Below, piece after piece: positions 1 to 64,000 of a stretch of DNA of 64,000 nucleotides. The DNA is taken from contig NZ_JAAIYO010000001.1 in assembly GCF_014930455.1 (NCBI RefSeq), positions 1,674,001 to 1,738,000 on the forward strand, written 5' to 3'. A program made the position numbers and the translations under genes. The stretch's first letter is position 1; every line of letters starts with the position of its first letter. Under the pieces are notes generated by a model. It saw nothing but the letters and a program-made list of their open reading frames with translations, ran no database searches and was not told the DNA's origin. This DNA comes from Corallococcus soli. Its GTDB lineage: Bacteria > Myxococcota > Myxococcia > Myxococcales > Myxococcaceae.

Positions 1-738
1 GTGCCCCATGACGGCGCTGACGACCTGCACGTCCTCAGTCGGACCGTCGGCTCCCGCGCGTCCTCCCGCGAGGAGGCGAGGGCGGCCCTGATGGCCCTGG
101 ATGACTTCTTCCTGCGGTTGGTGGAGGCGAACCTGCGCGAGCCTGGCGACACGCTCATCGGTCGCGTCGTCACGGAGCAGGTGGCGACGGGAAGGCTGAG
201 CCCTCCGGACGCGGCCTCCCTGTTCCACTCGCTGTACTACGCCGGGCACGGACCGTCCGCGTACATGTTCGGCCTGGGGACGCTGGCGCTGCTGCTCCAC
301 CCCGAGCAGCTCGGGAAGTTCCGTGAGATGGAGGACCCCGCCGCCATCACCGCGGCGGTCCAGGAGCTCCTGCGCTTCGTCAATGTCTCCCATCTCGCCC
401 GGCAGCGCGTCGCCACGGAGGACGTCACCGTGGGCGGCCAGCTCATTCGCGCCGGGGAGGGCATCCTCGCGCAGCCGGACTCCGCCAACCGCGACGGAAC
501 GGTCTTCGAGGAGCCGGACCGTCTGGACCTCCACCGGGAAGCGCACCGCAACTTCGCCTTCGGCCATGGCCTCCACCTGTGCACGGGGCGCGCGCTGGCC
601 CTCATCGAGTTCGAGGTGGTGTTCAAGACGCTGTTCCAGCGCATCCCCACGTTGCGGCTGGCCGTGCCGCTGGAGGAGATCCGCTTCAAGAAGGATGAGA
701 ACCTGCTCGGCGTGCACGAACTGCCGCTCACCTGGTGA
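1..738 (+). CDS. Cytochrome P450, C-terminal part (5' end outside window)
   Basis: The frame is open from the first base, so the true start lies upstream. The visible 245 residues cover the I-helix to the C-terminus of a soluble bacterial P450 monooxygenase. ExxR is at about residues 122-125 (ELLR), and the haem loop FGHGLHLCTG has the thiolate Cys at about 194. The I-helix reads AGHGPSA (81-87), where the family normally has AG-x-(E/D)-T-T. The acidic residue is Gly and the oxygen-activating Thr is Pro-Ser, so oxygen chemistry may be altered. The substrate cannot be inferred. No partner ferredoxin or reductase is visible downstream. Confidence 0.9.
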   Translation: MPHDGADDLHVLSRTVGSRASSREEARAALMALDDFFLRLVEANLREPGDTLIGRVVTEQVATGRLSPPDAASLFHSLYYAGHGPSAYMFGLGTLALLLHPEQLGKFREMEDPAAITAAVQELLRFVNVSHLARQRVATEDVTVGGQLIRAGEGILAQPDSANRDGTVFEEPDRLDLHREAHRNFAFGHGLHLCTGRALALIEFEVVFKTLFQRIPTLRLAVPLEEIRFKKDENLLGVHELPLTW

Positions 739-837
739 CCCGCTTCCCTCGACTCCCCTCGACGACCGCGAGCATGATCTCTTGATACATCCCCGCAGGT
801 GCAGCGGGCCTCCGGAGACTGAAGTAAGAAATGTTGG

Positions 838-2019
838 ATGCACTTGCTCCGCGCCTTTCTTCCCCCTGCTTCGCTGTCGTCAGCCTTCCGTGTCACCGCC
901 GCCCTGGGCCTGCTGTCCCTGGCGGCGGGTTGTGGACCCGAGTCGGCCAGTCCGTCGCCCGCCGTGACGCAGGCCGCACGGCCTCTCGTGGGGGCCACCC
1001 TCGCCGCCGCAGGTGAGTTCCCCTGGATGGCGTCCGTCCAGGACGTGACTGGAAACCACCTGTGTGGCGGCACCATCCTCAACGCCAACTGGGTGCTCAC
1101 CTCACGCCAGTGCGTGCTGGGCGCCCACACGCTGACGCCCCCGCATCGCAGCACCCTGCGCGTGGCGACGGGCGGCAACAGCCTGGCGATGATGAACTTC
1201 GTGGGGCAGGTGCGTCCGGTGGCGGATATCGTTCCGTTCCCGGGTTCGTGGGATGCGACGCAGGGGAGGGACGTGGCGCTCCTGCGGTTGATGACGCCAC
1301 TGACGCTGGATGGCACCTCCGTGGCGGCCCTGCCGATAGCGACGTCGGCGGATGTGTCCGCCGGCTACACCGACCCGGGAGTCCTCGCGACGTTGTCGGG
1401 CTGGGGGCAGGCGGCCCCGGGCGGCGCCACGCCGGACATGTTGGAGAAGATGAGCGTTCCGCTGATGTCCAACGCGGATGCGTCCCTGGCGCTGGGGCAC
1501 CCCGTCACCGTGGACCAACTGGCGGCGGATGGCTCGGCGCAGGGCAATGCGTTCTGCACGGGGGATGTGGGCGGGCCGCTGGTGGTGGATGGGGTGAGCG
1601 GGAAGAAGCTGGTGGGAGTGGCCAGCTACAACCTGGGCTGCTCGGCGCCGGACATGTTCGCGCGGGCTTCGTCCTTCAAGTCATTCATCGACACCGTCAT
1701 TCCCCTGTATCGGGTCGCGCCCCGTTCAACGAGGCAGTTCGTGAGCGCACCCCAGGGAGGATGGAACCACTCTTCCATCACCCTGCCGGGGGGACACGCC
1801 GTGTTCACCGTGTCGCTCCAGGAAGGCACGGGTGATGCCACCCTCTACGTGCGCTACGGCGCGACACCGACGCTGACGGACTACACCTGCCGCTCCTATA
1901 CCGTGGGCAACAAGGAGTATTGCTCCTTCTTCTATCCAAGCAGGGGCAACTGGCACATCTCCGTGTACGGAGAAACCGCTGTCACCAATGTCACCGTGCT
2001 GGGTCGCACGCTCTACTGA
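838..2019 (+). CDS. Catalytically dead trypsin-like (S1) lipoprotein with C-terminal beta domain
   Basis: A signal sequence with a lipobox-like end (LAAGC, Cys32) suggests export and lipidation. Residues about 50-290 follow the chymotrypsin fold: VGAT start, CGGTIL, the DVALL Asp (D145), SGWG and GGPL. Two triad residues are replaced. The usual AAHC is SRQC (His to Gln91) and GDSGGP is GDVGGP (Ser to Val244), so peptidase activity is not expected. Residues about 300-393 resemble a bacterial pre-peptidase C-terminal (PPC) beta-sandwich. This is probably a binding or decoy pseudoprotease. The fold assignment is firm; the role is unknown. ATG 838 is preferred over the out-of-frame ATG at 831. 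Confidence 0.85.
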   Translation: MHLLRAFLPPASLSSAFRVTAALGLLSLAAGCGPESASPSPAVTQAARPLVGATLAAAGEFPWMASVQDVTGNHLCGGTILNANWVLTSRQCVLGAHTLTPPHRSTLRVATGGNSLAMMNFVGQVRPVADIVPFPGSWDATQGRDVALLRLMTPLTLDGTSVAALPIATSADVSAGYTDPGVLATLSGWGQAAPGGATPDMLEKMSVPLMSNADASLALGHPVTVDQLAADGSAQGNAFCTGDVGGPLVVDGVSGKKLVGVASYNLGCSAPDMFARASSFKSFIDTVIPLYRVAPRSTRQFVSAPQGGWNHSSITLPGGHAVFTVSLQEGTGDATLYVRYGATPTLTDYTCRSYTVGNKEYCSFFYPSRGNWHISVYGETAVTNVTVLGRTLY

Positions 2020-2129
2020 TGCTCGGCGCCGCTCCGCGCGCCATCACAGCCACGGCGCCACCAGCGCCCGCGGAAGAGCCCCTCGCACCGGTCCAGGCCA
2101 CTCGATGGCGCAGCGCTCCTGCTCATCGG

Positions 2130-2410
2130 GTGGGCATCATCCAGGTGCTTGGAGAGGTCGCCATAGCGGACCGCGTCCCAGCCCACTTCCGCCTCGCCAT
2201 AGGCCGAGTACCCATCCGGGAAGGGGACCTCCGCCAGCGGCACTCCCTCCGGCCCCGCCGCCTTGAAGCGAGCCAGCTCGTAGTCCGGGCCGAAGAAGCC
2301 CTGTCAAAAGCCGCCATGCTGCCTGCGCATTTTCAACCGCAGCCGCAGGTCCAGCGTGGGCGTCAACGCATCCGCGCCTGCTCCCACCAGCGCACCCCAT
2401 GCGCCGCCCT
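2130..2410 (-). pseudogene. Degenerate protein remnant with in-frame stop
   Basis: The stretch between the S1-like gene and the next lipoprotein has no intact gene. On the minus strand one frame reads like real protein on both sides of an in-frame TGA at 2304-2306. Before it comes a segment ending LDLRLRLKMRRQ, and after it GFFGPDYELARFKAAG followed by PFPDGYSAYGEAEVGW. This looks like the eroded C-terminus of a larger protein whose 5' part is lost. I do not recognise the family. The rest of 2020-2688 shows nothing supportable. Confidence 0.4.
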
Positions 2411-2688
2411 CACCGGGCCGTCCGCTCCAACCGAGAGAGGCGCGGGGGGGAGCAGACCCGGAGCTCACGGAGCCAAGTGTCGGGTGCAACCCCCTCTCAT
2501 CGCGGTGCCGTGAGGCATTGAGCCGGCCCGCATTGACAAACACTCCCCTCATGCCTACCTCGCGCACTGCCGGTGTGTCGCATCCGCACGGTGCGACGTT
2601 GATGCAGTCCCTGAAGGTCCAGGCAGTGGCGGACTCCCCCTCCGCATGGCTTGTCCCACATGTGCGCAAGGCACCGGAGCAATCACGG

Positions 2689-4001
2689 ATGAAGACCGAG
2701 GGGATGATGGCAGGACAGGGACTCAAGGGGTTCGCCTGGGTGCTGACGGCCCTGGCGATGGTGCTGACCGGCACGGGCTGCGGTGAAGGAGACGTCGCTG
2801 ATGCCAGCGGCCGGGACCCGCGCACCGCATGCGTCGATGGACTCTGTGCGGGCTGACGGCCGCCTTCGCATCCGACGCGGGCACGGATGCGGGCATGGCC
2901 TTCGATGCGGGCACGGCCTTCGATGCCGGCACCGCGACGGACGCGGGCACGACCTCCGACGCCGGCACGGGCATCGACGCGGGCTGGGACTATGACGCAG
3001 GGTTTTGTCTGCCCGCCCCGCACGACCCGAAGCTGGGCACGCTCCAGCTCCAGCCAGGCTTCGTGGCCGCTGAGTCCGCACCCCTGCCCGAGTGGACGGG
3101 CCCGTTGGGTGTCACTCCTGGCCCCACGTACTCGCTCTACACGTTGGTGTCGGCGGACTTCCGCGGTCCGCATGCGCTGTACTCGCTGGGCACATGGCCT
3201 CAACTGTCATTGGGTGTGGCGCCGCTGCTGAACCTCCCCACTGCTGACAGCTTCAATCAAAAAATCGATTTCGTGGAGACGGATGGACAGCGCATCATCG
3301 CAGGCGTGAACTACCCGGGAACGTTGCTGGTGTATGACATTGCAACGCCCGCTGCTTCCACCTTCATTCCTTTGAAGAACCTCACTGCCGCAGGGGCCAT
3401 CCCGGGCGCGTTCCTGCTCACCACGAGGCCCTTGGGAAATTACCCGTGGGAGGGGGAGGCCGGAGAAAGGGAGACCCTCGTCGCGCTGAGGACGGACACC
3501 GTTCCGCTCGCCCAGACGACGGTGGCGACGTTCCCGTCAGAGAACCGGCGCAGTTTCTCCATCTCCGTGTCCACTCATGGCGTGGTGCTGGTGACCTACT
3601 ACGACCCCTCCTTCAACCTCGTCACCCGCGTGGTGGCCCCGGCGGCCATCACCCAGGCAATGACTTCCGGCATCCCGTTCTCCCTGGCGGATGCGCCCGT
3701 GTTGGACGCGGGGGCGCCCGTCGCCCGCCTGGCGAGGCACGGCGAGGGCGTGTCGGTGCTTCGCATCGGCCCCCCCGGGCCCAACTCCCCCTATGTATTT
3801 GATTATAGCGACGTCTCACGCTTCGCCATCAGCGTGACGAACGCTGGCGCGACCGCGACCGCTGGCGCCCGGCACCCCATTGTTGTCTTCCCGGACCGGT
3901 GCACCCAGGTGTTCGATATGACCGCCATCGGGTCGGATCTGCTCCTCGGCGTGCAGGACAAGAACGGCTCGCGCCTGGTCCGCATCCAGCAGGCTCCGTG
4001 A
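2689..4001 (+). pseudogene. DAG-repeat lipoprotein split by a frameshift
   Basis: ATG 2689 opens a reading frame with a good lipoprotein signal (hydrophobic run ending TGTGC), which stops at about 2856. Another frame, open from about 2829 to 4001, carries on directly with seven or so Asp-Ala-Gly units (about 2874-3000) and then a roughly 330-residue domain that looks like a beta-rich or propeller-like surface protein. Signal, DAG linker and domain is the usual layout of myxobacterial outer-surface lipoproteins, so the two frames are one gene broken by a 1-base indel near 2850, in or beside a GGG run. The downstream frame alone has no export signal. The lesion could be real or a sequencing error. 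The function of the C-terminal domain is unknown. Confidence 0.7.
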
Positions 4002-4102
4002 GCCGTGGCCACACGGGCCGCGCCTTGACGGGCCTGGGGTGACCTCCTGGAAGGGCCGGGCAGGAAACGCCTGCGCCCAAGGCCCGCGAGACGCCCCTTC
4101 CC

Positions 4103-4327
4103 GAGTTCATCCTCCCCACCGTGGAGGTCATCGGGAAGGGCGTCCCCGACGCCCTCGTCGACTCCGCCTGACGCCGCGATCCCACCGGCGCCATCACCGT
4201 CATCAATGCCCGTGAGCGCGCAGGCGAGGCGCGTGACACGGCGGAACTGCTCGGCGGATCCGCGAGCCTCGTGGTGCAGGACTCCGGTGGCTACGGCCAG
4301 AGCAAGAGCCTGGTGTTTCGCCCATGA
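4103..4327 (+). pseudogene. Remnant of a TonB-dependent receptor plug domain
   Basis: One plus frame reads FILPTVEVIGKG, then an in-frame TGA, then GAITVINARERAGE, DTAELL and VVQDSGGYGQSKSL before a stop at 4325-4327. This is the typical start of a TonB-dependent outer-membrane receptor plug: the PTVEVxGK segment, the TAELL helix and the VxDxGGxGQ turn. The signal peptide, the rest of the plug and the whole beta-barrel are missing, so it is a dead fragment of about 75 codons. The flanking bases in 4002-4459 show nothing else recognisable. Confidence 0.7.
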
Positions 4328-4459
4328 GGGCTGCACGGCTTCTGCACCGGCCCGGCGCACAGCTCGGCGGCACCCGTCAGCGTCCCTCTTCGGCACCCCT
4401 GCTCCAGCCCCCGCCCTCAGCAGGCCTTCTCTTCGCCCGATGCGTCAGCCCGTCCGCCG

Positions 4460-4831
4460 TCAGTTGCCGCGGTAGGTGGTGTTGAGGATGCCGATGCCCG
4501 CGCCTTCCACGTACAGGCTGACGGACGTGCCCTGGGTGGCGGCCTGGGTGGCGCGCTCGAACAGGCCCAGGCGCTCGGCCTCGCTGTACTGGTAGCCGGC
4601 GGACGAGGCGCCCGAGCCCAGGTAGTAGTAGTTGCCGACGAAGCTCCCTGTGCAGTTCGCCCCGGTGTTCACCTGCACGACCACGTAGCCCTGGCCGTAG
4701 GTGACGTTGGCTTGCCGGGTGTACGTCGCCGCACAGACGTAGCCATTCACGGTGATGGGGGCCGCCAGGGCCGTGCTGGCAAATCCGACCGACATCATCA
4801 CCGCCGAAACAACGATGGACGCTCGCTTCAT
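4460..4831 (-). CDS. Small secreted protein of unknown function
   Basis: A 123-aa protein with a clear Sec signal peptide (charged start MKRAS, hydrophobic core, cleavage near ALA/AP at residue 23). The mature part of about 100 residues is rich in Tyr, Gly, Thr and Asn, has two Cys (in GYVCAA and ANCTGS) that could form a disulfide, and looks all-beta. There is no lipobox and no transmembrane segment. It is transcribed away from its neighbours and appears monocistronic. I do not recognise a named domain. Confidence 0.75.
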   Translation of the reverse strand: MKRASIVVSAVMMSVGFASTALAAPITVNGYVCAATYTRQANVTYGQGYVVVQVNTGANCTGSFVGNYYYLGSGASSAGYQYSEAERLGLFERATQAATQGTSVSLYVEGAGIGILNTTYRGN

Positions 4832-5091
4832 TGTGTTGTCCCCTTATGCTGTTGGTTGAGGCCTCCGCGCCCAGGATGGGCGGGGGCTCCGGAAAGCGTT
4901 TCTGCATTTCCGCTCGAAGTAACGTGCGGGGCGGTATTTCCTCCTCACCTCCTTTTCGCGTTCGAGGGGTGTACCGCACCGGATTGTGGAGACACCGGGT
5001 GGGTCGTCATCAGGCCGCCAGCTTCGACATTTGAGCGCCTCGTCCACACGAAGTGCGGGAGAGCCGCCGCTTCCGTAGACAGGACCTGGCC

Positions 5092-5327
5092 CTTTGGACG
5101 CGGCGGACCAGTACGAAGAGGCCGAGGAAGTCGACGTGGTGGAGCGCCGCTTCATCCTCAAGCGCCACCGTCGGCAGAAGTACCGCTGCGGCTGCGGCGG
5201 GTGCGTGGAGACGGCCCTGGGCCCGCCGGAGCTTCAGCGCGGCGGGCGCTACTCGCTGGACCCGCTCGACGCAGCCTTCGCGGACATGCACAGCGGGGTG
5301 AATGCCCGCGGCGTCGTCGTGTTCTGA
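5092..5327 (+). pseudogene. IS66-family transposase remnant (zinc-finger segment)
   Basis: The plus frame reads EEVDVVERRFILKRHRRQKY followed by RCGCGGCVETALGP and GGRYS. This is the IS66 transposase zinc-binding (zf-IS66) segment with its Cys cluster and the conserved VETA that follows. The similarity stops after about 55 residues and the frame ends at 5325-5327. No DDE domain or accessory IS66 ORFs are present, and no terminal inverted repeats could be assigned. It is a fossil insertion, in keeping with the other remnants in this zone. The remainder of 4832-5459 shows no gene. Confidence 0.75.
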
Positions 5328-5459
5328 CGCCTGAAGCGGCCCGGGAAGGATTGCGCGTTCGGTCATCCACCCTGGCCCAGCGGCAGAACCCGTCGGACCC
5401 GCACCCGTGTAACCGTCACGGCGGGGCCGTCGTAACTACGGGTCAAAGGAGCACTGACC

Positions 5460-7799
5460 ATGATCGACGGGCTTCGCAGGCGATTGCTTCCCCCTCCTCC
5501 GCCACCCCCTCCGCCGAAGAAGGAGACCCTGGCGCCGCAGCCAGCGAAGAAGCCGGCCGGGTTCTCCGGGCAGAGCACGTTCGAGGCGTCGGCCCGGGCT
5601 CCCGTGGTGCTCACCCCTCCCGCCACTCCCAGGCCGGTGGCACCGGCGGCCACCCCCGTCGCGGCCCGACCGGAGGGGACGGCGACGCCAGCCCCGACCC
5701 ATACCGCCACCGGCGGCGCGTCCACCGTGCGTGGCGCATCGCGTGCAATCGAGGCGGCCTATACGTCCGGAGGGGCCAAGGCCGCCGCCGCCGAGCTCCG
5801 CTCCCAGACCGAGGCCCTGACCCACCCGGCCCAGGTCGACAAGCTGATCGCCGCGGTGCAGCCCACCCTCGACCGCATCTCCACGGACCTCGCCAACGGC
5901 GTGAAGAACGACAGTGTCGACCACGACACGAACCGGGACGTGCTCCGCGACCTCGACGCGACGGTCCGCCGCGCCGGCCAGGCCGGGCGGGACGCGGTGG
6001 CCACCTCGGTCGCGAAGAAGCTCTCCGAGGCGGTGCCCCAGGGTTCGGCTCAGCTGGGGCGGTTCGATGACGCGCTGGTCGAGCTGGCCAAGGACGGCGT
6101 GGGAGGGAAGCTCTCCTCCGCGGTGGCGGAGAAGCTGCGCAACGACTTCGGCCGCGTCGAGGCGGGCAAGGCGGTGCGCGACACGTCGGTGGATGCCACC
6201 AACGAGGTCCGCGCCGACTACGAAGCCAAGGCGGAAGAGCTGACCCAGGTGGAGACGCGGCTCAACGAGGAGCTCGTCCAGCTGGGGCCCGCGCTGACGC
6301 CGGAGGAGATCGAGGCGTACAAGGGAGCCTTCTGGGAGCGGGAGGAGAACGCGGACATCCGCGACGCCGCGCGCGCCGCGGGAGACACGCTCTCGCAGAC
6401 GCTCGCCGCCAGCACCGCCGAACTCGAGGCGCTCGCGGCGCAGGGAGATCCGGGCGCGACGAAGGCGCTCTTCGATGGCTACAAGGCCCTGGCCGAAACG
6501 CCGAACCACGCGGATGAGGCCCTCCAGTTCGCCGGGCGCATCAACCAGGACGCCGGGCTCGCCAAGGCGCTGAGCAAGGAGTACGGCGGCGACTTCGAGC
6601 AGAAGCTGTCCGATGAAATCCTCGCGCCGGCGGTGCCGAACGCGCAGGCGGAGGCCATCGCCGAGGCAGGCGAGGGCGGCTTCGACGTGGCGATGGAGAA
6701 TTTCAGCTCCCTCGTCAAGGGGCTGAAGACGGCCCACTCGCTCGTGAACATCCCCGGCGACGTCCAGCAGATGCTGACGGACATCCGGGACATCCGCGCC
6801 GGCACCTTCACGCAGGACCAGGTGCAGGAGAAGCTGGACGCCTGGGGGAACGAGTCGCCGCTGGGCAGGTCGCTGGCGGTCGCCACCCTCGGCCTCGGCC
6901 TCTATGACCTGCCCTCCCAGCTCGCGGACGGCGAGTACCTGGAGGCCATCAAGAACACCCTCTCCTCGTCCGCTGACGGAATCGAGCTGACCTCCGGCAT
7001 CCTCAACACCCTGGGCAAGACGGGTGCGGCCACCGACGTGGCGAAGTTCGGCGCGAAGTTCGTCCCGCTGCTCGGGCTGGGCGCTGACGCCATCCAGGCG
7101 TACCAGGACGTCCAGGCGCTGCGGGACGGCGTCTCCGCAGGCGACGTGTTCAACCTCGCCGGCTCGGTGGTGTCGCTGGCGGGCGACATCGCCGGCGTCG
7201 TCCCGGTGGGGGGGACCGCGGTCGACGTGGTGGCCACGGTCGCGGGAGAGGCGCTCCGCGCGGTGGGCGGGCTCCTGAACGGCGACCTGGGCCCCGACCT
7301 CGAGGACTTCTCCGTGGACGAGGTGACCGACATCCTCCAGGACACGCTCGGCCTCTCGGAAGCGGAGGTGCAGTTGCTGGTGGGGAACACGAAGAGCGGC
7401 TACGGGCAGCGGCTGCAGGCGCTGGGCCTGGAGCCACTGCAGATCCGCGAGCTGCTCACCCAGACGGAGCCGCCGCTGTTCGCCTTCTCCGACGACCTCG
7501 GGAGCTTCGAGCCGATGGGCGACGCCCGATTCCTCTTCGAGACGCTCGCCGCGTTTGGCATGAGCGGGGACGCAGCGTTCGAGTTCATCCAGGAGCACGG
7601 CAACGCGCTGTCGGCGTTCGAGCAGCTTGACGACGCGAACCCGTTCGCTCCCCTGGAAGCGACGCTGGGGGGCGCGATCTCCACTGGCGACTTCTCCGCC
7701 TACCGCGAGGAGGCGCTGCGGTGGCTCCCGGGTGAAATCGTCGAGGACCTGGAGCCCTACCTGGACGCGACGCCGAACACCGGATTCTTCGAGGCGTGA
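5460..7799 (+). CDS. Large proline-leader protein with hydrophobic core domain, possible effector
   Basis: 779 aa, ATG 5460 with AAAGGAG nine bases upstream. There is no signal peptide. The N-terminus is basic and then carries a run of nine prolines (residues 11-19), followed by a Pro/Ala/Thr-rich low-complexity region to about residue 95. Residues about 95-430 are highly helical and charged. Residues about 450-620 hold several Gly/Ala/Val-rich apolar segments (such as SLAGDIAGVVPVGG) that could insert into membranes. The acidic C-terminus (620-779) is again helical. The architecture suggests a secreted or injected effector, or a scaffold, but I recognise no enzyme domain. A strong terminator follows directly, so the gene is monocistronic. 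Confidence 0.8.
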   Translation: MIDGLRRRLLPPPPPPPPPKKETLAPQPAKKPAGFSGQSTFEASARAPVVLTPPATPRPVAPAATPVAARPEGTATPAPTHTATGGASTVRGASRAIEAAYTSGGAKAAAAELRSQTEALTHPAQVDKLIAAVQPTLDRISTDLANGVKNDSVDHDTNRDVLRDLDATVRRAGQAGRDAVATSVAKKLSEAVPQGSAQLGRFDDALVELAKDGVGGKLSSAVAEKLRNDFGRVEAGKAVRDTSVDATNEVRADYEAKAEELTQVETRLNEELVQLGPALTPEEIEAYKGAFWEREENADIRDAARAAGDTLSQTLAASTAELEALAAQGDPGATKALFDGYKALAETPNHADEALQFAGRINQDAGLAKALSKEYGGDFEQKLSDEILAPAVPNAQAEAIAEAGEGGFDVAMENFSSLVKGLKTAHSLVNIPGDVQQMLTDIRDIRAGTFTQDQVQEKLDAWGNESPLGRSLAVATLGLGLYDLPSQLADGEYLEAIKNTLSSSADGIELTSGILNTLGKTGAATDVAKFGAKFVPLLGLGADAIQAYQDVQALRDGVSAGDVFNLAGSVVSLAGDIAGVVPVGGTAVDVVATVAGEALRAVGGLLNGDLGPDLEDFSVDEVTDILQDTLGLSEAEVQLLVGNTKSGYGQRLQALGLEPLQIRELLTQTEPPLFAFSDDLGSFEPMGDARFLFETLAAFGMSGDAAFEFIQEHGNALSAFEQLDDANPFAPLEATLGGAISTGDFSAYREEALRWLPGEIVEDLEPYLDATPNTGFFEA

Positions 7800-7807
7800 G
7801 GCTTGAA

Positions 7808-7840
7808 GGCGGCTCCGGGGAGCGTGGCCCCGGAGCCGCC
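7808..7840 (+). terminator. Strong terminator hairpin after the 779-aa gene
   Basis: A perfect 13-bp GC-rich stem (GGCGGCTCCGGGG at 7808-7820 with its complement at 7828-7840) and a 7-nt loop, 8 nt after the stop codon. There is no T-tract on the plus side. It should also block transcription from the minus side. Confidence 0.75.
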
Positions 7841-7848
7841 CGCGTCAC

Positions 7849-7975
7849 CTCGCTCTTGAGGGAGATGACGGGGTCCACCCGCACCGCGCGGCACGCGGGC
7901 AGGTAGGAGGCGAACACGGCCACGCCACCGAGCGCCAGCGCGACGAGGCTCAGCACGAAGCGCCGTGGACGGCCC
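7849..7975 (-). pseudogene. C-terminal remnant of a MacB/FtsX-type ABC permease
   Basis: The minus frame reads LSLVALALGGVAVFASYLPA, then CRAVRVDPVISLKSE. This is the last transmembrane helix plus the conserved ARRAxRVDPxxALKxE tail of MacB/ADOP-type permeases. All upstream helices and the periplasmic domain are missing and no start is visible. The remaining bases up to 8272 show only an unrecognised plus-strand reading frame (7965-8216), so this interval is treated as decayed. Confidence 0.6.
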
Positions 7976-8272
7976 CGGCGGCTGGTGCAATCTCGGCGCG
8001 CCCCCGGGCGTCAATGTCACCGGGCCGCTGGCCGTGCCCGTCGTCGCCAATGGCATGCAGTGCGGTGACGTGCTCGGCTCGGACGGACAGCCCTGGATGA
8101 CTTCAGGGCCGTCGGTGCCCGGTGCGCCATGGTCGCCGATGGGCTCGGCGGCCACGGCAGCGCAGAAGCGGGGCGCCTGGCACGGCACGGGCGAGAGCAG
8201 AGAGGCAGGGGAATGAGCCTGCCTTGAAGCAACACGGGCTGGATTCCCGAAGGGCCTGAGCGACATCCCGCG

Positions 8273-9589
8273 CTATCCGAGCGCCGCCTTCCCATCCGGC
8301 TTGCGCTGGAACCTGTAGAGCACGAAGCCCACCGCGAGCGCGACGGCCCCGGCGACGAGGTTCGCGCGCTCCGCACTCAGCGCGAAGACGACGCACAGTG
8401 CGGCGGCGGCGAGGGGAATCACGGGTCCCCCCGGGATGCGGAACGCGTTCGCGGGTGCCTGGAGCTTGCGGCGCAGCACGGGCACCGCCAGGGCCGTGCC
8501 GAAGTACGTGGCGAGCCGGGCCACCACGGAGAGCGTGGCGAGCACCTCGAACGAGCCGGAGAACGCCAGGGGCAGCGCGATGGCCGTCTGCGTGAGGATG
8601 GCGACCGTCGGCGTGCGGTAGCGCGGATGCAGCGTGGCGAGCGCAGCGGGGCCAAAGCCGTCCTGGGCCAGCGCGTACAGGTAGCGCGGCCCGGCGAGCA
8701 CGGTGTTGCTATTGGTTCCCAGGATGGACAGCACCCCTCCCACCGTCATGAGGAGCCCACCCCAACCCCCGAGGAACCGCGAGGCGGCGTTGGCGAGCGG
8801 CGTCTGCGCGTCCGCGACCCCGGGCAACGTGCCCAGCGCCACCCACTGCACCGCCGTGTAGATGAGTGTGACAACGCCTATCTGCACGATGAGCGCGAAG
8901 GGCACGTCGCGGCGTGGGTTCTTGAACTCACCCGCTGGAGCCGCCGTGTTCTCGAAGCCGGCATAGGCGAACAGCAGCAGCAGCACCGCGGACCCCAGGT
9001 TGCCTCCCTCCCTGGGGGCCACCGACGTCGCCAGCGGAACGGACACGGAGAAGAGGCCCACGGCGATGAACACCAGCAGTGGCACCGTCTTGGTGACGGC
9101 GAGGAACACCGCGGTGCGCGCGCCACCCTTCACGCCCACGACGTTGATGGCCGTGAGCGCGAGCAGGGGCACGGCGATGGCCAATCCCTGGCCCAGGCCC
9201 GAGTTCGCCGTTGGCCACAGGAAGCCCAGCGCGCGGGAGAAGCCAACGGATAACGAGGCCACGGACGAGACGCGCGCAAGCCACGTCATCCAGCCGACCT
9301 GGAATCCCACCCGTTCTCCAAAGGCTTCACGCGTGTAGAGATAGGCGCTGCCGGGCTTGTCGAAGTAGCTGGCCGCCTCCGCGAAGCAGAGCACGAGCAG
9401 CAGCACCGCCAGCCCCGCGAGCATGACGGCGCCTGTGCTGGCCGAGCCCAGGTTCGCGGCGGCCGCCGCGGGCAGCAGGTAGACACCGCTGCCGATGACG
9501 TCGTTGATGGAGAAGCCGACGATTTCCCAGCGCGAAACCGCGCGCCGCATGCCCGGCTCTTGAGGAGGTGAATGGGTTTCGGTGGTCAT
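8273..9589 (-). CDS. APC-superfamily amino acid permease
   Basis: About 438 aa starting at ATG 9589; a GTG at 9652 would add 21 residues that look non-coding. There are twelve or so apolar helices. TM1 carries the unwound GSGVYLLP-type motif (SINDVIGSGVYLLP) that binds substrate in the amino acid-polyamine-organocation family. EAASYFDKPGSAYLYT and FAYAGFEN are also typical. It should be an inner-membrane proton-coupled transporter or antiporter for an amino acid or polyamine; the substrate cannot be read from sequence. The gene stands alone, divergent from the VOC gene at 9768. Confidence 0.9.
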   Translation of the reverse strand: MTTETHSPPQEPGMRRAVSRWEIVGFSINDVIGSGVYLLPAAAAANLGSASTGAVMLAGLAVLLLVLCFAEAASYFDKPGSAYLYTREAFGERVGFQVGWMTWLARVSSVASLSVGFSRALGFLWPTANSGLGQGLAIAVPLLALTAINVVGVKGGARTAVFLAVTKTVPLLVFIAVGLFSVSVPLATSVAPREGGNLGSAVLLLLFAYAGFENTAAPAGEFKNPRRDVPFALIVQIGVVTLIYTAVQWVALGTLPGVADAQTPLANAASRFLGGWGGLLMTVGGVLSILGTNSNTVLAGPRYLYALAQDGFGPAALATLHPRYRTPTVAILTQTAIALPLAFSGSFEVLATLSVVARLATYFGTALAVPVLRRKLQAPANAFRIPGGPVIPLAAAALCVVFALSAERANLVAGAVALAVGFVLYRFQRKPDGKAALG

Positions 9590-9767
9590 GGATGGAAGGG
9601 GAGGGGAACCCACTGGAGCACAGATGCGGTGAATCCACGAATTCGCCTCCACTCGGCGACTGACGCCCCACGTTCACGAACTGCGGCAGGAGCCGTTAGG
9701 ATGGCGACGGCGGGCGCCGCGTTGGGGGGCGTAGGTCGCAAGGGCGAATGAGCCAGGGAGCGCAATC

Positions 9768-10256
9768 ATGAAGAACACGGTGAACAAGACCCGCATCTGT
9801 CTCTGGTACGAACACAGTGCCGAAGAAGCCGCTGCGTTCTATGCCCGCACCTTTCCCGGCAGCTCCGTTGGTGCCAGTCACCGCGCACCGGGCGACTACC
9901 CGGACGGAAAGGAGGGCGATGTCCTCACGGTGGAGTTCACCGTGCTGGGCATTCCGTGCCTCGGCCTCAATGGCGGCCCTGCCTTCAAGCACAGCGAAGC
10001 CTTCTCGTTCCAGATCAGCAGCCGGGACCAGGAAGAGACGGACCGCTATTGGAATGCCATCGTCGGCAACGGCGGTCAGGAAAGTCAGTGCGGGTGGTGC
10101 AAGGACAAGTGGGGACTCTCGTGGCAGATCACCCCTGCTGCCCTGACGGACGGCATGTGCGATCCAGATCCGGCCGCGCGCAAGCGGGTGTTCGCCGCGA
10201 TGATGGAGATGCAGAAGATCGACATCGCGGCGATTGAAACGGCCCGCAGGGGTTGA
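9768..10256 (+). CDS. VOC-superfamily protein, PhnB/3-demethylubiquinone methyltransferase-like
   Basis: 162 aa. The paired beta-alpha-beta-beta-beta layout and the segments ICLWYEHSAEEAAAFYARTF, FTVLGIPCLGLNGGP and SWQITPAALTDGM match the PhnB-like VOC family (often annotated 3-demethylubiquinone-9 3-methyltransferase). These are small cytosolic metal-binding proteins, and most have no proven reaction. The name should therefore be read as a fold, not an activity. It is complete and has no operon partner; the pseudogene that follows converges on it. Confidence 0.85.
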   Translation: MKNTVNKTRICLWYEHSAEEAAAFYARTFPGSSVGASHRAPGDYPDGKEGDVLTVEFTVLGIPCLGLNGGPAFKHSEAFSFQISSRDQEETDRYWNAIVGNGGQESQCGWCKDKWGLSWQITPAALTDGMCDPDPAARKRVFAAMMEMQKIDIAAIETARRG

Positions 10257-10274
10257 GTGCGTCGTGCCCTTGCT

Positions 10275-10925
10275 TCAGTGCCTCCAGGTCCCGGAGTTCC
10301 AGCGCGCTGTGACGCCGTCCTTGTCATTGATGACGAGGTTGCCGTCGCTCTGGAGGAATCGGACTGCATGTGGGCTGACAGCGCCCCCTGGCCCCGGTGT
10401 TCGCCGTCCACAGGACGCTCGTCGCGTCCCAGAGGATCAGGTTCCCATCGCTCTGCAGGACGAGCGAGAACCGGCGGTCATTCGACCACATCGCATGTCC
10501 CAGCGAGAGGCTCTGGCTGGCGACGAGGATGTTCGTCCCCACGCCCACGGCCTGCCGGGCGGCGGTCACGGAGGCGATGTCGGCCGGGCTGTACCCGAGC
10601 TGCGCGGCGGCTTGCTCCGTGGCGAGCTTCGCGTCGGCGAACGTGGCCATCGTCTTGCCAAGCAGCAGCACCGTGTTGGCCCGGTGGAAGACCAGGGCCG
10701 CCTTGGCGATGCCGATCCCGCGCACGAGGATGGAGGAGCGGCCCCGTGGGTGCTGGCCGCCCTGGGACAGCAGATAGAACGCCAGGTTGGGAATGCCCGA
10801 GCTGTAGTGGACGTCGGTGAACAGGCTGAAGGTCTGGTCGAAGTAATCCAACGATTGCCCGTCGAGCCGCGGGTCGTTCATGTCGCGGAGGAGGCCTGGC
10901 TTCGCCTCGCCCGTGCCCGGGCACG
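10275..10925 (-). pseudogene. Truncated, frameshifted M4 (thermolysin-like) peptidase with lectin tail
   Basis: The minus frame from about 10925 carries the C-terminal helical lobe of M4 metallopeptidases (SSGIPNLAFYLLSQGGQHP, IGIAKAALVFHRAN, FADAKLATEQAAAQL). A bulb-type mannose-binding lectin repeat follows (LVLQSDGNLILWDA). The zinc-binding HExxH lobe, prodomain and signal are missing. After VLWTANTG the frame is lost at a run of five Gs near 10380. Shifting one base restores VRFLQSDGNLVINDKDG and a stop at 10275-10277. So there is a 5' truncation plus a homopolymer frameshift. The interval 10926-11106 holds no supported gene. Confidence 0.75.
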
Positions 10926-11106
10926 ATTAATGGCGGGCGAGGTGGCGAACGGCGTCGAGGATGCGCGTCATGCCTTTCAACTTGGCGTCGAAGTGGCGGA
11001 TGCGTCTCGCGTTGCCGAGGTCTTCGCTTGGCTGCCGCCCGAAGGCCGCGAGGCCCTTCGTCCGGAGTACCTGGCCTGGTGCCAGATCGACGCTAAACTC
11101 CGCCCC

Positions 11107-14100
11107 ATGTCCTCAGCGCTCGAGTCCGGACTCTACGAGACACTCCTCAGCCTGGAACTACACAACCGCCTGGAGGCATCGAAGCGCGAAGGCTGGTGGC
11201 ATGAAGTGCAGCAGTGCGATGCGGCGTTGAGGCCGGAAGTACTCGCGCGCCACGTGTACATGCTGGCGCGCCGCGCGCTGGCCTCGGTGCCCGCGGACGA
11301 GGCACAGGTAGAGAAGCAGGTGCACCTCACCAATGAGCTCATCTCCCTGCTGCGGAAGGTGGGCAACGACGACACCATCCTCGCGACGGACCAGGTCACC
11401 GAAGAGGCGCAGCTGCTGCGCGAGGCGCGACGCGTAGAAAACCCTTTGGCGAAGCAGAAGCCGACGATCCGTCCGCACCTCTCCCTCGCGGAGAGCGGGC
11501 TGATGGTGAATGGCCGCCGCGACTACCAGGTGGGGCCCGAGCTCGCGCGGGAAATCGAGAGCGCGGACCGCATCGACCTCCTGTGCGCCTTCGTCCGCTT
11601 CGCCGGCCTGCGCCTGGTGCGCAAGCAACTGGAGGACTTCGTCCGCCGGGGAGGCCGGCTGCGCGTCATCACCACCGTCTACACTGGCTCCACGGAGCGC
11701 CGTGCGCTCGACGAACTCGTCGCCCTGGGTGCCGAGGTGAAAATCTCCTTCGAGACGGACCAGACGCGCCTCCATGCCAAGGCCTGGCTCTTTCACCGCA
11801 AGACAGGGCTGCACACGGCCTACATCGGCTCGTCGAACCTGACGCACAGCGCGCTGGTGGAGGGGTTGGAGTGGAACGTGCGGGTGAGCCACGCGGACAA
11901 TGCCAGCATCATCGAACGTGTCGGGGCCACCTTCGAGCAGTACTGGAGCGAGCCGGAGTTCGTTACCTACCGCCCGGACACGGACGGGGAGCGGCTGTCC
12001 ATGGCGCTCGCGCGGGAGCGGGGAGGCTCGGGGACTTCCGCGCTGGAGCGGCTCGTCTCGCTCAACATCGAGTTCGAGCCGAAGGCGCACCAGCGGCAGA
12101 TGCTCGAAGCGCTGGAGGCCGAGCGCCAGCATGGGCACTGGAGGAACCTCGTCGTCGCCGCGACGGGCACGGGCAAGACGTGGGTGGCCGCCTTCGACTA
12201 CCGGCGCCTGCGCGCCCGGGGGCATGAGCGGCTCCTCTTCGTCGCCCACCGGGACGAAATCCTCCAGCAGAGCCAGCAGGTCTTCCAGTTGGTCCTGCGC
12301 GACGCCGCGTTCGGCGAGCGACTCGTCGCGGGAGAGCGCCCCGTCAACGGTGCTCCGCACGTCTTCGCCTCCGTCCAGTCCCTGCAGCGGCAGCTGGAGT
12401 CCCTGGCGCCGGAGTCGTACGACGTCGTGGTGGTGGACGAGTTCCACCACGCCGAAGCACCGACGTATCGGAGGCTGCTGGAGCGACTGAAGCCCCGCGT
12501 CCTGCTCGGGCTCACCGCGACGCCAGACCGCGGAGACGGCCAATCCGTGCTGAGCTGGTTCGACGGGCGCATCGCCTGCGACGTCCGGCTCTGGCAGGCG
12601 CTCGAACAGGGGCTGCTCTGCCCCTTCCAGTACTTCGGCGTGAATGACAACACCGACCTCTCGTCGGTGACCTTCAAGCGGGGCACGTACGCCAAGAGGG
12701 AGCTCGAGGCGATGTACACCGGGGATGACGTCCGGGCCCAGCGCATCCTCCAGGCCGTGGCGGAGTACATCCATGTCCCCCAGGTCATGCGTGCGCTCGG
12801 GTTCTGCGTGGGTGTCACGCATGCGGAGGTGATGGCGCGCCACTTCAACGCCGCGGGCCTCAAGGCCGTGGCGCTGCATGCGGGCTCACCGGACGAGGAG
12901 CGCCGCGACGCCGTGTCAAAGCTGCGACGCGGCGAGCTCCAGGCCGTCTTCACCGTGGACCTCTTCAACGAAGGCGTGGACATCCCGGAGGTGGACACGC
13001 TCCTGCTGCTCCGGCCGACGGAGAGCGCCACCATCTTCCTCCAGCAACTAGGCCGCGGCCTGCGTTGGTCCCAGGGCTCGGGCAAGAGCGTGCTCACGGT
13101 GCTCGACTTCATCGGGCAGGCGAATAGGCGCTACCGCTTCGACGTGCGCTACCGGGCCATTGTCGGAGGTACGCGGCGGCAGCTCGAACACGAGCTGGAG
13201 CACGACTTCCCACGCCTGCCGCCGGGCTGCGCCATCCGGCTGGACCGGATGGCCCGCGAGCACGTGTTGCACAACATTCGGGCCGCCGTGCACCAGGCGA
13301 GGCGCATGCTCCTGGAAGAGCTCCAGTCCTTGCCTCGTGAGACGCGCCTCCCCGCCTTCCTGGAGGCCACCGGCTACGAACTGGAGGAAGTCTATGGCCG
13401 CCCTTCGGAGCGCAGCTCGTTCACCGCGCTGCGCCGCGAAGCCAGCTTCGAGCAGCGTCCTGCTGGACCGCAGGAGGCTGCGCTTTCAAAGGCGGTGGCC
13501 CGGCTCCTTCATGTCGGTGATGAAGAGCGGCTGAATTCGTGGCAGGCCTGGGTGTCCCAGCCTGCGGCGCCGGTCGTAGCGGCGCCCGGCAGTCGCGAGC
13601 AACGGCTCCAGTGGATGCTCTTCACGGCGCTTGGCTTCCGGAGCCGTCCGGTGTCCGAGTGGTCGCAGGCCATGGCAGAGCTGTGGGCCTGTGCGGCTTT
13701 GCGCGAGGAGCTGCTGGAACTGCTGGCGTTGCTCGCGGACCGGAGCCGGCGCGTGCACACGCCACTGGACGCATCAGGCCCCGTGCCGCTGGCGAGCCAT
13801 GCGACGTACGGGCTCTACGAGGTGATTGCGGCCTACGGAGTGTTGGGGACGAAGGGAATGCTCCGGGAGGTGCGAGAGGGCGTCCTGTGGGTGGAGGAAC
13901 ATCGGACGGACCTGCTCTTCATCACCCTCGACAAGTCGGACGCGGACTTCAAGCCCACCACGCGCTACGCGGACTATGCCGTCTCACCGGGGCTGTTCCA
14001 TTGGGAGTCGCAGAACTCCACGTCCTCCTCCTCACCGACGGGCAGGCGGTACGTGGAGCACGTCGAGCGCGGGACGCGCGTCATTCTCTTCGTGCGCGAG

Positions 14101-14259
14101 CGCAAGAAGGATGACCGCGGCGAGTCGATGCCCTACCTGTGCCTGGGCCCGGCCCGCTACGTGAGCCACGAGTCGGAGAGGCCCATGCGAATCCTCTGGG
14201 AGCTGGAGCGCTCCATGCCCGCGGAGTTCTTCCAGGCCACCAAGGTGGCGGCCGGGTAG
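11107..14259 (+). CDS. PLD nuclease - SF2 helicase - DUF3427 protein
   Basis: 1050 aa from ATG 11107. The frame is open from 10234, but upstream codons overlap the antisense pseudogene and look non-coding. Domains in order: a helical N-terminus (1-125); a phospholipase-D-type nuclease module with H223-x-K225 and GSSN (241-244); an SF2 helicase with Walker A GTGKT (354-358), DEFHH (444-448), a TATPDR motif and a QxxGRGLRW motif VI; and a DUF3427 C-terminus ending near the stop. A single HxK implies a nuclease that dimerises. Family members are DNA-processing enzymes often found among mobile or defence genes. It lies next to the integrated element, which makes an antiviral or repair role plausible but unproven. 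Confidence 0.85.
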   Translation: MSSALESGLYETLLSLELHNRLEASKREGWWHEVQQCDAALRPEVLARHVYMLARRALASVPADEAQVEKQVHLTNELISLLRKVGNDDTILATDQVTEEAQLLREARRVENPLAKQKPTIRPHLSLAESGLMVNGRRDYQVGPELAREIESADRIDLLCAFVRFAGLRLVRKQLEDFVRRGGRLRVITTVYTGSTERRALDELVALGAEVKISFETDQTRLHAKAWLFHRKTGLHTAYIGSSNLTHSALVEGLEWNVRVSHADNASIIERVGATFEQYWSEPEFVTYRPDTDGERLSMALARERGGSGTSALERLVSLNIEFEPKAHQRQMLEALEAERQHGHWRNLVVAATGTGKTWVAAFDYRRLRARGHERLLFVAHRDEILQQSQQVFQLVLRDAAFGERLVAGERPVNGAPHVFASVQSLQRQLESLAPESYDVVVVDEFHHAEAPTYRRLLERLKPRVLLGLTATPDRGDGQSVLSWFDGRIACDVRLWQALEQGLLCPFQYFGVNDNTDLSSVTFKRGTYAKRELEAMYTGDDVRAQRILQAVAEYIHVPQVMRALGFCVGVTHAEVMARHFNAAGLKAVALHAGSPDEERRDAVSKLRRGELQAVFTVDLFNEGVDIPEVDTLLLLRPTESATIFLQQLGRGLRWSQGSGKSVLTVLDFIGQANRRYRFDVRYRAIVGGTRRQLEHELEHDFPRLPPGCAIRLDRMAREHVLHNIRAAVHQARRMLLEELQSLPRETRLPAFLEATGYELEEVYGRPSERSSFTALRREASFEQRPAGPQEAALSKAVARLLHVGDEERLNSWQAWVSQPAAPVVAAPGSREQRLQWMLFTALGFRSRPVSEWSQAMAELWACAALREELLELLALLADRSRRVHTPLDASGPVPLASHATYGLYEVIAAYGVLGTKGMLREVREGVLWVEEHRTDLLFITLDKSDADFKPTTRYADYAVSPGLFHWESQNSTSSSSPTGRRYVEHVERGTRVILFVRERKKDDRGESMPYLCLGPARYVSHESERPMRILWELERSMPAEFFQATKVAAG

Positions 14260-14419
14260 GGCACGGCCTACAGCTTCAGCCCCCACGTCTCGCCAACGAG
14301 GTCATGACCTAAGCTGTCCTCCGGTTGGGGGCGCTCGGATGACGAGCGCGCAGTACATGGGGCCCGCCGAGGCGCAGGCCCTCGCGGACTTCGCGGCGCA
14401 CTTCTCCGCGCGCGGGTGT

Positions 14420-14448
14420 TGGAAGCGGCGGGATTCGAACCCACGGCC
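14420..14448 (-). other. Orphan tRNA 3' end (T-arm and acceptor strand)
   Basis: On the minus strand a proper T-arm (GTGGG TTCGAAT CCCGC) is followed by CGCTTCC and CCA, with no matching 5' acceptor strand, D-arm or anticodon arm in the preceding 150 nt. The acceptor strand would pair with GGAAGCG, as in serine tRNAs. Such orphan 3' ends mark integration scars. It lies 123 bp outside the left 18-bp repeat. The rest of 14260-14634 holds no gene. Confidence 0.55.
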
Positions 14449-14570
14449 AGCGTTGCGAAAACCCCAGCAGAATCGCGCCCTTACCTCGCAAACGCCCGGA
14501 ACCATTCGGATTCGACTTCCCTCCGCGTCCCGCCCTGTCCCGGCCCGTCCCAGCACATTCCGCAGGCTCC

Positions 14571-14588
14571 TGCGACATACGTGCAACA
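14571..14588 (+). repeat. Left 18-bp direct repeat of the integrated element
   Basis: TGCGACATACGTGCAACA is repeated exactly at 30199-30216, inside the end of the integrase gene; the bases on either side differ. It is either the attachment core or an integrase arm-binding site, and it marks the left limit of the element. Confidence 0.65.
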
Positions 14589-14634
14589 TGGCGCCAGCCC
14601 CCAGGCCAGTGAGGGCCGGCACCTGGGCGCCGTC

Positions 14635-15792
14635 CTAGTTCGTGCTGATCTCGTCCTGGGATGCCTCAAAGCCTTGGGGACGCCGAATGCCCAGCTCGGT
14701 CAGCGCCTCGCCGGCCAGCTTCATGAGCTTGAGCAGCTCGGCTTCCGCGTCCTCCTGCCCGAAGACCTCACCATCCCCCAGCCAGTGGCGCAGGTCCGCT
14801 GCCAGCTCGCGCGCTGATTGGTAGCGGTTATCAGGCGACGGTTGGAGAAGCCGCCCCAACGTCACGCGCAGCCCCTGCGGGAGGTTCTCCGTCAACGCGT
14901 CTAGGGTCGCCTGCGTGTAGGTCGCCGCACGCCAGATCACGTCTTCAACCAAGGGGTGACTGTTCGCGAGCCGGGCCCGCCTGATGGCACGCCGGACGCG
15001 CGTCCGCTGCCGCTTCGACAGCGAATCCTTCACGCTTTCAGTGAGTTCGTCTGGGGCGTCGAGAATGTTCTTCCCTGTCGCGATTTCGAGCATGACGACG
15101 CCGAGCGCGAAGAGGTCCGAACGTGCATCAACACGCCCGGTCAGAAGCATTTCGGGGGAAGAGTAGAACGCATCCCCCAGCGGACGGCGCACCGTGGATG
15201 AAACGCGCCCAGGCAAGTCCGACAGGGCGAGTCCGAAGTCGGCAACCTGCACGCCCCCCTTCCAGTCAACGAAGATGGTCCCCACGTCGACGGCCCGGTG
15301 AACGATGTTGAGGGGCTTCCCCTCGCCGTCCTTGGCCTCGTGGGCGTGCTCAAGGGCCGCAGCCACCTTCGCACCCACGTACAGCGCGAACAGGGGCGAG
15401 AACCGGCGCCCGCACTCCGCAGCGAGCGTCAGCATGTCGCTCACGCTGTGCCCTGACGGATGATCGGTGATGACGTACCAGCACCCTTCCGCCTTGTGCA
15501 TCCCGTGGACGCGAAGGATCCCCGGATGGTTGAGGAAGGTCGCAAGACGCACCTGCTCTTCGAGCCTTACCCTTGCCCGCTTGATGCGCGCCCCTTCCAG
15601 GCCCGTCTGGGGGCCAACCGCCTTGAGCAGCACCTTCCCCCGGGGGTGGTTCCCCTCCAGCGTCCGGCGCCGCGCGACGAAGAGGCTCAGCCCGTGGTGC
15701 GCTTCGCCCAGGTCTTCGCGGAACTCGTACCGAAAACCGCCTGTCGTGAAGAGAATCGCCCCTCGGGGAACCTTGAACTCGATTGCCGGCAT
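14635..15792 (-). CDS. Ser/Thr kinase-like protein lacking catalytic residues (pseudokinase)
   Basis: 385 aa from ATG 15792, which has GGAGG seven bases upstream; the longer frame to 15831 is less likely. The kinase fold is clear: beta-3 Lys (VLLK57), an alpha-C region, and an ADFGLA metal-binding loop (D185). The catalytic loop HRDxKxxN, however, reads HRAVDVGT (165-172), so the catalytic Asp, Lys and Asn are all replaced. ATP binding may remain; phosphotransfer is unlikely. It is the last gene of a DUF2381 - kinase - pseudokinase cluster and may regulate the active kinase upstream, by analogy with other kinase/pseudokinase pairs. It lies at the left edge of the element as probable cargo. 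Confidence 0.8.
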   Translation of the reverse strand: MPAIEFKVPRGAILFTTGGFRYEFREDLGEAHHGLSLFVARRRTLEGNHPRGKVLLKAVGPQTGLEGARIKRARVRLEEQVRLATFLNHPGILRVHGMHKAEGCWYVITDHPSGHSVSDMLTLAAECGRRFSPLFALYVGAKVAAALEHAHEAKDGEGKPLNIVHRAVDVGTIFVDWKGGVQVADFGLALSDLPGRVSSTVRRPLGDAFYSSPEMLLTGRVDARSDLFALGVVMLEIATGKNILDAPDELTESVKDSLSKRQRTRVRRAIRRARLANSHPLVEDVIWRAATYTQATLDALTENLPQGLRVTLGRLLQPSPDNRYQSARELAADLRHWLGDGEVFGQEDAEAELLKLMKLAGEALTELGIRRPQGFEASQDEISTN

Positions 15793-15956
15793 GCTCGTGC
15801 CTCCACTTGCTCGCGCGGGCACCGAAGCCAACGCGTTGCGGGGAGCATATTACCCGTGGGATGGGCTCCAGGGAAACTGCCCTGGTAGGTCCTATGCCGT
15901 CCTGCGGGAAGGCGGCCGAAATCGAGCACCTACCCGGTACGTCACCCGCGAGGTAC

Positions 15957-17768
15957 TCAGGGCCAGCGGTCCACGACGGTTCCGCCGTCCCAATTGAACG
16001 CCTTCACCTTGCCGTCCTTGAATGCTTTGGCGGTCGCCTCCACCACGAAGCAAACGGGTTGCTCGTCCTGCCCTGGGAGCTTCACGCGGTCATACCGGAC
16101 AACGAGTGCCGGCCCATCCGCACGCCCCATCTTGTCGGAGAGGTAGTAAGCCTTTCCGTAGAAGCGTGTTCCGACAGGCGCGACCTCCAACTGTCGCCTA
16201 GCGCCGGTGCCCTTCGGAACGATTCCCACCACCTCTGCGCCAGCCGAGAACCAAACGTCTTCGCGTCCGTGGCGGTCGTCGAGAACGAGCGTGAACTTGT
16301 CGCCGTCCGTCCAGTGAAGATTCTCCCGCATGGCCTGTTCCGCTCCAGCCGGGCAGGTGAACGACTCGGGCCGGATCTGGGCGCCCGGACAACCCGCCGC
16401 CAGCGCCGCGACGAGCGATAGCGACGCGCACTCAGCGGCAGCAACGAACTTCTTCGGCATGCGGGATGTGCGTCCTTGGGTCAGGACTTCGGGGGCGGGG
16501 TTCTTCAATGCGGATCCTTCCTTCGGAACAGCGGCGATTGCCGGCCCAGGGGCTGCCACGGGCGACGGACCAGGAGGTGACATAGCAGGAGGGGCCGTCA
16601 TGGGCGGAGTGGAACGGGGGGCGCTGGGAGGGCGCGGGCTCGCAGAGACGCGCGGCTCGGGAGGTAGGACGGAAATCTCGGCTGACGGGCCCCAGAGAGC
16701 AGCAGCCACGACGAGCGCGACGACACCCGCAACGGCCACGAGCCACCTTGCCGGCCTGTGCGGGCGCTTCAGCAGGGCGACGTGCAACTTGAGGGGGGCG
16801 GGGCCGATAGGAAGCGGCGCGCCGAGTGGCCCCCGCGTGTCGGGCTCGGACGGATGCTGTTCCGATGGCGGATGCGCCGGCACGTCGTAGTCGACGATAG
16901 GGTCGGCCCGGAGGTCTGCGAACTCGCGACGAAGTGCTTCCGTGTCGACCGGGCGCCGTGAGGGGTTCCGCTCCAGGAGGCTTTCGACGAGATCGCTCAG
17001 CACTTCGGGAACACGAGCGTTCGCGAGTCGGGGCGGCGGCGGCTCGAATTGTTGGCTGTTCAAGGCGAAGCGCGGGCGGAACTCTGTCGGTCGCGGATCA
17101 GTCAGCAACTCATGCAGCATGACGCCGACGGCGAAAATCTCGTCGGCGACCTGGAAGGCATAGCGGGCCCGGTGCTCGTCCTTGTGCTCGCGCAGGAATT
17201 GGAACTGTTCTGGCGCGCGGTAGCGTTCAGTTCCCGGAGGCAAACCGCCCTCCGTCAGGTCTTCAGCCAGCGAGTAGGTCGCACAGCTAAAATCGATGAT
17301 GACAGGCTCGCCGTCACTCTTGCGGATCAGGACATTGAGCAGCTTCAAATCCCGATGCAGCACGCCGCGACGGTGCATGTAAGACAGCGCGCCGGCAATC
17401 TTTTCAAAGACGCTCAGGATCTCACGAATCGTGGGGTGCTTGCGCTCTGACCACTCCGCGAGCGTCCAGCCGTCCACGTAGTCAAGCGCAAGATAGACGT
17501 TGCCGGTCGCCGTGTAGCCATGCCCCTGCGGGCGGACGATGTTCGGGTGATCCAGCATGAGAAGAGCCGTCAGCTCGCGCAAGGTCCGGGCATGAGTCTG
17601 CTTGAAGTCGCCGCTCACTTCCCGGTGACGCGCCACCTTGATCGCACCGCGATTGCCGTTCTTCTCTCCGAGGAAGACGCGGGCAAAGCCACCGTTGCCG
17701 AGTTCCTTGGAAACCTGCCATCCGTCAATGTGGGTGCCGGGCGGCGTCCCTGTCGGCGTCGCCGTCAT
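15957..17768 (-). CDS. Membrane-anchored Ser/Thr protein kinase with C-terminal sensor domain
   Basis: 603 aa. The cytosolic kinase domain (residues 15-285) has a Gly-rich loop GNGGFARV (24-31), AIK (K44) and HRDLKLLN (138-145), so it should be active. The Mg-binding DFG is DFS (159-161), an unusual change. A Pro-rich linker, one transmembrane helix (about 342-359) and a second Pro-rich linker follow. Residues 437-460 form another apolar stretch ending AALAAGC, like an embedded lipoprotein signal, before a 140-residue C-terminal domain with several Cys. The start overlaps the DUF2381 stop by 4 bp (ATGA), so the two are co-translated. The likely job is sensing an envelope signal through DUF2381. 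Confidence 0.85.
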   Translation of the reverse strand: MTATPTGTPPGTHIDGWQVSKELGNGGFARVFLGEKNGNRGAIKVARHREVSGDFKQTHARTLRELTALLMLDHPNIVRPQGHGYTATGNVYLALDYVDGWTLAEWSERKHPTIREILSVFEKIAGALSYMHRRGVLHRDLKLLNVLIRKSDGEPVIIDFSCATYSLAEDLTEGGLPPGTERYRAPEQFQFLREHKDEHRARYAFQVADEIFAVGVMLHELLTDPRPTEFRPRFALNSQQFEPPPPRLANARVPEVLSDLVESLLERNPSRRPVDTEALRREFADLRADPIVDYDVPAHPPSEQHPSEPDTRGPLGAPLPIGPAPLKLHVALLKRPHRPARWLVAVAGVVALVVAAALWGPSAEISVLPPEPRVSASPRPPSAPRSTPPMTAPPAMSPPGPSPVAAPGPAIAAVPKEGSALKNPAPEVLTQGRTSRMPKKFVAAAECASLSLVAALAAGCPGAQIRPESFTCPAGAEQAMRENLHWTDGDKFTLVLDDRHGREDVWFSAGAEVVGIVPKGTGARRQLEVAPVGTRFYGKAYYLSDKMGRADGPALVVRYDRVKLPGQDEQPVCFVVEATAKAFKDGKVKAFNWDGGTVVDRWP

Positions 17769-18634
17769 TGGGTGCCCCCCGCCCCGGGCTTCGGAAAGCG
17801 CACGTCAGTAATCGTCAAGTTGCGGCCCCCGTCCCCTCGCAACTCCAGGGTGAAAACAAGGCTCGCGTCTGACTCTTGAATTTCAGCGACCGCGAGCACG
17901 CGCCTTTCCTCCCCCGGCAGGATCGGACCCTTCTTCTCCGTCACGACCCGCGCCCGCAATGGCATGCCGACACGCCCCGTAAACGTTGCCTCTCGTGGCG
18001 TCCAGGCTGGCCGATCGGATTCGTTCCAGATCATCACGTCCACCAGAATCCAACCCTTGCCCCGATAGGAAGTTGGATTGGCTGACGTGAAGCCCTGAGC
18101 GGGTTCCTGACTGCCTTTGATGTTGGCTGTTGTGACGCCTTTCCCATCCACGAAGCCAAGCAACACGAAGTCTTCCGGCTTCGGCGCCGGCATTTGAGCG
18201 TCCGTCGGACAGGCGTCGTTCGGCGGCGCGGGACGCTGCACGTCGATCCGCGAGTCCACTTCTGCCGGGTCGGTGACGAGCACGAAGGCGGCCCGTGCTG
18301 GCGCTCGGCCGTCGGCGAAGAAGACCCCGATCTCCTGCCGCTCGCCGTCGCCGAGATTGGCCACGGGCTGAACGACGATCGACCGTTCGCCGGCATCCAG
18401 GACGCGAATCCGGGACTCGTCGAAGGTCAGGGTCTTCCGTTGGATCGGCGAGGAGAACAGGAACAGCGTCGGCGTGTCCCCCGCGACGTGGACGACGGGC
18501 AGCGGTTCGTTGGGCGTGCTGGCGACGGTGACGGGGCGCTTACGGTCAACGCGCGCCCCCGGTGCCGGCTCAGCCCCCGCAGCAGCTCCCGAGACGAGCG
18601 CGAGCGCTAGGGCCAATCTGAACGGTTGGAGCAA
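17765..18634 (-). CDS. DUF2381-family (TIGR02268-type) exported protein
   Basis: 289 aa with a Sec signal peptide (LALALALVSGAAAGAEP). The mature part begins RKRPVTVASTPNEPLPVVHV and continues TPTLFLFSSPIQRKTL, which is how the Myxococcus-specific DUF2381 paralogous family looks. The domain is beta-rich and probably periplasmic. The start is a TTG at 18634, about 11 nt after GGAGG. Family members are usually encoded directly before a Ser/Thr kinase, as here, which suggests a sensor or ligand-binding partner of the kinase. No enzymatic role is known. Confidence 0.8.
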   Translation of the reverse strand: MLQPFRLALALALVSGAAAGAEPAPGARVDRKRPVTVASTPNEPLPVVHVAGDTPTLFLFSSPIQRKTLTFDESRIRVLDAGERSIVVQPVANLGDGERQEIGVFFADGRAPARAAFVLVTDPAEVDSRIDVQRPAPPNDACPTDAQMPAPKPEDFVLLGFVDGKGVTTANIKGSQEPAQGFTSANPTSYRGKGWILVDVMIWNESDRPAWTPREATFTGRVGMPLRARVVTEKKGPILPGEERRVLAVAEIQESDASLVFTLELRGDGGRNLTITDVRFPKPGAGGTQ

Positions 18635-18722
18635 TGGTGCATGACCTCCCGAGGGGGAAGGCTACCATCGCGGGTTGGCGCGCAGTGGGTCTCTTTCCTA
18701 CAGTCGAGCCCACCCCATGTGG

Positions 18723-19064
18723 TTAGCGGTACACCTTCCCGCCCCACAAGAACGCGCCGCTGACGAGCGGCACGCTGTAGGCAGCAACGTGCCCGGTCGG
18801 CATCAGGTACGCGACGAGCAGCTCGTTTTCCCAGCCGCCCGGACGCCCCTTCATCCAATCGGGGTCCAGGGTACGGCCCGCGCCGACCGCGATCGCTCGA
18901 CAGTTACCCTCGCGGCCCGCCCTTACGTGCATGCCAGGCCGGTGTGAGTGCCCGAAGGCGACCGTAAGGCCCGGGGCGCCCCACTCGTCGGCGACCTTCG
19001 CGGCGTGATGCTTCGGCAGCATCTTGCCGATCTGGTGTCCGTGCATCAGTCGCAGGTTCCCTCG
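18723..19064 (-). pseudogene. C-terminal remnant of a phage-type metallophosphoesterase
   Basis: The minus frame carries the C-terminal part of a calcineurin-like phosphoesterase: LRLMHGHQIGKMLP, then LTVAFGHSHRPGM (the GHxH metal motif), ending LWGGKVYR at 18723. The N-terminal motifs (DxH, GDxxD, GNHE) are absent. The sequence upstream of about 19065 is instead a helicase fragment on the other strand, so the gene was cut at that junction. It is inactive without its N-terminal metal ligands. Confidence 0.65.
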
Positions 19065-19083
19065 CTTGAGGGGCTGAGCACCA

Positions 19084-19395
19084 TCATCTACAGGAACTGC
19101 AAGCGGTCGATCGTGGCGTCCCTTCGGGCGCATGGCACGGGGAAGAATCTGACCGCGTTCTCGCGGATGCTCTTCGTGAACACGCCCGCCGACGGTGCTG
19201 CGTGGGAACAGGCGATCGGGCGGTGTCACCGTCAAGGGTAGCTCGCCGACGAAGTCGAGGGTCGAACTCTATCAGCACACCGACAAACTGATCGACGCCT
19301 TCCGGAAGGTGCGCGACTTTGCCCGGTTCATCGAAAAGACGGAAGGCACGCCGCAGAAGTTGTGCTTTGCAGCATGCGACAGGGTAGACAGCTAA
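19084..19395 (+). pseudogene. C-terminal remnant of an SNF2/DEAD-type phage helicase
   Basis: The plus frame reads SIVASLRAHGTGKNL, LFVNTPADGAAWEQAIGRCH and RQ, the motif V/VI region (AIGRCHRxGQ) of SNF2-like phage helicases. An in-frame stop follows immediately (TAG where the Gln of HRQGQ would be), and the frame is then lost. Another frame continues with VELYQHTDKLIDAFRKVRDF and stops at 19395. Both 5' truncation and internal lesions are present. Together with the neighbouring phosphoesterase remnant it shows that a larger phage replication region once stood here. Confidence 0.65.
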
Positions 19396-20753
19396 GGCTT
19401 GTAGCGCGCTGATACCGAACTCAGTGAAGAAGAGGCGATTCCCAAAACAATACCGAGCGCTCCATGCAAGCACGTTCGGCCGCCACCAACATCTCCTCGC
19501 CCCCACGGAAATTGCTTACAGTCAAGAGTCCGAACAGCAGTACATGAGGCACTCGCGAACCGTGGGCACTCGGCGGGCTTCTTTTCTCGCAGCACTGCCA
19601 GAAGAAATGCCACAGCACTCAGAGTTGCCTGCTTTTGGATGTCGTCAGGGCGGGGAGAACCAAGGGCATGAATGCCATCTGTGAAATGCGCAGCCGTCAC
19701 GGGAATATGCTGAAGCAATTCCCGCTCAAGCCATTCCGTCGTGCGCTCCCAAGGAAAGAACTGAAATGGGTTTTGGCTCTTCAACAAGACAAGCGAGCGA
19801 CACATCATCAAGCGATGAACAAGAAGCTCTACAATGATATTGCCCACGTATCGCCCGAAGAGCGCGATTTTCCTATCAATCCCATTCAGCAAATCATCAA
19901 CTGACTTCTTGCCATAACCATCAAGACTGTTGTCGAGGTCCATCCATGCCGAATTCCACTCGCCAATAGTCGTTGGTGGCGACCTTTTTTCCAGAAACTC
20001 AATGCCGCGAACAAACGCAACGTCCGGCACATATGTCATGAGCGCATACTCTGTAAGAAAGTATGTTGCTTCAAGGGTCGGGTAGTTCGGCAACAGGCGC
20101 CGAACAAGCCCGTTAACAGACGTATATATGATCGACTTCTCATCCTGCTTACGATCCTCTCTCTCAAGAAGCTCGCTTGAAGAATCATAAAAATAAGCTG
20201 CAACACACTCGGCCTGAGCCTCGGACAAACAAACCCCGAGAAGCGGAATTGCCACGGCACCGACATCAGTCCTTCGGACGACGTGCCATCTCTTGAGCAG
20301 CTTCCCTCCGACATCCTTCGACTCTTGGCACAATGAAAAGTCATCACCACTCACAGTGGGCGCAACCTTCCAAGTGCCATCGCTTGCTGCGCGCTGCACC
20401 TGATAGTGGCTTTCGTATTTCGCGAAAGCCCCGAGCGCCTCATCGTCAACCTCATGCGACGCCCACTCAACAATGGGGAAAGAAAGCTCTGCGCGCCCCT
20501 GCACCGCATTGAAAAACAAAGCGAATCGCTCGGAAAGACCAACAAAGCTATACACTCCATACGTAGTAGATAGCGCCTGCACCAAGTGCGTATACTCATG
20601 CAAGAAAGACGCTTGATGGCGCACCGAGTTCCTATAGTCTTCATAGGAGAACGGCAGATGTATCTCTTGGCTGATCGTATGAAAGAAGGGATTGAAGTCG
20701 AAGTTTGCCCGCTGAAGGATCTCCAAAAAGTCTGGATGCTTCGATGTGTCCAT
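19392..20753 (-). CDS. AT-rich cargo protein with HExxH zinc-metallopeptidase motif
   Basis: 453 aa from ATG 20753, with AGGAGG 5-6 nt upstream. Residues 52-56 are HEYTH inside ASFLHEYTHLVQAL, a textbook HExxH zincin helix. A second helix at about 176-190 (CLSEAQAECVAAYF) offers Glu178 or Glu182 as the third ligand, as in gluzincins. There is no signal peptide, so it should be cytosolic. The rest is helical and unrecognised. GC is visibly lower than in its neighbours, and it sits between broken phage genes, so it arrived separately. I read it as a predicted metallopeptidase in a mobile element, possibly an effector of host or phage control. The C-terminal 60 residues look less conserved in style. 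Confidence 0.7.
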   Translation of the reverse strand: MDTSKHPDFLEILQRANFDFNPFFHTISQEIHLPFSYEDYRNSVRHQASFLHEYTHLVQALSTTYGVYSFVGLSERFALFFNAVQGRAELSFPIVEWASHEVDDEALGAFAKYESHYQVQRAASDGTWKVAPTVSGDDFSLCQESKDVGGKLLKRWHVVRRTDVGAVAIPLLGVCLSEAQAECVAAYFYDSSSELLEREDRKQDEKSIIYTSVNGLVRRLLPNYPTLEATYFLTEYALMTYVPDVAFVRGIEFLEKRSPPTTIGEWNSAWMDLDNSLDGYGKKSVDDLLNGIDRKIALFGRYVGNIIVELLVHRLMMCRSLVLLKSQNPFQFFPWERTTEWLERELLQHIPVTAAHFTDGIHALGSPRPDDIQKQATLSAVAFLLAVLREKKPAECPRFASASCTAVRTLDCKQFPWGRGDVGGGRTCLHGALGIVLGIASSSLSSVSARYKP

Positions 20754-21039
20754 GATGGCCTCCTGCATTCGGGATATGCACCCGAGTATCCCCTCTTCAT
20801 ATCACGCATCTCTCGCAAGTCCGAGCCCCTCGCGGGCGGCGAGCAGCCGATCCGCCCGGGCGAGACAGTCGACTACGTCGAGAATCTGAGCGATCAGAAG
20901 AAGGGCGGCGGGGGCGCTTCAAGTCGTTTCTGATGACCTCGTTGGCGCAGACGAACTCAAGTTCGCCAACCCGGCTGCGCTGAAGAAGTTCTTCGACGAG
21001 CGCCAGGCGGGTACCCACCTCCGGTGTCACGCCGTCGGA
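20754..21039. other. Gap between HExxH gene and capsid gene; degraded phage sequence
   Basis: There is no convincing gene. The first 70 bases share the AT-rich composition of the HExxH gene and probably hold its promoter. The rest is GC-rich like the phage genes. A minus frame from 21030 begins plausibly (MTPEVGTRLALVEELLQ), and plus frames include ETVDYVENLSDQK and DELKFANPAALKKFF, but none is intact. A composition step near 20820 marks an insertion boundary. Confidence 0.4.
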
Positions 21040-22125
21040 TTAGTAGGTGATCGAGCTGAACGCCTTCGGCTGGCGCAGCTTGAAGTCGCCCTTCACGATC
21101 GCGCGGATGGTCGTCTCGTCGTGCTCGGCGCGGGTGTCGTGCTCGGAGAGGATCAGATTCTCGTCGATCCCGTAGATGAATTGGCGCCAGTCGGCACAGA
21201 ACGTGATTCGCGTCGTCGGGACACGCGTCGTCATCACGAACGGGAAGCCACGGATCGTCCCCTTGTCGAGCATCTCCCCACGGAAGAGGAAGAGGCCCGA
21301 CTCCTGGAGCTGCATCAGCGCGGTTGCCCGCGTCGGGTGAATGACCCACGCCGCCGTGCCCATGCGAACGTGAGCGGTCAGCGGCAGCTCTACCGCCTTG
21401 TCGATGTCCGCGAGGTAGGCCGACGCGGTCGTGCCCGTGCTCGCGAACGTGTGCGCGGGGTCGAGCTGCACGAAGAGCCCCTTCGGCGCGGCGCTCGTGC
21501 CGTCACCATTGAACCCGGCGTCGTCGAGACCATCGGCCACGGTGGCGCGGATGTCCTCTCCGACGCCTGCGTCGCCGACCCCCGGCGTGCGCAGCAGGTC
21601 GTTGCTGATGTCCGTCAGCACCATGCCCTTGTGCGCCTTGAGCACGATCTTCCCGTACTTCGGCGCGCTCCTCGGGACGGTCTCCCCCTCGCCAACCCAC
21701 TTGAAGACCGAAGTCCCCGTCTGAGTACCCATGTGCAGCTCGCCGCGAAACGCCTGGGTTCGCACGCCGAGCTTGAGCAGGGCCGCGTCGGGCCGCAGGA
21801 ACTCGATCACTTCGCCGCTCTGCTGGATGGGCACGAGCACGCCCGCCGAGTCGAACTTACTGAGCTGAACCGTCTTCTGCACGTCGGCATTGCCGAAGCG
21901 CTTCGCGGCGTCGATCAGCTCGGTCGCACTCGTGCGGCGACCCAAGGCGATGACGCTCTTCGTGAACGCACCGAAGTTCTCAACGCTCGCGTAGATGCTG
22001 CCCTCGCGCGTCGCCCTGTCTGTACCCACACGGCCGGGGGCGCTTCGGGCCGCCGCGCCGATCAGCTCACGCGCAACCTCGGGGCCGAGCGCCTTCACCA
22101 TCTCCGCGATCTGCTTGCGAGTCAT
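21040..22125 (-). CDS. HK97-type major capsid protein
   Basis: 361 aa. The order portal, protease, capsid, with an ATGA overlap at the start (22122-22125), is the standard HK97 head module. Typical pieces of the fold are present: an N-terminal arm, FKWVGEGETVPRS before the spine, VLTDISNDLLR, and the P-domain segment AAWVIHPTRATALMQLQ, followed by MTTRVPTTRITFCADW near the C-terminus. The usual long N-terminal scaffolding (delta) domain is short here, possibly because the protease gene carries an extended acidic tail. It should form the icosahedral shell of the element's particles. Confidence 0.85.
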   Translation of the reverse strand: MTRKQIAEMVKALGPEVARELIGAAARSAPGRVGTDRATREGSIYASVENFGAFTKSVIALGRRTSATELIDAAKRFGNADVQKTVQLSKFDSAGVLVPIQQSGEVIEFLRPDAALLKLGVRTQAFRGELHMGTQTGTSVFKWVGEGETVPRSAPKYGKIVLKAHKGMVLTDISNDLLRTPGVGDAGVGEDIRATVADGLDDAGFNGDGTSAAPKGLFVQLDPAHTFASTGTTASAYLADIDKAVELPLTAHVRMGTAAWVIHPTRATALMQLQESGLFLFRGEMLDKGTIRGFPFVMTTRVPTTRITFCADWRQFIYGIDENLILSEHDTRAEHDETTIRAIVKGDFKLRQPKAFSSITY

Positions 22126-22937
22126 TCCTTATCACTCCCTCGGATGTAGCCCTTGAACGCCTTGACGAAGACCTTCGCGGCTTCGGCGGCGTCGAGCCCC
22201 TTCGTCTTGTCGTCTTCGTCGTCTGCCTTTGGCGCGTTGGCAGGCGGCGGCTCGCCCTCGGTGGGCTTGCTCTCGTTCGCGGGCGCAGGCTTTTCGGCCG
22301 GCTCGGCGCTCGCGTCAGGCTTGTCGTTCTCGTCGTCGTCGGCCTTTGCTTCGGCTCGCGCGTCGAGCAGCTCGACGACCCGCCTCGCGATGCGCTCGAC
22401 GATGTCTTCACCTTCGCCGTCGAGCGACTTCGCGCGCACAGCTCGCGCGTTCGCCGGGATCGTCACGATCGAAACTTCGAGCAGCTCTTGAGCGTCACAG
22501 TCGAAGCCGCCCCGCTCGTTCTGTCGGTAATGGCCCGGGAGCATCAGGTAGCGGACTGAGACAGCGTTGAGAATGCCCTTCGCGACCTTCCGCTCGACGC
22601 GCTTCGCGAAGTCGTCTTCGTCGTCGAATTCGACGTCGATCATCAGGGCGTCGTTCTCGACGTAGACGCGCCCCTTACCGATGGGAAGAGGAGGCTCGGC
22701 GCCAGTGATTGCCGAGTGAGCGCCGTCGTCATGGTTGAAGAGAACGACGCCGTTCGCGTTGTACCCGTCGATCCTCCAACCCTTGACGTTTAGCCGGTCG
22801 GAGTAGCGATCGAAGTCGCCGTCGCTCGCCCGGAACGTGTAGACACGCCGACCGCTGCCAGCCTCGACGGCGGTCAGCGCAGCCGCACCCTTCCGAACGG
22901 CGGCGAGCTGAAGAGAGCGTGTGAGCGGGTTCGGCAT
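22122..22937 (-). CDS. HK97-family prohead protease with acidic C-terminal extension
   Basis: 271 aa. Residues 1-185 match prohead serine proteases: VVLFNHDD supplies the catalytic His, GILNAVSVRYLM the Ser, and ELLEVSIVTIPAN is the signature after it. This enzyme cleaves the capsid scaffold during head maturation. Residues about 195-271 are a long Glu/Asp/Lys/Pro-rich coil ending in a short helix, unlike a minimal protease; it may act as a fused scaffold. The 13-bp promoter-like motif lies 9 nt before the ATG with no Shine-Dalgarno sequence in between, suggesting a leaderless message. The capsid gene overlaps its stop. Confidence 0.85.
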   Translation of the reverse strand: MPNPLTRSLQLAAVRKGAAALTAVEAGSGRRVYTFRASDGDFDRYSDRLNVKGWRIDGYNANGVVLFNHDDGAHSAITGAEPPLPIGKGRVYVENDALMIDVEFDDEDDFAKRVERKVAKGILNAVSVRYLMLPGHYRQNERGGFDCDAQELLEVSIVTIPANARAVRAKSLDGEGEDIVERIARRVVELLDARAEAKADDDENDKPDASAEPAEKPAPANESKPTEGEPPPANAPKADDEDDKTKGLDAAEAAKVFVKAFKGYIRGSDKE

Positions 22938-22946
22938 CGCACCCGG

Positions 22947-22959
22947 TAAATGGGTGCGG
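22947..22959 (-). promoter_or_regulatory. Element promoter motif copy A (before prohead protease)
   Basis: CCGCACCCATTTA on the minus strand, 9 nt before ATG 22937, in the 36-bp gap after the portal gene. Preceded by CGCGAAAT, shared (as CGCGAAA) with copy B. CATTTA is placed where a -10 hexamer would put +1 at or beside the start codon. Confidence 0.6.
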
Positions 22960-22973
22960 ATTTCGCGCGTGGC

Positions 22974-24371
22974 TCACGTCCCGGCTTTTGCTTCCGCGTC
23001 GGCTTCCGCCGAACTGCCCGCGGCCGGCGTCGGCGTGTCCTGCGGCTCGTTTGGCTTCTGTCCAGGCAACAGCTCGGCGAAGCCCTGACGCTCGGGGTGT
23101 GGCTTGAACCCCGCTTCGGTGCGCCACTCGTCGAAGCTGAACGCGCTTGGAAGCGTGCCCATCACGCGCAGCCGGTGCTCGCGGTCGGCCGGCACGGGTG
23201 AGTCGTAGGAAAGGATCACGTCGTCGTCGAAGCGAGGTGCAAGGTGCTTCTGGATCGCGGCGAGGAACACCTCGGCTCGCGGCTTCGTCGCCTGCTCTGC
23301 CAGGTGCTCGCGTGCAGCGAAGCTCGTCGCCTTGTTACTGCTCGTCACGTCGCCGACGATCTCGGGTGGCACGCGGTAGACCATCCGGACGAAGTCCATC
23401 AGGAACCGCCGCAGGTCGACGAGCTGCATGTCGCGAAAGGGCGTGTCGAGCCGGGCAAACGTCGTCTTGCCGCTCGTGATCATCACCCGGCCCGCGTTCG
23501 CCGGCCCGCCATACTCCCGAGCCAGCGATTCCTTGAACGCCTTCGCGGTGCCTGCCTGCGATTCGTTGAAGCCCTCGATCGCGATGACCGCGCCCGGCAG
23601 CATGTTGTTGTAAAAGGCGTTCTTCGTGTAGCGCGCGGCGTGCTCGTCGGTGTCGACCTCGTCGCCGAGCGCATAGGCGATCCCGATGCCGCGCCCGAGC
23701 GGGTCAGCCGGGTTCAGGCGCTTCACGTAGACGACGCTCGCGGTCGGAAGCGTGAACATGCGACCGCCAGCCGTGACCGTGTATGTGCGCTCACCCTTCG
23801 GCTTGCTCAGGTCAGGCAGCGCGAGCACACAATCGGGCGGCACCGGCCATAGGCCGACCGGCACGCCCGCGAGTTCCTCGACGACCGCGAAGAACTCGCC
23901 CGTCAGGTCGTAGTGTGTGCAGAACAGCTTCGCGAAGTCGCGACCCGTCATGTAGTCGTTCGGGTCTGCGAGCAGCCGCAGCAGTGGATGGTCTGGCAGC
24001 TCGACCGCGCCCGCCACGTCGACGAGCGCCTTCAACCGCCCGCGACGCTCGTCACCGCAAGCCCGGCGAAGTGACACGTCGACGAGCGCCTTCCGAGTGG
24101 TGGGGTCTCGCCTCTGGAAGGCACGCCACGTCACGCCAGCGAAGGCGTCCCCGACCGTGTCGACAATCGTCCCGAGCCACGGCATTTCGGCATATGCCGC
24201 GAGCAGCGCGGGCACCTCGCGGCGTGGTGGGGCCGAAGTCCATCGGCTCAGCTCCAAGCCGGTCCCCTTGCGCTTGCTGCCGCTCAGCGCGGCGCGCACC
24301 CTGTTGAGCATTCCCATTGCGTGACCTCGGACGGCGAAGCACTGCTCAGCGCGCTTAGTCGGCCGCGCCAC
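22974..24371 (-). CDS. Phage portal protein (HK97 family)
   Basis: 465 aa if read from GTG 24371, or 447 from ATG 24317. The GTG is 6 nt after copy B of the promoter motif, which favours the long form as a leaderless gene. Portal features include DHPLLRLLADPNDYMTGRDF, LTGEFFAVVEE, VVYVKRLNPADPLGRGIG, YTKNAFYNNMLPGAVI and the MDFVRMVYRVPPEIVGD loop. It forms the dodecameric DNA gate of the head. The C-terminal 40 residues are a Pro/Ala-rich tail. No terminase gene precedes it, which is unusual because the large terminase normally sits directly upstream. Confidence 0.85.
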   Translation of the reverse strand: MARPTKRAEQCFAVRGHAMGMLNRVRAALSGSKRKGTGLELSRWTSAPPRREVPALLAAYAEMPWLGTIVDTVGDAFAGVTWRAFQRRDPTTRKALVDVSLRRACGDERRGRLKALVDVAGAVELPDHPLLRLLADPNDYMTGRDFAKLFCTHYDLTGEFFAVVEELAGVPVGLWPVPPDCVLALPDLSKPKGERTYTVTAGGRMFTLPTASVVYVKRLNPADPLGRGIGIAYALGDEVDTDEHAARYTKNAFYNNMLPGAVIAIEGFNESQAGTAKAFKESLAREYGGPANAGRVMITSGKTTFARLDTPFRDMQLVDLRRFLMDFVRMVYRVPPEIVGDVTSSNKATSFAAREHLAEQATKPRAEVFLAAIQKHLAPRFDDDVILSYDSPVPADREHRLRVMGTLPSAFSFDEWRTEAGFKPHPERQGFAELLPGQKPNEPQDTPTPAAGSSAEADAEAKAGT

Positions 24372-24377
24372 CCAAGC

Positions 24378-24390
24378 TAAATGGGTGCGG
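24378..24390 (-). promoter_or_regulatory. Element promoter motif copy B (before portal)
   Basis: CCGCACCCATTTA on the minus strand, 6 nt before GTG 24371, preceded by TTCGCGAAA. Same orientation and placement as copy A. The rest of the interval 24391-24742 holds no gene that I can support. Confidence 0.6.
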
Positions 24391-24742
24391 TTTCGCGAAG
24401 TTTTTCTGTCGGTTGCAGGGGGAGCAAGCTCGGCGCGGTGGAGGTTTCCCCTAAAATCATCGCCTTGGGAGCCTCAAAACTCGATGGGACGCGCACGGGT
24501 GTAGCCGCAGCGGGCGATGCGTTCAGGATCACGCCTCTGCCATGAGCAGATCGCCACAGGGCCGCGCGTTTTTTCTCGAAATTTCTCGAAAGTGTGCGCG
24601 CTCCGAGCAAGCCTGAATTCCGCCAGTGAAAGGAAATCCACTCTGGGGGGATGCAGGACAGATGTTCACTCCCAGCGGAACGCCTCTTGACAAGGAGAGC
24701 AGGCTTTGATCGGGTGCAAAGTCCAACGCACACGGAGGCGCA

Positions 24743-25027
24743 ATGTCGGCAATGGTAGTACCCGAAGGGTTGCTTCGCATAAGACAATCAACAATCAGAG
24801 TTTACAACGTGCGCATAGAGGCACAGTCGGGGCCCAACAATCCCGGAAGTGCATCGTTTGAGATTGAGGGCGACGGCGAATTGCCAATCGGAGGACCTCA
24901 GATCCTTGAGGTAGAGGGGCCGAACCCACTCCCACGCAGGCGCTACTCGATCACGATATTCGAGACAAGAAACGTATCGGGTTCTCGGACTGCGGTTATC
25001 GCAACAGACCTCACCCTGACTCCTTAA
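24743..25027 (+). CDS. Small hypothetical protein (94 aa)
   Basis: ATG 24743 has GGAGG five bases upstream, the best ribosome site nearby. The product is predicted all-beta (alternating strands such as TIRVYNVRIEAQSG, SASFEIEGDG, RYSITIFETRNV) with no signal or membrane segment. Composition is more AT-rich than the capsid genes and similar to the SIR2-like gene that converges on it. It stands between the portal operon and the SIR2-like gene, on the opposite strand to both. I do not recognise the family. Confidence 0.5.
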   Translation: MSAMVVPEGLLRIRQSTIRVYNVRIEAQSGPNNPGSASFEIEGDGELPIGGPQILEVEGPNPLPRRRYSITIFETRNVSGSRTAVIATDLTLTP

Positions 25028-25259
25028 AGGCAGGGCTCACTCCGACAGCCCTCTCCTCGGGTGAAGAACTGTTGGAGCGTCCTACCGGAGCCGATTCTCA
25101 AGATCCGGGGGCAACGGCAGGTGGGCGCGAGGTCATGATGTTCAATGGCCTCTCGCTTTAGCGCACAAGAGCCACTCAGACTCTTCTTGGAATGCAGGGC
25201 AAATCGGTGTCGGCCGAAATGGCCCCGTCGCACCCCGTTCGAGAGGAAAGGTCGATCAT

Positions 25260-26285
25260 TCACGGATCTTCGTAGCCATAGCTCAAGGGCGCTGTTGTGC
25301 TGTCAAAGAACAGAAGGTCTCCCCCTCTATTGAGCACGCGGCGAAGACGATACTTTATATACGAAATCTCGTCGTTCAACTCATCTTTGGTTCTGTTTCC
25401 TACGTATATAGAGCAAGCCACCTTGTTGAGGCCAGAGGCTCCGATTGCATCTACAAGGTGCTCGTCTGCCTCTCCGAGAGAGCTGCCAAAAATGACCATG
25501 CCTCCGCGACACTTTCGCAATGCTCCGTAGCAATGAGACAAATAGGGCTCACGATAAATAGCCGCCAACTTTTGCTGATGCGTTCCTTCTGATATGAACA
25601 GTGGAATGTTGGCCCCAAGCATGGTCGCAGCTATGCTATCGAGCAGGCCTTGATAGTAGCTGCTTTTTAGCTTGAAGATGCGCGAGGATTCTTTGTCTCG
25701 GAACAAGAACAACGCGCCGTGAAGATAGTAAACCTTTGCTCTAGGACCCCATACCTCAGTATTGAACTGGTCGAATGTCGGACCATCGGACCAGAAAAAA
25801 TCAGTAAACCCTGCGAACTCAACCTGCCCCATAATCCAATAGAGGGTGAGATCGTAGTTTGTCGTGAAGACGCTTTCGTAACTTTGGAGGTGCTGGGCCG
25901 CCCTTGCAGCCCACTTCAAGTCGAAATCTGAAAAGGAGGGATGGATATCTTTCACCGTCTTGATTAACGCATTCCTAATGACATCGTACCGCGCGAGCGG
26001 CAAGTTGTTGTCTTGAATCTGGAGCGCGCCATTGACCATGCTGGCATCGTATAGGCGATTCAAAACCAGCTCGAAGTTTACAGTCCCAAACGCATCAAAT
26101 AGCGCCGCTTCCTGAACTGTGAGCTGCCCTCGGGCAAGAGCCTCTTCCTTCAGCGTGTGGTAACCGAAATTCCGACTAATTGCTATGCTAAATCCATTGC
26201 CGAACAACGCGTGTCTTTTGTAGTCCTGCGCGATTTCAGAGAATTTCAAAATCTCGGCCGGTACGTTCGGTGCTTGTTGGGTCAT
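25260..26285 (-). CDS. SIR2-like protein, DUF4917 type
   Basis: 341 aa from ATG 26285; a TTG at 26306 would add seven residues. The pattern fits a SIR2-like Rossmann domain: FGNGFS (28-33) for nucleotide binding, FTTNYD (140-145) with the conserved Asn143, YLHG with His189, and FGSSLGEADEH (266-276). Asn and His are the NAD-hydrolysing residues in SIR2-type defence effectors. DUF4917 proteins share this layout. The gene is AT-rich against its surroundings and lies in a phage-derived element, so I infer cargo that may deplete NAD on infection. There is no transmembrane segment and no sensor domain. No partner gene is evident except perhaps the small protein at 24743. Confidence 0.75.
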   Translation of the reverse strand: MTQQAPNVPAEILKFSEIAQDYKRHALFGNGFSIAISRNFGYHTLKEEALARGQLTVQEAALFDAFGTVNFELVLNRLYDASMVNGALQIQDNNLPLARYDVIRNALIKTVKDIHPSFSDFDLKWAARAAQHLQSYESVFTTNYDLTLYWIMGQVEFAGFTDFFWSDGPTFDQFNTEVWGPRAKVYYLHGALFLFRDKESSRIFKLKSSYYQGLLDSIAATMLGANIPLFISEGTHQQKLAAIYREPYLSHCYGALRKCRGGMVIFGSSLGEADEHLVDAIGASGLNKVACSIYVGNRTKDELNDEISYIKYRLRRVLNRGGDLLFFDSTTAPLSYGYEDP

Positions 26286-26539
26286 ATTGAGCGTCGAGTC
26301 AGGCAATGGAGGTTGGAAGAAGGGACAGCCTACTCCTATTCTTGCCGCGCACTCAATAGACTCCTGGGCACGGCTCTGCTCGCGGAGCAGGCAGCCTGGG
26401 TTGAAGTCTACCGAAACGGACTCTTAGCTAGCCGTTCCCGCATCCGCGCGTTGCATGCTTGCACATCGACACAATGAACTCGCCAGCATCGCCGCCATGC
26501 CCCGTCATCCGTCAGCCGCTCGTCGACGGTCAGCTCGCC

Positions 26540-26725
26540 CTACCCGCCTAGTAGACACACGCCGCATAGCTCGCAGGTCATCGGGTATCGGTCGCGCCGC
26601 CGAGCCGCCGCGCGTTCTGAGCAAGCCAAGTGCCGAGCCCCGACGGTGCGCTCGTAGGTGATGACCTCGCCCGGCTCAATGGGCAGCGAGCACACGGCAC
26701 ATGGGCCGCGCCTGTTGGCGGTCAT
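26540..26725 (-). CDS. Small zinc-ribbon-like protein (61 aa)
   Basis: Starts at ATG 26725, 11 nt after the sigma-like gene stops, so it is probably co-transcribed. It has CAVC near the start, HLAC in the middle and CELCGVC at the end, giving at least four to six possible zinc ligands, plus a basic ARRRDR patch. Small zinc-ribbon proteins of this kind are common in phage early regions and bind nucleic acid or RNA polymerase. The exact function is unknown. The 254 bases between this gene and the SIR2-like gene show no further ORF. Confidence 0.55.
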   Translation of the reverse strand: MTANRRGPCAVCSLPIEPGEVITYERTVGARHLACSERAAARRRDRYPMTCELCGVCLLGG

Positions 26726-26735
26726 GGTTGGCAGC

Positions 26736-27542
26736 TCAGCGCCCCCGCTCGACGAGCATGAGGCGCAGGTCGGCGAGCGCACGCACGAGCATCCGGTCGA
26801 CTCGACTCTTCGGCGCTCCCCAGGCTTCCGCCACGAAACGCATGGACTGAGCCGGCCGGTTGATGCCGAACACGCGGGAGACCAGATCACGCCGGTCGGG
26901 AGCTAGGCAGCGCACGGCTTCAAAGACCCGGCCTCGACGCTCGGCGGCGAGTAGCATCAGCTCGGGGTTCTCGTCGTCGGCATCCTTGCTGCCGAGCACC
27001 CGAAGAGCGCCTTCGACTTCCTGCCAAAGCCACGTCTTGCCGGTCACGCGGTCAGCTTCCGGCGTCGTTGCGTCGGTGCTCTCGACACGGATCGTGGGGC
27101 GCTCGCCACGCTCACCCCCAACCGTGCGCCCCTTGTGCGCTCCGTCGCTCAGGTGAACATCGCTCGCGTGCATCCGCGCGCATTGCTCGCAGGCCGTCCG
27201 GGCACGGAAGTAAGCGACCTCGCCGAATGACTGTCCGCCCTTCGTGGGGTCGTACTTCTCGATCGTGCGAAGAACCGCGATCGGGGCGATCTGATCAAGG
27301 TCGCCGGATGTTTGGGTGCCCGCGAAGCGCCACGCGAGCTTGACGACTTGCTTGATCACAAGAAGGGTAGACACGAGCAGCCAAGCAAACAGCAGCCTTA
27401 CGGTCAGCGCGTCGCCCGTTCTACGTGCGAGCATTATTCGCGACACAGGGACAGCTTGTCGCTCTGCTCGCGTGGTGAATGAGTGGTTCGCGTTGCTCAG
27501 TGTGGCACCGGCACTGAGGGGCGCCGAGTCGTGAAGCCTCAT
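26736..27542 (-). CDS. Sigma-70-like factor of the element
   Basis: 268 aa. Residues about 62-125 resemble sigma region 2 (VVKLAWRFAG, LDQIAPIAVLRTIEKYDP, then GQSFGEVAYFRARTACEQ). Residues about 205-265 resemble region 4 with a helix-turn-helix (LAPDRRDLVSRVFG, MRFVAEAWGAPKSRVDRML). The intervening linker is charged and not conserved. The N-terminal 50 residues include an apolar stretch (VRLLFAWLLVSTLLVIK) and the true start may be internal. It is a good candidate to recognise the CCGCAC(C/T)(C/T)ATTTA motif found before four genes of this element, including one copy 137 nt upstream of itself. Confidence 0.6.
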   Translation of the reverse strand: MRLHDSAPLSAGATLSNANHSFTTRAERQAVPVSRIMLARRTGDALTVRLLFAWLLVSTLLVIKQVVKLAWRFAGTQTSGDLDQIAPIAVLRTIEKYDPTKGGQSFGEVAYFRARTACEQCARMHASDVHLSDGAHKGRTVGGERGERPTIRVESTDATTPEADRVTGKTWLWQEVEGALRVLGSKDADDENPELMLLAAERRGRVFEAVRCLAPDRRDLVSRVFGINRPAQSMRFVAEAWGAPKSRVDRMLVRALADLRLMLVERGR

Positions 27543-27569
27543 CGGATCGAAACTCCAGAAAGCGGCCCG

Positions 27570-27665
27570 TCACGGCCGACGTCGTCTAGCTCCGAGCGCA
27601 CGCTTCCTGATACCTCGCCCGTGGGCGGTGAGGGGCTCGCGCCAAATCCGAACGCTGAGAAGCAT
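27570..27665 (-). CDS. Possible 31-aa leaderless leader peptide
   Basis: An ATG 13 nt after promoter motif copy C opens a 31-codon Arg-rich frame ending 28 nt before the sigma-like gene. It has no Shine-Dalgarno sequence. It could be a leader peptide, or simply the 5' UTR of the sigma-like gene. Confidence 0.25.
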   Translation of the reverse strand: MLLSVRIWREPLTAHGRGIRKRALGARRRRP

Positions 27666-27678
27666 TGCGCCCAGGATC

Positions 27679-27691
27679 TAAATAAGTGCGG
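27679..27691 (-). promoter_or_regulatory. Element promoter motif copy C (before sigma-like operon)
   Basis: CCGCACTTATTTA on the minus strand, 13 nt before an ATG and 137 nt before the sigma-like gene. TGAGCCAC occurs about 10 nt upstream here and 9 nt upstream of copy A. Confidence 0.5.
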
Positions 27692-27791
27692 TTCAGCGTG
27701 AGTGGCTCAGCCGAATGGTCAGTCGCGCTCGCGAACCTGCTGTCGTGCCAAGCGAGCGTCAACGGCGGCACGTCAACGTCGAGCCCCCGAA

Positions 27792-27920
27792 AACCCCTAA
27801 ACGCGCGCACCTCACAGGCGCTCGCCTCTCCCTTATCCCTACTCCTACATCAACTCTCTCTAGGGTTTATAGAACTAGAGATCTGACGCTTTGACGTGAC
27901 ACCCCCTCCCGGTGCCGCTG
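27792..27920 (+). repeat. 130-bp direct repeat R1
   Basis: About 129 bp, roughly 87% identical to R2 (28082-28211). Both open with AACCCCTAAACGCGCGCAC, hold a CT-rich and an AT-rich stretch, then a double TTGACG-like box (TGACGCTTTGACGTGACA), and end with GGTGCCGCT. This intergenic duplication between divergently oriented early genes is a candidate replication origin or operator. Confidence 0.75.
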
Positions 27921-28007
27921 GTGCCGCTGGTGCCGCTGGTGCCGCTGGTGCCGCTGGTGCCGCTGGTGCCGCTGGTGCCGCTGGTGCCGCTGGTGCCGCT
28001 GGTGCCG
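27911..28007 (+). repeat. Tandem 9-bp repeat, ten copies
   Basis: GGTGCCGCT is repeated ten times without error (27911-28000), plus a partial copy. It begins with the last 9 bp of R1; R2 carries only one unit, so R1 seems to have expanded by slippage. It would encode Gly-Ala-Ala or Thr-Ser-Gly runs, but no gene is convincing. Confidence 0.9.
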
Positions 28008-28081
28008 TGGCTAATGCTCGCGCCCCCGCTGTGTCGCCGAGCAGTCGTCAAGCGCGGCGGCGTCAAAAACGAGGGAGTGAG

Positions 28082-28211
28082 AACCCCTAAACGCGCGCAC
28101 CTCACAGGCGCTCACCTCTCCCTTATCCCTACTCCTACACCAACTTTTTCTATGGGGTTATGAGACTAGAGATTTGACGCTTTGACGTGACACCACCTTC
28201 GCGGTGCCGCT
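28082..28211 (+). repeat. 130-bp direct repeat R2
   Basis: Second copy of R1, in the same orientation, ending in a single GGTGCCGCT unit. It lies 27 bp before promoter motif copy D. The 75 bp between the tandem repeat and R2 is partly similar to the sequence preceding R1. Confidence 0.75.
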
Positions 28212-28237
28212 CATGCCGGCCGGGCCAGTCTCGGGAT

Positions 28238-28250
28238 CCGCACTCATTTA
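28238..28250 (+). promoter_or_regulatory. Element promoter motif copy D (before wHTH gene)
   Basis: CCGCACTCATTTA on the plus strand, 7 nt before GTG 28258. This is the only copy in plus orientation, and the gene it precedes is also on the plus strand. Confidence 0.6.
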
Positions 28251-28257
28251 GTGCGAC

Positions 28258-28803
28258 GTGATCTCTTCGCCCCGACCTGTTTCATCGCTTCCCGACATCG
28301 CCGGCAGCTACGCCGTTCGGGTTCGTGAGCTGCTCGCGACTCGCGACGCCCCCATGACCGCGGCCGAACTTACGAGCGCACTCGGCTGCAACGAGCGGCG
28401 CGTTCGTGAAGCATTCGATCGGCTCGTGTTCTGCTCCGAGGTCGAAGTCGAGCTTCGGCACACGCCCGGCAAGCGCGGCGCGCTCCCAGGTAGCTTGTGC
28501 CGGTTCGCCCGCTGGAAGAGACCGCCCTCGCGTTCACCTGCGGCGCGGAGAAATACGACGCCGAAAAACTTCCGATGCGGGACGAACTGGAGTCGCTACG
28601 TCGGCGCGGCGTTGGGGCACACGCTCGCCTCCTCTCGCGGCGGGGACACCGATCCCCAGACTGGGCTTTCGCACCTGGCACACGCCGCCGCGTGCCTGAT
28701 GATTCTCCGCGAGCTGCAAATCGACTCGCTTGGAACGGACGACCGGATCAAGGGCGCGGATCCAGTCGCCGGTTGGCCCAGAAAGGCGGGGGAAGGGGCA
28801 TGA
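28258..28803 (+). pseudogene. Winged-helix start joined to a frameshifted DUF5664 (dATP/dGTP pyrophosphohydrolase-like) fragment
   Basis: GTG 28258, leaderless after motif D, starts a protein whose first 75 residues look like a winged helix-turn-helix (APMTAAELTSALGCNERRVR). The same frame ends with GTNWSRYVGAALGHTLAS and DTDPQTGLSHLAHAAACL, the second half of DUF5664. The first half of that domain (PVRPLEETALAFTCGAEKYD) lies in another frame from 28497. The two halves rejoin if one A is removed from GAAAAAC near 28565. The N-terminus of the DUF5664 part is missing. The enzyme is therefore probably dead, while the winged-helix domain could still be expressed as an early regulator with an aberrant tail. 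Confidence 0.55.
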
Positions 28804-29032
28804 CTGAACCCACTTCGACGCCAACCGAGCCGGCGAATCCGCCCGAGTTCCTGACCGTGGATGAAGCCGCAGCTCTCCTGCGCGTGAACCGGAAGACGCT
28901 CTATGAGTCGATCCGGCTGGGGCAAGTCCGGGGGTCGTTCGCGTGGGGAAATCGCTGCGGATCCGACGTGCTGCCCTGGTAGGGTCTTCCGTGGGTAAGG
29001 GCCGTGATTCTGCGCTTGCGAGTCGACGATGA
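28800..29032 (+). pseudogene. xis: Excisionase (AlpA/MerR-type HTH) with a homopolymer frameshift
   Basis: ATG 28800 opens FLTVDEAAALLRVNRKTLYE, a typical excisionase-type winged helix. After GQVRG the frame runs into a stop at 28980-28982. Adding one G to the five-G run near 28930 gives VVRVGKSLRIRRAAL, the normal wing and C-terminus, and a stop at 29030-29032 that overlaps the integrase ATG (29029). So the intact form was translationally coupled to the integrase. As sequenced, Xis would lack its wing and excision may be impaired. Confidence 0.7.
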
Positions 29033-30246
29033 GCGTCAGGTTACGGCAGTGGAAAAACAAGGCAGGGAAGGTTGAGGAGGCGTGGCAGGTGGACTTCGTG
29101 TTTCAGCACTCCGACGGGAGACGACAGCGAGTCGTGAAGTTCTCGCCTGTCCAGACCCGTCGGGGCGCTGAGCAATACGAGCGCGAGCTTCGCAGCGCCA
29201 TCCTGAATGGGACCTTCGGAAAGGAGCGGAAGAGCGAGGAGCGGATCACGCTGGCGAAGTTCACACAGCGATTCCTCACCTTCAGCGAGAACAACAACAA
29301 GAACTCTAGCGTCTTCAGCAAGCGCCAGATTCTGAAGCACCACATCACGCCCTTTTTCGGAGAAATGGCTTTGTCTGAGATCGGCCCCGCCGAAATCGAA
29401 GACTTCAAAGCCTTAATGCGAAGCAAGAGGTCAGCCGCACGCGCCCGGAAGGAAGCCCCCACAAAGGCTGCGATCCGGAAGCGACAGAACGCGGATGCCA
29501 AGCCCCTAAGCTTGAAGACGATCAACAACGTTCTGACCGTGCTTCACAAGCTGCTGTCACTCGCGGAAGAGCAACGGGTCATCTCACAGGCGCCACGCGT
29601 GAGGCTCTTCGGGAAGATCGCGAAGCCCGCCTTCGACTTCCTGAGCTTCGACGAAGCCGAGCGGCTCGTCGCTGCTGCTGAACCGGAATGGCGTCTCGTG
29701 CTGCTCGTCGCCCTCAAGTCGGGGCTGCGGCAGGGGGAGCTAATCGGGCTCCAATGGAACGATCTCAGCCTGCCGCAGGGCTTGCTCCACGTCCGACGGA
29801 CAATCTGGCGCGGGATAGAGGGCTTGCCGAAGGGCGGGCGCGAGCGAACGGTCGATTTGCCCGCGTCGGTAGTGGATGCCCTCAAGGCACACCGGCACCT
29901 TCGGGGCCGCTTCGTCTTTTGCCAAGAGGACGGACAGCCACTCACCCCGGGCAAGATGAAGGCGCCGCTTCGTCGTGCGCTCCAGGCGGCGGGCATCACC
30001 CGCGAGCAGGGGCAAATCGGCTGGCACGACCTGCGGCACACCTACGGAAGCCACCTCGCCATGAGGGCCGTTCCGTTGAAGGTGGTTCAGGAGCTGATGG
30101 GACACGCGACCATCGAAATGACGATGCGCTATGCCCACCTGAGCCCCGACACGCGGAGAGAGGCGGTCTCTGTTCTCGACCGCCCCTCTGTTCCCGCGTG
30201 CGACATACGTGCAACACGGGCGGTTGAAGCGTCTAACCACCCGTAA
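29029..30246 (+). CDS. int: Tyrosine recombinase/integrase
   Basis: 405 aa. An arm/core-binding N-terminal region (1-180) is followed by the catalytic domain with all key residues: Arg in LKSGLRQGEL, HDLRHTYGSHL (His and Arg), the His of LMGHATIEM and the nucleophile in MRYAHLSPDT. It would insert and, with Xis, excise the element. The right 18-bp repeat lies inside the last codons (CDIRATR), so the C-terminus is partly encoded by the attachment region. Recombination there would change the protein end, as known for Mx8 IntP. Confidence 0.93.
   Translation: MSVRLRQWKNKAGKVEEAWQVDFVFQHSDGRRQRVVKFSPVQTRRGAEQYERELRSAILNGTFGKERKSEERITLAKFTQRFLTFSENNNKNSSVFSKRQILKHHITPFFGEMALSEIGPAEIEDFKALMRSKRSAARARKEAPTKAAIRKRQNADAKPLSLKTINNVLTVLHKLLSLAEEQRVISQAPRVRLFGKIAKPAFDFLSFDEAERLVAAAEPEWRLVLLVALKSGLRQGELIGLQWNDLSLPQGLLHVRRTIWRGIEGLPKGGRERTVDLPASVVDALKAHRHLRGRFVFCQEDGQPLTPGKMKAPLRRALQAAGITREQGQIGWHDLRHTYGSHLAMRAVPLKVVQELMGHATIEMTMRYAHLSPDTRREAVSVLDRPSVPACDIRATRAVEASNHP
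30199..30216 (+). repeat. Right 18-bp direct repeat of the element
   Basis: Exact copy of 14571-14588, within the 3' end of the integrase gene and 46 bp before the tRNA-like sequence. It marks the right limit of the element. Confidence 0.65.
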
Positions 30247-30262
30247 CTACAAGGTGAAACTG

Positions 30263-30338
30263 TGGAGGCGGAGGGAATCGAACCCGCAACCTCCGCGTTC
30301 TGAGCGCGGCGCCTCTACCAAGATTGGGCTACCCCGGC
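30263..30338 (-). tRNA. tRNA-like sequence (CAG anticodon loop) with mismatched 3' end, probably inactive
   Basis: On the minus strand the 5' part is tRNA-like: GCCGGGG, a TAGCCC D-arm with TTGGTAGAGGC, and a perfect anticodon stem CCGCG/CGCGG around CTCAGAA (anticodon CAG). The variable loop is short (class I), which is wrong for tRNA-Leu. The T-stem GCGGG faces CCCTC, and the 3' acceptor strand CGCCTCC cannot pair with GCCGGGG. The pattern fits a tRNA whose sequence after the T-loop was replaced by recombination at the element's right end. Confidence 0.4.
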
Positions 30339-30354
30339 GTGATGCTGAGAAGAG

Positions 30355-30429
30355 TCGGGACGGCTGGATTCGAACCAGCGACCTCGCGCGCCCGAGGCGC
30401 GCGCTCTGACCAGACTGAGCTACATCCCG
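30355..30429 (-). tRNA. tRNA-Pro (CGG)
   Basis: A complete cloverleaf: acceptor CGGGATG/CGTCCCG, D-stem GCTC/GAGC, anticodon stem CGCGC/GCGCG with loop CTCGGGC (anticodon CGG), T-arm GCTGG TTCGAAT CCAGC, discriminator A. CCA is not encoded. It is intact and lies outside the element. Confidence 0.93.
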
Positions 30430-30511
30430 ATGTGTTGTGAGCCATCGAGGGAGGACCCGGACATGACTGAGGCCGGGTCCCCCCTCGGGAGCCCGGCCTC
30501 TGGCCCTGCGT

Positions 30512-30529
30512 CTCCCGGGTTTCCGGGAG
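30512..30529 (-). terminator. Terminator hairpin after the 36-aa ORF
   Basis: A perfect 7-bp stem (CTCCCGG/CCGGGAG) with a 4-nt loop, 6 nt after the stop of the small minus-strand ORF. A second hairpin (GGACCCGG/CCGGGTCC at 30453-30480) lies between it and tRNA-Pro. Confidence 0.6.
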
Positions 30530-30535
30530 GCGGGG

Positions 30536-30646
30536 TCAGGTGCCGGGTGGACTGCCGTGGAAGGAGGCGATCGCCAACTCCAGGCTGTCCGGGGCGGGGT
30601 CCATGTCGGTGGGTAGGTTCGGGGTCTGCTCGTCGCGCATCGTCAT
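30536..30646 (-). CDS. Short ORF (36 aa) with strong ribosome site
   Basis: ATG 30646 is preceded by AAAGGAG at 8 nt and the stop is followed by a perfect hairpin, so this small frame has full expression signals. The peptide is acidic in the first half (MTMRDEQTPNLPTDMDP) and ends SFHGSPPGT. There is no signal peptide, membrane helix or Cys. It could be a peptide precursor or a small regulatory protein; no modifying enzyme is encoded nearby. I do not recognise it. Confidence 0.45.
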   Translation of the reverse strand: MTMRDEQTPNLPTDMDPAPDSLELAIASFHGSPPGT

Positions 30647-30720
30647 GGTCACCGCTCCTTTCGGGGATGACTGACGCCGCGCAAATCCGTTCCTGACAAG
30701 TCCCCTGGATGCGGAATTGC

Positions 30721-31085
30721 TCAGCGCGAGTGCTGCTTGAAGAAGTCCCACATGAAGGTGGTGCCGCCGGGCCCCGCGGGGTCCGCGAATGGGTAGGCGG
30801 CGTTACCGCCCGGCACGCGTGGCCCATGCCTTCAATTTCATACTGCTGGACCAGGAGCACGCCGCCGGAGACGTAGTTCCTCACCGTGTACTTGCGGCCC
30901 CTCGGCGAGGTGGCGGGACGAGCACCGGCACCTTCCCGCGCGGCAGGGCCCGAATCCATCAGCGCTTGGAGCCGGGCCCTCGCGAGCAGATCCACGTAGG
31001 CCTGCTTCTGGGCCTGGGGCCCTGGGGAAGCGGTCGTCGAGCGAGGCAGGGCGCGGGGGGGGCTCCGTGCCGCACCTGGGGGTGA
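30721..31085 (-). pseudogene. C-terminal remnant of a PHB-depolymerase-type esterase
   Basis: Two minus frames together give the end of an extracellular poly(3-hydroxybutyrate) depolymerase/esterase. One has RKYTVRNYVSGGVLLVQQYE, then EGMGHA with the catalytic His. The next frame continues GNAAYPFADPAGPGGTTFMW and DFFKQHSR, stop at 30721. A frameshift lies just after GHA. The nucleophile Ser lobe is missing and the 5' part ends where the plus-strand YfhO-like gene begins. Confidence 0.55.
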
Positions 31086-31150
31086 CGGTCGCGGAGATTC
31101 CGGGCAACATCGCGCGAGACACCCCGCACGCGAAGCACCACGATGCATCC

Positions 31151-33391
31151 ATGACGGCGCCGGCAACGCGAAGCAGGGCAGGGCTCCTCACCGCCGTCGG
31201 GCTGGTGGCGATGCTCGCCTTCGTCTACAGCCCGGTGCTGCGCGGACAGGTGCTCGCGAGCCGGGACGTGTTCCGCATCTTCTTCCCGGACTCGGCCTTC
31301 CTGCTGGAGTCGCTGGGCTCCGGCGAGCTGCCCCTGTGGAACCCATACATCCGCCTGGGCCAGCCCTTCGCGGCCACGCTCTACTCGCAGGTGTACTACC
31401 CGCCGCGCTGGGCAGCGGTGCTGCTGGCCGGCCCCATCGTGTCCATGACGGTGCTGCAAGTGGCCCATGCGGTGCTCGCGGCGGTGGGCGTGTTCCTCCT
31501 CTGCCGGCGGCTGCGGGCGTCCTGGCCCGCGTCACTGGTGGCGGGCGCGATGTTCGGCCTGTCGCCCATGATGACGGGGCTGGGCCCCCAGCAGAACGTC
31601 GTCGACGCCGCCGCGTGGAGCGGCTTCATCCTGTGCGCCGCGTATGACGTCGCGCACCGCCCGGGGCGCGGCCCCTTCCTCCGGCTCGCCGTGTACTCCG
31701 CGCTGTCGCTCTTCACCGGCTCGCCGGAGACCACGCTGTGGCAGGGGCTGGTCGCGGTGCTGGTGGCGGGGGCTGGCGCGCGCAAGCTGCCGCGTGAGCG
31801 CGCCGGGGCCGTGGTGCGCGTGGCGGGAGGGTTCGCGCTGTCGGCGGTGCTCGCGGCGGTGGCGCTGCTGCCGACCGCGGAGCTGGCCCGGAGCTCGTCG
31901 CGCCTGCACAGCGACTGGGCCGGCCAGCTCACCTGGTCCATGTCGTGGCCCCAGGTGCTGTCCGCGCTGTGGCCGCTCGCGGACTGGCCCCGGGGCGCGT
32001 ACTGGGGCGAGGACCAGTGGTTCATCCTCACCCTGTTCCTGGGCACCGTGTCCTGCGCGCTCGCGGTGCTCGGAGCCGTTCGCGGGCCCCGGCGCGGCAG
32101 GGCCTTCGCGGTAGGCGCGCTCGTGCTGGTGTTGCTGAGCCTGGGCCGGAACTTCGCGCCCGCGGCCTGGGTGCTCCAGGGCGTGCCCCCGTTCTCCTTC
32201 TTCCGCTATCCGGCGAAGTACTTCGTGGGGGCGGCGTTCTGTCTTTCCGTACTGTCCGCCTTCGGGCTGGACGCGGCGGCGAGGCTCGCGCGCCGCGTTC
32301 GTCCCTCGCGCCTTCGCGCGGCCGTGGCCTTCGTCGCCATGGTGGGCGCCATCGCCGCCATCGGGCCGGTGGTGCGACAACTGCCCATGCGGGCCTCGGC
32401 CGAGGCAGGGGCGCCGTGGGTGCCCTTCTGTCTGGGATTGGCGGTGCTCGTGGTGTTCGTGCCGCTCGGGGTTTTCGCGCGGCCCCGGCGGGTCCGGTAT
32501 GGGCTGGCGGCGCTCGCGGTGCTGGAGCTGGCGGCTGCGCACGCGCTGCTGGGCGTTCCGACGTACACGCCCCTGGAGCCCCTGCTCAAGCCCCTGACGA
32601 TGCGGCCCCTGCTTCCCCAGCCCTTCCAGGGACGCATCAGCACGGACGTCAACGGGCCCGCCGACCCGACGCTGGGCGTGGCGTCGAACACGATTGAGCG
32701 CAGCCTGGATCGGCTGATGCCCAACCGCTTCGTGGAGGCACGTTTGCCCGCGCTGGAGGGCAACGGCGCGCCGGAGCCGCTGTACTCGGAGGAGTTCCAC
32801 CTGGCGGGGAAGCGGAGCATCTACGACCTCGTGGGCATCACGCACTACGTGCGCTGGGGACCGCCTCCCTTCGACGACCTGGAGTTGCTCTCCCAGGTGG
32901 AGGACGGCACCACGCTGTCCCGCACGGGCACCGCGCTGCCCCAGGCCTTCCTGGTGCAACGTGCCCGGGTGGTGACGGATGAACAGGCGCTCGAAGCGGT
33001 GAGCGACCCGGCCCAGCCCTTCCGTGACACCGCCTTCCTGGCCTCCGGCGAGGCGCTGGAGCGGCCCCGGTGCGGGGGCACCGTGAGCCTGGAGCGTCAC
33101 GGCGCGCAGCGCCTGGAGTTGAAGGTGGACGCCTGTGACGACAGCTACCTCATCGTCACCGACAGCCACTATCCGGGCTGGGTCGCGACGGTGGACGGGG
33201 AGGAGGTCCCGGTGCATCGCGCGAACCTCGCCGTGCGGGCCGTGAGGGTCTCGCGCGGCGCCCACGTCGTCCGCTTCGACTACCGGCCCTGGAGCTTCCG
33301 CGTGGGACTGGCCCTGTCGGTGCTGGGGGGATTGGGGCTCGTGGGGGTGGCGTTCTGGCGTCCACGAAGGCGGCATGCCGCGGCGGTGTGA
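31151..33391 (+). CDS. YfhO-like polytopic membrane protein (GT-C type)
   Basis: 746 aa from ATG 31151; the frame is open from 31067 but upstream residues look non-coding. About eleven to twelve transmembrane helices occupy residues 1-480, with an early loop SRDVFRIFFPDSAF and LPLWNPYIRLGQPF that matches the YfhO family (bacterial membrane proteins related to GT-C glycosyltransferases). A large extracytoplasmic beta domain follows (SYLIVTDSHYPGWVATVDG is a YfhO signature), then a final helix. Members in other bacteria help glycosylate lipoteichoic acid or other surface polymers using lipid-linked sugars. Here the substrate is unknown. The gene is monocistronic. Confidence 0.85.
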   Translation: MTAPATRSRAGLLTAVGLVAMLAFVYSPVLRGQVLASRDVFRIFFPDSAFLLESLGSGELPLWNPYIRLGQPFAATLYSQVYYPPRWAAVLLAGPIVSMTVLQVAHAVLAAVGVFLLCRRLRASWPASLVAGAMFGLSPMMTGLGPQQNVVDAAAWSGFILCAAYDVAHRPGRGPFLRLAVYSALSLFTGSPETTLWQGLVAVLVAGAGARKLPRERAGAVVRVAGGFALSAVLAAVALLPTAELARSSSRLHSDWAGQLTWSMSWPQVLSALWPLADWPRGAYWGEDQWFILTLFLGTVSCALAVLGAVRGPRRGRAFAVGALVLVLLSLGRNFAPAAWVLQGVPPFSFFRYPAKYFVGAAFCLSVLSAFGLDAAARLARRVRPSRLRAAVAFVAMVGAIAAIGPVVRQLPMRASAEAGAPWVPFCLGLAVLVVFVPLGVFARPRRVRYGLAALAVLELAAAHALLGVPTYTPLEPLLKPLTMRPLLPQPFQGRISTDVNGPADPTLGVASNTIERSLDRLMPNRFVEARLPALEGNGAPEPLYSEEFHLAGKRSIYDLVGITHYVRWGPPPFDDLELLSQVEDGTTLSRTGTALPQAFLVQRARVVTDEQALEAVSDPAQPFRDTAFLASGEALERPRCGGTVSLERHGAQRLELKVDACDDSYLIVTDSHYPGWVATVDGEEVPVHRANLAVRAVRVSRGAHVVRFDYRPWSFRVGLALSVLGGLGLVGVAFWRPRRRHAAAV

Positions 33392-33439
33392 TGGGCGGAA
33401 GGTTCAGCCTGGAGGTGGGAACTGGCTGTGCCAGTCGCG

Positions 33440-34021
33440 CTACTCCGCCGCGACCGGTGTCACGGCGGAGAGGCTCACGAAGGCGTCCCGCTTCACCCCG
33501 TGCTTGCGGAAGTCCTGCACCGCCCGGGCGAGCGTGGCCGCCAGCAGGCCCAGGAAGGGCAGGTGCTCGCCGCCTTCACAGGTGGCCTGCCCCTGGGTGT
33601 CCTCGGCGTCCGGGACGAAGCGCTCGTCCCAGCGCACCAGTCCGAACGTCCCGTCCGCGGACACCGCGCCGTGCACCAGCGGCGTGCCCGCCTTCCGGGC
33701 GTGGTCGCTGAGCAACTGACGGCTGTCCTGGTTGTCGAAGGCATCCACCAGCAGGTCCGCGCCCTTGCACAGCGCCTCCACGTTGTCGCGCGTGAGGCGG
33801 ACGCCGAATGACTCCGCCTTCACGCCGTGCAGGTTGTGGAGCTGGAGCTTCAGCGCCTCCGCCTTGTTCTTGCCGACGGACGGCTTCACGTAGGCCTGCG
33901 ACAACAGGTTCTTCGACTCCACGCGGTCGAAGTCGATGAACACCAGCGTCGCATCCAGGTTGCGACACAGCACGGCCGCCGTGGAGCCGATGGCCCCCAC
34001 TCCGCAAAAGACGATGCGCAT
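33440..34021 (-). CDS. Short E1-like ThiF-family adenylyltransferase
   Basis: 193 aa from ATG 34021, 8 nt after the stop of the 82-aa gene, so the two form an operon. ATP-binding features are complete: GVGAIGS (7-13), FIDFDRVESKNLLSQ (acidic pair D30, D32), K53 and DAFDNQDSRQ (93-102). Cys148 in ATCEGGEHLPFLG is positioned like the catalytic Cys of MoeB/ThiF proteins. It lacks the N-terminal helices and the CxxC zinc pairs of MoeB, making it a minimal E1. Such proteins adenylate the C-terminus of a ubiquitin-like partner. The adjacent 82-aa protein is the obvious candidate. A JAMM peptidase is encoded 6 kb away on the same strand. Confidence 0.85.
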   Translation of the reverse strand: MRIVFCGVGAIGSTAAVLCRNLDATLVFIDFDRVESKNLLSQAYVKPSVGKNKAEALKLQLHNLHGVKAESFGVRLTRDNVEALCKGADLLVDAFDNQDSRQLLSDHARKAGTPLVHGAVSADGTFGLVRWDERFVPDAEDTQGQATCEGGEHLPFLGLLAATLARAVQDFRKHGVKRDAFVSLSAVTPVAAE

Positions 34022-34029
34022 GGCGGCCC

Positions 34030-34278
34030 TCAACGCGCCCCGAAGGGCACCTTCGGACGCAGGTAGATGCGCTCCTCACCGTGGGCGCCCCGGAAGCGGT
34101 CCACGACGTAGTGCTGGAAGGCGTCCTCGCCCAGGTGGATGCGGTGCAAGCCGGGCACGCCACCGGAGCGCACCAGCTCCACCGCGATGCGCCGCACGTC
34201 CGCGTCGCTGATGTAGCGCTCCATCTCCATCGGCACGTCCGCCGACAAGCCGTCATAGGTGATGTTGAGCGTGGCCAT
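34030..34278 (-). CDS. 82-aa protein with beta-grasp-like layout (possible ubiquitin-like partner)
   Basis: ATG 34278 has GGAGG 8 nt upstream. The predicted order is strand (LNITYDGL), strand (ADVPMEM), helix (SDADVRRIAVELVRSGG), strand(s) (FQHYVVDRF) and strand (ERIYLRPKVPFG), which is how ubiquitin-like beta-grasp proteins are built. It directly precedes the E1-like gene. The C-terminus is PFGAR, not GG; trimming of Ala-Arg would leave Gly at the end, as a substrate of an E1 requires. The fold and role are inferred from layout and context only; I do not recognise a named family. Confidence 0.6.
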   Translation of the reverse strand: MATLNITYDGLSADVPMEMERYISDADVRRIAVELVRSGGVPGLHRIHLGEDAFQHYVVDRFRGAHGEERIYLRPKVPFGAR

Positions 34279-34511
34279 GGTGGGCGTCCTCCGGGAAGAA
34301 GCGTGGTCCGGCAGGGACCGCGTGGGCCCGGGACGTCACGGGCAGGGGCTTCCTGACGGGCCTGGACCGTGCCAGCAGCCAGGCGGCCCGTGCGAAGGGG
34401 CCGTGAAGGCGTCCGGTCCGCGAGTTCATTCCCGACGTGCCCGGTGGACCTCCGTCCCTCGCCTTGCCGCCGGGCCGTGCACAGTGTTGGGCTCCAGGAG
34501 GAGCACAACCC

Positions 34512-35228
34512 ATGGAGTCACCCCCGGCACAGCATCCCTGGAACGTGACACCCACGGAGGCCGTGGCGCTGCAGAAGCGCCTGCGTGAACAGCTCATCCT
34601 CCAGCCACCTCCGGGCCTGATGGTCACGCGGCTGGCGGGCGCGGACATCTCCACGGAGAAGGGCAACGACACGGGCTATGGCGGCATGGTGGTGCTGGAC
34701 GCGGAAACGCTGCTGCCCCTCGCGCGGGCGGTGGCCGCGGTGCCGCTGTCCTTCCCCTACGTCCCGGGGTTGTTGTCGTTCCGCGAGCTGCCCGTGCTGG
34801 CGGCCGTCTGGGAGCGGCTGACGGTCCGTCCCGACGTGCTCGTCTTCGACGGCCAGGGGACCGCGCACCCGCGCCGGCTGGGCATCGCCTGTCACGGAGG
34901 GCTGCTCTTCGACGTGCCCTCCATCGGCTGCGCCAAGTCCCTCCTGGTGGGCACGCCCGGCCGGCTCGCGGAGCGCCGGGGGGCCACCTCCCCCATCACC
35001 CACAAGGGGGAGGTGGTGGGCATGGCGGTCCGCACGCGCCAGGGCGTCAGCCCCGTGTTCGTATCCCCCGGCCACCGGATGGACCTGGAGACCGCCGTGG
35101 AGTGGGTGCTGAAGGCCAGTCCCCGCTACCGTGAGCCGGAGACGACGCGCCACGCGCACCGGCTCGTCAACGCCTTCCGGCGGGCCGGCGGCGAGGCGGC
35201 GGAGCTGGGGGAGGGGAGCCCCGGATGA
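34512..35228 (+). CDS. nfi: Endonuclease V (deoxyinosine 3' endonuclease)
   Basis: 238 aa from ATG 34512, with AGGAGGAG eight bases upstream. The family signatures are present: AGADIS (catalytic Asp45), YVPGLLSFRELPVL (Glu), VFDGQGTAHPRRLGIACH (Asp) and SIGCAKSLL. The enzyme nicks DNA one nucleotide 3' of hypoxanthine and starts repair of deaminated adenine in the cytosol. The stop overlaps the start of the DUF2905 gene (ATGA). Confidence 0.95.
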   Translation: MESPPAQHPWNVTPTEAVALQKRLREQLILQPPPGLMVTRLAGADISTEKGNDTGYGGMVVLDAETLLPLARAVAAVPLSFPYVPGLLSFRELPVLAAVWERLTVRPDVLVFDGQGTAHPRRLGIACHGGLLFDVPSIGCAKSLLVGTPGRLAERRGATSPITHKGEVVGMAVRTRQGVSPVFVSPGHRMDLETAVEWVLKASPRYREPETTRHAHRLVNAFRRAGGEAAELGEGSPG

Positions 35229-35440
35229 AGCCCCTGGGATTGACGCTGGTGGTGGCGGGCCTGGGGCTCGTGGTGGTGGGGCTGCTCGTCTGGGCCGGGG
35301 CCTTCTCCTGGTTCGGCCGGCTGCCAGGGGACATCCGCGTGGAGAGCGGGCACACGCGCTTCTTCGCCCCGCTCACGTCCATGCTGCTCGTGTCCGTGCT
35401 GCTCAGCCTGGGCGCCTGGGTGCTGCGCCGGTTCTTCTAG
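35225..35440 (+). CDS. DUF2905 small membrane protein
   Basis: 71 aa, overlapping the endonuclease V stop by 4 bp. Two transmembrane helices flank the conserved loop FSWFGRLPGDIRVES, the DUF2905 signature (GRLPGDI). Function unknown; it is a widespread inner-membrane protein. The 274 bp after it contain no gene. Confidence 0.85.
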   Translation: MKPLGLTLVVAGLGLVVVGLLVWAGAFSWFGRLPGDIRVESGHTRFFAPLTSMLLVSVLLSLGAWVLRRFF

Positions 35441-35714
35441 GCGCTCCTCCTTCGGCGGCCGTGGGCGGTTTTCAGCTCAAGGATGGGCGGGCTCGCCGTC
35501 TGTCCGGCGGGACCTGCCTCCATGGGTTGCCTGCCTGCTGCCCGGGCGGACAGGAGGGGGCTCGTCCTGGTGCCGCCAGGGTGGGCGCCAGCCGGACGGG
35601 GAGTGGATCCGCGCCGGTGAACCGCGCAGCATGCGGCCCCTGTCTTCCCGGCCCCGCCCGGGAATGGACGCGGCAATTGAAAAAGAGGCGGCGGACAGGC
35701 CGTCAGGAGCGAGC

Positions 35715-38063
35715 ATGCGCAGGTTGTCATCCCCGTTGAGCGAGCTGGCGTCGCACTACCCCGTGGTCGTCGTGGGGTCCGGGTATGGCGGTGGCATCTC
35801 CGCCAGTCGCCTGGCTCGCGCGGGCCAGCAGGTCTGCGTGCTGGAGCGCGGCCGTGAGCTGCACCCCGGCGAGATGCCGCGCACGCCCAAGCAGGCGCTG
35901 GACGAGTTCCAGCTCCACTGCGCGCCGGGCCAGGGCGACCTGGACGTGGGCAGCCCCACCGGCCTCATCGAGGTGCACCGCAACGGGGACGTGTCCGTCA
36001 TCAACGGGTGCGGCCTGGGCGGTACGTCGCTCATCAACGCGAACGTGACGATGCGGCCGGATCCGCGCGTGTTCGAGGACCCGCGCTGGCCCGAGGCCCT
36101 GCGCGCCGACGTGCACGGCCTGCTGGAGGATGGCTTCGCGCACGCGGAGCTGATGCTGCGGCCCCTGCCGTACCCGGAGGACCACCCGCCGCTGCAGAAG
36201 CTCAAGACGCTGGGCATCTCCGCGCAGAAGCTGGGCGGCCGGCTGATGCGGCCGCCCCTGGCCGTGACGTTCGAGGCGGGCGTCAACGCCGCGGGCGTGC
36301 GGCAGCCGGGGTGCTCGCTGTGCGGTGACTGCTCCACCGGCTGCAACACCGGCGCGAAGAACACCGTGCTGATGAACTACCTGCCGGACGCGCACGCGCA
36401 CGGGGCCCGCATCTTCACGGAGGTGTCGGTGCGCGCGGTGGTGCCGGACGGCGCGAAGTGGCGCGTCTACTACCGTCCCCACCACACCGGCCGCGAGCGC
36501 TTCGACGCGCCCGACGCGTGGCTTACCGCCGACCGGGTCATCCTGGCGGCCGGCACCATGGGGACCGCGGAGATCCTCCTGCGCTCGCGCGAGCAGGGCC
36601 TGTCCGTGTCCTCGAAGCTGGGCCACCGTTTCAGCAGCAACGGCGACGTGCTGGCCTTCGGCTACAACCTGGACATGCCCGTCCACGGCGTGGGCCACGG
36701 GGAGCAGGACCACGAGACGCGGGACCCGGTGGGCCCCTGCATCACGGGCGCCATCGACCAGCGCGACACGGCGCGGCTGGACGAGGGGATGATCATCGAG
36801 GAGGGCGCCATCCCCGGCGCGCTGGCCTCGCTGATGCCCGCGGCGCTCGCGGGCGCATCCGCGATGGTGGGCGAGGACACCGACGAGGGCATCCTGGACT
36901 GGGTGCAGGAGCGGATCCGTCAGGCGGACAGCCTGGTGCGCGGGCCGGAGCATGGCGCGGTGGAGCACACGCAGACGCTGATGGTGATGTCCCACGACGA
37001 GGCGAAGGGTGAGCTGCGGCTGGAGCACGACCGCGTGCGCCTGCACTGGCCGGACGCGGGCCGCGACCCCCAGCTGGTCCGGGTGGAGGAGCGCCTGCGC
37101 CGGGCCACCGCCGCGCTGGGCGGCACCTATGTGCGCTACCCGCTCTGGACGGAGGCCTTCGGCAAGGAGGTGCTCTGCACGCACCCGCTGGGCGGCTGCG
37201 TGATGGCCGAGCGCGCCGAGGACGGCGTGGTGGACCACGAGGGGCGCGTCTTCTCCGGGGCCTCCGGCCGCGCGGTGCACGAAGGGCTGTACGTGTCCGA
37301 CGGTTCGGTGGTGCCGCGCTCGCTGGGCATCAACCCCCTGCTCACCATCTCCGCGGTCGCCGAGCGGGCCTGCGCGCTGATGGCCCGCCGCCACGGTTGG
37401 ACCATCGACTACGCGCCGCTGCCGGAGGCCGACACCCGTCAGGCCCCCGGGCCCGTGGGCGTGCGCTTCACGGAGACGATGCACGGCTTCATCTCCGGCG
37501 CGGTGGCGGCCCCGTTCCTGGAGGCCGGGGACCCGAAGCGCGACGACGCCACCCCCCTGCGCTTCATCCTCACCGTGACGGCGGAGGACCTGGAGGCGAC
37601 GCTGCGCGACGAGCACCACCCCCTGAAGCTGATGGGCACGGTGACGGCGCCCGTGCTCTCCCCGCGCCCGCTGGTGGTGACGAAGGGCGAGCTGCGCCTG
37701 ATGACGCGCGAGCACGCCCGGCCGGGCGGTCAGCGGATGGAGTACCTGATGAACCTGCTCAGCGAGGCAGGCGAGCGGTACTACCTGGAGGGCTACAAGG
37801 ACCTCTACGACGATCCGGGTCCGGACCTGTGGAAGGACACCACCACGCTGCTCGTCTCCCTGCACCGGGGAGACGGGGCCTCGGCGCCGTGCATCCACCG
37901 GGGCTTCCTGCGCCTGTCGGCGGCGGAGTTCACCCGGCAGCTCACCACCCTGCGGGTGCTCAACGCCCACGACGGCATGCAGCGGGCAGAGGCGCTGGGC
38001 CGCTTCGGGAGCTTCTTCTTCGGCGCCCTCTGGGAGACCTACGGCCTGCGAGTGGCTGCCTAG
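35715..38063 (+). CDS. GMC-type FAD oxidoreductase with extra C-terminal domain
   Basis: 782 aa from ATG 35715, with AGGAGC upstream. An N-terminal FAD fold (VVVGSGYGGGISASRLARAG) and the second GMC motif (INGCGLGGTSLINANV) are clear. The C-terminal GMC core has CTHPLGGCVMAE, with His in the active site, and LYVSDGSVVPRSLGINPLLT. The type resembles bacterial cholesterol oxidase class I. A CxxCxxGC cluster (CSLCGDCSTGCNTG) at about 204-217 suggests a bound metal or a ferredoxin-like loop, seen in some members. Residues about 590-782 form an additional domain not needed for GMC activity. It probably oxidises a sterol or other alcohol. It has no signal peptide. Confidence 0.85.
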   Translation: MRRLSSPLSELASHYPVVVVGSGYGGGISASRLARAGQQVCVLERGRELHPGEMPRTPKQALDEFQLHCAPGQGDLDVGSPTGLIEVHRNGDVSVINGCGLGGTSLINANVTMRPDPRVFEDPRWPEALRADVHGLLEDGFAHAELMLRPLPYPEDHPPLQKLKTLGISAQKLGGRLMRPPLAVTFEAGVNAAGVRQPGCSLCGDCSTGCNTGAKNTVLMNYLPDAHAHGARIFTEVSVRAVVPDGAKWRVYYRPHHTGRERFDAPDAWLTADRVILAAGTMGTAEILLRSREQGLSVSSKLGHRFSSNGDVLAFGYNLDMPVHGVGHGEQDHETRDPVGPCITGAIDQRDTARLDEGMIIEEGAIPGALASLMPAALAGASAMVGEDTDEGILDWVQERIRQADSLVRGPEHGAVEHTQTLMVMSHDEAKGELRLEHDRVRLHWPDAGRDPQLVRVEERLRRATAALGGTYVRYPLWTEAFGKEVLCTHPLGGCVMAERAEDGVVDHEGRVFSGASGRAVHEGLYVSDGSVVPRSLGINPLLTISAVAERACALMARRHGWTIDYAPLPEADTRQAPGPVGVRFTETMHGFISGAVAAPFLEAGDPKRDDATPLRFILTVTAEDLEATLRDEHHPLKLMGTVTAPVLSPRPLVVTKGELRLMTREHARPGGQRMEYLMNLLSEAGERYYLEGYKDLYDDPGPDLWKDTTTLLVSLHRGDGASAPCIHRGFLRLSAAEFTRQLTTLRVLNAHDGMQRAEALGRFGSFFFGALWETYGLRVAA

Positions 38064-38164
38064 CAGCCGGGCAGACGGCTCTCCGTTCCGCAGGCCGCGA
38101 TGGCGTGCCCTCCGGGGTGGGCATGGGCACCCTGTTTCCCACCGGGACCGACAGGGAGGACCCC

Positions 38165-38680
38165 ATGGCTGAAGACCGTGACCCGCAGCGCCGCTCGGGC
38201 GCACCCCAGGGCGAGGAGCGTGCGGAGGAGCAACGCGAGCCGTCCATCGAAGAGCGGCGTGCGCGGCGCAGTGCGATGCGAGCAAGTCAGACCTATGCCC
38301 GCTTCATCGACCATCTGTGCGAACGGGGAGGCATGTCGCCCGCCGTCGCCCAACAGGCGGCCGTCTCCGTCCTCTGTGGGCTGGAGCAGCGGCTGTACGC
38401 GGAGGAGGCGCACGACCTGGAGGCCCAGCTCCCCCGCAAGCTGACGGAGCTGCTGCACCGGTGCGAACGCCACGACGCCGAGTCCCGCCCGGAGAAGTTC
38501 GGGCGCGATGAGCTGCTCAAGCAGGTGGGGGAGGACCTCGCCCTGCACCCGGACGCCGTGGAGCCGGTGGTGCGCGCGGTGATGGACTCCGTCCGCCATC
38601 AAATCAGCGAAGGCGAGGCAGAGGACGTGAGCGCGCAGCTGCCGCAGGACATCCGCCACCTCTGGCTGCCAACGATGTGA
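38165..38680 (+). CDS. DUF2267 protein
   Basis: 171 aa from ATG 38165, with GGAGG just upstream. The N-terminal 35 residues are charged and disordered. The rest is a helical DUF2267 domain: YARFIDHLCERGGM, AAVSVLCGLEQRL, DLEAQLPRKLTELL and the second half EDVSAQLPQDIRHLWL. Function is unknown; many bacteria make it under stress. It is cytosolic. A strong hairpin follows. Confidence 0.85.
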   Translation: MAEDRDPQRRSGAPQGEERAEEQREPSIEERRARRSAMRASQTYARFIDHLCERGGMSPAVAQQAAVSVLCGLEQRLYAEEAHDLEAQLPRKLTELLHRCERHDAESRPEKFGRDELLKQVGEDLALHPDAVEPVVRAVMDSVRHQISEGEAEDVSAQLPQDIRHLWLPTM

Positions 38681-38686
38681 GGCGGG

Positions 38687-38713
38687 GCCCGCCCGACGGT
38701 GTGTCGGGTGGGC
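38687..38713 (+). terminator. Terminator hairpin after the DUF2267 gene
   Basis: An 11-bp stem (GCCCGCCCGAC with GTCGGGTGGGC, one G-T pair) around a 5-nt loop, 6 nt after the stop. Confidence 0.7.
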
Positions 38714-38801
38714 TCCATCCTTTCGCACGCGGGCGATACGTGGCGCGTGTCAGGGGGGAGCAGGTGCCTTAAGGTCTCCGGCGCACCCCGCCGGAGATTC
38801 C

Positions 38802-39059
38802 ATGGCCCTCGATGATGACTTCAGCGCCGCCCAGACCCGGGTGAAGACGCTGCCCAAGGCTCCCTCCAACGACACGTTGCTGGACCTGTACTCGCTCTAC
38901 AAGCAGGGCACCGAAGGGGACGTGCAGGGCAAGCGCCCCGGCATGCTCGATATCAAGGGCCGCGCGAAGTACGACGCCTGGGACAAGCGCAAGGGGCTGG
39001 CGAAGGACGCCGCGAAGCAGCAGTACGTGGCGCTGGTGGACCGGCTGCTGCGCGGTTAG
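38802..39059 (+). CDS. Acyl-CoA-binding protein
   Basis: 85 aa, the usual ACBP length. It has the ligand-contact segments LYSLYKQGTEGDV and KYDAWDKRKGLAKDAAKQQY (Tyr and Lys residues that hold the CoA phosphate) on a four-helix bundle. It buffers and carries long-chain acyl-CoA in the cytosol. ACBPs are common in eukaryotes and rare in bacteria outside groups such as myxobacteria, which use lipids heavily in development. It lies 12 nt before the phosphoesterase gene, probably in one transcript. Confidence 0.93.
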   Translation: MALDDDFSAAQTRVKTLPKAPSNDTLLDLYSLYKQGTEGDVQGKRPGMLDIKGRAKYDAWDKRKGLAKDAAKQQYVALVDRLLRG

Positions 39060-39071
39060 TCGCTCCTCCCC

Positions 39072-40241
39072 ATGCCCCGCTGGCTCAGCCTCGCGTTGTT
39101 CCTCGTGCCGGTCATCTCGCTGCTCGCGGTGGCCCACGTCTACCTGTACCGCCGCCTCGTGCGGGACGTGACCGCGCGCCGGGGACTGCGCCGCGCCGGG
39201 ATCGCGCTCTTCGCCGGGGGCTTCGTGGGCTCCGTCGGGGCCCGCATGCTCGGCGCGATGTTCTCCTCCGAGGTAGCCCGGACGGTGGGCATCGTGCTGC
39301 TGCTGTGGATGGGGCTGGTGCTCTACCTGCTCATGTTCACGCTGCTGCTGGACGTGGGCGGGCGGCTCCTCGCCCGCGTGCGCAAGGCGCCGGAGCCCGC
39401 GTCACCGCAGCGCCGTGCCTTCCTCGCGACGGGCGTGGCGGCGGGCGCCGCGGTGGCTGGCGCGACGGTGAGCACCTACGGCGCCTGGCGCGCCTTCCAT
39501 CCTCCGGACGTGCGGGACATCCCGGTGCGGCTGCCCTGGCTGCCCAAGGCGCTGGAGGGCTTCACGCTGGTGCAGCTCACGGACATCCACATCGGCGGGG
39601 TGTTGCAGCGCCGCTTCGTGGACGAGCTGGTGGCGCGCACCAACGCGCTCAAGCCTGACCTCATCGCGGTGACGGGGGACCTGGTGGACGGCACGGTGAC
39701 GGAGCTGGGGCGCTACGTGGGAGGCTTTGGCGCGCTCAAGGCCCGGCACGGCGCGTACTTCATCACCGGCAACCACGACTACTACTCGGGCGCGGATGCG
39801 TGGGTGGCGTTCATGCAGGGCCTGGGCATCAACGTGCTGCGCAACCGCTCCGTGTCCATTGGCGACGCGGGCGCTTCCTTCGACCTGCTGGGCGTGGACG
39901 ATTGGAGCGCCCGGAGGCTGGGAGAGCCCGGCTACGACCTGGACGCGGCGATGCGCGGGCTGCGGCCGGAGCGCGCGTCGGTGCTGCTGGCGCACCAGCC
40001 CTCCAACTTCGAGGAGGTCGCCCGCCGAGGCGTGGGCCTCCAGGTCTCGGGCCACACGCATGGCGGCCAGATGTTCCCCGGCAACGTGCTGGGGCACCTC
40101 ATCTGGGGCGAGCAGAACGCGGGCCTGAGCCGGCTGGGCGACTCGCAGCTCTACGTCAGCCGGGGCTGTGGCTTCGTGGGCCCGCCCATGCGCGTGGGCG
40201 CGCCGCCGGAGATTGCCCGCATCATCCTGCTTCCGGGCTGA
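39072..40241 (+). CDS. Membrane-anchored metallophosphoesterase (YkuE/YaeI-like)
   Basis: 389 aa. Three N-terminal transmembrane helices are followed by an apolar segment after QRRAFLATGVAAGAAV, and then a calcineurin-like domain with all metal motifs: LTDIHIGG, VTGDLVDG, ITGNHDYY, LLAHQPS and VSGHTHGGQMFP. The family acts on lipid-linked or other phosphoesters such as lipid A precursors. The exact substrate is unknown. It converges with the JAMM gene, overlapping it by 20 bp at the 3' ends. Confidence 0.9.
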   Translation: MPRWLSLALFLVPVISLLAVAHVYLYRRLVRDVTARRGLRRAGIALFAGGFVGSVGARMLGAMFSSEVARTVGIVLLLWMGLVLYLLMFTLLLDVGGRLLARVRKAPEPASPQRRAFLATGVAAGAAVAGATVSTYGAWRAFHPPDVRDIPVRLPWLPKALEGFTLVQLTDIHIGGVLQRRFVDELVARTNALKPDLIAVTGDLVDGTVTELGRYVGGFGALKARHGAYFITGNHDYYSGADAWVAFMQGLGINVLRNRSVSIGDAGASFDLLGVDDWSARRLGEPGYDLDAAMRGLRPERASVLLAHQPSNFEEVARRGVGLQVSGHTHGGQMFPGNVLGHLIWGEQNAGLSRLGDSQLYVSRGCGFVGPPMRVGAPPEIARIILLPG

Positions 40242-40608
40242 GCCGCCGGGGCCGTCCGTAGAGGAGCCCCGACGCGAGCCGCAGCGGCGCGGCCCACGGC
40301 GGCTCCTGCCGCACGAGCACGTCCTCGCCACCGACCCGGGCCACCATGCCGTCGGGCGCCACCACCGAGAAGCGCAGCGGCCGGCCCAGCGCGGCCTGGA
40401 GCGCGGCCATCGTCGTCTCGTCCTCCGACGAGAAGCCGAGCGGCCCCTCGGGGTGGCTGTGGGTCACCTCTATCAGCGTGTCCCGCAGGCTCCAGATGGC
40501 CTCCCACCGCGCCCGGGAGTCCGGCAGCGCCAGGGGGTCGTCGAACGAGTCGCCCCACAGCACCGCGTCCCCGGGCCCGATGAGCAGGCACACCTCACGC
40601 GTCGACAT
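40222..40608 (-). CDS. Small JAMM (JAB/MPN) metallopeptidase
   Basis: 128 aa from ATG 40608, with GGAGG six bases upstream. Residues 50-63 read HSHPEGPLGFSSED, the exact spacing of the JAMM zinc site (HxHP, Ser, Asp) in Rpn11 and AMSH. The upstream Glu ligand is not certain (Glu36 is one option). Such enzymes cleave isopeptide or C-terminal peptide bonds next to ubiquitin-like proteins. Third gene of the operon with the Ro60-like and 347-aa genes (32-bp gap). An E1-like and a beta-grasp-like gene are 6 kb away. Its substrate is unproven, and a stand-alone role remains possible. Confidence 0.8.
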   Translation of the reverse strand: MSTREVCLLIGPGDAVLWGDSFDDPLALPDSRARWEAIWSLRDTLIEVTHSHPEGPLGFSSEDETTMAALQAALGRPLRFSVVAPDGMVARVGGEDVLVRQEPPWAAPLRLASGLLYGRPRRLSPEAG

Positions 40609-40640
40609 GAATCCCTCCCCGTTCCTGGGGTCGTGTGTCC

Positions 40641-41684
40641 TCAGACATGCCGGGTGATGACCAGCGAGCCCGTGTCGATGGCTTCCTTCAACACGGACGG
40701 CAGGCTCTCCAGCGTCACCCGCGCGTCCGCGCCCGCCAGGCACACGCCCGCGTCGCGCACCCGCAGCGTCGCCATCTCCACCACCGTGATGAAGCGCTCG
40801 CCCATGAAGCCGTAGACCACCTCCATCAGGCCTCCACCCAACCGGCGGTGGTCGAGCATCCGCGCGCCGGCCTTGTTCAACGCACGCTCCGCCCACTCAC
40901 CGGATGCGGACTCCGCGCGCCGCTGCTGGCCGGGCGTGAGGGCCGTCCCGCTCCAGGTTTCGTGCGACCGACGCGCCTCCGCGTTCCAGCGGAGGTCCTG
41001 GAGGGTCCGCTCCCGCTCCGACAATGCGCGCTCCAACGACAGGGCCTCCATGTCCCGGTAGGCCTGCTGCCGCGCCTGCGCACGCAGGAAGTGGGCGCGC
41101 GCGTCCGCGAGCCGCCGCAGACACGCCTCCGCCTCCTCGCGCCCGCCCTGGGCGACTTCAAGCACGCGCGCGCGGGCCTCCGCTGGCGCGAAGGGGATGC
41201 CCGTCCCGCGCGACGCGACCTCCAGCAGGGCGAAGCCGAACGCCGCGCGCAGGGAGGCGCCCACGCCGCGCGTCTCCCCCAACGGACGGTCCTCCTCCAG
41301 CGCACGCCGCGCCTGCTCCTCGGCCTCGCTCTCGAACTCCACGCCCTCGAAGACGAGCGTGCCGTCATGCCAGCGGCGCGCCGTCACCGGGGACAGGCGC
41401 GGCGGCTGCTCCTCCGGCATCAACGCCAGGGGCTCCGCCACCGCGCCCTCGCGCACCAGCCGCGTGCCCCACAGGTGGCCCCGCACGCGCGGCCGGGCCT
41501 CCAGGCCCTCCGCGGAAGCCGGCTCGCGCGCGGTGGCCTGACGGCCCTTCAGCTCGAAGCTCCACCAGCCCGGTTCGACGGGCGTGGTGACGTGCAGGCG
41601 GCGTGAAGGCGCGTCCACGGTCCCGCCGCCGAAATACGGCAGCACCGCCGACTCCACCTTCCCGAGCAGCTTCCGGTAGTCCAC
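40641..41684 (-). CDS. Unknown protein in the Ro60-like/JAMM operon
   Basis: 347 aa from GTG 41684, with AGGAGG upstream, 13 nt after the Ro60-like stop. The N-terminal part (1-120) is beta-rich with conserved-looking Trp and Gly (LPYFGGGTVDAP, PGWWSFELKGR). The centre (about 120-270) is a long charged helical or coiled-coil region rich in Ala, Arg and Glu. The C-terminal 75 residues form a compact domain (FMGERFITVVEMATLRVRD and VTLESLPSVLKEAIDTGSL). There is no signal or membrane segment. I do not recognise a family. Tight spacing on both sides says it works with its operon partners. Confidence 0.75.
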   Translation of the reverse strand: MDYRKLLGKVESAVLPYFGGGTVDAPSRRLHVTTPVEPGWWSFELKGRQATAREPASAEGLEARPRVRGHLWGTRLVREGAVAEPLALMPEEQPPRLSPVTARRWHDGTLVFEGVEFESEAEEQARRALEEDRPLGETRGVGASLRAAFGFALLEVASRGTGIPFAPAEARARVLEVAQGGREEAEACLRRLADARAHFLRAQARQQAYRDMEALSLERALSERERTLQDLRWNAEARRSHETWSGTALTPGQQRRAESASGEWAERALNKAGARMLDHRRLGGGLMEVVYGFMGERFITVVEMATLRVRDAGVCLAGADARVTLESLPSVLKEAIDTGSLVITRHV

Positions 41685-41697
41685 GCCCCTGCCTCCT

Positions 41698-43458
41698 TCA
41701 CGCCACCTTCAAGAGGGGCGTGCTCATCACCCGGTCCACCCAGCCGGACTGGCGGGCTCCCGCCATGCGCGGCGCGTCCATCAACGTCTGGAGCACGCGC
41801 GGCACCTGGTAGGGGTCCGCGAACTGCCCCACGCTCACCTCGCTGAAGGGCACGCCCAGCTGCGACGCTCCCGTGCGCACGGTGTTGCCGCGCGCCCCCG
41901 CCACGCTCACCAGCAACGCCATCGCCGCCACGGTGTAGCCGCACCCGTGGAAGGCCTTGGCGAACTGGTCGCCCGCCTCGCCCGCCTCGTCACCCACCAC
42001 CATCACCACCAGCTTCGCCTCCGCCGGAATGCGCACGCCCGCGCGATGCAGCGCGTGCACCGCCGCCCCGTGCGTCGTGCCGCCCGACGCCTTCAGGTCG
42101 GCCAGCATGTGCTGCACCGCCGTGCGGTTGGCCGCCTTGGGCTTGAGCACCGTGCCCATGGTGTCGAACGCCGCGATGTGGAGCTTGTCCATCGGGAAGC
42201 CCGCGAGGATGCGCGACAGCGCCTCCTTCGACTGCTCGATGGCGCCCTCCATGGACCCCGACTTGTCGATGAGGAACATCACCCGCACGTCCTGCTCCGC
42301 GGTGGCCTGGGCCACCGCCTGTCGCGCGGCGTTGTCGCTCGCCTCCTCCAGCTTCTTGCGCAGGTCCTCGCCCCGGACGTTCTTCGCGATGTTCAGCGAC
42401 CGCTGATCCGTGGCGCGCGACACCGCCCGCTCCCAGCGCGCCTTCACGCTCGGCTCCTCCAGCAGGCCCAGCTCCTCCAGCGTGGGCGTCATCAGCCGCA
42501 GGTCCCGGTCCGACAGCGACGGCAGCAGCGTCGCCAGGATGGCGGGCGTGAGCCCCACGTCCTTCGGCAGACGGCCCACGACCTCCTTGTAGGAGAGGCG
42601 CTCCAGTTCAATCCACTCGCAGATCTCCGCCTCGCTGAGCCCGTCGAAGCGCTCGCGCTTCACCAGCGTGAGCCCCTGGAGGCCCACGTCGCGGTGCCCC
42701 GCGTCCGCCTGCTTCTGCTTCCAGCCGAGCACTTCGAAGAAGCCCTGCGACATGGGCTTGTAGCCGGCCTTGCGCGCCAGCTTCTTCAGCGTCTCCTTGT
42801 AGCCGGCCTTCACCAGGCCCTGGAGCATCGGCAGGTTCGCCTCGCGCGCGGCCAGCCACTTCTGCGCCACGCGCTTCCAGCGACCCAGGGGCGGCTTGTG
42901 CGACGCGGGGTCTCCGAAGCCCGCCTCGCGGTTGAGGCGCGCGATCTCAGGCACCTCCAGCAGCTCCGCCACGCGCAGCACCGCCTTGGGCGTGAGCATG
43001 CGCGTGGAGCGGCGCACGTAGTGCAGCACCATGGCCTCGCCAATGGCGCGGTAGTCGTCGTCGTGGAAGGCCACCTGGCCCTGGCCGTCGCGCACGGGCA
43101 GGCCCGCGTGCTGCTGCACCAGCATCAGCGCGCAGGTGGCGACCTTCAGGTCGCGCCAGTCCGTCTGCGTCAGCGCGTACGACGCGAAGTGGGCCATCAG
43201 GGTGGGGTTCAGGCGGTACAGCTCCAGCAACTGGCCGTACAGCTTCACCGCCGCGGGCACGAACAGGCCCGGCGCCACCTTGGGCCAGCGCGCGCGGGCC
43301 TGGGCGGACGCGTGCGCCGCGGCCTCCCAGGTGCCGGACACGTTCAGGCCGGGGCGGTGGTGCCACAGGTGCGCGGAGCCACCGAGCACCACGTCGAGCA
43401 GTCGCTCGGCCGGTCCCCGCTGCGTCTCCGGAAGGGTCGTCTGGGTGCGCGTCGTCAT
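41698..43458 (-). CDS. Ro60/Rsr-like protein: TROVE-type helical repeat plus vWA domain
   Basis: 586 aa from ATG 43458, with GGGGA upstream; the frame extends to 43827 but overlaps the RNA described below. Residues about 70-385 form a long array of helices like the HEAT-type TROVE ring (LTQTDWRDLKVATCALMLV, TPTLEELGLLEEPSVKARW). Residues 390-575 are a vWA domain with an intact MIDAS, FLIDKSGSMEG (D398, S400, S402), and later metal contacts. This is the layout of Ro60 and bacterial Rsr, which bind Y RNA and misfolded RNA and can tether PNPase or take part in RNA repair. Assignment to TROVE is by layout and context; the vWA is certain. First gene of a three-gene operon. Confidence 0.7.
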   Translation of the reverse strand: MTTRTQTTLPETQRGPAERLLDVVLGGSAHLWHHRPGLNVSGTWEAAAHASAQARARWPKVAPGLFVPAAVKLYGQLLELYRLNPTLMAHFASYALTQTDWRDLKVATCALMLVQQHAGLPVRDGQGQVAFHDDDYRAIGEAMVLHYVRRSTRMLTPKAVLRVAELLEVPEIARLNREAGFGDPASHKPPLGRWKRVAQKWLAAREANLPMLQGLVKAGYKETLKKLARKAGYKPMSQGFFEVLGWKQKQADAGHRDVGLQGLTLVKRERFDGLSEAEICEWIELERLSYKEVVGRLPKDVGLTPAILATLLPSLSDRDLRLMTPTLEELGLLEEPSVKARWERAVSRATDQRSLNIAKNVRGEDLRKKLEEASDNAARQAVAQATAEQDVRVMFLIDKSGSMEGAIEQSKEALSRILAGFPMDKLHIAAFDTMGTVLKPKAANRTAVQHMLADLKASGGTTHGAAVHALHRAGVRIPAEAKLVVMVVGDEAGEAGDQFAKAFHGCGYTVAAMALLVSVAGARGNTVRTGASQLGVPFSEVSVGQFADPYQVPRVLQTLMDAPRMAGARQSGWVDRVMSTPLLKVA

Positions 43459-43574
43459 GGCGGTCCCCTTTCGGGACGTCGGGACAAAGGACGGAGGCAT
43501 GCCCGGGAAGGGCAGCCAGGGGTGGAAGGGAAGGGTGAGCGCCCGAGTGAGGAAGCCGGAAGGCTGAATTAACG

Positions 43575-43735
43575 GTTCAGTGTCGGACCGCCGACGGGCT
43601 CCCCACCCTTTCGAGCGGGGAGATGGAGTCGAACCATGGCTTGTAGGGCCTCTTCGGCCGGGCGCTCGAAAGCGATGCGCCCCTGGACGCCTCCCCGGCC
43701 GGATTCCTGACGGGGGATTTCCCCAGGCCTTTCCG
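43575..43735 (-). ncRNA. tRNA-like RNA upstream of the Ro60-like gene, candidate bacterial Y RNA (YrlA-type)
   Basis: On the minus strand 43697-43616 folds like a tRNA: acceptor CGGGGAG pairs perfectly with CTCCCCG; GCG/CGC encloses a D-like loop; CGCT-TTCG-AGCG stands where the anticodon arm should be; GGCC-GAAGA-GGCC resembles a variable arm; and ATGG-TTCGACT-CCAT is a T-arm. There is no anticodon and no CCA, so it cannot be a working tRNA. Stable hairpins flank it (GGGG-AAAT-CCCC upstream; GTCGG-CGGT-CCGAC and CTGAA/TTCAG downstream). YrlA-type Y RNAs carry a tRNA-like module and are encoded beside Rsr genes. The ends are estimates. Confidence 0.55.
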
Positions 43736-43987
43736 TGGGTTTTCGCGCCTCCTTGCAGGGCGCCGGCCGCCGTGAACTTTTTCGTGGAGGGGGCGTCAGG
43801 AACCTGAGGGGGGCCGCGTCGAGGCATTCCAGGTGCTCCCGACTGTCCGGTGGTTCCGGTCCGCGGGCGCCCACGACTTCATGGGAGGCTGTCCGCGGAT
43901 GCCAACGTGGTACCTTGCCGCGCCACATCCCCGTAACCCAACCTCCCGGGATGACGCCCGTCCCGGGACAGCCTCCAGGGCCTTCCG

Positions 43988-44659
43988 GTGTACGAGCAGC
44001 TCACGGATGAGGAATTGTTCGCGGAGGTGTCCCGCCGCCGCACCACGGGCGAGCCCGTGGGCAACCCCTTGGGGGCCCTCTGCGCGCGATGGGCGCGCCC
44101 GGCCCGCTACGTCATCAGCAGGATTCAAGGCAGCTACGGGCGCGGTTCGCCGGCGGACGCCGACGAGCTGTTCCAGGACGCGGTGGGGAAGTTCCTCGAC
44201 CGGGGCCTGGATCAGTTCCGCGGCGTGTCCGAACAGATGCCGGGCAGGAGCGCGTCTCCCAAGACGTTCTTCCTGCGCATCGTCAAGCACGTCGCCATCG
44301 ACTTCTACCGGCGACACCGGGAGGAGCTGGCGCCCGCGTCGGCCTCGCCCGACGACGTCATGGAAGAGACCCCGTCCGAGGTGGCCCGGGCGGTGGAGGG
44401 CGCACGGCGTCGCGAGGAGCGCGCCGAGGCGCAGGAGCTGTATTGGGCCGCCTACGCCAGGCTCCAGCAGGAGCACCCCAAGGAGGCTTCAGCATGGGAG
44501 CTGTATCACCACGAGGACGTGGAGGATCACGAGGAATGCGCACGGCGTTTGGACATCAGCGTGGTGAATTCGTACAAGCGCGTCAGCCGCGCCCAGGCCT
44601 ACCTGCGCCTGTACCTGCTGGAGTTGCAGCGGGACGGTCAGCCGGAAGAGCCGTCGTGA
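43988..44659 (+). CDS. ECF-like RNA polymerase sigma factor
   Basis: 223 aa from GTG 43988. Sigma region 2 (ADELFQDAVGKFLDRGLDQF, then PKTFFLRIVKHVAIDFYRRH) and region 4 (the HEDVEDHEECARRLDISVVN helix-turn-helix) are visible, with an acidic linker between. It lies 46 bp before a gene with a zinc-binding anti-sigma-like segment, the usual arrangement for a sigma factor and its regulator. Confidence 0.8.
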   Translation: MYEQLTDEELFAEVSRRRTTGEPVGNPLGALCARWARPARYVISRIQGSYGRGSPADADELFQDAVGKFLDRGLDQFRGVSEQMPGRSASPKTFFLRIVKHVAIDFYRRHREELAPASASPDDVMEETPSEVARAVEGARRREERAEAQELYWAAYARLQQEHPKEASAWELYHHEDVEDHEECARRLDISVVNSYKRVSRAQAYLRLYLLELQRDGQPEEPS

Positions 44660-44705
44660 ACGCCCCCGGAGGGATGCCGTCCTCCGCCCCGCACGGGATG
44701 TCGCG

Positions 44706-45896
44706 ATGAAGGGCGACGCGCTGTCCCGCTATCAGGCCCGTCACGCGCGCCTGGTCGCGGGTCCCGCTCCGGTGGGTGAGCTGTTGGAGGCGGTGGGGGA
44801 CGTGCTACGGCGCTCGGACAGGCTTGGCACCGACGGGGTGGAAGAGGCCCTGAAGGCCCTGGGCCGCGCGGAGCTGGAAGCCTGGCTGCACGCGCAGAAA
44901 CCGCAGGCGCTCCAACCGCTCCTGCTGCGCGCCGCCGAGGAGTCGATGGAGGCCGCGCTGGGCGAGGAGGGGGACGAAGCCGACGTGTGGCGCGCCTCCG
45001 CGCTGGAAGGACTCGCCGCCCGCGACCGGGCCGCCTCCGCCGCCCGCGCGCTGGCCACCTGGGAGATGCTGAAGGGCCCGCTGGAAGGGGACGCTGGCGC
45101 CGCCCGCGAGCGCTTCCTCGGGGCGCTGGGCCACCTGGACACCGCGCTGCGCCCCCGGGCGCGCTGGTTCATCCCCCTGAACACCGAGCGCCGCGCCGAG
45201 CGCGACCTGCTGGACCCGGTGGAGCGTCCCGGCGCCTGGTGGTTCTCCGCGCGGGCGGGCTGTGACGACCTGCTGGCGTCCTGGACGGGCAAGCCCCTGA
45301 AGGACCCCGAGCACCTGAAGGACTGCGCCGGCTGCCGCGCGGACCGGGCGGAGACCGCGGTGGTGGACACGCCCCCCCGACGGCACCTCACCGAGGACGA
45401 GCTGTGGCGCCTGGATGCGGGGCAGATGGGCCGCGAGGAGAAGGCGCGCGTGGAGGCCCACACCGCGTGGTGCGGCGAGTGCGCGCAGGCCGTGCTGGCG
45501 CTGGAGGAGGGCGACGCCGCCATCGACGAGGCTCTGGAGCTGGAGGAGGAGGGGCTGTCCGTGCCGCGCGCGGCCCGCGACTCCCGCGCGGACGCTTCCC
45601 GTCGCCCGGGGGCGGCCCGCCTGCCGGAGCTCCGTGAGGTGCTGGAGGAGCGCCGCGACTTCCGCGTGGTGCTGGTGCGCGAGCGTCAACGGGTGAGGCT
45701 GCTCGTGCAGCCCCTGGGCACGCGCGCCGTGACGGCCGCCGTCTTCCTGTCGCCGGGGCGTCCGTCGCTCAAGCCGACGCAGGGGCCGGAGGGGTTGTCC
45801 TTCGACCTGTCCACGGCGCTGGCCACGGGCGCGCACGCGGCCCACCTCACGGTGCAGGCCGGACAGGAGACGCTGGAGCGCGACTTCGCGTTCTAG
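44706..45896 (+). CDS. Cytosolic zf-HC2-type protein, likely partner of the upstream sigma factor
   Basis: 396 aa with no signal or membrane helix. The first 160 residues are helical and rich in Ala, Glu and Leu. At about 201-215 is CDDLLASW, then CAGC. At about 222-262 comes HLTEDELWRLDAGQMGREEK, then HTAWCGECAQA, a zf-HC2 (HxxxCxxC) anti-sigma signature. A beta-rich C-terminus follows. Classic anti-sigma factors of this class are membrane proteins, so a soluble form is atypical and might sense redox or zinc in the cytosol. A convergent terminator follows the gene. Confidence 0.7.
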   Translation: MKGDALSRYQARHARLVAGPAPVGELLEAVGDVLRRSDRLGTDGVEEALKALGRAELEAWLHAQKPQALQPLLLRAAEESMEAALGEEGDEADVWRASALEGLAARDRAASAARALATWEMLKGPLEGDAGAARERFLGALGHLDTALRPRARWFIPLNTERRAERDLLDPVERPGAWWFSARAGCDDLLASWTGKPLKDPEHLKDCAGCRADRAETAVVDTPPRRHLTEDELWRLDAGQMGREEKARVEAHTAWCGECAQAVLALEEGDAAIDEALELEEEGLSVPRAARDSRADASRRPGAARLPELREVLEERRDFRVVLVRERQRVRLLVQPLGTRAVTAAVFLSPGRPSLKPTQGPEGLSFDLSTALATGAHAAHLTVQAGQETLERDFAF

Positions 45897-45913
45897 CCGT
45901 CGTCGGGAGGCAC

Positions 45914-45940
45914 GGGCCGGGGGAGGATTCCCACCGGCCC
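45914..45940. terminator. Bidirectional terminator between convergent genes
   Basis: GGGCCGG and CCGGCCC form a 7-bp stem around a 13-nt loop that itself contains GGGA/TCCC. It lies in the 62-bp gap between stops at 45896 (plus) and 45959 (minus). Confidence 0.65.
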
Positions 45941-45958
45941 TTCGCGTTCCCGGGCCTG

Positions 45959-47320
45959 CTACTGGCGCCGGGAGGGCGGGATGTAGCCCTTGCTGTCGTC
46001 ATAGGCCTGCGGGGAGCGCACCGGCGGCTTGACGTCGATGTTGAGCGGTTGATCCGAGCGCCCCCGGAAGCCGACGGACAGGAAGGCCGCCACCAGCTGT
46101 GTCAGGGGTGGCCGGGTGGCGAGCGCCACGCCGCACACGTCGACCCGGTCCTCCACGCGCCCTCCGTGACCCTGGACGTAGGCGTTGCAGCCCTTCTCCG
46201 TGGACAGGGCGGGATCACGGCGCAGGGTGCGCTGGCTGGGCCCCCAGCGCATGACGAGCGCGTCCGCGCTGAGCCGCACGTAGACCGGCGAGCCCCCCCA
46301 GGAGCCCTCGATGAGGGTCGCGGCGCCGCCGGCGCGCACCTTCACCTCCAGCTCGCGCACCTCATAGGTGCCGTTCACCTCGATGCCGTGCTCGAAGAGC
46401 TCGTCGCCGAAGGAGCCCTTCCACGTCGAGCCCTTGCCACGCACGAGCGGCGTGTTCGTCTCCACACGCTCGCTGTCGAACCAGAAGTGGCCCACCCGGC
46501 CCAGGGGCATGTTCTTGCGGCCCCAGATGGGCGGGCCCTCGTCGTCCAGGCCCTGCGGTCCGGGGGGCAGCGCCTGCGGGGCGCTCAGCAGGTCCGTCGT
46601 CTTCACCGACGCGTCCACCGCCTCGAAGCGCACGCCGTCCAACCACGCCTGGCCGGTGCCGCTCATGATGAGGCCCGCCATGATGGTGGTGGCCTCCTTC
46701 GACACGTCCAGCACCACGTCGTAGCGCTTGCAGCCGTGGGTGCCCACCAGGGCGCGCGACTGCATGTTGTCGAAGGCGAGCGGCTGCTTGGGGTCGGGTC
46801 CCTCCACGCGCATCCACAGCCCGGCCCAGCCCTTCACGTCCTGGTGGCGCACGGCGGCGGTGAAGCGCAGGCGCTTGCCCTGGAAGTCCTTCGCGCTGAA
46901 GGCCTGCATGAAGGTGCCGAAGCTGTCCGTGGCCTGCGTGCGGGAGCGCAGGAACGCGCTGCGACTGCCCTCGCACGGGGAGCTCGCGTCCACGCCGGCC
47001 TCGTAGTGCTGGGGCGCGCTCTCCGTGACGTACCAGCCCCGCGGCAGCTTCGCCTGCGTGGCGCTGGGTGTGGTGGAGGGCAGGCCCTGCGAGGTGGCCG
47101 GAGGCGTCGCGGACGGTGTCGTCGTCGCGGCGGGCGGTGTCGTCGCGGCGGGCGGTGTCGTCGTCGCGGCGTGTGGGAGCGTCGCGGCGTGTGGGGGCGT
47201 CGCGGCGGGCGCGGGCGCCGCCGTGGCCGCCGTGGCCGGTGGGGCCGTGGGCGACTGGGCGCTCGCGAGTGACGCCCACCCCGACAGGAGCAGGCCGAGG
47301 ATGCGGGTTCGCGGATTCAT
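45959..47320 (-). CDS. Secreted protein with Pro/Ala/Thr linker and carbohydrate-binding-like domain
   Basis: 453 aa from ATG 47320. A signal peptide (ILGLLLSGWASLASAQ) is followed by a Pro/Ala/Thr-rich linker (about 22-90) built from imperfect short repeats. Residues about 90-260 look like a jelly-roll binding domain (GWAGLWMRVEGP, AFDNMQSRAL, IMAGLIMSGTGQAWLDGVRF). The C-terminal half is a second beta domain with paired Cys. The protein is probably extracellular or in the outer envelope. It lies 11 bp after an anti-sigma/sigma pair on the same strand, so it may belong to their regulon. No enzymatic residues are recognised. Confidence 0.75.
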   Translation of the reverse strand: MNPRTRILGLLLSGWASLASAQSPTAPPATAATAAPAPAATPPHAATLPHAATTTPPAATTPPAATTTPSATPPATSQGLPSTTPSATQAKLPRGWYVTESAPQHYEAGVDASSPCEGSRSAFLRSRTQATDSFGTFMQAFSAKDFQGKRLRFTAAVRHQDVKGWAGLWMRVEGPDPKQPLAFDNMQSRALVGTHGCKRYDVVLDVSKEATTIMAGLIMSGTGQAWLDGVRFEAVDASVKTTDLLSAPQALPPGPQGLDDEGPPIWGRKNMPLGRVGHFWFDSERVETNTPLVRGKGSTWKGSFGDELFEHGIEVNGTYEVRELEVKVRAGGAATLIEGSWGGSPVYVRLSADALVMRWGPSQRTLRRDPALSTEKGCNAYVQGHGGRVEDRVDVCGVALATRPPLTQLVAAFLSVGFRGRSDQPLNIDVKPPVRSPQAYDDSKGYIPPSRRQ

Positions 47321-47331
47321 CGCGGAGCTCC

Positions 47332-47868
47332 TCACAGGGCCGCCGGACGCGAGCTCAGGGCGACCTCGGGCCGCAGGGTGGAGGCGTCGTAGCGGGGGAC
47401 CTCGCCCAGGCCACCCGGGTGGTAGACGAGCAGCCCGCGCGCGCTGGCGGAACGCAGGCAGTGCTCCTGCGTGGCCAGGTCCGGGCACGCCACCACGATG
47501 TCCCGGGGCTCCGCGTCGTCCTCCGGCGGGGCCTCGCGCACCGCGGCGATGGGGAGGACGGGGTCGGGCCGGGGGGCTTCGGTGGGGCGCAGCATCAGGA
47601 ACACGGAGGCGGCCACCGCCATCAGGGCGGCCGCGGCGGCGACGGGGCGGTGCCAGCGCGCGGGGCGTAGCACGACGGCCTCTCGCGACGCGGCGGCGGC
47701 GACCTCGTACAGCTGCTCGTCCAGGAGGGCCTCTTCCTGGAGCAGGCGCGCGCACGCGTCGCAGGTGAGGGTGTGGGCCTCCAGCTCCGCCGCGGCCTCC
47801 GGGGGCAACGCGCCCAGCAGGTACTGCTCCGTGCGGTCGCGGGTGAGGTGGGGCGTGGGCCTAGACAT
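47332..47868 (-). CDS. Membrane anti-sigma factor (zf-HC2)
   Basis: 178 aa from ATG 47868, overlapping the sigma gene by 8 bp. The N-terminal zinc motif HTLTCDACARLL (HxxxCxxC) is followed by a helix, one transmembrane segment (AAAALMAVAASVFLML) and a periplasmic tail of about 85 residues with two Cys. It should hold the upstream-encoded sigma factor at the membrane until a periplasmic signal releases it. Confidence 0.8.
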   Translation of the reverse strand: MSRPTPHLTRDRTEQYLLGALPPEAAAELEAHTLTCDACARLLQEEALLDEQLYEVAAAASREAVVLRPARWHRPVAAAAALMAVAASVFLMLRPTEAPRPDPVLPIAAVREAPPEDDAEPRDIVVACPDLATQEHCLRSASARGLLVYHPGGLGEVPRYDASTLRPEVALSSRPAAL

Positions 47869-48505
47869 GGGTGTCCTCTTCGAGCGCGGTGCGCAGCTTC
47901 TTGCGGACCTCGCACAAAATCTGTCGCACGCGCTGGACCGACAATCCCACGCGGGTGGCGACCTCGGAATGGGGGAGCCCCTGGCCGTCACAGGCCAGGA
48001 GGAACACATCGCGCGCGCCCGGCGACACCTGGGCGAGCGCTTCGCGGGCCCGGGCAAGCTGCTCCTCGGAGAGCAGGCGCCGCTCCGCGGACTGCGTGGG
48101 GTCCACCGGCTGCTGGCGCTCCGGCAGGTCCTCCACCGTGCCGTCCACCGATTCACGCCGCGTGCGCCTCGCGTCATCCGAGGCGAGGAAGGACGCCTGG
48201 GCGAGCGCGAGGTAGGGCAGGCGCAGCTCCGTGAGCAGGCCCCGCTGCTGCTGCTGGATGAGGCGGGCCCACGTCTCCTGGGACAGCTCCTGGGCCCGGT
48301 CCACCCGCAGGCCCCGGGCGAGCAGCGACACCACCACCCGGCGCTGGTGGCGCGCGATGAGCAGGTCCCAGGCGGCCCGCTCTCCGGCCAGCGCGCGTCG
48401 AGACAGGCTCTCCTCATCCGGAGCGGCCCCGGGCCTGACGGCCTCGTCTGTCTCCTGACGCGACTGGAGCGTCGTCATCCCAAGACCCTGTACGGCTGCA
48501 TCCAT
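47861..48505 (-). CDS. ECF-like RNA polymerase sigma factor
   Basis: 214 aa from ATG 48505 (GGAAG five bases upstream); ATG 48478 is an alternative. Region 2 is LIARHQRRVVVSLLARGLRV with DRAQELSQETWARLIQQ. Region 4 is SPGARDVFLLACDGQGLPH with the recognition helix LSVQRVRQILCEVRKKL. The linker is long and acidic. It is followed by its anti-sigma gene and a secreted protein gene, forming a three-gene unit, the second sigma module in 5 kb. Confidence 0.85.
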   Translation of the reverse strand: MDAAVQGLGMTTLQSRQETDEAVRPGAAPDEESLSRRALAGERAAWDLLIARHQRRVVVSLLARGLRVDRAQELSQETWARLIQQQQRGLLTELRLPYLALAQASFLASDDARRTRRESVDGTVEDLPERQQPVDPTQSAERRLLSEEQLARAREALAQVSPGARDVFLLACDGQGLPHSEVATRVGLSVQRVRQILCEVRKKLRTALEEDTHV

Positions 48506-48630
48506 GCCGTCTTCCCGTTGCGCACGTCGGTCCGCCGGGGGCGCAGTGTGCCCCGGTGCCTCCCGGAAACGTGCGTCCTGGCCCGGCATATCGACGGAAG
48601 GGGGCAAGGGTGGCGCGGGGTAGGGGGATG

Positions 48631-49104
48631 TCAGTTGGTGGCGGGGCTGTCGCCGGCGGCCCAGGGCTTGGAGGAGACGCGCACGACGCCCTGGCAGCGG
48701 GCGCACACGCGGCCCTCGCTGTCGAGGAGGCGGGCGGACGCGAAGACGGTGGTGGGCCCGCCGTGGTCGATGACGGCCTCCACGTGGAGGCTGTCCCCGG
48801 TGGCGGGGCGCTCGAAGCTCATGGACAGCTGCATGGTGGCGCAGCGGCGGGTGGGGTCCCGGAGCGCCGGGGTGCACCCGATGGCCAGGTCGAACAGGGC
48901 CGCGAGCATGCCGCCGTTGACGGCGGAGGTGCCCAGGCCGCCCCGGTGTTCGGGCTTCACCTCCGGGAGGGTGACCACGACCTTGCGGCCCTCCGGGAAG
49001 GACATCCGGGCGCCGAAGTGGCGCAGGGTGAGGCTCTGGTTGAAGCCTTCCGCGAAGCGGTCGAGCTGGGCCTGGGAGGGGGGGGACGTGGGGGTGTCGG
49101 ACAT
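48631..49104 (-). CDS. PaaI-type hotdog thioesterase
   Basis: 157 aa from ATG 49104. The hotdog fold shows GTSAVNGGMLAALFDLAIG (the NGG(I/M)xxxxxDxA active-site segment of PaaI-like thioesterases), CATMQLSMSFERPA and the final strand GRVCARCQGVVRV. It hydrolyses acyl-CoA thioesters in the cytosol; the chain or aryl group cannot be told. It is monocistronic, divergent from the helicase gene at 49246. Confidence 0.85.
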   Translation of the reverse strand: MSDTPTSPPSQAQLDRFAEGFNQSLTLRHFGARMSFPEGRKVVVTLPEVKPEHRGGLGTSAVNGGMLAALFDLAIGCTPALRDPTRRCATMQLSMSFERPATGDSLHVEAVIDHGGPTTVFASARLLDSEGRVCARCQGVVRVSSKPWAAGDSPATN

Positions 49105-49245
49105 GGGGGCTGCCCGCTTTATAGCCCACGCTCCCTGCCCGTCCCGGGAGCGGACGGCCCGGCGGGCGAGGGGCGCGGCGGAAGACCCCACAATGCCGGG
49201 CGAAAGACGTTAGAAGACGGGGTTCTTCCCTGTGTGGAAAGCCCC

Positions 49246-51570
49246 GTGAACCCCCACGAATCCGCCCTCCTCGAAGACCTCAACCCGCCCCAGGCGGAAG
49301 CCGTGCTCCATGGTGACGGCCCGCTGCTCGTGCTGTCGGGCGCCGGCAGCGGCAAGACGCGCGTCATCACCCGCCGGGTCGCCCACCTGGTGAAGGTGCG
49401 CCGCGTCTTTCCCTGGCGCATCCTGGCCGTGACGTTCACCAACAAGGCCGCGCGCGAGATGCGCGAGCGGCTCACCCAGCTGTTGGGGGCCCAGGCGAAC
49501 GACCTGGTGGTGAGCACGTTCCACTCGGCCTCGGCGATGATCCTCCGCCGCGAGGCGGAGCACCTGGGCCTCACGCGCTCGTTCGTCATCTACGACGACG
49601 GAGACCAGCTCAACGTCGTCAAGCGCGCCATGCGCGACGCGGGCGTGGATCCGGTGATGCAGCCGCGGGAGATCCTTCACCGCATCGACCAGGAGAAGAA
49701 CGCCGCGCGCCTGCCGGACGACATGCGCGTGGCGCAGGACGACCTGCGCGGCAACATCGTGCAGAAGGTGTACCGGGCCTACCAGCGGCTGCTGCGCGCG
49801 GCGAACGCGGTGGACTTCGGCGACCTGCTGCTGCTGCTCGTGAAGCTCTTCAGCGACCAGCCCGCGGTGCTGGAGCGCTACCGCACGCGCTTCACCCACG
49901 TGCTGGTGGACGAGTTCCAGGACACCAACCCCGTGCAGTACGCGCTGCTGCGGCAGCTGGCCCCGCCCCCGTCCGCGAACCTGGTGGTGGTGGGGGACGA
50001 CGACCAGTCCATCTACCGCTGGCGCGGCGCGGACGTGGACAACATCCTGAACTTCCCGAAGCAGTACCCGGGCGCCAGGGTGGTGCGGCTGGAGCAGAAC
50101 TACCGCTCCGACCAGAACATCCTCACGGCGGCGCACGAGGTCATCTCCAAGAACCCGCGCCGCATGGCGAAGAAGCTCTGGAGCGAGCGGCCCAAGGGGG
50201 AGAACCTGGAGCTGATGCTCCACCGCGACGAGCGGGCGGAGGCGCAGGAGGTCGCGCGGCGCATCCTCGCCGTCCAGCGCGAGGGCTTCATCAAGTTCTC
50301 CAGCATGGCGGTGTTCTACCGGACCAACGCGCAGAGCCGCGTCCTGGAAGAGGCGCTGCGCCTGGGGCGCGTCCCGTACACGCTGGTGAGCGGGCGCAGC
50401 TTCTATGACCGGGCGGAGGTGCGCGACGCCTCCGCGTACCTGCGGCTGATGGTGAACCCGCGCTCGGACGCGGACCTGGTGCGCGTGCTCAACGTGCCGG
50501 CGCGCGGCATTGGCGACACCACCGAGGAGCGGCTGACGGACTTCGCGAACCAGGAGGGCCTGAGCCTCTACGAGGCCCTGGCCGAGCGCCACCGCATCCC
50601 CTCCCTCAACGCCACGGCGCAGAAGCGGCTGGGCGGCTTCCACCAGCTGCTCGTGTCGCTCAACGCCTTCGCCCAGACGGCGAAGGACGCGGCGGGCGCG
50701 GTGGATCAGATGCTCAAGGAGACGAAGCTGGTGGAGACGCTCGTCGCCGACGGCAGCGACGAGGCCCTCACCCGGGCGGAGAACCTCCGCGAACTGCTGG
50801 GCGCCGCGCAGGAGTTCGACCTGAAGCGCGCGTCCGACGCGGTGGCCTCCGCCATGGCCGCCGAGGCGCGCGAGGAGGAGGCCCCGGAGGGCGTGGACTC
50901 CGCGCCGCTCACCGCCGACGTGCCTCCGCTGCAGGCCTTCCTGGAGCAGATCAGCCTGGTGGGCGAAGCGGACGCGGATGTGGGGGACGGCCGCGTGGCG
51001 CTGATGACGCTGCACGCGGCCAAGGGCCTGGAGTTCGACGCCGTGTTCCTCACCGGCATGGAGGACGGCGTCTTCCCGCACTCGCGCGCGCTCAAGAGCG
51101 AGGAGCCCGGCGGCGGCGAGGAGATGGCCGAGGAGCGCCGGCTCTGCTACGTGGGCTTCACCCGCGCGCGCAAGCGGCTCTTCGTGAGCTTGGCGCAGTG
51201 CCGCTCCCTCTTCGGCGAGCTCAAGTACAACCCGCCCAGCCGCTTCCTGGCGGACGTGCCGCAGGCGCTCTTCGGCTTCAAGGAGAACGACCTGCCCGCG
51301 CCGCCGCGCCCCTCCGCCATGGCCCCGCGCCGCCGCGCGTGGGACGAGGACGAAACGGGTCCGCGCGTCGACCACAGCTATTCACAGGCCTCCTCCGACA
51401 TGGAGGCCGTGAGCGGGGACGTGCGCGGCATGCGCGTGCGCCATGAGCAGTTCGGCTCCGGGCGCATCGTCTCCACGGATGGCAGCGGCCCCAACGCCAA
51501 GGTGACGGTGGAGTTCGGCGGAGATGTGGGCCTCAAGCGCGTCATCGCGCGCTTCCTCATCCCCGGTTAG
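49246..51570 (+). CDS. pcrA: UvrD/PcrA-family DNA helicase
   Basis: 774 aa from GTG 49246 (GGAAAG upstream); an in-frame GTG at 49234 is also possible. SF1A motifs are complete: LNPPQAEAV (Q-motif), GAGSGKT (32-38), AVTFTNKAAREMRER, VDEFQDTNPVQY, VVGDDDQSIYRWRGAD, LEQNYRSD, LMTLHAAKGLEF and YVGFTRARKRL. The C-terminal 60 residues form the Tudor-like domain (VRHEQFGSGRIVS) that in PcrA/UvrD binds RNA polymerase. It unwinds DNA 3' to 5' in excision repair and removes RecA filaments. Confidence 0.93.
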   Translation: MNPHESALLEDLNPPQAEAVLHGDGPLLVLSGAGSGKTRVITRRVAHLVKVRRVFPWRILAVTFTNKAAREMRERLTQLLGAQANDLVVSTFHSASAMILRREAEHLGLTRSFVIYDDGDQLNVVKRAMRDAGVDPVMQPREILHRIDQEKNAARLPDDMRVAQDDLRGNIVQKVYRAYQRLLRAANAVDFGDLLLLLVKLFSDQPAVLERYRTRFTHVLVDEFQDTNPVQYALLRQLAPPPSANLVVVGDDDQSIYRWRGADVDNILNFPKQYPGARVVRLEQNYRSDQNILTAAHEVISKNPRRMAKKLWSERPKGENLELMLHRDERAEAQEVARRILAVQREGFIKFSSMAVFYRTNAQSRVLEEALRLGRVPYTLVSGRSFYDRAEVRDASAYLRLMVNPRSDADLVRVLNVPARGIGDTTEERLTDFANQEGLSLYEALAERHRIPSLNATAQKRLGGFHQLLVSLNAFAQTAKDAAGAVDQMLKETKLVETLVADGSDEALTRAENLRELLGAAQEFDLKRASDAVASAMAAEAREEEAPEGVDSAPLTADVPPLQAFLEQISLVGEADADVGDGRVALMTLHAAKGLEFDAVFLTGMEDGVFPHSRALKSEEPGGGEEMAEERRLCYVGFTRARKRLFVSLAQCRSLFGELKYNPPSRFLADVPQALFGFKENDLPAPPRPSAMAPRRRAWDEDETGPRVDHSYSQASSDMEAVSGDVRGMRVRHEQFGSGRIVSTDGSGPNAKVTVEFGGDVGLKRVIARFLIPG

Positions 51571-51701
51571 GTGCCCCGCGTGCGGTGTCGACAGTTGTTT
51601 TCAATGGCGGCGTGACGGGCTGCCCGGTCGGCCGGTGTACGGATTGACTTTCCAACGTCTCCTCATTGGGATGAGCACCAATGAACGGAGGCGCACGCTT
51701 G

Positions 51702-53402
51702 ATGGCGCGACGACGACGATGGTGGAGCCCGGCGCTGCTCGCCGTCTCCGTGGGCCTGCTGGGGGCCTGTGAAGGCCAGATATTGGATGCCGCGAAGCCG
51801 GGCACGAAGCCGGGCCCGGGCGGCGGCGGCCCGAACAATCCGCCCGTGGGGGTGGAGCAGCCGGCGCGCTCGGTGCGCGTCGCGCGGCTGACGCACCCGC
51901 AGTGGTTGAGCAGCGTGAAGGAGCTGCTGAAGCTGGACGCGGCGCCCACGGCGCTGGCGCAGGGCTTCCGCGCGGATCCATCCCAGAGCGGCTTCCTCTT
52001 CGACAACGACGCCCGCGCCCTGTCGGTGGACGAGGCGCTGTGGGGCGCGTACCAGCGCGCGGCGGCGGACCTGGCCGGGCAGGTGGCCACGGACGCGACG
52101 AAGCTGGGCAAGCTCCTGCCCCCCGGCACCACCACGGACGAGGCGCGCGCCAAGGCGTTCGTGGAGTCCTTCGGCCTGCGGGCGCACCGCCGGCCGCTGA
52201 CGGCCGACGAGGTGGAGTCCTACCTGGTCCTGTACCGCAAGGGCCCCACGGCCTACGCGACCATGGCCCCGTTCCAGGCGGGCCTGCGGCTGGTGCTGGA
52301 GGGGTTCCTCCAGTCGCCCCTGTTCCTCTACCGCGTGGAGCGGAGCACCCAGGCCGCGGACGGCAAGGTGCCGCTGGACGCCTATGAGGTGGCGTCGCGG
52401 CTGAGCTACGCGCTCTGGGACTCCATGCCGGACGAGGCGCTGTTCACCGCCGCCCGCGAGGGCGCGCTGGGCAAGCGCGAGGGCGTGGCGGAGCAGGCGC
52501 GGCGGATGATGAAGGACGCGCGGGCGCGCGGCGTGGTGGGGGCCTACCATCAGGTCGTCTTCGACGTGCCCCGCTACGCGAGCATCCGGCCCAACACCAC
52601 GCGCTTCCCCAACGTCACCGCGAAGCTGGCCGAGTCCGCCGCGAAGGAGAACGCCCTCTTCGTGGAGGACGTCGTCTTCAAGCGGGAGGGCCGCTTCGGC
52701 GACCTGCTCACGTCGCGCGACACCTTCGTCAACGACGAGCTGGCGCGCGTCTACGGCCTCGCCGGGGCGTTCACCGCGGACTTCGTGCCGGCGACGCTGG
52801 ACGCGACGCAGCGCCGGGGCGTGCTCACGCAGGTGGGCTTCCTCGCGTCGCACGCGACGTCCATGGACCCGGACCCCATCCACCGGGGCGTGTACCTGTC
52901 GGAGCACCTGCTGTGCCAGAAGATTGGCGCGCCGCCGGCCAACATCCCCGCGCTGCCCGCGCCCAACGGCCGCACCAACCGCGAGGTCGTCACCTCCCAC
53001 ACGGAGGCGCCCGGCACGGTGTGCGCGTCCTGTCACACGAACCTCATCAACCCGCTGGGCTTCCCCTTCGAGAACTTCGACGCCGTGGGCGGCTTCCGCA
53101 CGACGGACAACGGGCACCCGGTGGACGCCACGTCATCGCCGTTCATCGGCGGGGAGAAGGTCGCGGTGCGCGACGCCGTGCAGCTGTCGGACGTGCTCGC
53201 CAGCTCGCAGGCGGTGCACGAGTGCTACGCGCGCCACTGGGTGGAGTTCCTGAGCGGGCGCCCGGCGGCCGACGAGGACTCGGCGCTGGTGTCGCGGCTG
53301 GGGAAGCTGTCGCAGGCGGGCCAGCTGTCCGTCGTGGACCTGGTCGTCGAAGTCGTCACGGGCGTGGGCTTCGTGAACCGCCACCCGGAGGAGCTGCCGT
53401 GA
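51702..53402 (+). CDS. DUF1592/DUF1588/DUF1585 lipoprotein with haem-c motif
   Basis: 566 aa from ATG 51702, ten bases after GGAGG; ATG 51681 would add seven residues. The lipobox is LLGAC (Cys23). The DUF1592 core (VARLTHPQWLSSVKELL, RPLTADEVESYLVLYRKGP, EVASRLSYALWDSMPDEALF) is followed by DUF1588 (LASHATSMDPDPIHRGVYLS with CASCHTNLINPLGF, a CxxCH haem site) and DUF1585. These planctomycete-type proteins are exported and their role is unknown. The gene overlaps the DUF1552 gene (GTGA), its constant partner in many genomes. Confidence 0.9.
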   Translation: MARRRRWWSPALLAVSVGLLGACEGQILDAAKPGTKPGPGGGGPNNPPVGVEQPARSVRVARLTHPQWLSSVKELLKLDAAPTALAQGFRADPSQSGFLFDNDARALSVDEALWGAYQRAAADLAGQVATDATKLGKLLPPGTTTDEARAKAFVESFGLRAHRRPLTADEVESYLVLYRKGPTAYATMAPFQAGLRLVLEGFLQSPLFLYRVERSTQAADGKVPLDAYEVASRLSYALWDSMPDEALFTAAREGALGKREGVAEQARRMMKDARARGVVGAYHQVVFDVPRYASIRPNTTRFPNVTAKLAESAAKENALFVEDVVFKREGRFGDLLTSRDTFVNDELARVYGLAGAFTADFVPATLDATQRRGVLTQVGFLASHATSMDPDPIHRGVYLSEHLLCQKIGAPPANIPALPAPNGRTNREVVTSHTEAPGTVCASCHTNLINPLGFPFENFDAVGGFRTTDNGHPVDATSSPFIGGEKVAVRDAVQLSDVLASSQAVHECYARHWVEFLSGRPAADEDSALVSRLGKLSQAGQLSVVDLVVEVVTGVGFVNRHPEELP

Positions 53403-54823
53403 AACTGAGCCGTCGACGCATGTTGCAGGGCCTGGGTGGGGCCATGTTGGGGCTGCCGGTGCTGGAGGGGCTGTTGCCCCGCAGGGCGCAGGCCGCGGAG
53501 CCCGGGGCGCTGCCCTTCGCCATCTTCCTGCGCCAGGCGGATGGCGTGGCCGCCGCGCAGAGCACGTCGGAGCTGGGCAGCGAGCCGGAGCGCTTCTGGC
53601 CGGAGCCGCTGGGCAACCTGACCACGGCGACGCTCGCGGGCAAGTCGCTGGTGGAGCTGGCCGACCACCGCGCCCGCCTGCTGGTGGTGCGCAACGTCAA
53701 CATGAAGGACTACAACTACGGGGATGGTCACGCGCGCGGCGCGTTCCAGGCCCTCACCGCGCGTGGCCCCGCCGTGGAGGGCGTGGGCGGCGACTCCGAG
53801 GCGTCCGGCGAGTCGCTGGACCACCGCATCGGCCGGGAGCTGAACCCGCAGAAGCGCGACTCGCTCTACCTCTACGCGGGGCAGTCCGGCGGCTGGCTGG
53901 GCGGCCCGTGCATCTCCCACCGCGGCAGCGCGTCGCGCCGGGCCGCGCTGCACGACCCGTGGGTGGCCTACCAGACGATGGTGGGCGGCCCCGGGGGCCT
54001 CACGCCGGAGGCGCGCGAGGCGCTGCTCGTGCGCCAGAAGAGCATCAACGACCTGGTGTCCGGCCAGCTCAAGGCGCTCCAGTCGCGGCCGGAGCTGAGC
54101 CGCACGGACCACGAGCGCCTGGACCTGCACCTGTCCAACGTGCGCGACCTGGAGGTGGCGTTGACCTGCCGCGCCCGCGCGGACGAGGAGCTGCGGCTCC
54201 AGCAGCAGGCGCCCGGCTACAACAGCACGGACGGCAGCGAGGTGCTGGCCACGGTGCGCCTGCACATGGACATCGCGGTGCTCGCGGTGGCGTGTGGCAC
54301 CACGCGCTCGGTGGCCATCCAGGTGGGCAACGGCAACGACAGCGCCACGCGCTACCGGGACCCCGCGACGGGGCAGTTGATGGAGAACTTCCACTACATC
54401 TCCCACCGCCGGACGTCGCACGACGCGTCGGGCGGCATCATCGCCGGCTCGGACGTGCTGCACTCGCGGGTGGACGCGCAGTTCGCGCAGACGTTCAACT
54501 ACCTGCTGGACCGGCTGGCGGCCTATGCCCTGCCGGATGGGAAGAAGCTCGTCGACCAGGGCGTGTCCGTCTGGTTCAACGACCTGGGCAACGGGCCCGC
54601 GCACTCGGCGCGCAACGTCCCCTTCATCCTGGCGGGCAGCTGCAATGGCTACCTCAAGCAGGGCGTGGCGGTGACGGCCTCCGGCGGCGGCAACCCCAAC
54701 CTCAACAAGCTGCTCAACACCATTGGCAGCGCGGTGGGCTTGCGCAACGCGGCGGGTGGCCCCCTGGATGACTTCGGCGACCCGACGATGCCCAAGGGCC
54801 TGCTGACGGAGCTGCTGGCCTGA
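53399..54823 (+). CDS. DUF1552 protein with twin-arginine signal
   Basis: 474 aa from GTG 53399, coupled to the preceding gene. The N-terminus is a Tat signal (KLSRRRMLQGLGGAMLGLP, cleaved near AQA). The DUF1552 body includes RLLVVRNVNMKDYNYGDGHA, IGRELNPQKRDSLYLYAGQS, ATVRLHMDIAVLAVACGTTR and HYISHRRTSHDA. The fold is related to sulfatase-like or DUF1501 proteins. Export by Tat suggests folding with a cofactor in the cytosol. It probably acts with the haem-c DUF1592 lipoprotein in the envelope. Confidence 0.9.
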   Translation: MKLSRRRMLQGLGGAMLGLPVLEGLLPRRAQAAEPGALPFAIFLRQADGVAAAQSTSELGSEPERFWPEPLGNLTTATLAGKSLVELADHRARLLVVRNVNMKDYNYGDGHARGAFQALTARGPAVEGVGGDSEASGESLDHRIGRELNPQKRDSLYLYAGQSGGWLGGPCISHRGSASRRAALHDPWVAYQTMVGGPGGLTPEAREALLVRQKSINDLVSGQLKALQSRPELSRTDHERLDLHLSNVRDLEVALTCRARADEELRLQQQAPGYNSTDGSEVLATVRLHMDIAVLAVACGTTRSVAIQVGNGNDSATRYRDPATGQLMENFHYISHRRTSHDASGGIIAGSDVLHSRVDAQFAQTFNYLLDRLAAYALPDGKKLVDQGVSVWFNDLGNGPAHSARNVPFILAGSCNGYLKQGVAVTASGGGNPNLNKLLNTIGSAVGLRNAAGGPLDDFGDPTMPKGLLTELLA

Positions 54824-54927
54824 CGGCAGGCGGGCGCGGAGGAGACGTCCTGGTCTTTTCCGCGCCCGGGTTTGACCCGAAATGATTCCGCCCCGCCTCC
54901 CTCTGGATTGAACAGAAGGAGATCGGG

Positions 54928-56118
54928 ATGTTCCCAGGAATCCAGAAGACCCTCGCAGCGTCGCTCGCCGCCGTCTCCCTGCTGTCCGCCAGTCTGGCGG
55001 CGGCGCACGGCTCCATGGAAGTGCCCATCAGCCGCGTGTACGGCTGTTTCAAGGAAGGGCCGGAGAGTCCCAGGTCGGCGGCCTGCAAGGCCGTGGTCCA
55101 GGCCGGGGGCACGCAGGCGCTGTATGACTGGAACGGCGTCCGGCAGGGCGCCGCCAACGGCCGGCACCGCGAAATCCTCCCCGACGGCAAGCTGTGCAGC
55201 GCCGCCAATGAGAGTCACAAGGGGTTGGACCTGGCGCGCACGGACTGGCCGTCCACGCTCATCACCCCGGACGCCAACGGGAAGTTCGAGTTCGTCTTCC
55301 ACGCCACCGCGGTGCACGCCACGGGCTACTTCCAGCTCTTCGCGACGAAGGCCGGCTACAACCCGGCGCTGCCCCTGAAATGGTCGGACCTGGAGGCCAC
55401 GCCCTTCTGCAACGTCACGAACGTCTCCGCGACGAACAACCGCTACCGGCTCAACTGCCCCTTCCCGTCCGGCAGGTCCGGCTCCCACGTCATCTTCGCC
55501 ATCTGGCAGCGCGCGGACAGCCCGGAGGCCTTCTACGCCTGCACCGACGTGAAGTTCAGCGACACGCCGCCCCCGCCGGTGTCCTGGAAGGAGCTGGGCC
55601 AGGTGCAGGCCCGTGAGGACCTGGCCAAGGGCAGCAAGGTGACGTTCCGCCTCTTCGACAGCGCGGGCCGCGACGCGGAGTCCTGGCCGCTGCTGCTGGA
55701 CGCGGCCACCCCGGCGGCCACCTGGGTCTACCGGCTGGCGCAGCAGGTGAACGCCGGCTCCAGCCGCGTGCAGGTGGGCGTGCTCCAGACGACGGGCAGC
55801 ATCAACCCCGCCCAGGATGCGCTCGCCAACCGCGTGTATGCGAAGGAGACGGGCTACACGTTCCAGGTGGACATCGAGAAGCCTTCCACGGGCGGCGGCA
55901 CCGATGGTGGCTCCGACGGCGGCACCGGGCAGACGGCCCAGTACAAGTACCCGGTTGGCCTCTCCAGCTACACGGCCGGCACGCTGGTGGAGGGCACGGA
56001 CTCCCGCCTCTACCGCTGCAAGCCCTTCCCGTACTCCGGCTGGTGCAAGGGTGTGGCGTCCTACTACGCGCCGGGCACGGGCATCGCCTGGGCGGATGCG
56101 TGGGAGCTGGTCCCGTAG
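54928..56118 (+). CDS. AA10 lytic polysaccharide monooxygenase with GbpA-like and CBM5/12 domains
   Basis: 396 aa, ATG 54928 with AAGGAG upstream. The signal peptide is cleaved before His27 (AAA/HGSMEVPISR), giving the N-terminal His of the copper histidine brace. The second His is His130 in VHATGYFQLFATK, and IFAIWQRADSPEAFYACTDV is the AA10 C-terminal signature with the axial Phe. Residues about 212-325 match the second domain of GbpA. After a Gly/Thr/Ser/Asp linker, the last 55 residues are a CBM5/12 chitin-binding module (YKYPVGLSSYTAGTLVEG). It is a secreted chitin- or cellulose-oxidising enzyme. A strong terminator follows. Confidence 0.93.
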   Translation: MFPGIQKTLAASLAAVSLLSASLAAAHGSMEVPISRVYGCFKEGPESPRSAACKAVVQAGGTQALYDWNGVRQGAANGRHREILPDGKLCSAANESHKGLDLARTDWPSTLITPDANGKFEFVFHATAVHATGYFQLFATKAGYNPALPLKWSDLEATPFCNVTNVSATNNRYRLNCPFPSGRSGSHVIFAIWQRADSPEAFYACTDVKFSDTPPPPVSWKELGQVQAREDLAKGSKVTFRLFDSAGRDAESWPLLLDAATPAATWVYRLAQQVNAGSSRVQVGVLQTTGSINPAQDALANRVYAKETGYTFQVDIEKPSTGGGTDGGSDGGTGQTAQYKYPVGLSSYTAGTLVEGTDSRLYRCKPFPYSGWCKGVASYYAPGTGIAWADAWELVP

Positions 56119-56143
56119 CAGGCGCTGACGCTTGAGCCGCCCC

Positions 56144-56173
56144 GGGCCGTCCTTCCCCTGGGAAGGGCGGCCC
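56144..56173 (+). terminator. Strong terminator hairpin after the LPMO gene
   Basis: A 13-bp stem (GGGCCGTCCTTCC with GGAAGGGCGGCCC, one T-G pair) and a 4-nt loop, 25 nt after the stop. Confidence 0.8.
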
Positions 56174-56311
56174 GTGTCGTATCGGATGTAAAACACTGTC
56201 AAGGCTGGAAAGAGCAGCGATTCAGGGCTTGGCAGAAACATCCTGATGCCTCGGGAAGATAAAGGGCAGGCGGCCCCTGTCTGTCTTTTTCGCCCCTCCC
56301 CCCGAGGCTCC

Positions 56312-58381
56312 ATGTCTTCGTTGCTGTCGTCACCCTCCGTTCGCGTGGGATGTCTTTCGCTGTGGGTCGCCCTGGTCGGCGGCTGTGGTCCGGCTGAGCC
56401 TTCCGAGCCCGTCCCGTCAGAGGCGCTGGTGTCCGAGGCCTCACAGGCCGCGGTGGGGACCTCCACCACGCTGGTGGCCGCGGGCAGCGTGTGGAAGTAC
56501 CGGGACACCGGCGTGGATCCGGGCGCGCAGTGGAAGACGGTGGCGTACGCCGACGCGGCGTGGGCGCAGGGGGCCGCGCAGCTGGGCTACGGCGATGGGG
56601 ACGAGGCGACCGTGGTGTCCTACGGCCCCAATGCCTCCGTCCGCCATGTGACGACGTGGTTTCGCAAGACGTTCACCGTGGCGGATGCGTCGCGATTGAG
56701 CGCGGGCGTGCTGCGGCTGCTGCGGGACGACGGCGCCATCGTGTACCTGAACGGCACGGAGGTCTTCCGCTCCAACCTGCCCTCGGGCACGGTGACGCCC
56801 ACGACGCTGGCGCCCCTGACCATCGCGGGGGTGGATGAGACGGCGTGGTTGACCGCCTCCATTCCGCTGGGCTCGCTCGTGTCGGGCACCAACGTGCTGG
56901 CGGTGGAGGTGCACCAGTCCACGCTCAACTCTTCCGACCTGGGCTTCGACCTGGAGCTGAAGGCGACCGTGTCGTCGCAGCCCACGCCGTGCTTCGCGCT
57001 GGACATGCCTTCGCTGGCGTCGCTGCGCGCTTCACCCAAGAAGGTCTTCGCGCACTACTTCTCGCCCTATCCGCTGTCGCTCGACAACAAGGACCCGGCG
57101 GTCGACTACTACGCGCGCAACTACCTGCAGCCCACGGGGGAGAACTCCAAGTTCGCCTACTGCGGCGGCCTGCTCAAGCAGCGCCCCCTTCCGCAGCCTC
57201 CCCGCGCGGCGGGCGTGGACTACGAGCGCGCGAACTTCGAGGTGGAGGTGCGGCGCGCATCGGCGCTGGGCCTGGACGGCTTCACCTACGACATCCTCAA
57301 CCACCAGGGCGCGCACTGGACGCGGCTGCTCAAGCTGCTGGACGCCGCGAGCGCCGTGGACCCGGGCTTCCGCATCGTGCTGATGCCGGACATGACGGCC
57401 ACGTACCAGGGCACGGACGCGGAGGCCCAGGCGGCCTTCGTGAACTCCATCGCGTCGGTGGCGGCGCACCCGGCGACGTACCACCTGGACGACGGGCGGC
57501 TCCTGCTGTCGCCGTTCGCCGCGGACCGGCGCACGCCGCAGTGGTGGGCCTCCGCGCTCCAGGCCCTGGCCGCGCGCGGCATCCCGTCCGCGCTGTGGCC
57601 GGTGTACGTGTCGCCGTGGGCGGCGGCGACGACGAGCCTGAAGGCGCAGGTGCCCCTGTACGGCACGTCCACCTGGGGCTCGCGCACGCTGTCGGGCGCG
57701 GCGGGGCAGAGGACGAACCCGGGCACCGCGCACGGCATGGGCCTGAAGTGGATGGCGCCCCTGGCGGTGCAGGACTCGCGGCCCAAGGACCTCATCTACA
57801 CGGAGGCGAACAACTCCCAGGCGCTGCTCGCGCTGTGGGACGCGGCCATCCAGGGCGGCGCGGACTGGGTGCAGCTCATCACCTGGAATGACTATTCGGA
57901 GGCCACGGAGTTCTCGCCGTCCAGCGGCACGCAGTGGGCGCCGTTCGACCTGACGGCCTACTACACGGCGTGGTTCAAGACGGGCGTGCAGCCGGCCATC
58001 GCCCGGGACGCGGTGTATTACTTCCACCGGAACCAGGCGACGACCGCGTCTCCGGACCTGACGAAGCAGCGCGCCGTCTACCAGGTGCGCAACGGGGCCA
58101 CGCCCGCGAACGAGATTGAACTGCTGGCGTTCCTCACCGCGCCCGCGACGCTCGAAATCGAGGTGGCCGGCACCGTGCAGCGCAAGGACGTGGGCGCGGG
58201 CATCCAGTCCTTCCGCATCCCGCTGCGGGAAGGCACGCCGCGCTTCCGGGCCGTGCGTGGCGGCGTCACCGTGGCCTCGGTGACGAGCGCGTCCCCCATC
58301 AGCAACACCATCGTCTACCAGGACCTGCTCTACCGCGCGGGCGGCAGCCTGACGTGTGACCGGAGCGCGTTCTTCCCCTGA
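56312..58381 (+). CDS. GH71-like alpha-1,3-glucanase lipoprotein
   Basis: 689 aa from ATG 56312. The lipobox is LVGGC. Residues about 45-215 are a jelly-roll or discoidin-like domain (VWKYRDTGVDPG, VLRLLRDDGAIVYLNGTEVF, LGFDLELKA). Residues about 225-580 match glycoside hydrolase family 71: KKVFAHYFSPYPLSLDN, SALGLDGFTYDIL, GFRIVLMPDMTAT, YHLDDGRLLLSPF and WVQLITWNDYSEATEFSPS, the last with conserved acids near the active site. A C-terminal beta domain follows. It probably hydrolyses alpha-1,3-glucan of fungal walls or biofilm outside the cell, in keeping with a predator, next to a chitin-active LPMO. Confidence 0.75.
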   Translation: MSSLLSSPSVRVGCLSLWVALVGGCGPAEPSEPVPSEALVSEASQAAVGTSTTLVAAGSVWKYRDTGVDPGAQWKTVAYADAAWAQGAAQLGYGDGDEATVVSYGPNASVRHVTTWFRKTFTVADASRLSAGVLRLLRDDGAIVYLNGTEVFRSNLPSGTVTPTTLAPLTIAGVDETAWLTASIPLGSLVSGTNVLAVEVHQSTLNSSDLGFDLELKATVSSQPTPCFALDMPSLASLRASPKKVFAHYFSPYPLSLDNKDPAVDYYARNYLQPTGENSKFAYCGGLLKQRPLPQPPRAAGVDYERANFEVEVRRASALGLDGFTYDILNHQGAHWTRLLKLLDAASAVDPGFRIVLMPDMTATYQGTDAEAQAAFVNSIASVAAHPATYHLDDGRLLLSPFAADRRTPQWWASALQALAARGIPSALWPVYVSPWAAATTSLKAQVPLYGTSTWGSRTLSGAAGQRTNPGTAHGMGLKWMAPLAVQDSRPKDLIYTEANNSQALLALWDAAIQGGADWVQLITWNDYSEATEFSPSSGTQWAPFDLTAYYTAWFKTGVQPAIARDAVYYFHRNQATTASPDLTKQRAVYQVRNGATPANEIELLAFLTAPATLEIEVAGTVQRKDVGAGIQSFRIPLREGTPRFRAVRGGVTVASVTSASPISNTIVYQDLLYRAGGSLTCDRSAFFP

Positions 58382-58408
58382 GCCAGGGGGCCCGTCGGGC
58401 CGCTTGCC

Positions 58409-58942
58409 TCAGGGCCCGAGGGGACGCCACACCGCGCGCACGTCGCGGGAGTGCTCACCCACGGCGGGGACCTCCAGCTCCTCGCGGTGGAGCTGGTGGC
58501 TGTTCCTGCCCATGGCGAAGAGGGTGTAGCGACCCCCTGGGAGCTGTTCAAACGTCGCGACCTTCGGCGGACCGTCCTTCCACCGCATGGGATGGGACTG
58601 CTTCTCCAGCAGCCCCGCGGCCTGGGGGGACTCCGGGAAGGGCACCGGGCCTGGAATCAGCATGGCGAAGTCGACGTCGTCCGCCATCTTCACCCGCTCC
58701 ACGCGCGACGCGGACACGCGCACGCCGGCCACGGGACCGTGCTCGTTCCTCACGGTGCCGGTGATGCGCGGACTTCCGGCGAGCACGCGCACCGCCTGCT
58801 TCGTGGCGCGGGGGCCGGCGGACGGGGACGCGGGGGAGGCCGGCTTCGCGGCCTCACGCGAGCCGTACAGCAGCGCGAGCAGCAGCAGCACTCCGATGAT
58901 GCCCCCGATGCCCGACAGCCACCCGCGGTTCACCTTGCGCAT
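58409..58942 (-). CDS. Short membrane-anchored paralogue of the carboxypeptidase-regulatory-like proteins
   Basis: 177 aa from ATG 58942, with GGAGG 8 nt upstream. There is one N-terminal transmembrane anchor (IGVLLLLALLYGS), a Pro/Ser/Ala linker, the first strands of a CarboxypepD_reg domain (SPRITGTVRNEHGPVAGVRV), and then directly the family's C-terminal cap (GGRYTLFAMGRNSHQLHREE, ending VWRPLGP). It has the start of the 997-aa neighbour and the end of the protein at 62088, without the repeats between. It probably arose by internal deletion from a long copy. It should sit in the envelope. Role unknown. Confidence 0.7.
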   Translation of the reverse strand: MRKVNRGWLSGIGGIIGVLLLLALLYGSREAAKPASPASPSAGPRATKQAVRVLAGSPRITGTVRNEHGPVAGVRVSASRVERVKMADDVDFAMLIPGPVPFPESPQAAGLLEKQSHPMRWKDGPPKVATFEQLPGGRYTLFAMGRNSHQLHREELEVPAVGEHSRDVRAVWRPLGP

Positions 58943-59029
58943 CAACGCCCTCCCGTTGTGCTGCCCCATCCCGGAGGATAGCCGCGAGCGGCCAGCGCCG
59001 TCTCGACAGCACCGGACGCCGTGCTTGCG

Positions 59030-62023
59030 CTAGGGCTGCTCCACGCTGGCCTCGGCGGTGATGTCCACCTCTCCCCGCTCGGGGATCCGCACCTGCCGGG
59101 CTGGGAAGGCGCTCCCGCCGCGTCCGCCAGTCTTGCGCGTTTGCAGCACGTATTCTCCCGCCTCCACTCCCCGGAGGAGGGTGTTCCCTGTGGGCGCCGT
59201 GGCTTCGTAGGACCGGCGGCGTCGGTCCTGGGGCGCCAGGAAGAAGCGCGCGGGCACGGGCCGTCCGTTCGCGTCCCGGGCCGACAGCCGCACCCTCGCG
59301 GCGGGGTCCAGGGACACCGTGAGCGGCTCCTGGGAGCGCACCTCGAGGCTGACGGGAAGGAAACCCTCGATGGACAGGTCCAGGGTGAATGGCGGCGGCG
59401 GCAGGGTCGGCAGCTCGTGGACCCCGTCGCGGAAGACGGGCTGCTCGGGCACGGCCCTGATGCGGGCGGGTCCTCCTGTGACGGGCTCCTGGAACTGCGC
59501 GTAAAGGCCCTTCGTCTGGGTGACGGGGGCTCCGCTCTCCTCGTCCCGCAGGTGGAGCCGCAGCGTCCAGGGACGGGGAAGGGTCAGCGTGCCCAGGTCC
59601 ACGTCCGTGCCTTCCTCCCAGGTCGCGGTCTGCCGCAGGGGCGCGAAGCCGGGCGCGCTCAGCGTGAGGGTATGGGGGCCAGAGCCGGTGACGGGGATGG
59701 CGAAGGTGCCGTCGTCATGGGTCACCGGCTCCAGGGCCTGGAAGTTCGAATCCCCCACCGCCCTGAAAGTGGTGACGGCCTTGCCGTCCGGATCCACGAG
59801 CCGGCCCTTCAAGTGGCCGTGGCGCGCCAGCACCAGCCGCACCTGCTCCGCTTGGGCCTCTGCCCAGAAGCGCTTTTCCTCCGCGTCGAAGGTGCCTCCC
59901 TGGGAGCGCTCCGCGCGAAAGGCGTAGCCCGGCAGGCTCGCGTCCAGCGCGTAGCGAGGGGCCGTCAGGTGGCGCAGCGTGAAGCGGCCATCCGGACCCG
60001 AGCGGATGCCGGCGAGCCCCAGGATGCCCCCCATCCCCTCGTCGAACTGGTTCCAGGCGTCGTCATCCTCTGGCGTCGTCGCGGAGATCAGGACGCCCGC
60101 GAGCGGCTGACCCGTCCCATCCACCGCCACCCCGGAGAGGGTGCGGCCTTCTTCCAGGCGCAGGGTCACGTCCAGCCGCTCGTGCTTCTGGAGTTCGATG
60201 CGCTGGGACACCCGCTCGTTCATCCACTCCCGGGAGACGGTCGCCTCCAGCACGTAGCGCCCGGGCCGGAGGCCCTGCAGGAGGAAGGCCCCCGGACCGT
60301 CCGTCTCGCCGTAGCGCGTCCCCGCTCCGTCCTCGTCGTCGCCTGCACCCGCCTCCTCTTCTTCCCGCACCAGTCGGATGGAGGCCTGGCGCACCGGCAA
60401 CCCCTGCGCATCCGTGACGTGCCCCGACACCGACGCGCCCCGGTTCATCACCAGTCTCAAGGACGTGGCGGGCACCTGGACCTCAAGCGCGCTGGGAATG
60501 AAGGCGCCGTCCTCGGCGATGATCCACCCGGAGTCCGCTTCCGGAGCGTCCAGGACGAAGTGCCCGTCCGCGTCCGTCAGCGTGACGTCCTCGGGAGCGC
60601 AGCCCCTGCCCCTGTCGCCGCAGTAGTGAAGCCCCACGGAGATGCCCGCGAGCGGTTGACCCTCCGCATCAACGACGGTGCCTTCGGCGGAGGCCGCGCG
60701 AGGCAGCGTGAAGTCCAGCGGGCCCTGTCCCCGGCCCAGGGCCTGGTTCGCGAGCTCCAGGTCCAGGTGACGGGCCGCTTCAATCTTGAACGCATGGGGG
60801 CCGGCGCGCAGGGGCCCCAGCCGGTAGCGCCCTGATGCGCTCGTCACGGTGGTGGCCTCCGCGGACGCCGGACCTCCGTCCTCCCGGAAGGTGCTCACCT
60901 TCGCCCCCGCGATGGGGCGGCCGGTGTCGTCACTCACGGTGCCGTCGACGTACACGCCGGGCTGGAGCTGGAGCACCACGTCCTGCGCGGGCGGTGACAC
61001 GGTGAGCGTGGCGAACGCACCCAGTTGGACCGTGCCGGCGTTGAGCTGATGCGGAAGCTCAGGCACGTCGTCGAAGGAGAACCGGCCGGCCCCGTCGGTT
61101 GTGGTGAGCTGCTCCGTCGCCAGCTCCGTGTCGCCGTCGAGCAGGACCAGGAGCCCCGCCGCGGGACTTCCATCCACGGCCACCACGCGGCCCGCGAGCC
61201 GGGACGCGCGCGCGAGCGTCACGGGGGCGAGCGGGCCCTCCTGGTCCAGGTCCTGGATGAAGCGCGGAGCCCAGCCCTCCGCGGCGATGAAGACCGAATA
61301 GCGTCCCAGGGGCAGGGGGCCCAGGTGGAAGCGGCCCTGTGCATCCGCGACGGCGTCGAAGAAGCGCGTGTGCTCAGGGGCGATGACCGTCACGCGGGCG
61401 TCTGGAATGGGCGTCGTCCCGTCGCGGGCCGTGACGGTGCCCTTCACGAAGCGCCCCTCCTCCAGTTGCAGCTCCACGCCCTCCCGGCCCACAGGAACGT
61501 GGGGCTGCATCCCAGCGCCTGTCTCCGACAGGGCCCAGAGCGTGACGCTGCCCTCGGGCAGGCCCTCCAGCACGAAGCGGCCCTCCGCGTCCGTCGTCAC
61601 CTCCGCGAACACGGGGGCTTCGCCCAGCCGCGCACCCACGAGCTCCAGCAGCATGCGCCGGTATTCGATGCCGCAGTCGCGCAGCCCCACGGGGAGCTCC
61701 TCCTGGCCCTCCACGGTGGTGGGGCAGGGCAGCTCCGACAAGGTCCGCCAGGGCTCCGGCCGTGACGCGGAGACGCGCGCCCCCGCGACCTGGCCCCGGG
61801 CATCGCGCACGCGGCCGGTGATGCGCGAGCTGCCGGCGGGCTGTGGCGCGGTCGTGATCACCGGCCTGAGCGGGACCGGCATCCCGGATGCGGCGGGCGG
61901 GGTGGACGGGGGGGACGCAGGGCCAGAGCGGCGGGGCCCGCTGCCCCAGAAGAAGACGGCGAGGAGCGCGACGACGGCCAGCACTCCTGCTGACGCCCAG
62001 AGCCCCGTGGTGCGCTTCCCCAT
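59030..62023 (-). CDS. Large multi-domain carboxypeptidase-regulatory-like protein
   Basis: 997 aa. After an N-terminal transmembrane anchor (AGVLAVVALLAVFFWGS) come at least eight prealbumin-like CarboxypepD_reg beta-sandwich repeats. Each opens with a strand such as ITGRVRDARGQVAGARVSAS, GRVVAVDGSPAAGLLVLLDG or GHVTDAQGLPVRQASIRLV and carries a GRF-type turn (DGRFTLRHL, AGRFSFDDV). No peptidase or transporter domain is attached. Repeats of this kind bind partners or polymers at the cell surface. Direct paralogue of the two flanking genes. There is no obvious enzyme among the neighbours. Confidence 0.8.
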   Translation of the reverse strand: MGKRTTGLWASAGVLAVVALLAVFFWGSGPRRSGPASPPSTPPAASGMPVPLRPVITTAPQPAGSSRITGRVRDARGQVAGARVSASRPEPWRTLSELPCPTTVEGQEELPVGLRDCGIEYRRMLLELVGARLGEAPVFAEVTTDAEGRFVLEGLPEGSVTLWALSETGAGMQPHVPVGREGVELQLEEGRFVKGTVTARDGTTPIPDARVTVIAPEHTRFFDAVADAQGRFHLGPLPLGRYSVFIAAEGWAPRFIQDLDQEGPLAPVTLARASRLAGRVVAVDGSPAAGLLVLLDGDTELATEQLTTTDGAGRFSFDDVPELPHQLNAGTVQLGAFATLTVSPPAQDVVLQLQPGVYVDGTVSDDTGRPIAGAKVSTFREDGGPASAEATTVTSASGRYRLGPLRAGPHAFKIEAARHLDLELANQALGRGQGPLDFTLPRAASAEGTVVDAEGQPLAGISVGLHYCGDRGRGCAPEDVTLTDADGHFVLDAPEADSGWIIAEDGAFIPSALEVQVPATSLRLVMNRGASVSGHVTDAQGLPVRQASIRLVREEEEAGAGDDEDGAGTRYGETDGPGAFLLQGLRPGRYVLEATVSREWMNERVSQRIELQKHERLDVTLRLEEGRTLSGVAVDGTGQPLAGVLISATTPEDDDAWNQFDEGMGGILGLAGIRSGPDGRFTLRHLTAPRYALDASLPGYAFRAERSQGGTFDAEEKRFWAEAQAEQVRLVLARHGHLKGRLVDPDGKAVTTFRAVGDSNFQALEPVTHDDGTFAIPVTGSGPHTLTLSAPGFAPLRQTATWEEGTDVDLGTLTLPRPWTLRLHLRDEESGAPVTQTKGLYAQFQEPVTGGPARIRAVPEQPVFRDGVHELPTLPPPPFTLDLSIEGFLPVSLEVRSQEPLTVSLDPAARVRLSARDANGRPVPARFFLAPQDRRRRSYEATAPTGNTLLRGVEAGEYVLQTRKTGGRGGSAFPARQVRIPERGEVDITAEASVEQP

Positions 62024-62087
62024 GCGCGCCAGGATAGCCGCCGCCCTGTCACGCCGTCAGGCACTTCGGGCAGGACGTCCGCAGCGC

Positions 62088-64000
62088 TCAGGGGGCCAGG
62101 GGGCTCCACACCGGGCGCACGTCATGGGATGGCGAGCCTTCGGCGGGCACGTCCAGCTCCTCGCGGTGGATCCGGTCCCTCGCGCGGTTCATGCCAAAGA
62201 GCGTGTAGTGACCCGCGGGGACACGGCGGTAGGTCAACGACAGCCCCTCCCATTGCTTGAAGGGATGTTGGAGGATCTCCAGGCGTTCGGCGGCCTCCGC
62301 GCTCGTGGGCATGGGCACCTGACCTGGAAGCAGGAGGACGGTGTCGAAGTCCCCCTCCGTCCGCAGCGCGAGGGTGACGCTGGAGCCCGCGGCGTCGAAC
62401 GTGAGGGTGACTTCGCCGGTCGGTGGAACGGTCACGGACCGGTTGGGGAAGAAGAGCGGTTCGGAGTCTTCGACGGGATGGGCGCTCGCGGTGTAGAGGC
62501 CGGGGGGCACGGCGCGGATGCTGAAGTCGCCGGGTGGGGGAAAGAGCTCGTGCCGGCTCCCATTGGGGCTCCAGAAGATGATCTTCGCGTGGGCGGGGCG
62601 GCCCTGTGCGTCGCGGACGTGGCCCGACACCCGAGCGCCCCGCCCCAGTGAAGCCGTGAAGGTCTCTTCCTGCGCGCCCACCGACCTGCGCAGGGGCAGG
62701 AACGTGGGCACCTCCAGTTCGACGGTGAACGCCGTGGCGGGCAGGCGCTTCAGCAGCAGGGTTCCATCCAGCTCCGGCACGACTTTGTGCGTGTCCGGGT
62801 AGGGCGGGCCTTCCAGCGCCCCTTCCGAGCGGATCCGGTACGTGACGGCCACGGCGACCTTCGACCCCGAGTCGGCGCGCAGGCGTCCGTTGAACGGCTC
62901 GCCCGTCTCCGCGTCGCGCAGCAGCACGCGCACCGTCCTGCCCCGTGTCAGCGTGAGGAGGCCCAGGTCCACGTCGGTGTCGTCCAGGGTGAGGGTGCGC
63001 TCCAGCGGCGCGAAGTCCCGGGCCTCCACCCGCAGCCTCCAGGCACCAGGCTCCTTCACCGCCAGTTCGAACGTTCCGTCGGGCTGCCGGAAGTACAGGC
63101 CATTCACCGTGAAGGAAGGGAGCGCCGCACCTCCTTCCGCGACCACGCGGCCCCGGACCTGCGGCGTGCGGCGCAGCACCAGCCGGACCTCTTCCACGTG
63201 GCTTCCCACCCGGAGCGTGTCCTTCCGGGACAAGGTGACGCCCTGACAGCGCGAGGGTTCGACGCGGTGGTCCTCCAGGTTCACCCACAGCTCATGGCGG
63301 GGCCCGCTCAGGTGCCGCAGGGTGAAGCGGCCTTTGTCGTCGGTGAGGACGCCCTTGGGTTCGTTCGTCTCCACGCCATCCACGATGTAGTCGTCGTCGT
63401 CGTTGCGGGCGCGGTAGTGGGGCGTGTCCCCGTCCGGGACCTGGGCGCGGACGGCGGCTCCGGCGAGCGGCTGGCCCCGGGTGTCCACCACGACGCCCCG
63501 CAGGGTGCGCCCCTCCTCCATCCGCAGCGCCACCTCCGGGTTCACTCCCTCCACGATGTCCAGCGGCAGCGAAGCGCGCTGATCCACCTCGCGCGTCGGG
63601 TTCACGGCCTCCACCACATAGGGGCCGGGCTTCAGGCCCCGGAGCGTGGCCCGGCCCTGCTCGTCCGTCCTCTCCGCGCGTTCGCTCCAGTTGCGCGCAT
63701 CGCGCTTCCACAGCGTCACCGCCAGGCCGGCCAGCGGGGCTCCCGCGGCGTTGCGCACGGTGACGGACACGCTGGCGCCCCGGTGCATCACCATCCGCAC
63801 CTCCTGGGAGGGGATGGTGACCGCGAGCCGCCCGGGCAGGAAGTCGGAGTCGTAGACGTCGAGCCATCCGGGGCCTCCTGTCGGCGCATCCAGGGTGAAG
63901 CGTCCGGCATCGTCCGTGCGAGCCGCGGCGAGCTGGGCCCCCGCTGGAGGGTCCGTCAGGGGTCCCTGGCGAAGCCAGAGATCCTTGTGAGCGAGCGGCT
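62088..64000 (-). CDS. Carboxypeptidase-regulatory-like protein, 5' end outside window
   Basis: The minus frame is open from the right edge to a stop at 62088, giving at least 637 residues. It should be read past GTG 63800, since the codons upstream continue the domain (DDAGRFTLDAPTGGPGWLDV). It has several CarboxypepD_reg repeats (VTVRNAAGAPLAGLAVTLW, GVVVDTRGQPLAGAAVRAQ, GHVRDAQGRPAHAKIIF) and ends in the same cap as the short paralogue (AGHYTLFGMNRARDRIHREE to VWSPLAP). Third member of a tandem paralogous array. Confidence 0.8.
   Translation of the reverse strand, partial: PLAHKDLWLRQGPLTDPPAGAQLAAARTDDAGRFTLDAPTGGPGWLDVYDSDFLPGRLAVTIPSQEVRMVMHRGASVSVTVRNAAGAPLAGLAVTLWKRDARNWSERAERTDEQGRATLRGLKPGPYVVEAVNPTREVDQRASLPLDIVEGVNPEVALRMEEGRTLRGVVVDTRGQPLAGAAVRAQVPDGDTPHYRARNDDDDYIVDGVETNEPKGVLTDDKGRFTLRHLSGPRHELWVNLEDHRVEPSRCQGVTLSRKDTLRVGSHVEEVRLVLRRTPQVRGRVVAEGGAALPSFTVNGLYFRQPDGTFELAVKEPGAWRLRVEARDFAPLERTLTLDDTDVDLGLLTLTRGRTVRVLLRDAETGEPFNGRLRADSGSKVAVAVTYRIRSEGALEGPPYPDTHKVVPELDGTLLLKRLPATAFTVELEVPTFLPLRRSVGAQEETFTASLGRGARVSGHVRDAQGRPAHAKIIFWSPNGSRHELFPPPGDFSIRAVPPGLYTASAHPVEDSEPLFFPNRSVTVPPTGEVTLTFDAAGSSVTLALRTEGDFDTVLLLPGQVPMPTSAEAAERLEILQHPFKQWEGLSLTYRRVPAGHYTLFGMNRARDRIHREELDVPAEGSPSHDVRPVWSPLAP

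Follow-up and report, generated by a model that had tools for sequence, protein, structure and literature searches.

A candidate myxobacterial Y RNA with a permuted tRNA-like module beside a divergent Ro60-like gene

The locus and the fold of its RNA

The window, i.e., the whole stretch of 64,000 nucleotides that was analysed, carries on its minus strand a Y-RNA-like RNA (43537–43667) that measures 131 nt from the first to the last base of its closing stem. The 3′ end of the RNA lies 78 nt before the start codon (43458) of a gene on the same strand (41698–43458), which encodes a protein of 586 aa with a C-terminal vWA domain that is Ro60-like by profile and fold comparison. This gene is followed by a conserved gene (40641–41684, minus strand) for a protein of 347 aa beginning with MDYRKLLGKVE, which has no Pfam, NCBIfam or PADLOC match and stands in the same place in several relatives. 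On the plus strand, domain scans revealed a divergently oriented gene for an ECF-type sigma factor (43988–44659), which is a candidate regulator. None of the three locus proteins was matched by PADLOC. Directly after the sigma factor gene, the gene at 44706–45896 (plus strand) encodes a putative zinc finger (zf-HC2). Domains of this type are common in anti-sigma factors.

A sequence-only reading had proposed a structured RNA that has a T-arm of the tRNA type and precedes a vWA/Ro60-like gene on the same strand; both the RNA and its position on the minus strand are borne out. The borders given at that time (43575–43735) have to be moved. They leave out the 3′ strand of the closing stem and begin about 70 nt too far upstream; the interval folded as given yields z-scores of −1.48 (minus strand) and 0.00 (plus strand). 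The upstream regions of 16 genomes of the window's genus align well, and their conserved block begins inside 43575–43735 and extends beyond its low end. For 43667–43537, the minimum free energy (MFE) is −61.5 kcal/mol (z −3.36), one of 300 dinucleotide shuffles is as low, and the free MFE structure is identical to the comparative fold. A covariance model (R1) built from 22 class-A sequences, the window copy among them, found the RNA in the window by cmsearch with 139.5 bits (E 7.2e-24), and the second-best match scored 14.7 bits. Among congeners, the RNA is 125, 127 or 128 nt long.

The two ends of the RNA form a long stem. The ten base pairs of the closing stem P1 (43658–43667 with 43537–43546), known from covariation, are separated by a 2 × 2 internal loop (CC/CA) from the stem P2 (43647–43655 with 43549–43557), which is seen in both covariation and the MFE fold and whose nine positions include one A-C mismatch in the window copy. 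Inside this stem, the alignments show a conserved linker (NNACAMGCC, 43638–43646) followed by four hairpins. These are the T-arm ATGG-TTCGACT-CCAT (43623–43637), with GC, AU and CG at its outer pair; a closed acceptor-like hairpin of 10 bp with the loop CGAA (43599–43622); a D-like hairpin, GTCGG-CGGT-CCGAC (43582–43595), with a CG/UA exchange; and an anticodon-like hairpin (43564–43580), with double changes at four of its five pairs. This order of the arms is that of a circularly permuted cloverleaf, which corresponds to a tRNA whose acceptor ends are linked through a loop and whose chain is opened within the variable region. The last hairpin had been described as a stem closed by TTCG that replaces the anticodon arm and leaves no anticodon; it is a 5-bp stem with a 7-nt loop (CTGAA-CCGTTAA-TTCAG) in the position of the anticodon arm. 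The “perfect 7-bp acceptor stem” (GGGGAGG/TCTCCCC) of the same reading was rejected. All seven pairs form in only 2 of the 16 congeners, and three or four form in another four; the 87 of 112 cells that pair can be reached by G-rich and C-rich strands without any stem.

The fold is carried by compensatory changes. Class A, to which the window copy belongs, comprises 22 distinct sequences, and 96.1% of the cells in the closing stem and the T-arm, D-like and anticodon-like hairpins pair. Double changes were counted at 13 pairs (4.0 in shuffles) and in 32 cells (5.5 in shuffles), with the acceptor-like hairpin excluded on that alignment, and 0 of 500 shuffles reached either value. The sequence-only reading had named the absence of compensatory changes and of a conserved fold as its refutation; the covariation is strong. 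One P2 pair (columns 15/122) is unpaired in 12 of the 22 sequences, the window copy included. The acceptor-like hairpin folds alone in 22/22 despite very different sequences, and at most 5% of the shuffles of each sequence fold as well. When it was folded jointly with the D-like hairpin, six of the 22 sequences (L009, L011, L012, L013, L015 and L016) preferred another pairing.

Orthologous genes farther off are accompanied by RNAs with the same ends and different inserts. Such units were extracted with the 5′ elements CCGGCC (or CCGGTC), GGCC and ACAMGCC and the 3′ element CTCGGGCG, within one mismatch; the constancy of these bases is partly by construction because the same bases were used for the extraction. 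This applies to the linker ACAMGCC in the pattern-found set; it is also constant across the 16 Corallococcus upstream regions, which were collected via the protein. The pattern search of 145 genomes returned 76 sites in 51 genomes, and the reversed-pattern control returned 4. Five pattern sites, with neither a 3′ partner nor a tRNA-like insert, were rejected. A genome contig search gave 43 stretches, 21 with a 3′ partner and three more (L066, L081, L092) under a looser rule; the remaining ones were taken as chance matches. Altogether, 67 distinct units were extracted and 64 were kept, after removal of three chance matches from Actinophytocola (L059), Anaerolineae (L070) and Nitratireductor (L072); the “NO3” rows were dropped too. 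Viral contigs scanned with the 5′ stem pattern gave 0 matches.

The closing stem was counted over 51 distinct end pairs from 66 units, for which two of the “NO3” rows (L096 and L153) were re-added by hand. The outer seven pairs of P1 show 67 double changes (shuffle mean 20.5, maximum 31 of 2000 shuffles), and the five free pairs of P2 show 46 (mean 12.7, maximum 22). Slid registers, used as a control, gave at most 25 for P1 and at most 16 for P2. This count led us to abandon an early model that had a local GGCC-N5-GGCC hairpin and an AAGCC/GGCTT helix. Its GGCC strands pair in 51/51, but only because the search pattern contained both. The loop positions that were free to vary covary with the 3′ strand, and the inner helix is paired at position 26 in no more than 22/51. 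The 12 nt beginning 4 nt past the stem contain 83% pyrimidines on average. The stem and this tract are not named a terminator because the intrinsic-terminator scan found none; a scan for sigma-70 promoters found none either.

The Ro60-like protein and its linkage to the RNA

In the protein encoded from 43458 on the minus strand, Pfam VWA_2 matches residues 393–490 (E 1.6e-9). The vWA domain contains DKSGSM, a motif of the DxSxS type, in 15/15 aligned orthologues. DxSxS in a vWA domain is a metal-binding motif. At E ≤ 1, the protein is unmatched by Pfam TROVE (PF05731) and vWA_Ro60 (PF25045), and a search of its own genome with PF05731 gave no match. The profile of 15 orthologues was compared by hhalign with five Myxococcota proteins found by PF05731, which yielded a probability of 96.2 (E 2.5e-9) over columns 195–496, i.e., part of the pre-vWA region and the vWA domain. 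Scanned at full length, each of the five comparison proteins scores above the TROVE cut-off, and TROVE also matches a sixth protein, from G106. The AlphaFold model of the protein is middling (pLDDT 72, pTM 0.47). In Foldseek, its six best matches are Ro60/TROVE structures (E 8.1e-8 to 1.6e-7), aligned over most of the length. The structure 1yvp_A was aligned over 560 columns (E 8.1e-8) and 2nvo over 551 columns (E 3.7e-6), both with a TM of about 0.4, and the Rsr of Deinococcus stood at rank 10. In VIA-align, vWA domains fill the list, and the Ro rows (Z 12.4, rmsd 7.6–8.9) are tied with plain vWA rows; among the best 50 rows, only four Ro entries begin at residues 66–69 and reach 562–564.

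The Foldseek matches, the VIA-align span and the hhalign result all point to the Ro60 fold of a HEAT-type ring and a vWA domain. Judged by profile and structural model, the protein is a divergent Ro60 relative outside PF05731 and PF25045. It is called “Ro60-like” rather than a member of either Pfam family because both models fail. The likeness to Rsr/TROVE proteins lies in the fold and in the profile over part of the pre-vWA region and the vWA domain; the difference is the absence of a PF05731 or PF25045 match. The neighbour had been described earlier as TROVE-like; the relationship to Ro60 stands by profile and fold, and the family assignment through the two Pfam models does not. Our confidence in the best explanation is slightly lowered because the Ro60-specific Pfam vWA model also fails. 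Among the 76 genomes with the Ro-like protein, PF05731 matches only in G096, in a different gene. Over 195 genomes, TROVE was found in at least 5, a lower bound, since G106 was missed although its ORF matches TROVE when scanned whole.

The RNA and the protein occur together. The class-A covariance model (E ≤ 0.001, strict filters, by which weak matches can be lost) matched 72 of 195 Myxococcota genomes. All but one of these belong to the window's family (71); G035 comes from a different family of the order. Both partners are present in 71 genomes, the protein only in 5 (G028, G031, G092, G142, G162), the RNA only in 1 (G089) and neither in 118, counts that share ancestry and are not independent events. 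Within the window's family, the corresponding numbers are 70, 4, 1 and 21. Three of the 76 protein calls (G020, G102, G162) are fragmentary or distant. For 47 of the 76 Ro-like genes, the strict RNA motif is found no more than 550 nt upstream. With six exceptions among 195 genomes, with a Ro60-like neighbour and with covariation, the Y-RNA/Ro ribonucleoprotein suggested by the sequence-only reading appears well founded.

The arrangement of the genes varies between relatives. In Citreicoccus (L079), the order is RNA, phosphatase gene, RNA, Ro-like gene and a gene for an MDYRKFLGK protein; Myxococcus-type loci (L056, L062, L073) consist of a divergent sigma factor gene, a phosphatase gene, the RNA and the Ro-like gene. 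The phosphatase of the cluster is similar to ApaH and bacterial Pnkp. Myxococcus xanthus (strain AM003, L069) is one of the carriers. A Myxococcus-type locus also stands in L062 (BNCN01000002.1), a record titled Comamonas sp. KCTC 72670; the title looks wrong. RtcB gave five matches in the window's own genome (on C1, C2, with two, and C11), all away from the locus; they were counted as four ORFs because two share open-frame length and neighbourhood.

A common promoter-like motif links the genes. GTCAGGAAT-N-CGTC precedes the RNA on the minus strand (43686–43711) and is mirrored on the plus strand before the divergent sigma factor gene (43795–43820). ECF-type promoters carry GGAAC/CGTC, and the motif resembles this type in sequence. 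Of 38 Ro-like genes examined over up to 700 nt of upstream sequence, 24 have it (shuffles: mean 0.5, maximum 3); the reverse strand carries it in 11 of the 38 regions, which is expected for a divergent promoter. Within 90 nt upstream of the RNA, it is found for 41 of the 64 units, 36 of them at 34–49 nt (1 of 1280 shuffles; reverse strand 0), the units being related by descent and not independent cases. The motif is missing for 23 units; 18 of these stand behind another copy or behind the end of a phosphatase gene (assessed by eye over 60 nt), as expected for co-transcription. The neighbouring sigma factor would use this motif and drive both the RNA and the Ro-like gene. In the window as a whole, the promoter-like pattern occurs 11 times (e.g., −34357, −30697, −18111), and 3.1 occurrences are expected in shuffles; three further minus-strand matches also start with GTCAGGAA.

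The arrangement could also be that of a cis-acting leader, a 5′ UTR element of the Ro-like mRNA through which the protein controls its own expression, with no free RNA made. The 78 nt between RNA and start codon, the fact that the sole promoter-like motif found is upstream of the RNA, and the stem of L018, which ends about 25 nt before the start, would all suit such an element. It is nevertheless an unlikely explanation in view of the copies found elsewhere. The window's own genome has a second copy (L212, G000:C6:190092–190211, 58 bits, E 9.6e-7) at a distance from the Ro gene, with a T-arm and further hairpins in its insert. This copy is immediately preceded by the same promoter motif and is directed towards an ORF on the opposite strand, so the RNA does not have to act as a leader. 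Tandem arrays of two or three copies also speak against a leader. So do the Ro-like genes without the motif within 550 nt (29 of 76): 24 of them sit in genomes with a model match somewhere; in some genomes, this match stands ahead of the phosphatase gene, about 1 kb upstream.

Less probable still is a real structured RNA that belongs to the same regulon and is not bound by the Ro-like protein. The common promoter motif alone could explain the linkage and the co-occurrence, whereas the YrlA matches in relatives, the internal loop of the closing stem and the Ro60-related neighbour all suggest a RoRNP.

tRNA mimicry and the relation to YrlA

The insert is a permuted tRNA-like module of the YrlA type, as the arms supported by covariation stand in the order T, acceptor, D and anticodon. 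In the window, ARAGORN finds one tRNA, far away, and Rfam finds two, both near 30.3 kb. One of these (30263–30338, minus strand), beside tRNA-Pro(CGG), matches the Rfam tRNA model with 37.3 bits, has several acceptor-stem mismatches and is not called by ARAGORN; it is possibly a decayed or odd tRNA. Across the 64 units, ARAGORN calls none of the inserts as they stand and 38 after rotation. As controls for the rotation, 640 shuffles and about 640 window pieces gave no call; a few pieces close to tRNAs were skipped. In class A, 14 of the 22 rotated inserts are called. The T-loop motif is present in 57 of the 64 units; the other seven (L018, L063, L078, L116, L117, L118, L124) have only the closing stem and simple hairpins.

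These results bear on the possibility of a true permuted tRNA gene, the product of which would be cut, joined and used in translation. The 38 rotated inserts that read as tRNA, several with full anticodon loops, would agree with it, and the ordinary Rfam tRNA model (cut-off 29) matches parts of L094 (42.8 bits) and L047 (31.0 bits). The features of a functional tRNA, a constant anticodon and a canonical D-arm, were not found. The apparent anticodons vary among congeners (cgt, ctg, cca, tgg, gtt, ctt), which argues against decoding, and a canonical D-arm start is present in 25 of the 64 units and in 0 of the 22 of class A. The window copy is not called after rotation, seven units are without the T-arm motif, and the insert is seated in a conserved closing stem. 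A role in translation is very improbable on these grounds. An N-terminal extension of the Ro-like ORF, which is open to 43827 here so that a 709-aa ORF spans the RNA, can practically be dismissed, since such a long frame (671–726 aa) exists in 7 of the 16 genomes in the genus (among them this one), but the frame measures 622–626 aa in the other 9 and closes within about 40 codons of the conserved start, and the RNA differs by 1–3 nt between congeners, with changes that compensate in stems.

The Rfam model (RF02553) for YrlA, the Y RNA-like RNA of the Salmonella rsr-yrlBA-rtcBA operon, matches the window copy neither at the gathering cut-off (69 bits) nor at E ≤ 10. No Rfam family gave a convincing match to the reported interval; the overlapping match on the RNA strand is a tRNA-Sec alignment at chance level (15.4 bits, E 3.9). 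The comparison with the Rfam Y RNA models, recommended earlier as a check, was positive for some relatives, below the cut-off. A scan of four chosen loci gave three matches in two of them (L017 once, L022 twice; E 1.7e-7 to 2.9e-4) and missed L001, L018, one of the two units in L017 and one of the three in L022. In a scan of ten loci, eight matched with 32.9–49.1 bits (E 2.7e-8 to 1.3e-3), all below 69, some over model positions 23–85 only; L146, L155 and the class-A unit of L034 were missed. An order-wide scan (E ≤ 0.01) matched 76 of 145 genomes, none above the cut-off and 0 of 16 in the window's genus. It is not used alone as evidence because 9 of 14 control genomes match too; the control matches probably stem from adjacent tRNA genes that resemble a permuted tRNA.

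Classic YrlA loci exist in the same order. In G106 (C131, L196), YrlA copies of 65.9 and 33.9 bits stand beside a TROVE/vWA_Ro60 protein, RtcB and RtcR, and in G041 (C42; L163, L032), a YrlA copy of 65.1 bits stands beside a TROVE protein. Homology of the stem to YrlA is not established because the closing stems of these copies differ in sequence from that of the window RNA.

A probable Y RNA and its possible role

The Y RNA class is marked by two features. The ends of the RNA pair in a long stem that contains an internal loop or bulge, and its gene lies near, and co-occurs with, that of a Ro60 relative. The first feature appears in 51 distinct sequences, and the second is seen in the 47 of 76 genes and the 71/5/1/118 distribution given above. 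We consider it probable that the RNA is the Y RNA partner of the divergent Ro60, with a tRNA mimic and a predicted Ro-binding stem.

The known systems support this comparison. In YrlA, Rsr binds the basal stem of a circularly permuted tRNA mimic (PMC11472068, PMC8394870), and a passage in PMC8394870 names only its D, T and acceptor arms. The comparison draws on passages in PMC8394870, PMC11472068, PMC7790460 and PMC4726728. Both RNAs carry a permuted tRNA-like module, with T-arm, closed acceptor hairpin and D-arm, on a long stem made by their ends, and both are encoded beside a Ro60 relative; sister copies with the closing stem of the window RNA reach about 33–49 bits against RF02553. The window RNA differs in its stem, which is GCGCCCGGCC...CACTCGGGCGC rather than the GGCGA-AUGC type of the YrlA copies in G106 and G041, and in giving no RF02553 match. 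Additionally, its cloverleaf opens in the variable region, retains an anticodon-like arm and has a short D-arm.

In Deinococcus radiodurans, the DrY RNA is stress-linked and its lower stem is bound by the Ro relative (PMC4726728). The analogy with the DrY RNA/Rsr/PNPase complex (RYPER), in which the Y RNA recruits PNPase, is a Y RNA with a Ro60 relative in a bacterium; the presumed control by an ECF-type sigma factor would be a difference. In other species, Y RNA levels fall when the Ro gene is deleted (PMC4726728). Vertebrate Y RNAs have a conserved lower stem with unpaired bases, including cytidines, and a variable outer part (PMC4726728). The window RNA shares an interrupted conserved lower stem and a variable outer part, a likeness that is not claimed as sequence homology. 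The vertebrate site has a helix of 7 bp, a single bulged C and a bulge of 3 nt, whereas the window RNA has a 10-bp helix and a 2 × 2 internal loop.

A mechanism can be proposed for the putative Y RNA. The divergently encoded ECF-type sigma factor would turn on the RNA and the Ro-like gene together, possibly as part of a stress regulon, and the RNA would be released from the Ro mRNA or would end before it. The long closing stem is the candidate binding site for the ring protein encoded just downstream. The outer part, the permuted tRNA mimic, would be the effector module; it may gate access to the ring or tether an RNA-processing partner. As an outcome, damaged or misfolded RNA would be handled, with tRNA perhaps first.

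A bolder and rather doubtful extension is that of a modular scaffold, in which one Ro-binding stem took up different tRNAs several times, as whole cloverleaves including the anticodon arm. Together with the Pnkp/ApaH-like phosphatase of the Myxococcus and Citreicoccus clusters, this would form an ECF-controlled system for RNA damage, and the permuted tRNAs could act as baits or sensors for anticodon nucleases or damaged tRNAs.

No literature linking Y RNAs with myxobacteria was found in a search that left most subscription literature outside, which is not proof of absence. The Ro60/Y RNA system described here is missed by Pfam TROVE and Rfam YrlA at their own cut-offs, and its two partners are paired in 71 of 195 Myxococcota genomes. 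On a constant stem, the inserts extend from those without any tRNA to full permuted cloverleaves. These natural variants could therefore reveal the role of the tRNA-like end, and a genetically tractable species, Myxococcus xanthus, is among the carriers. Myxobacteria may have a distinct family of bacterial Y RNAs, which may help the cell to handle damaged RNA under stress.
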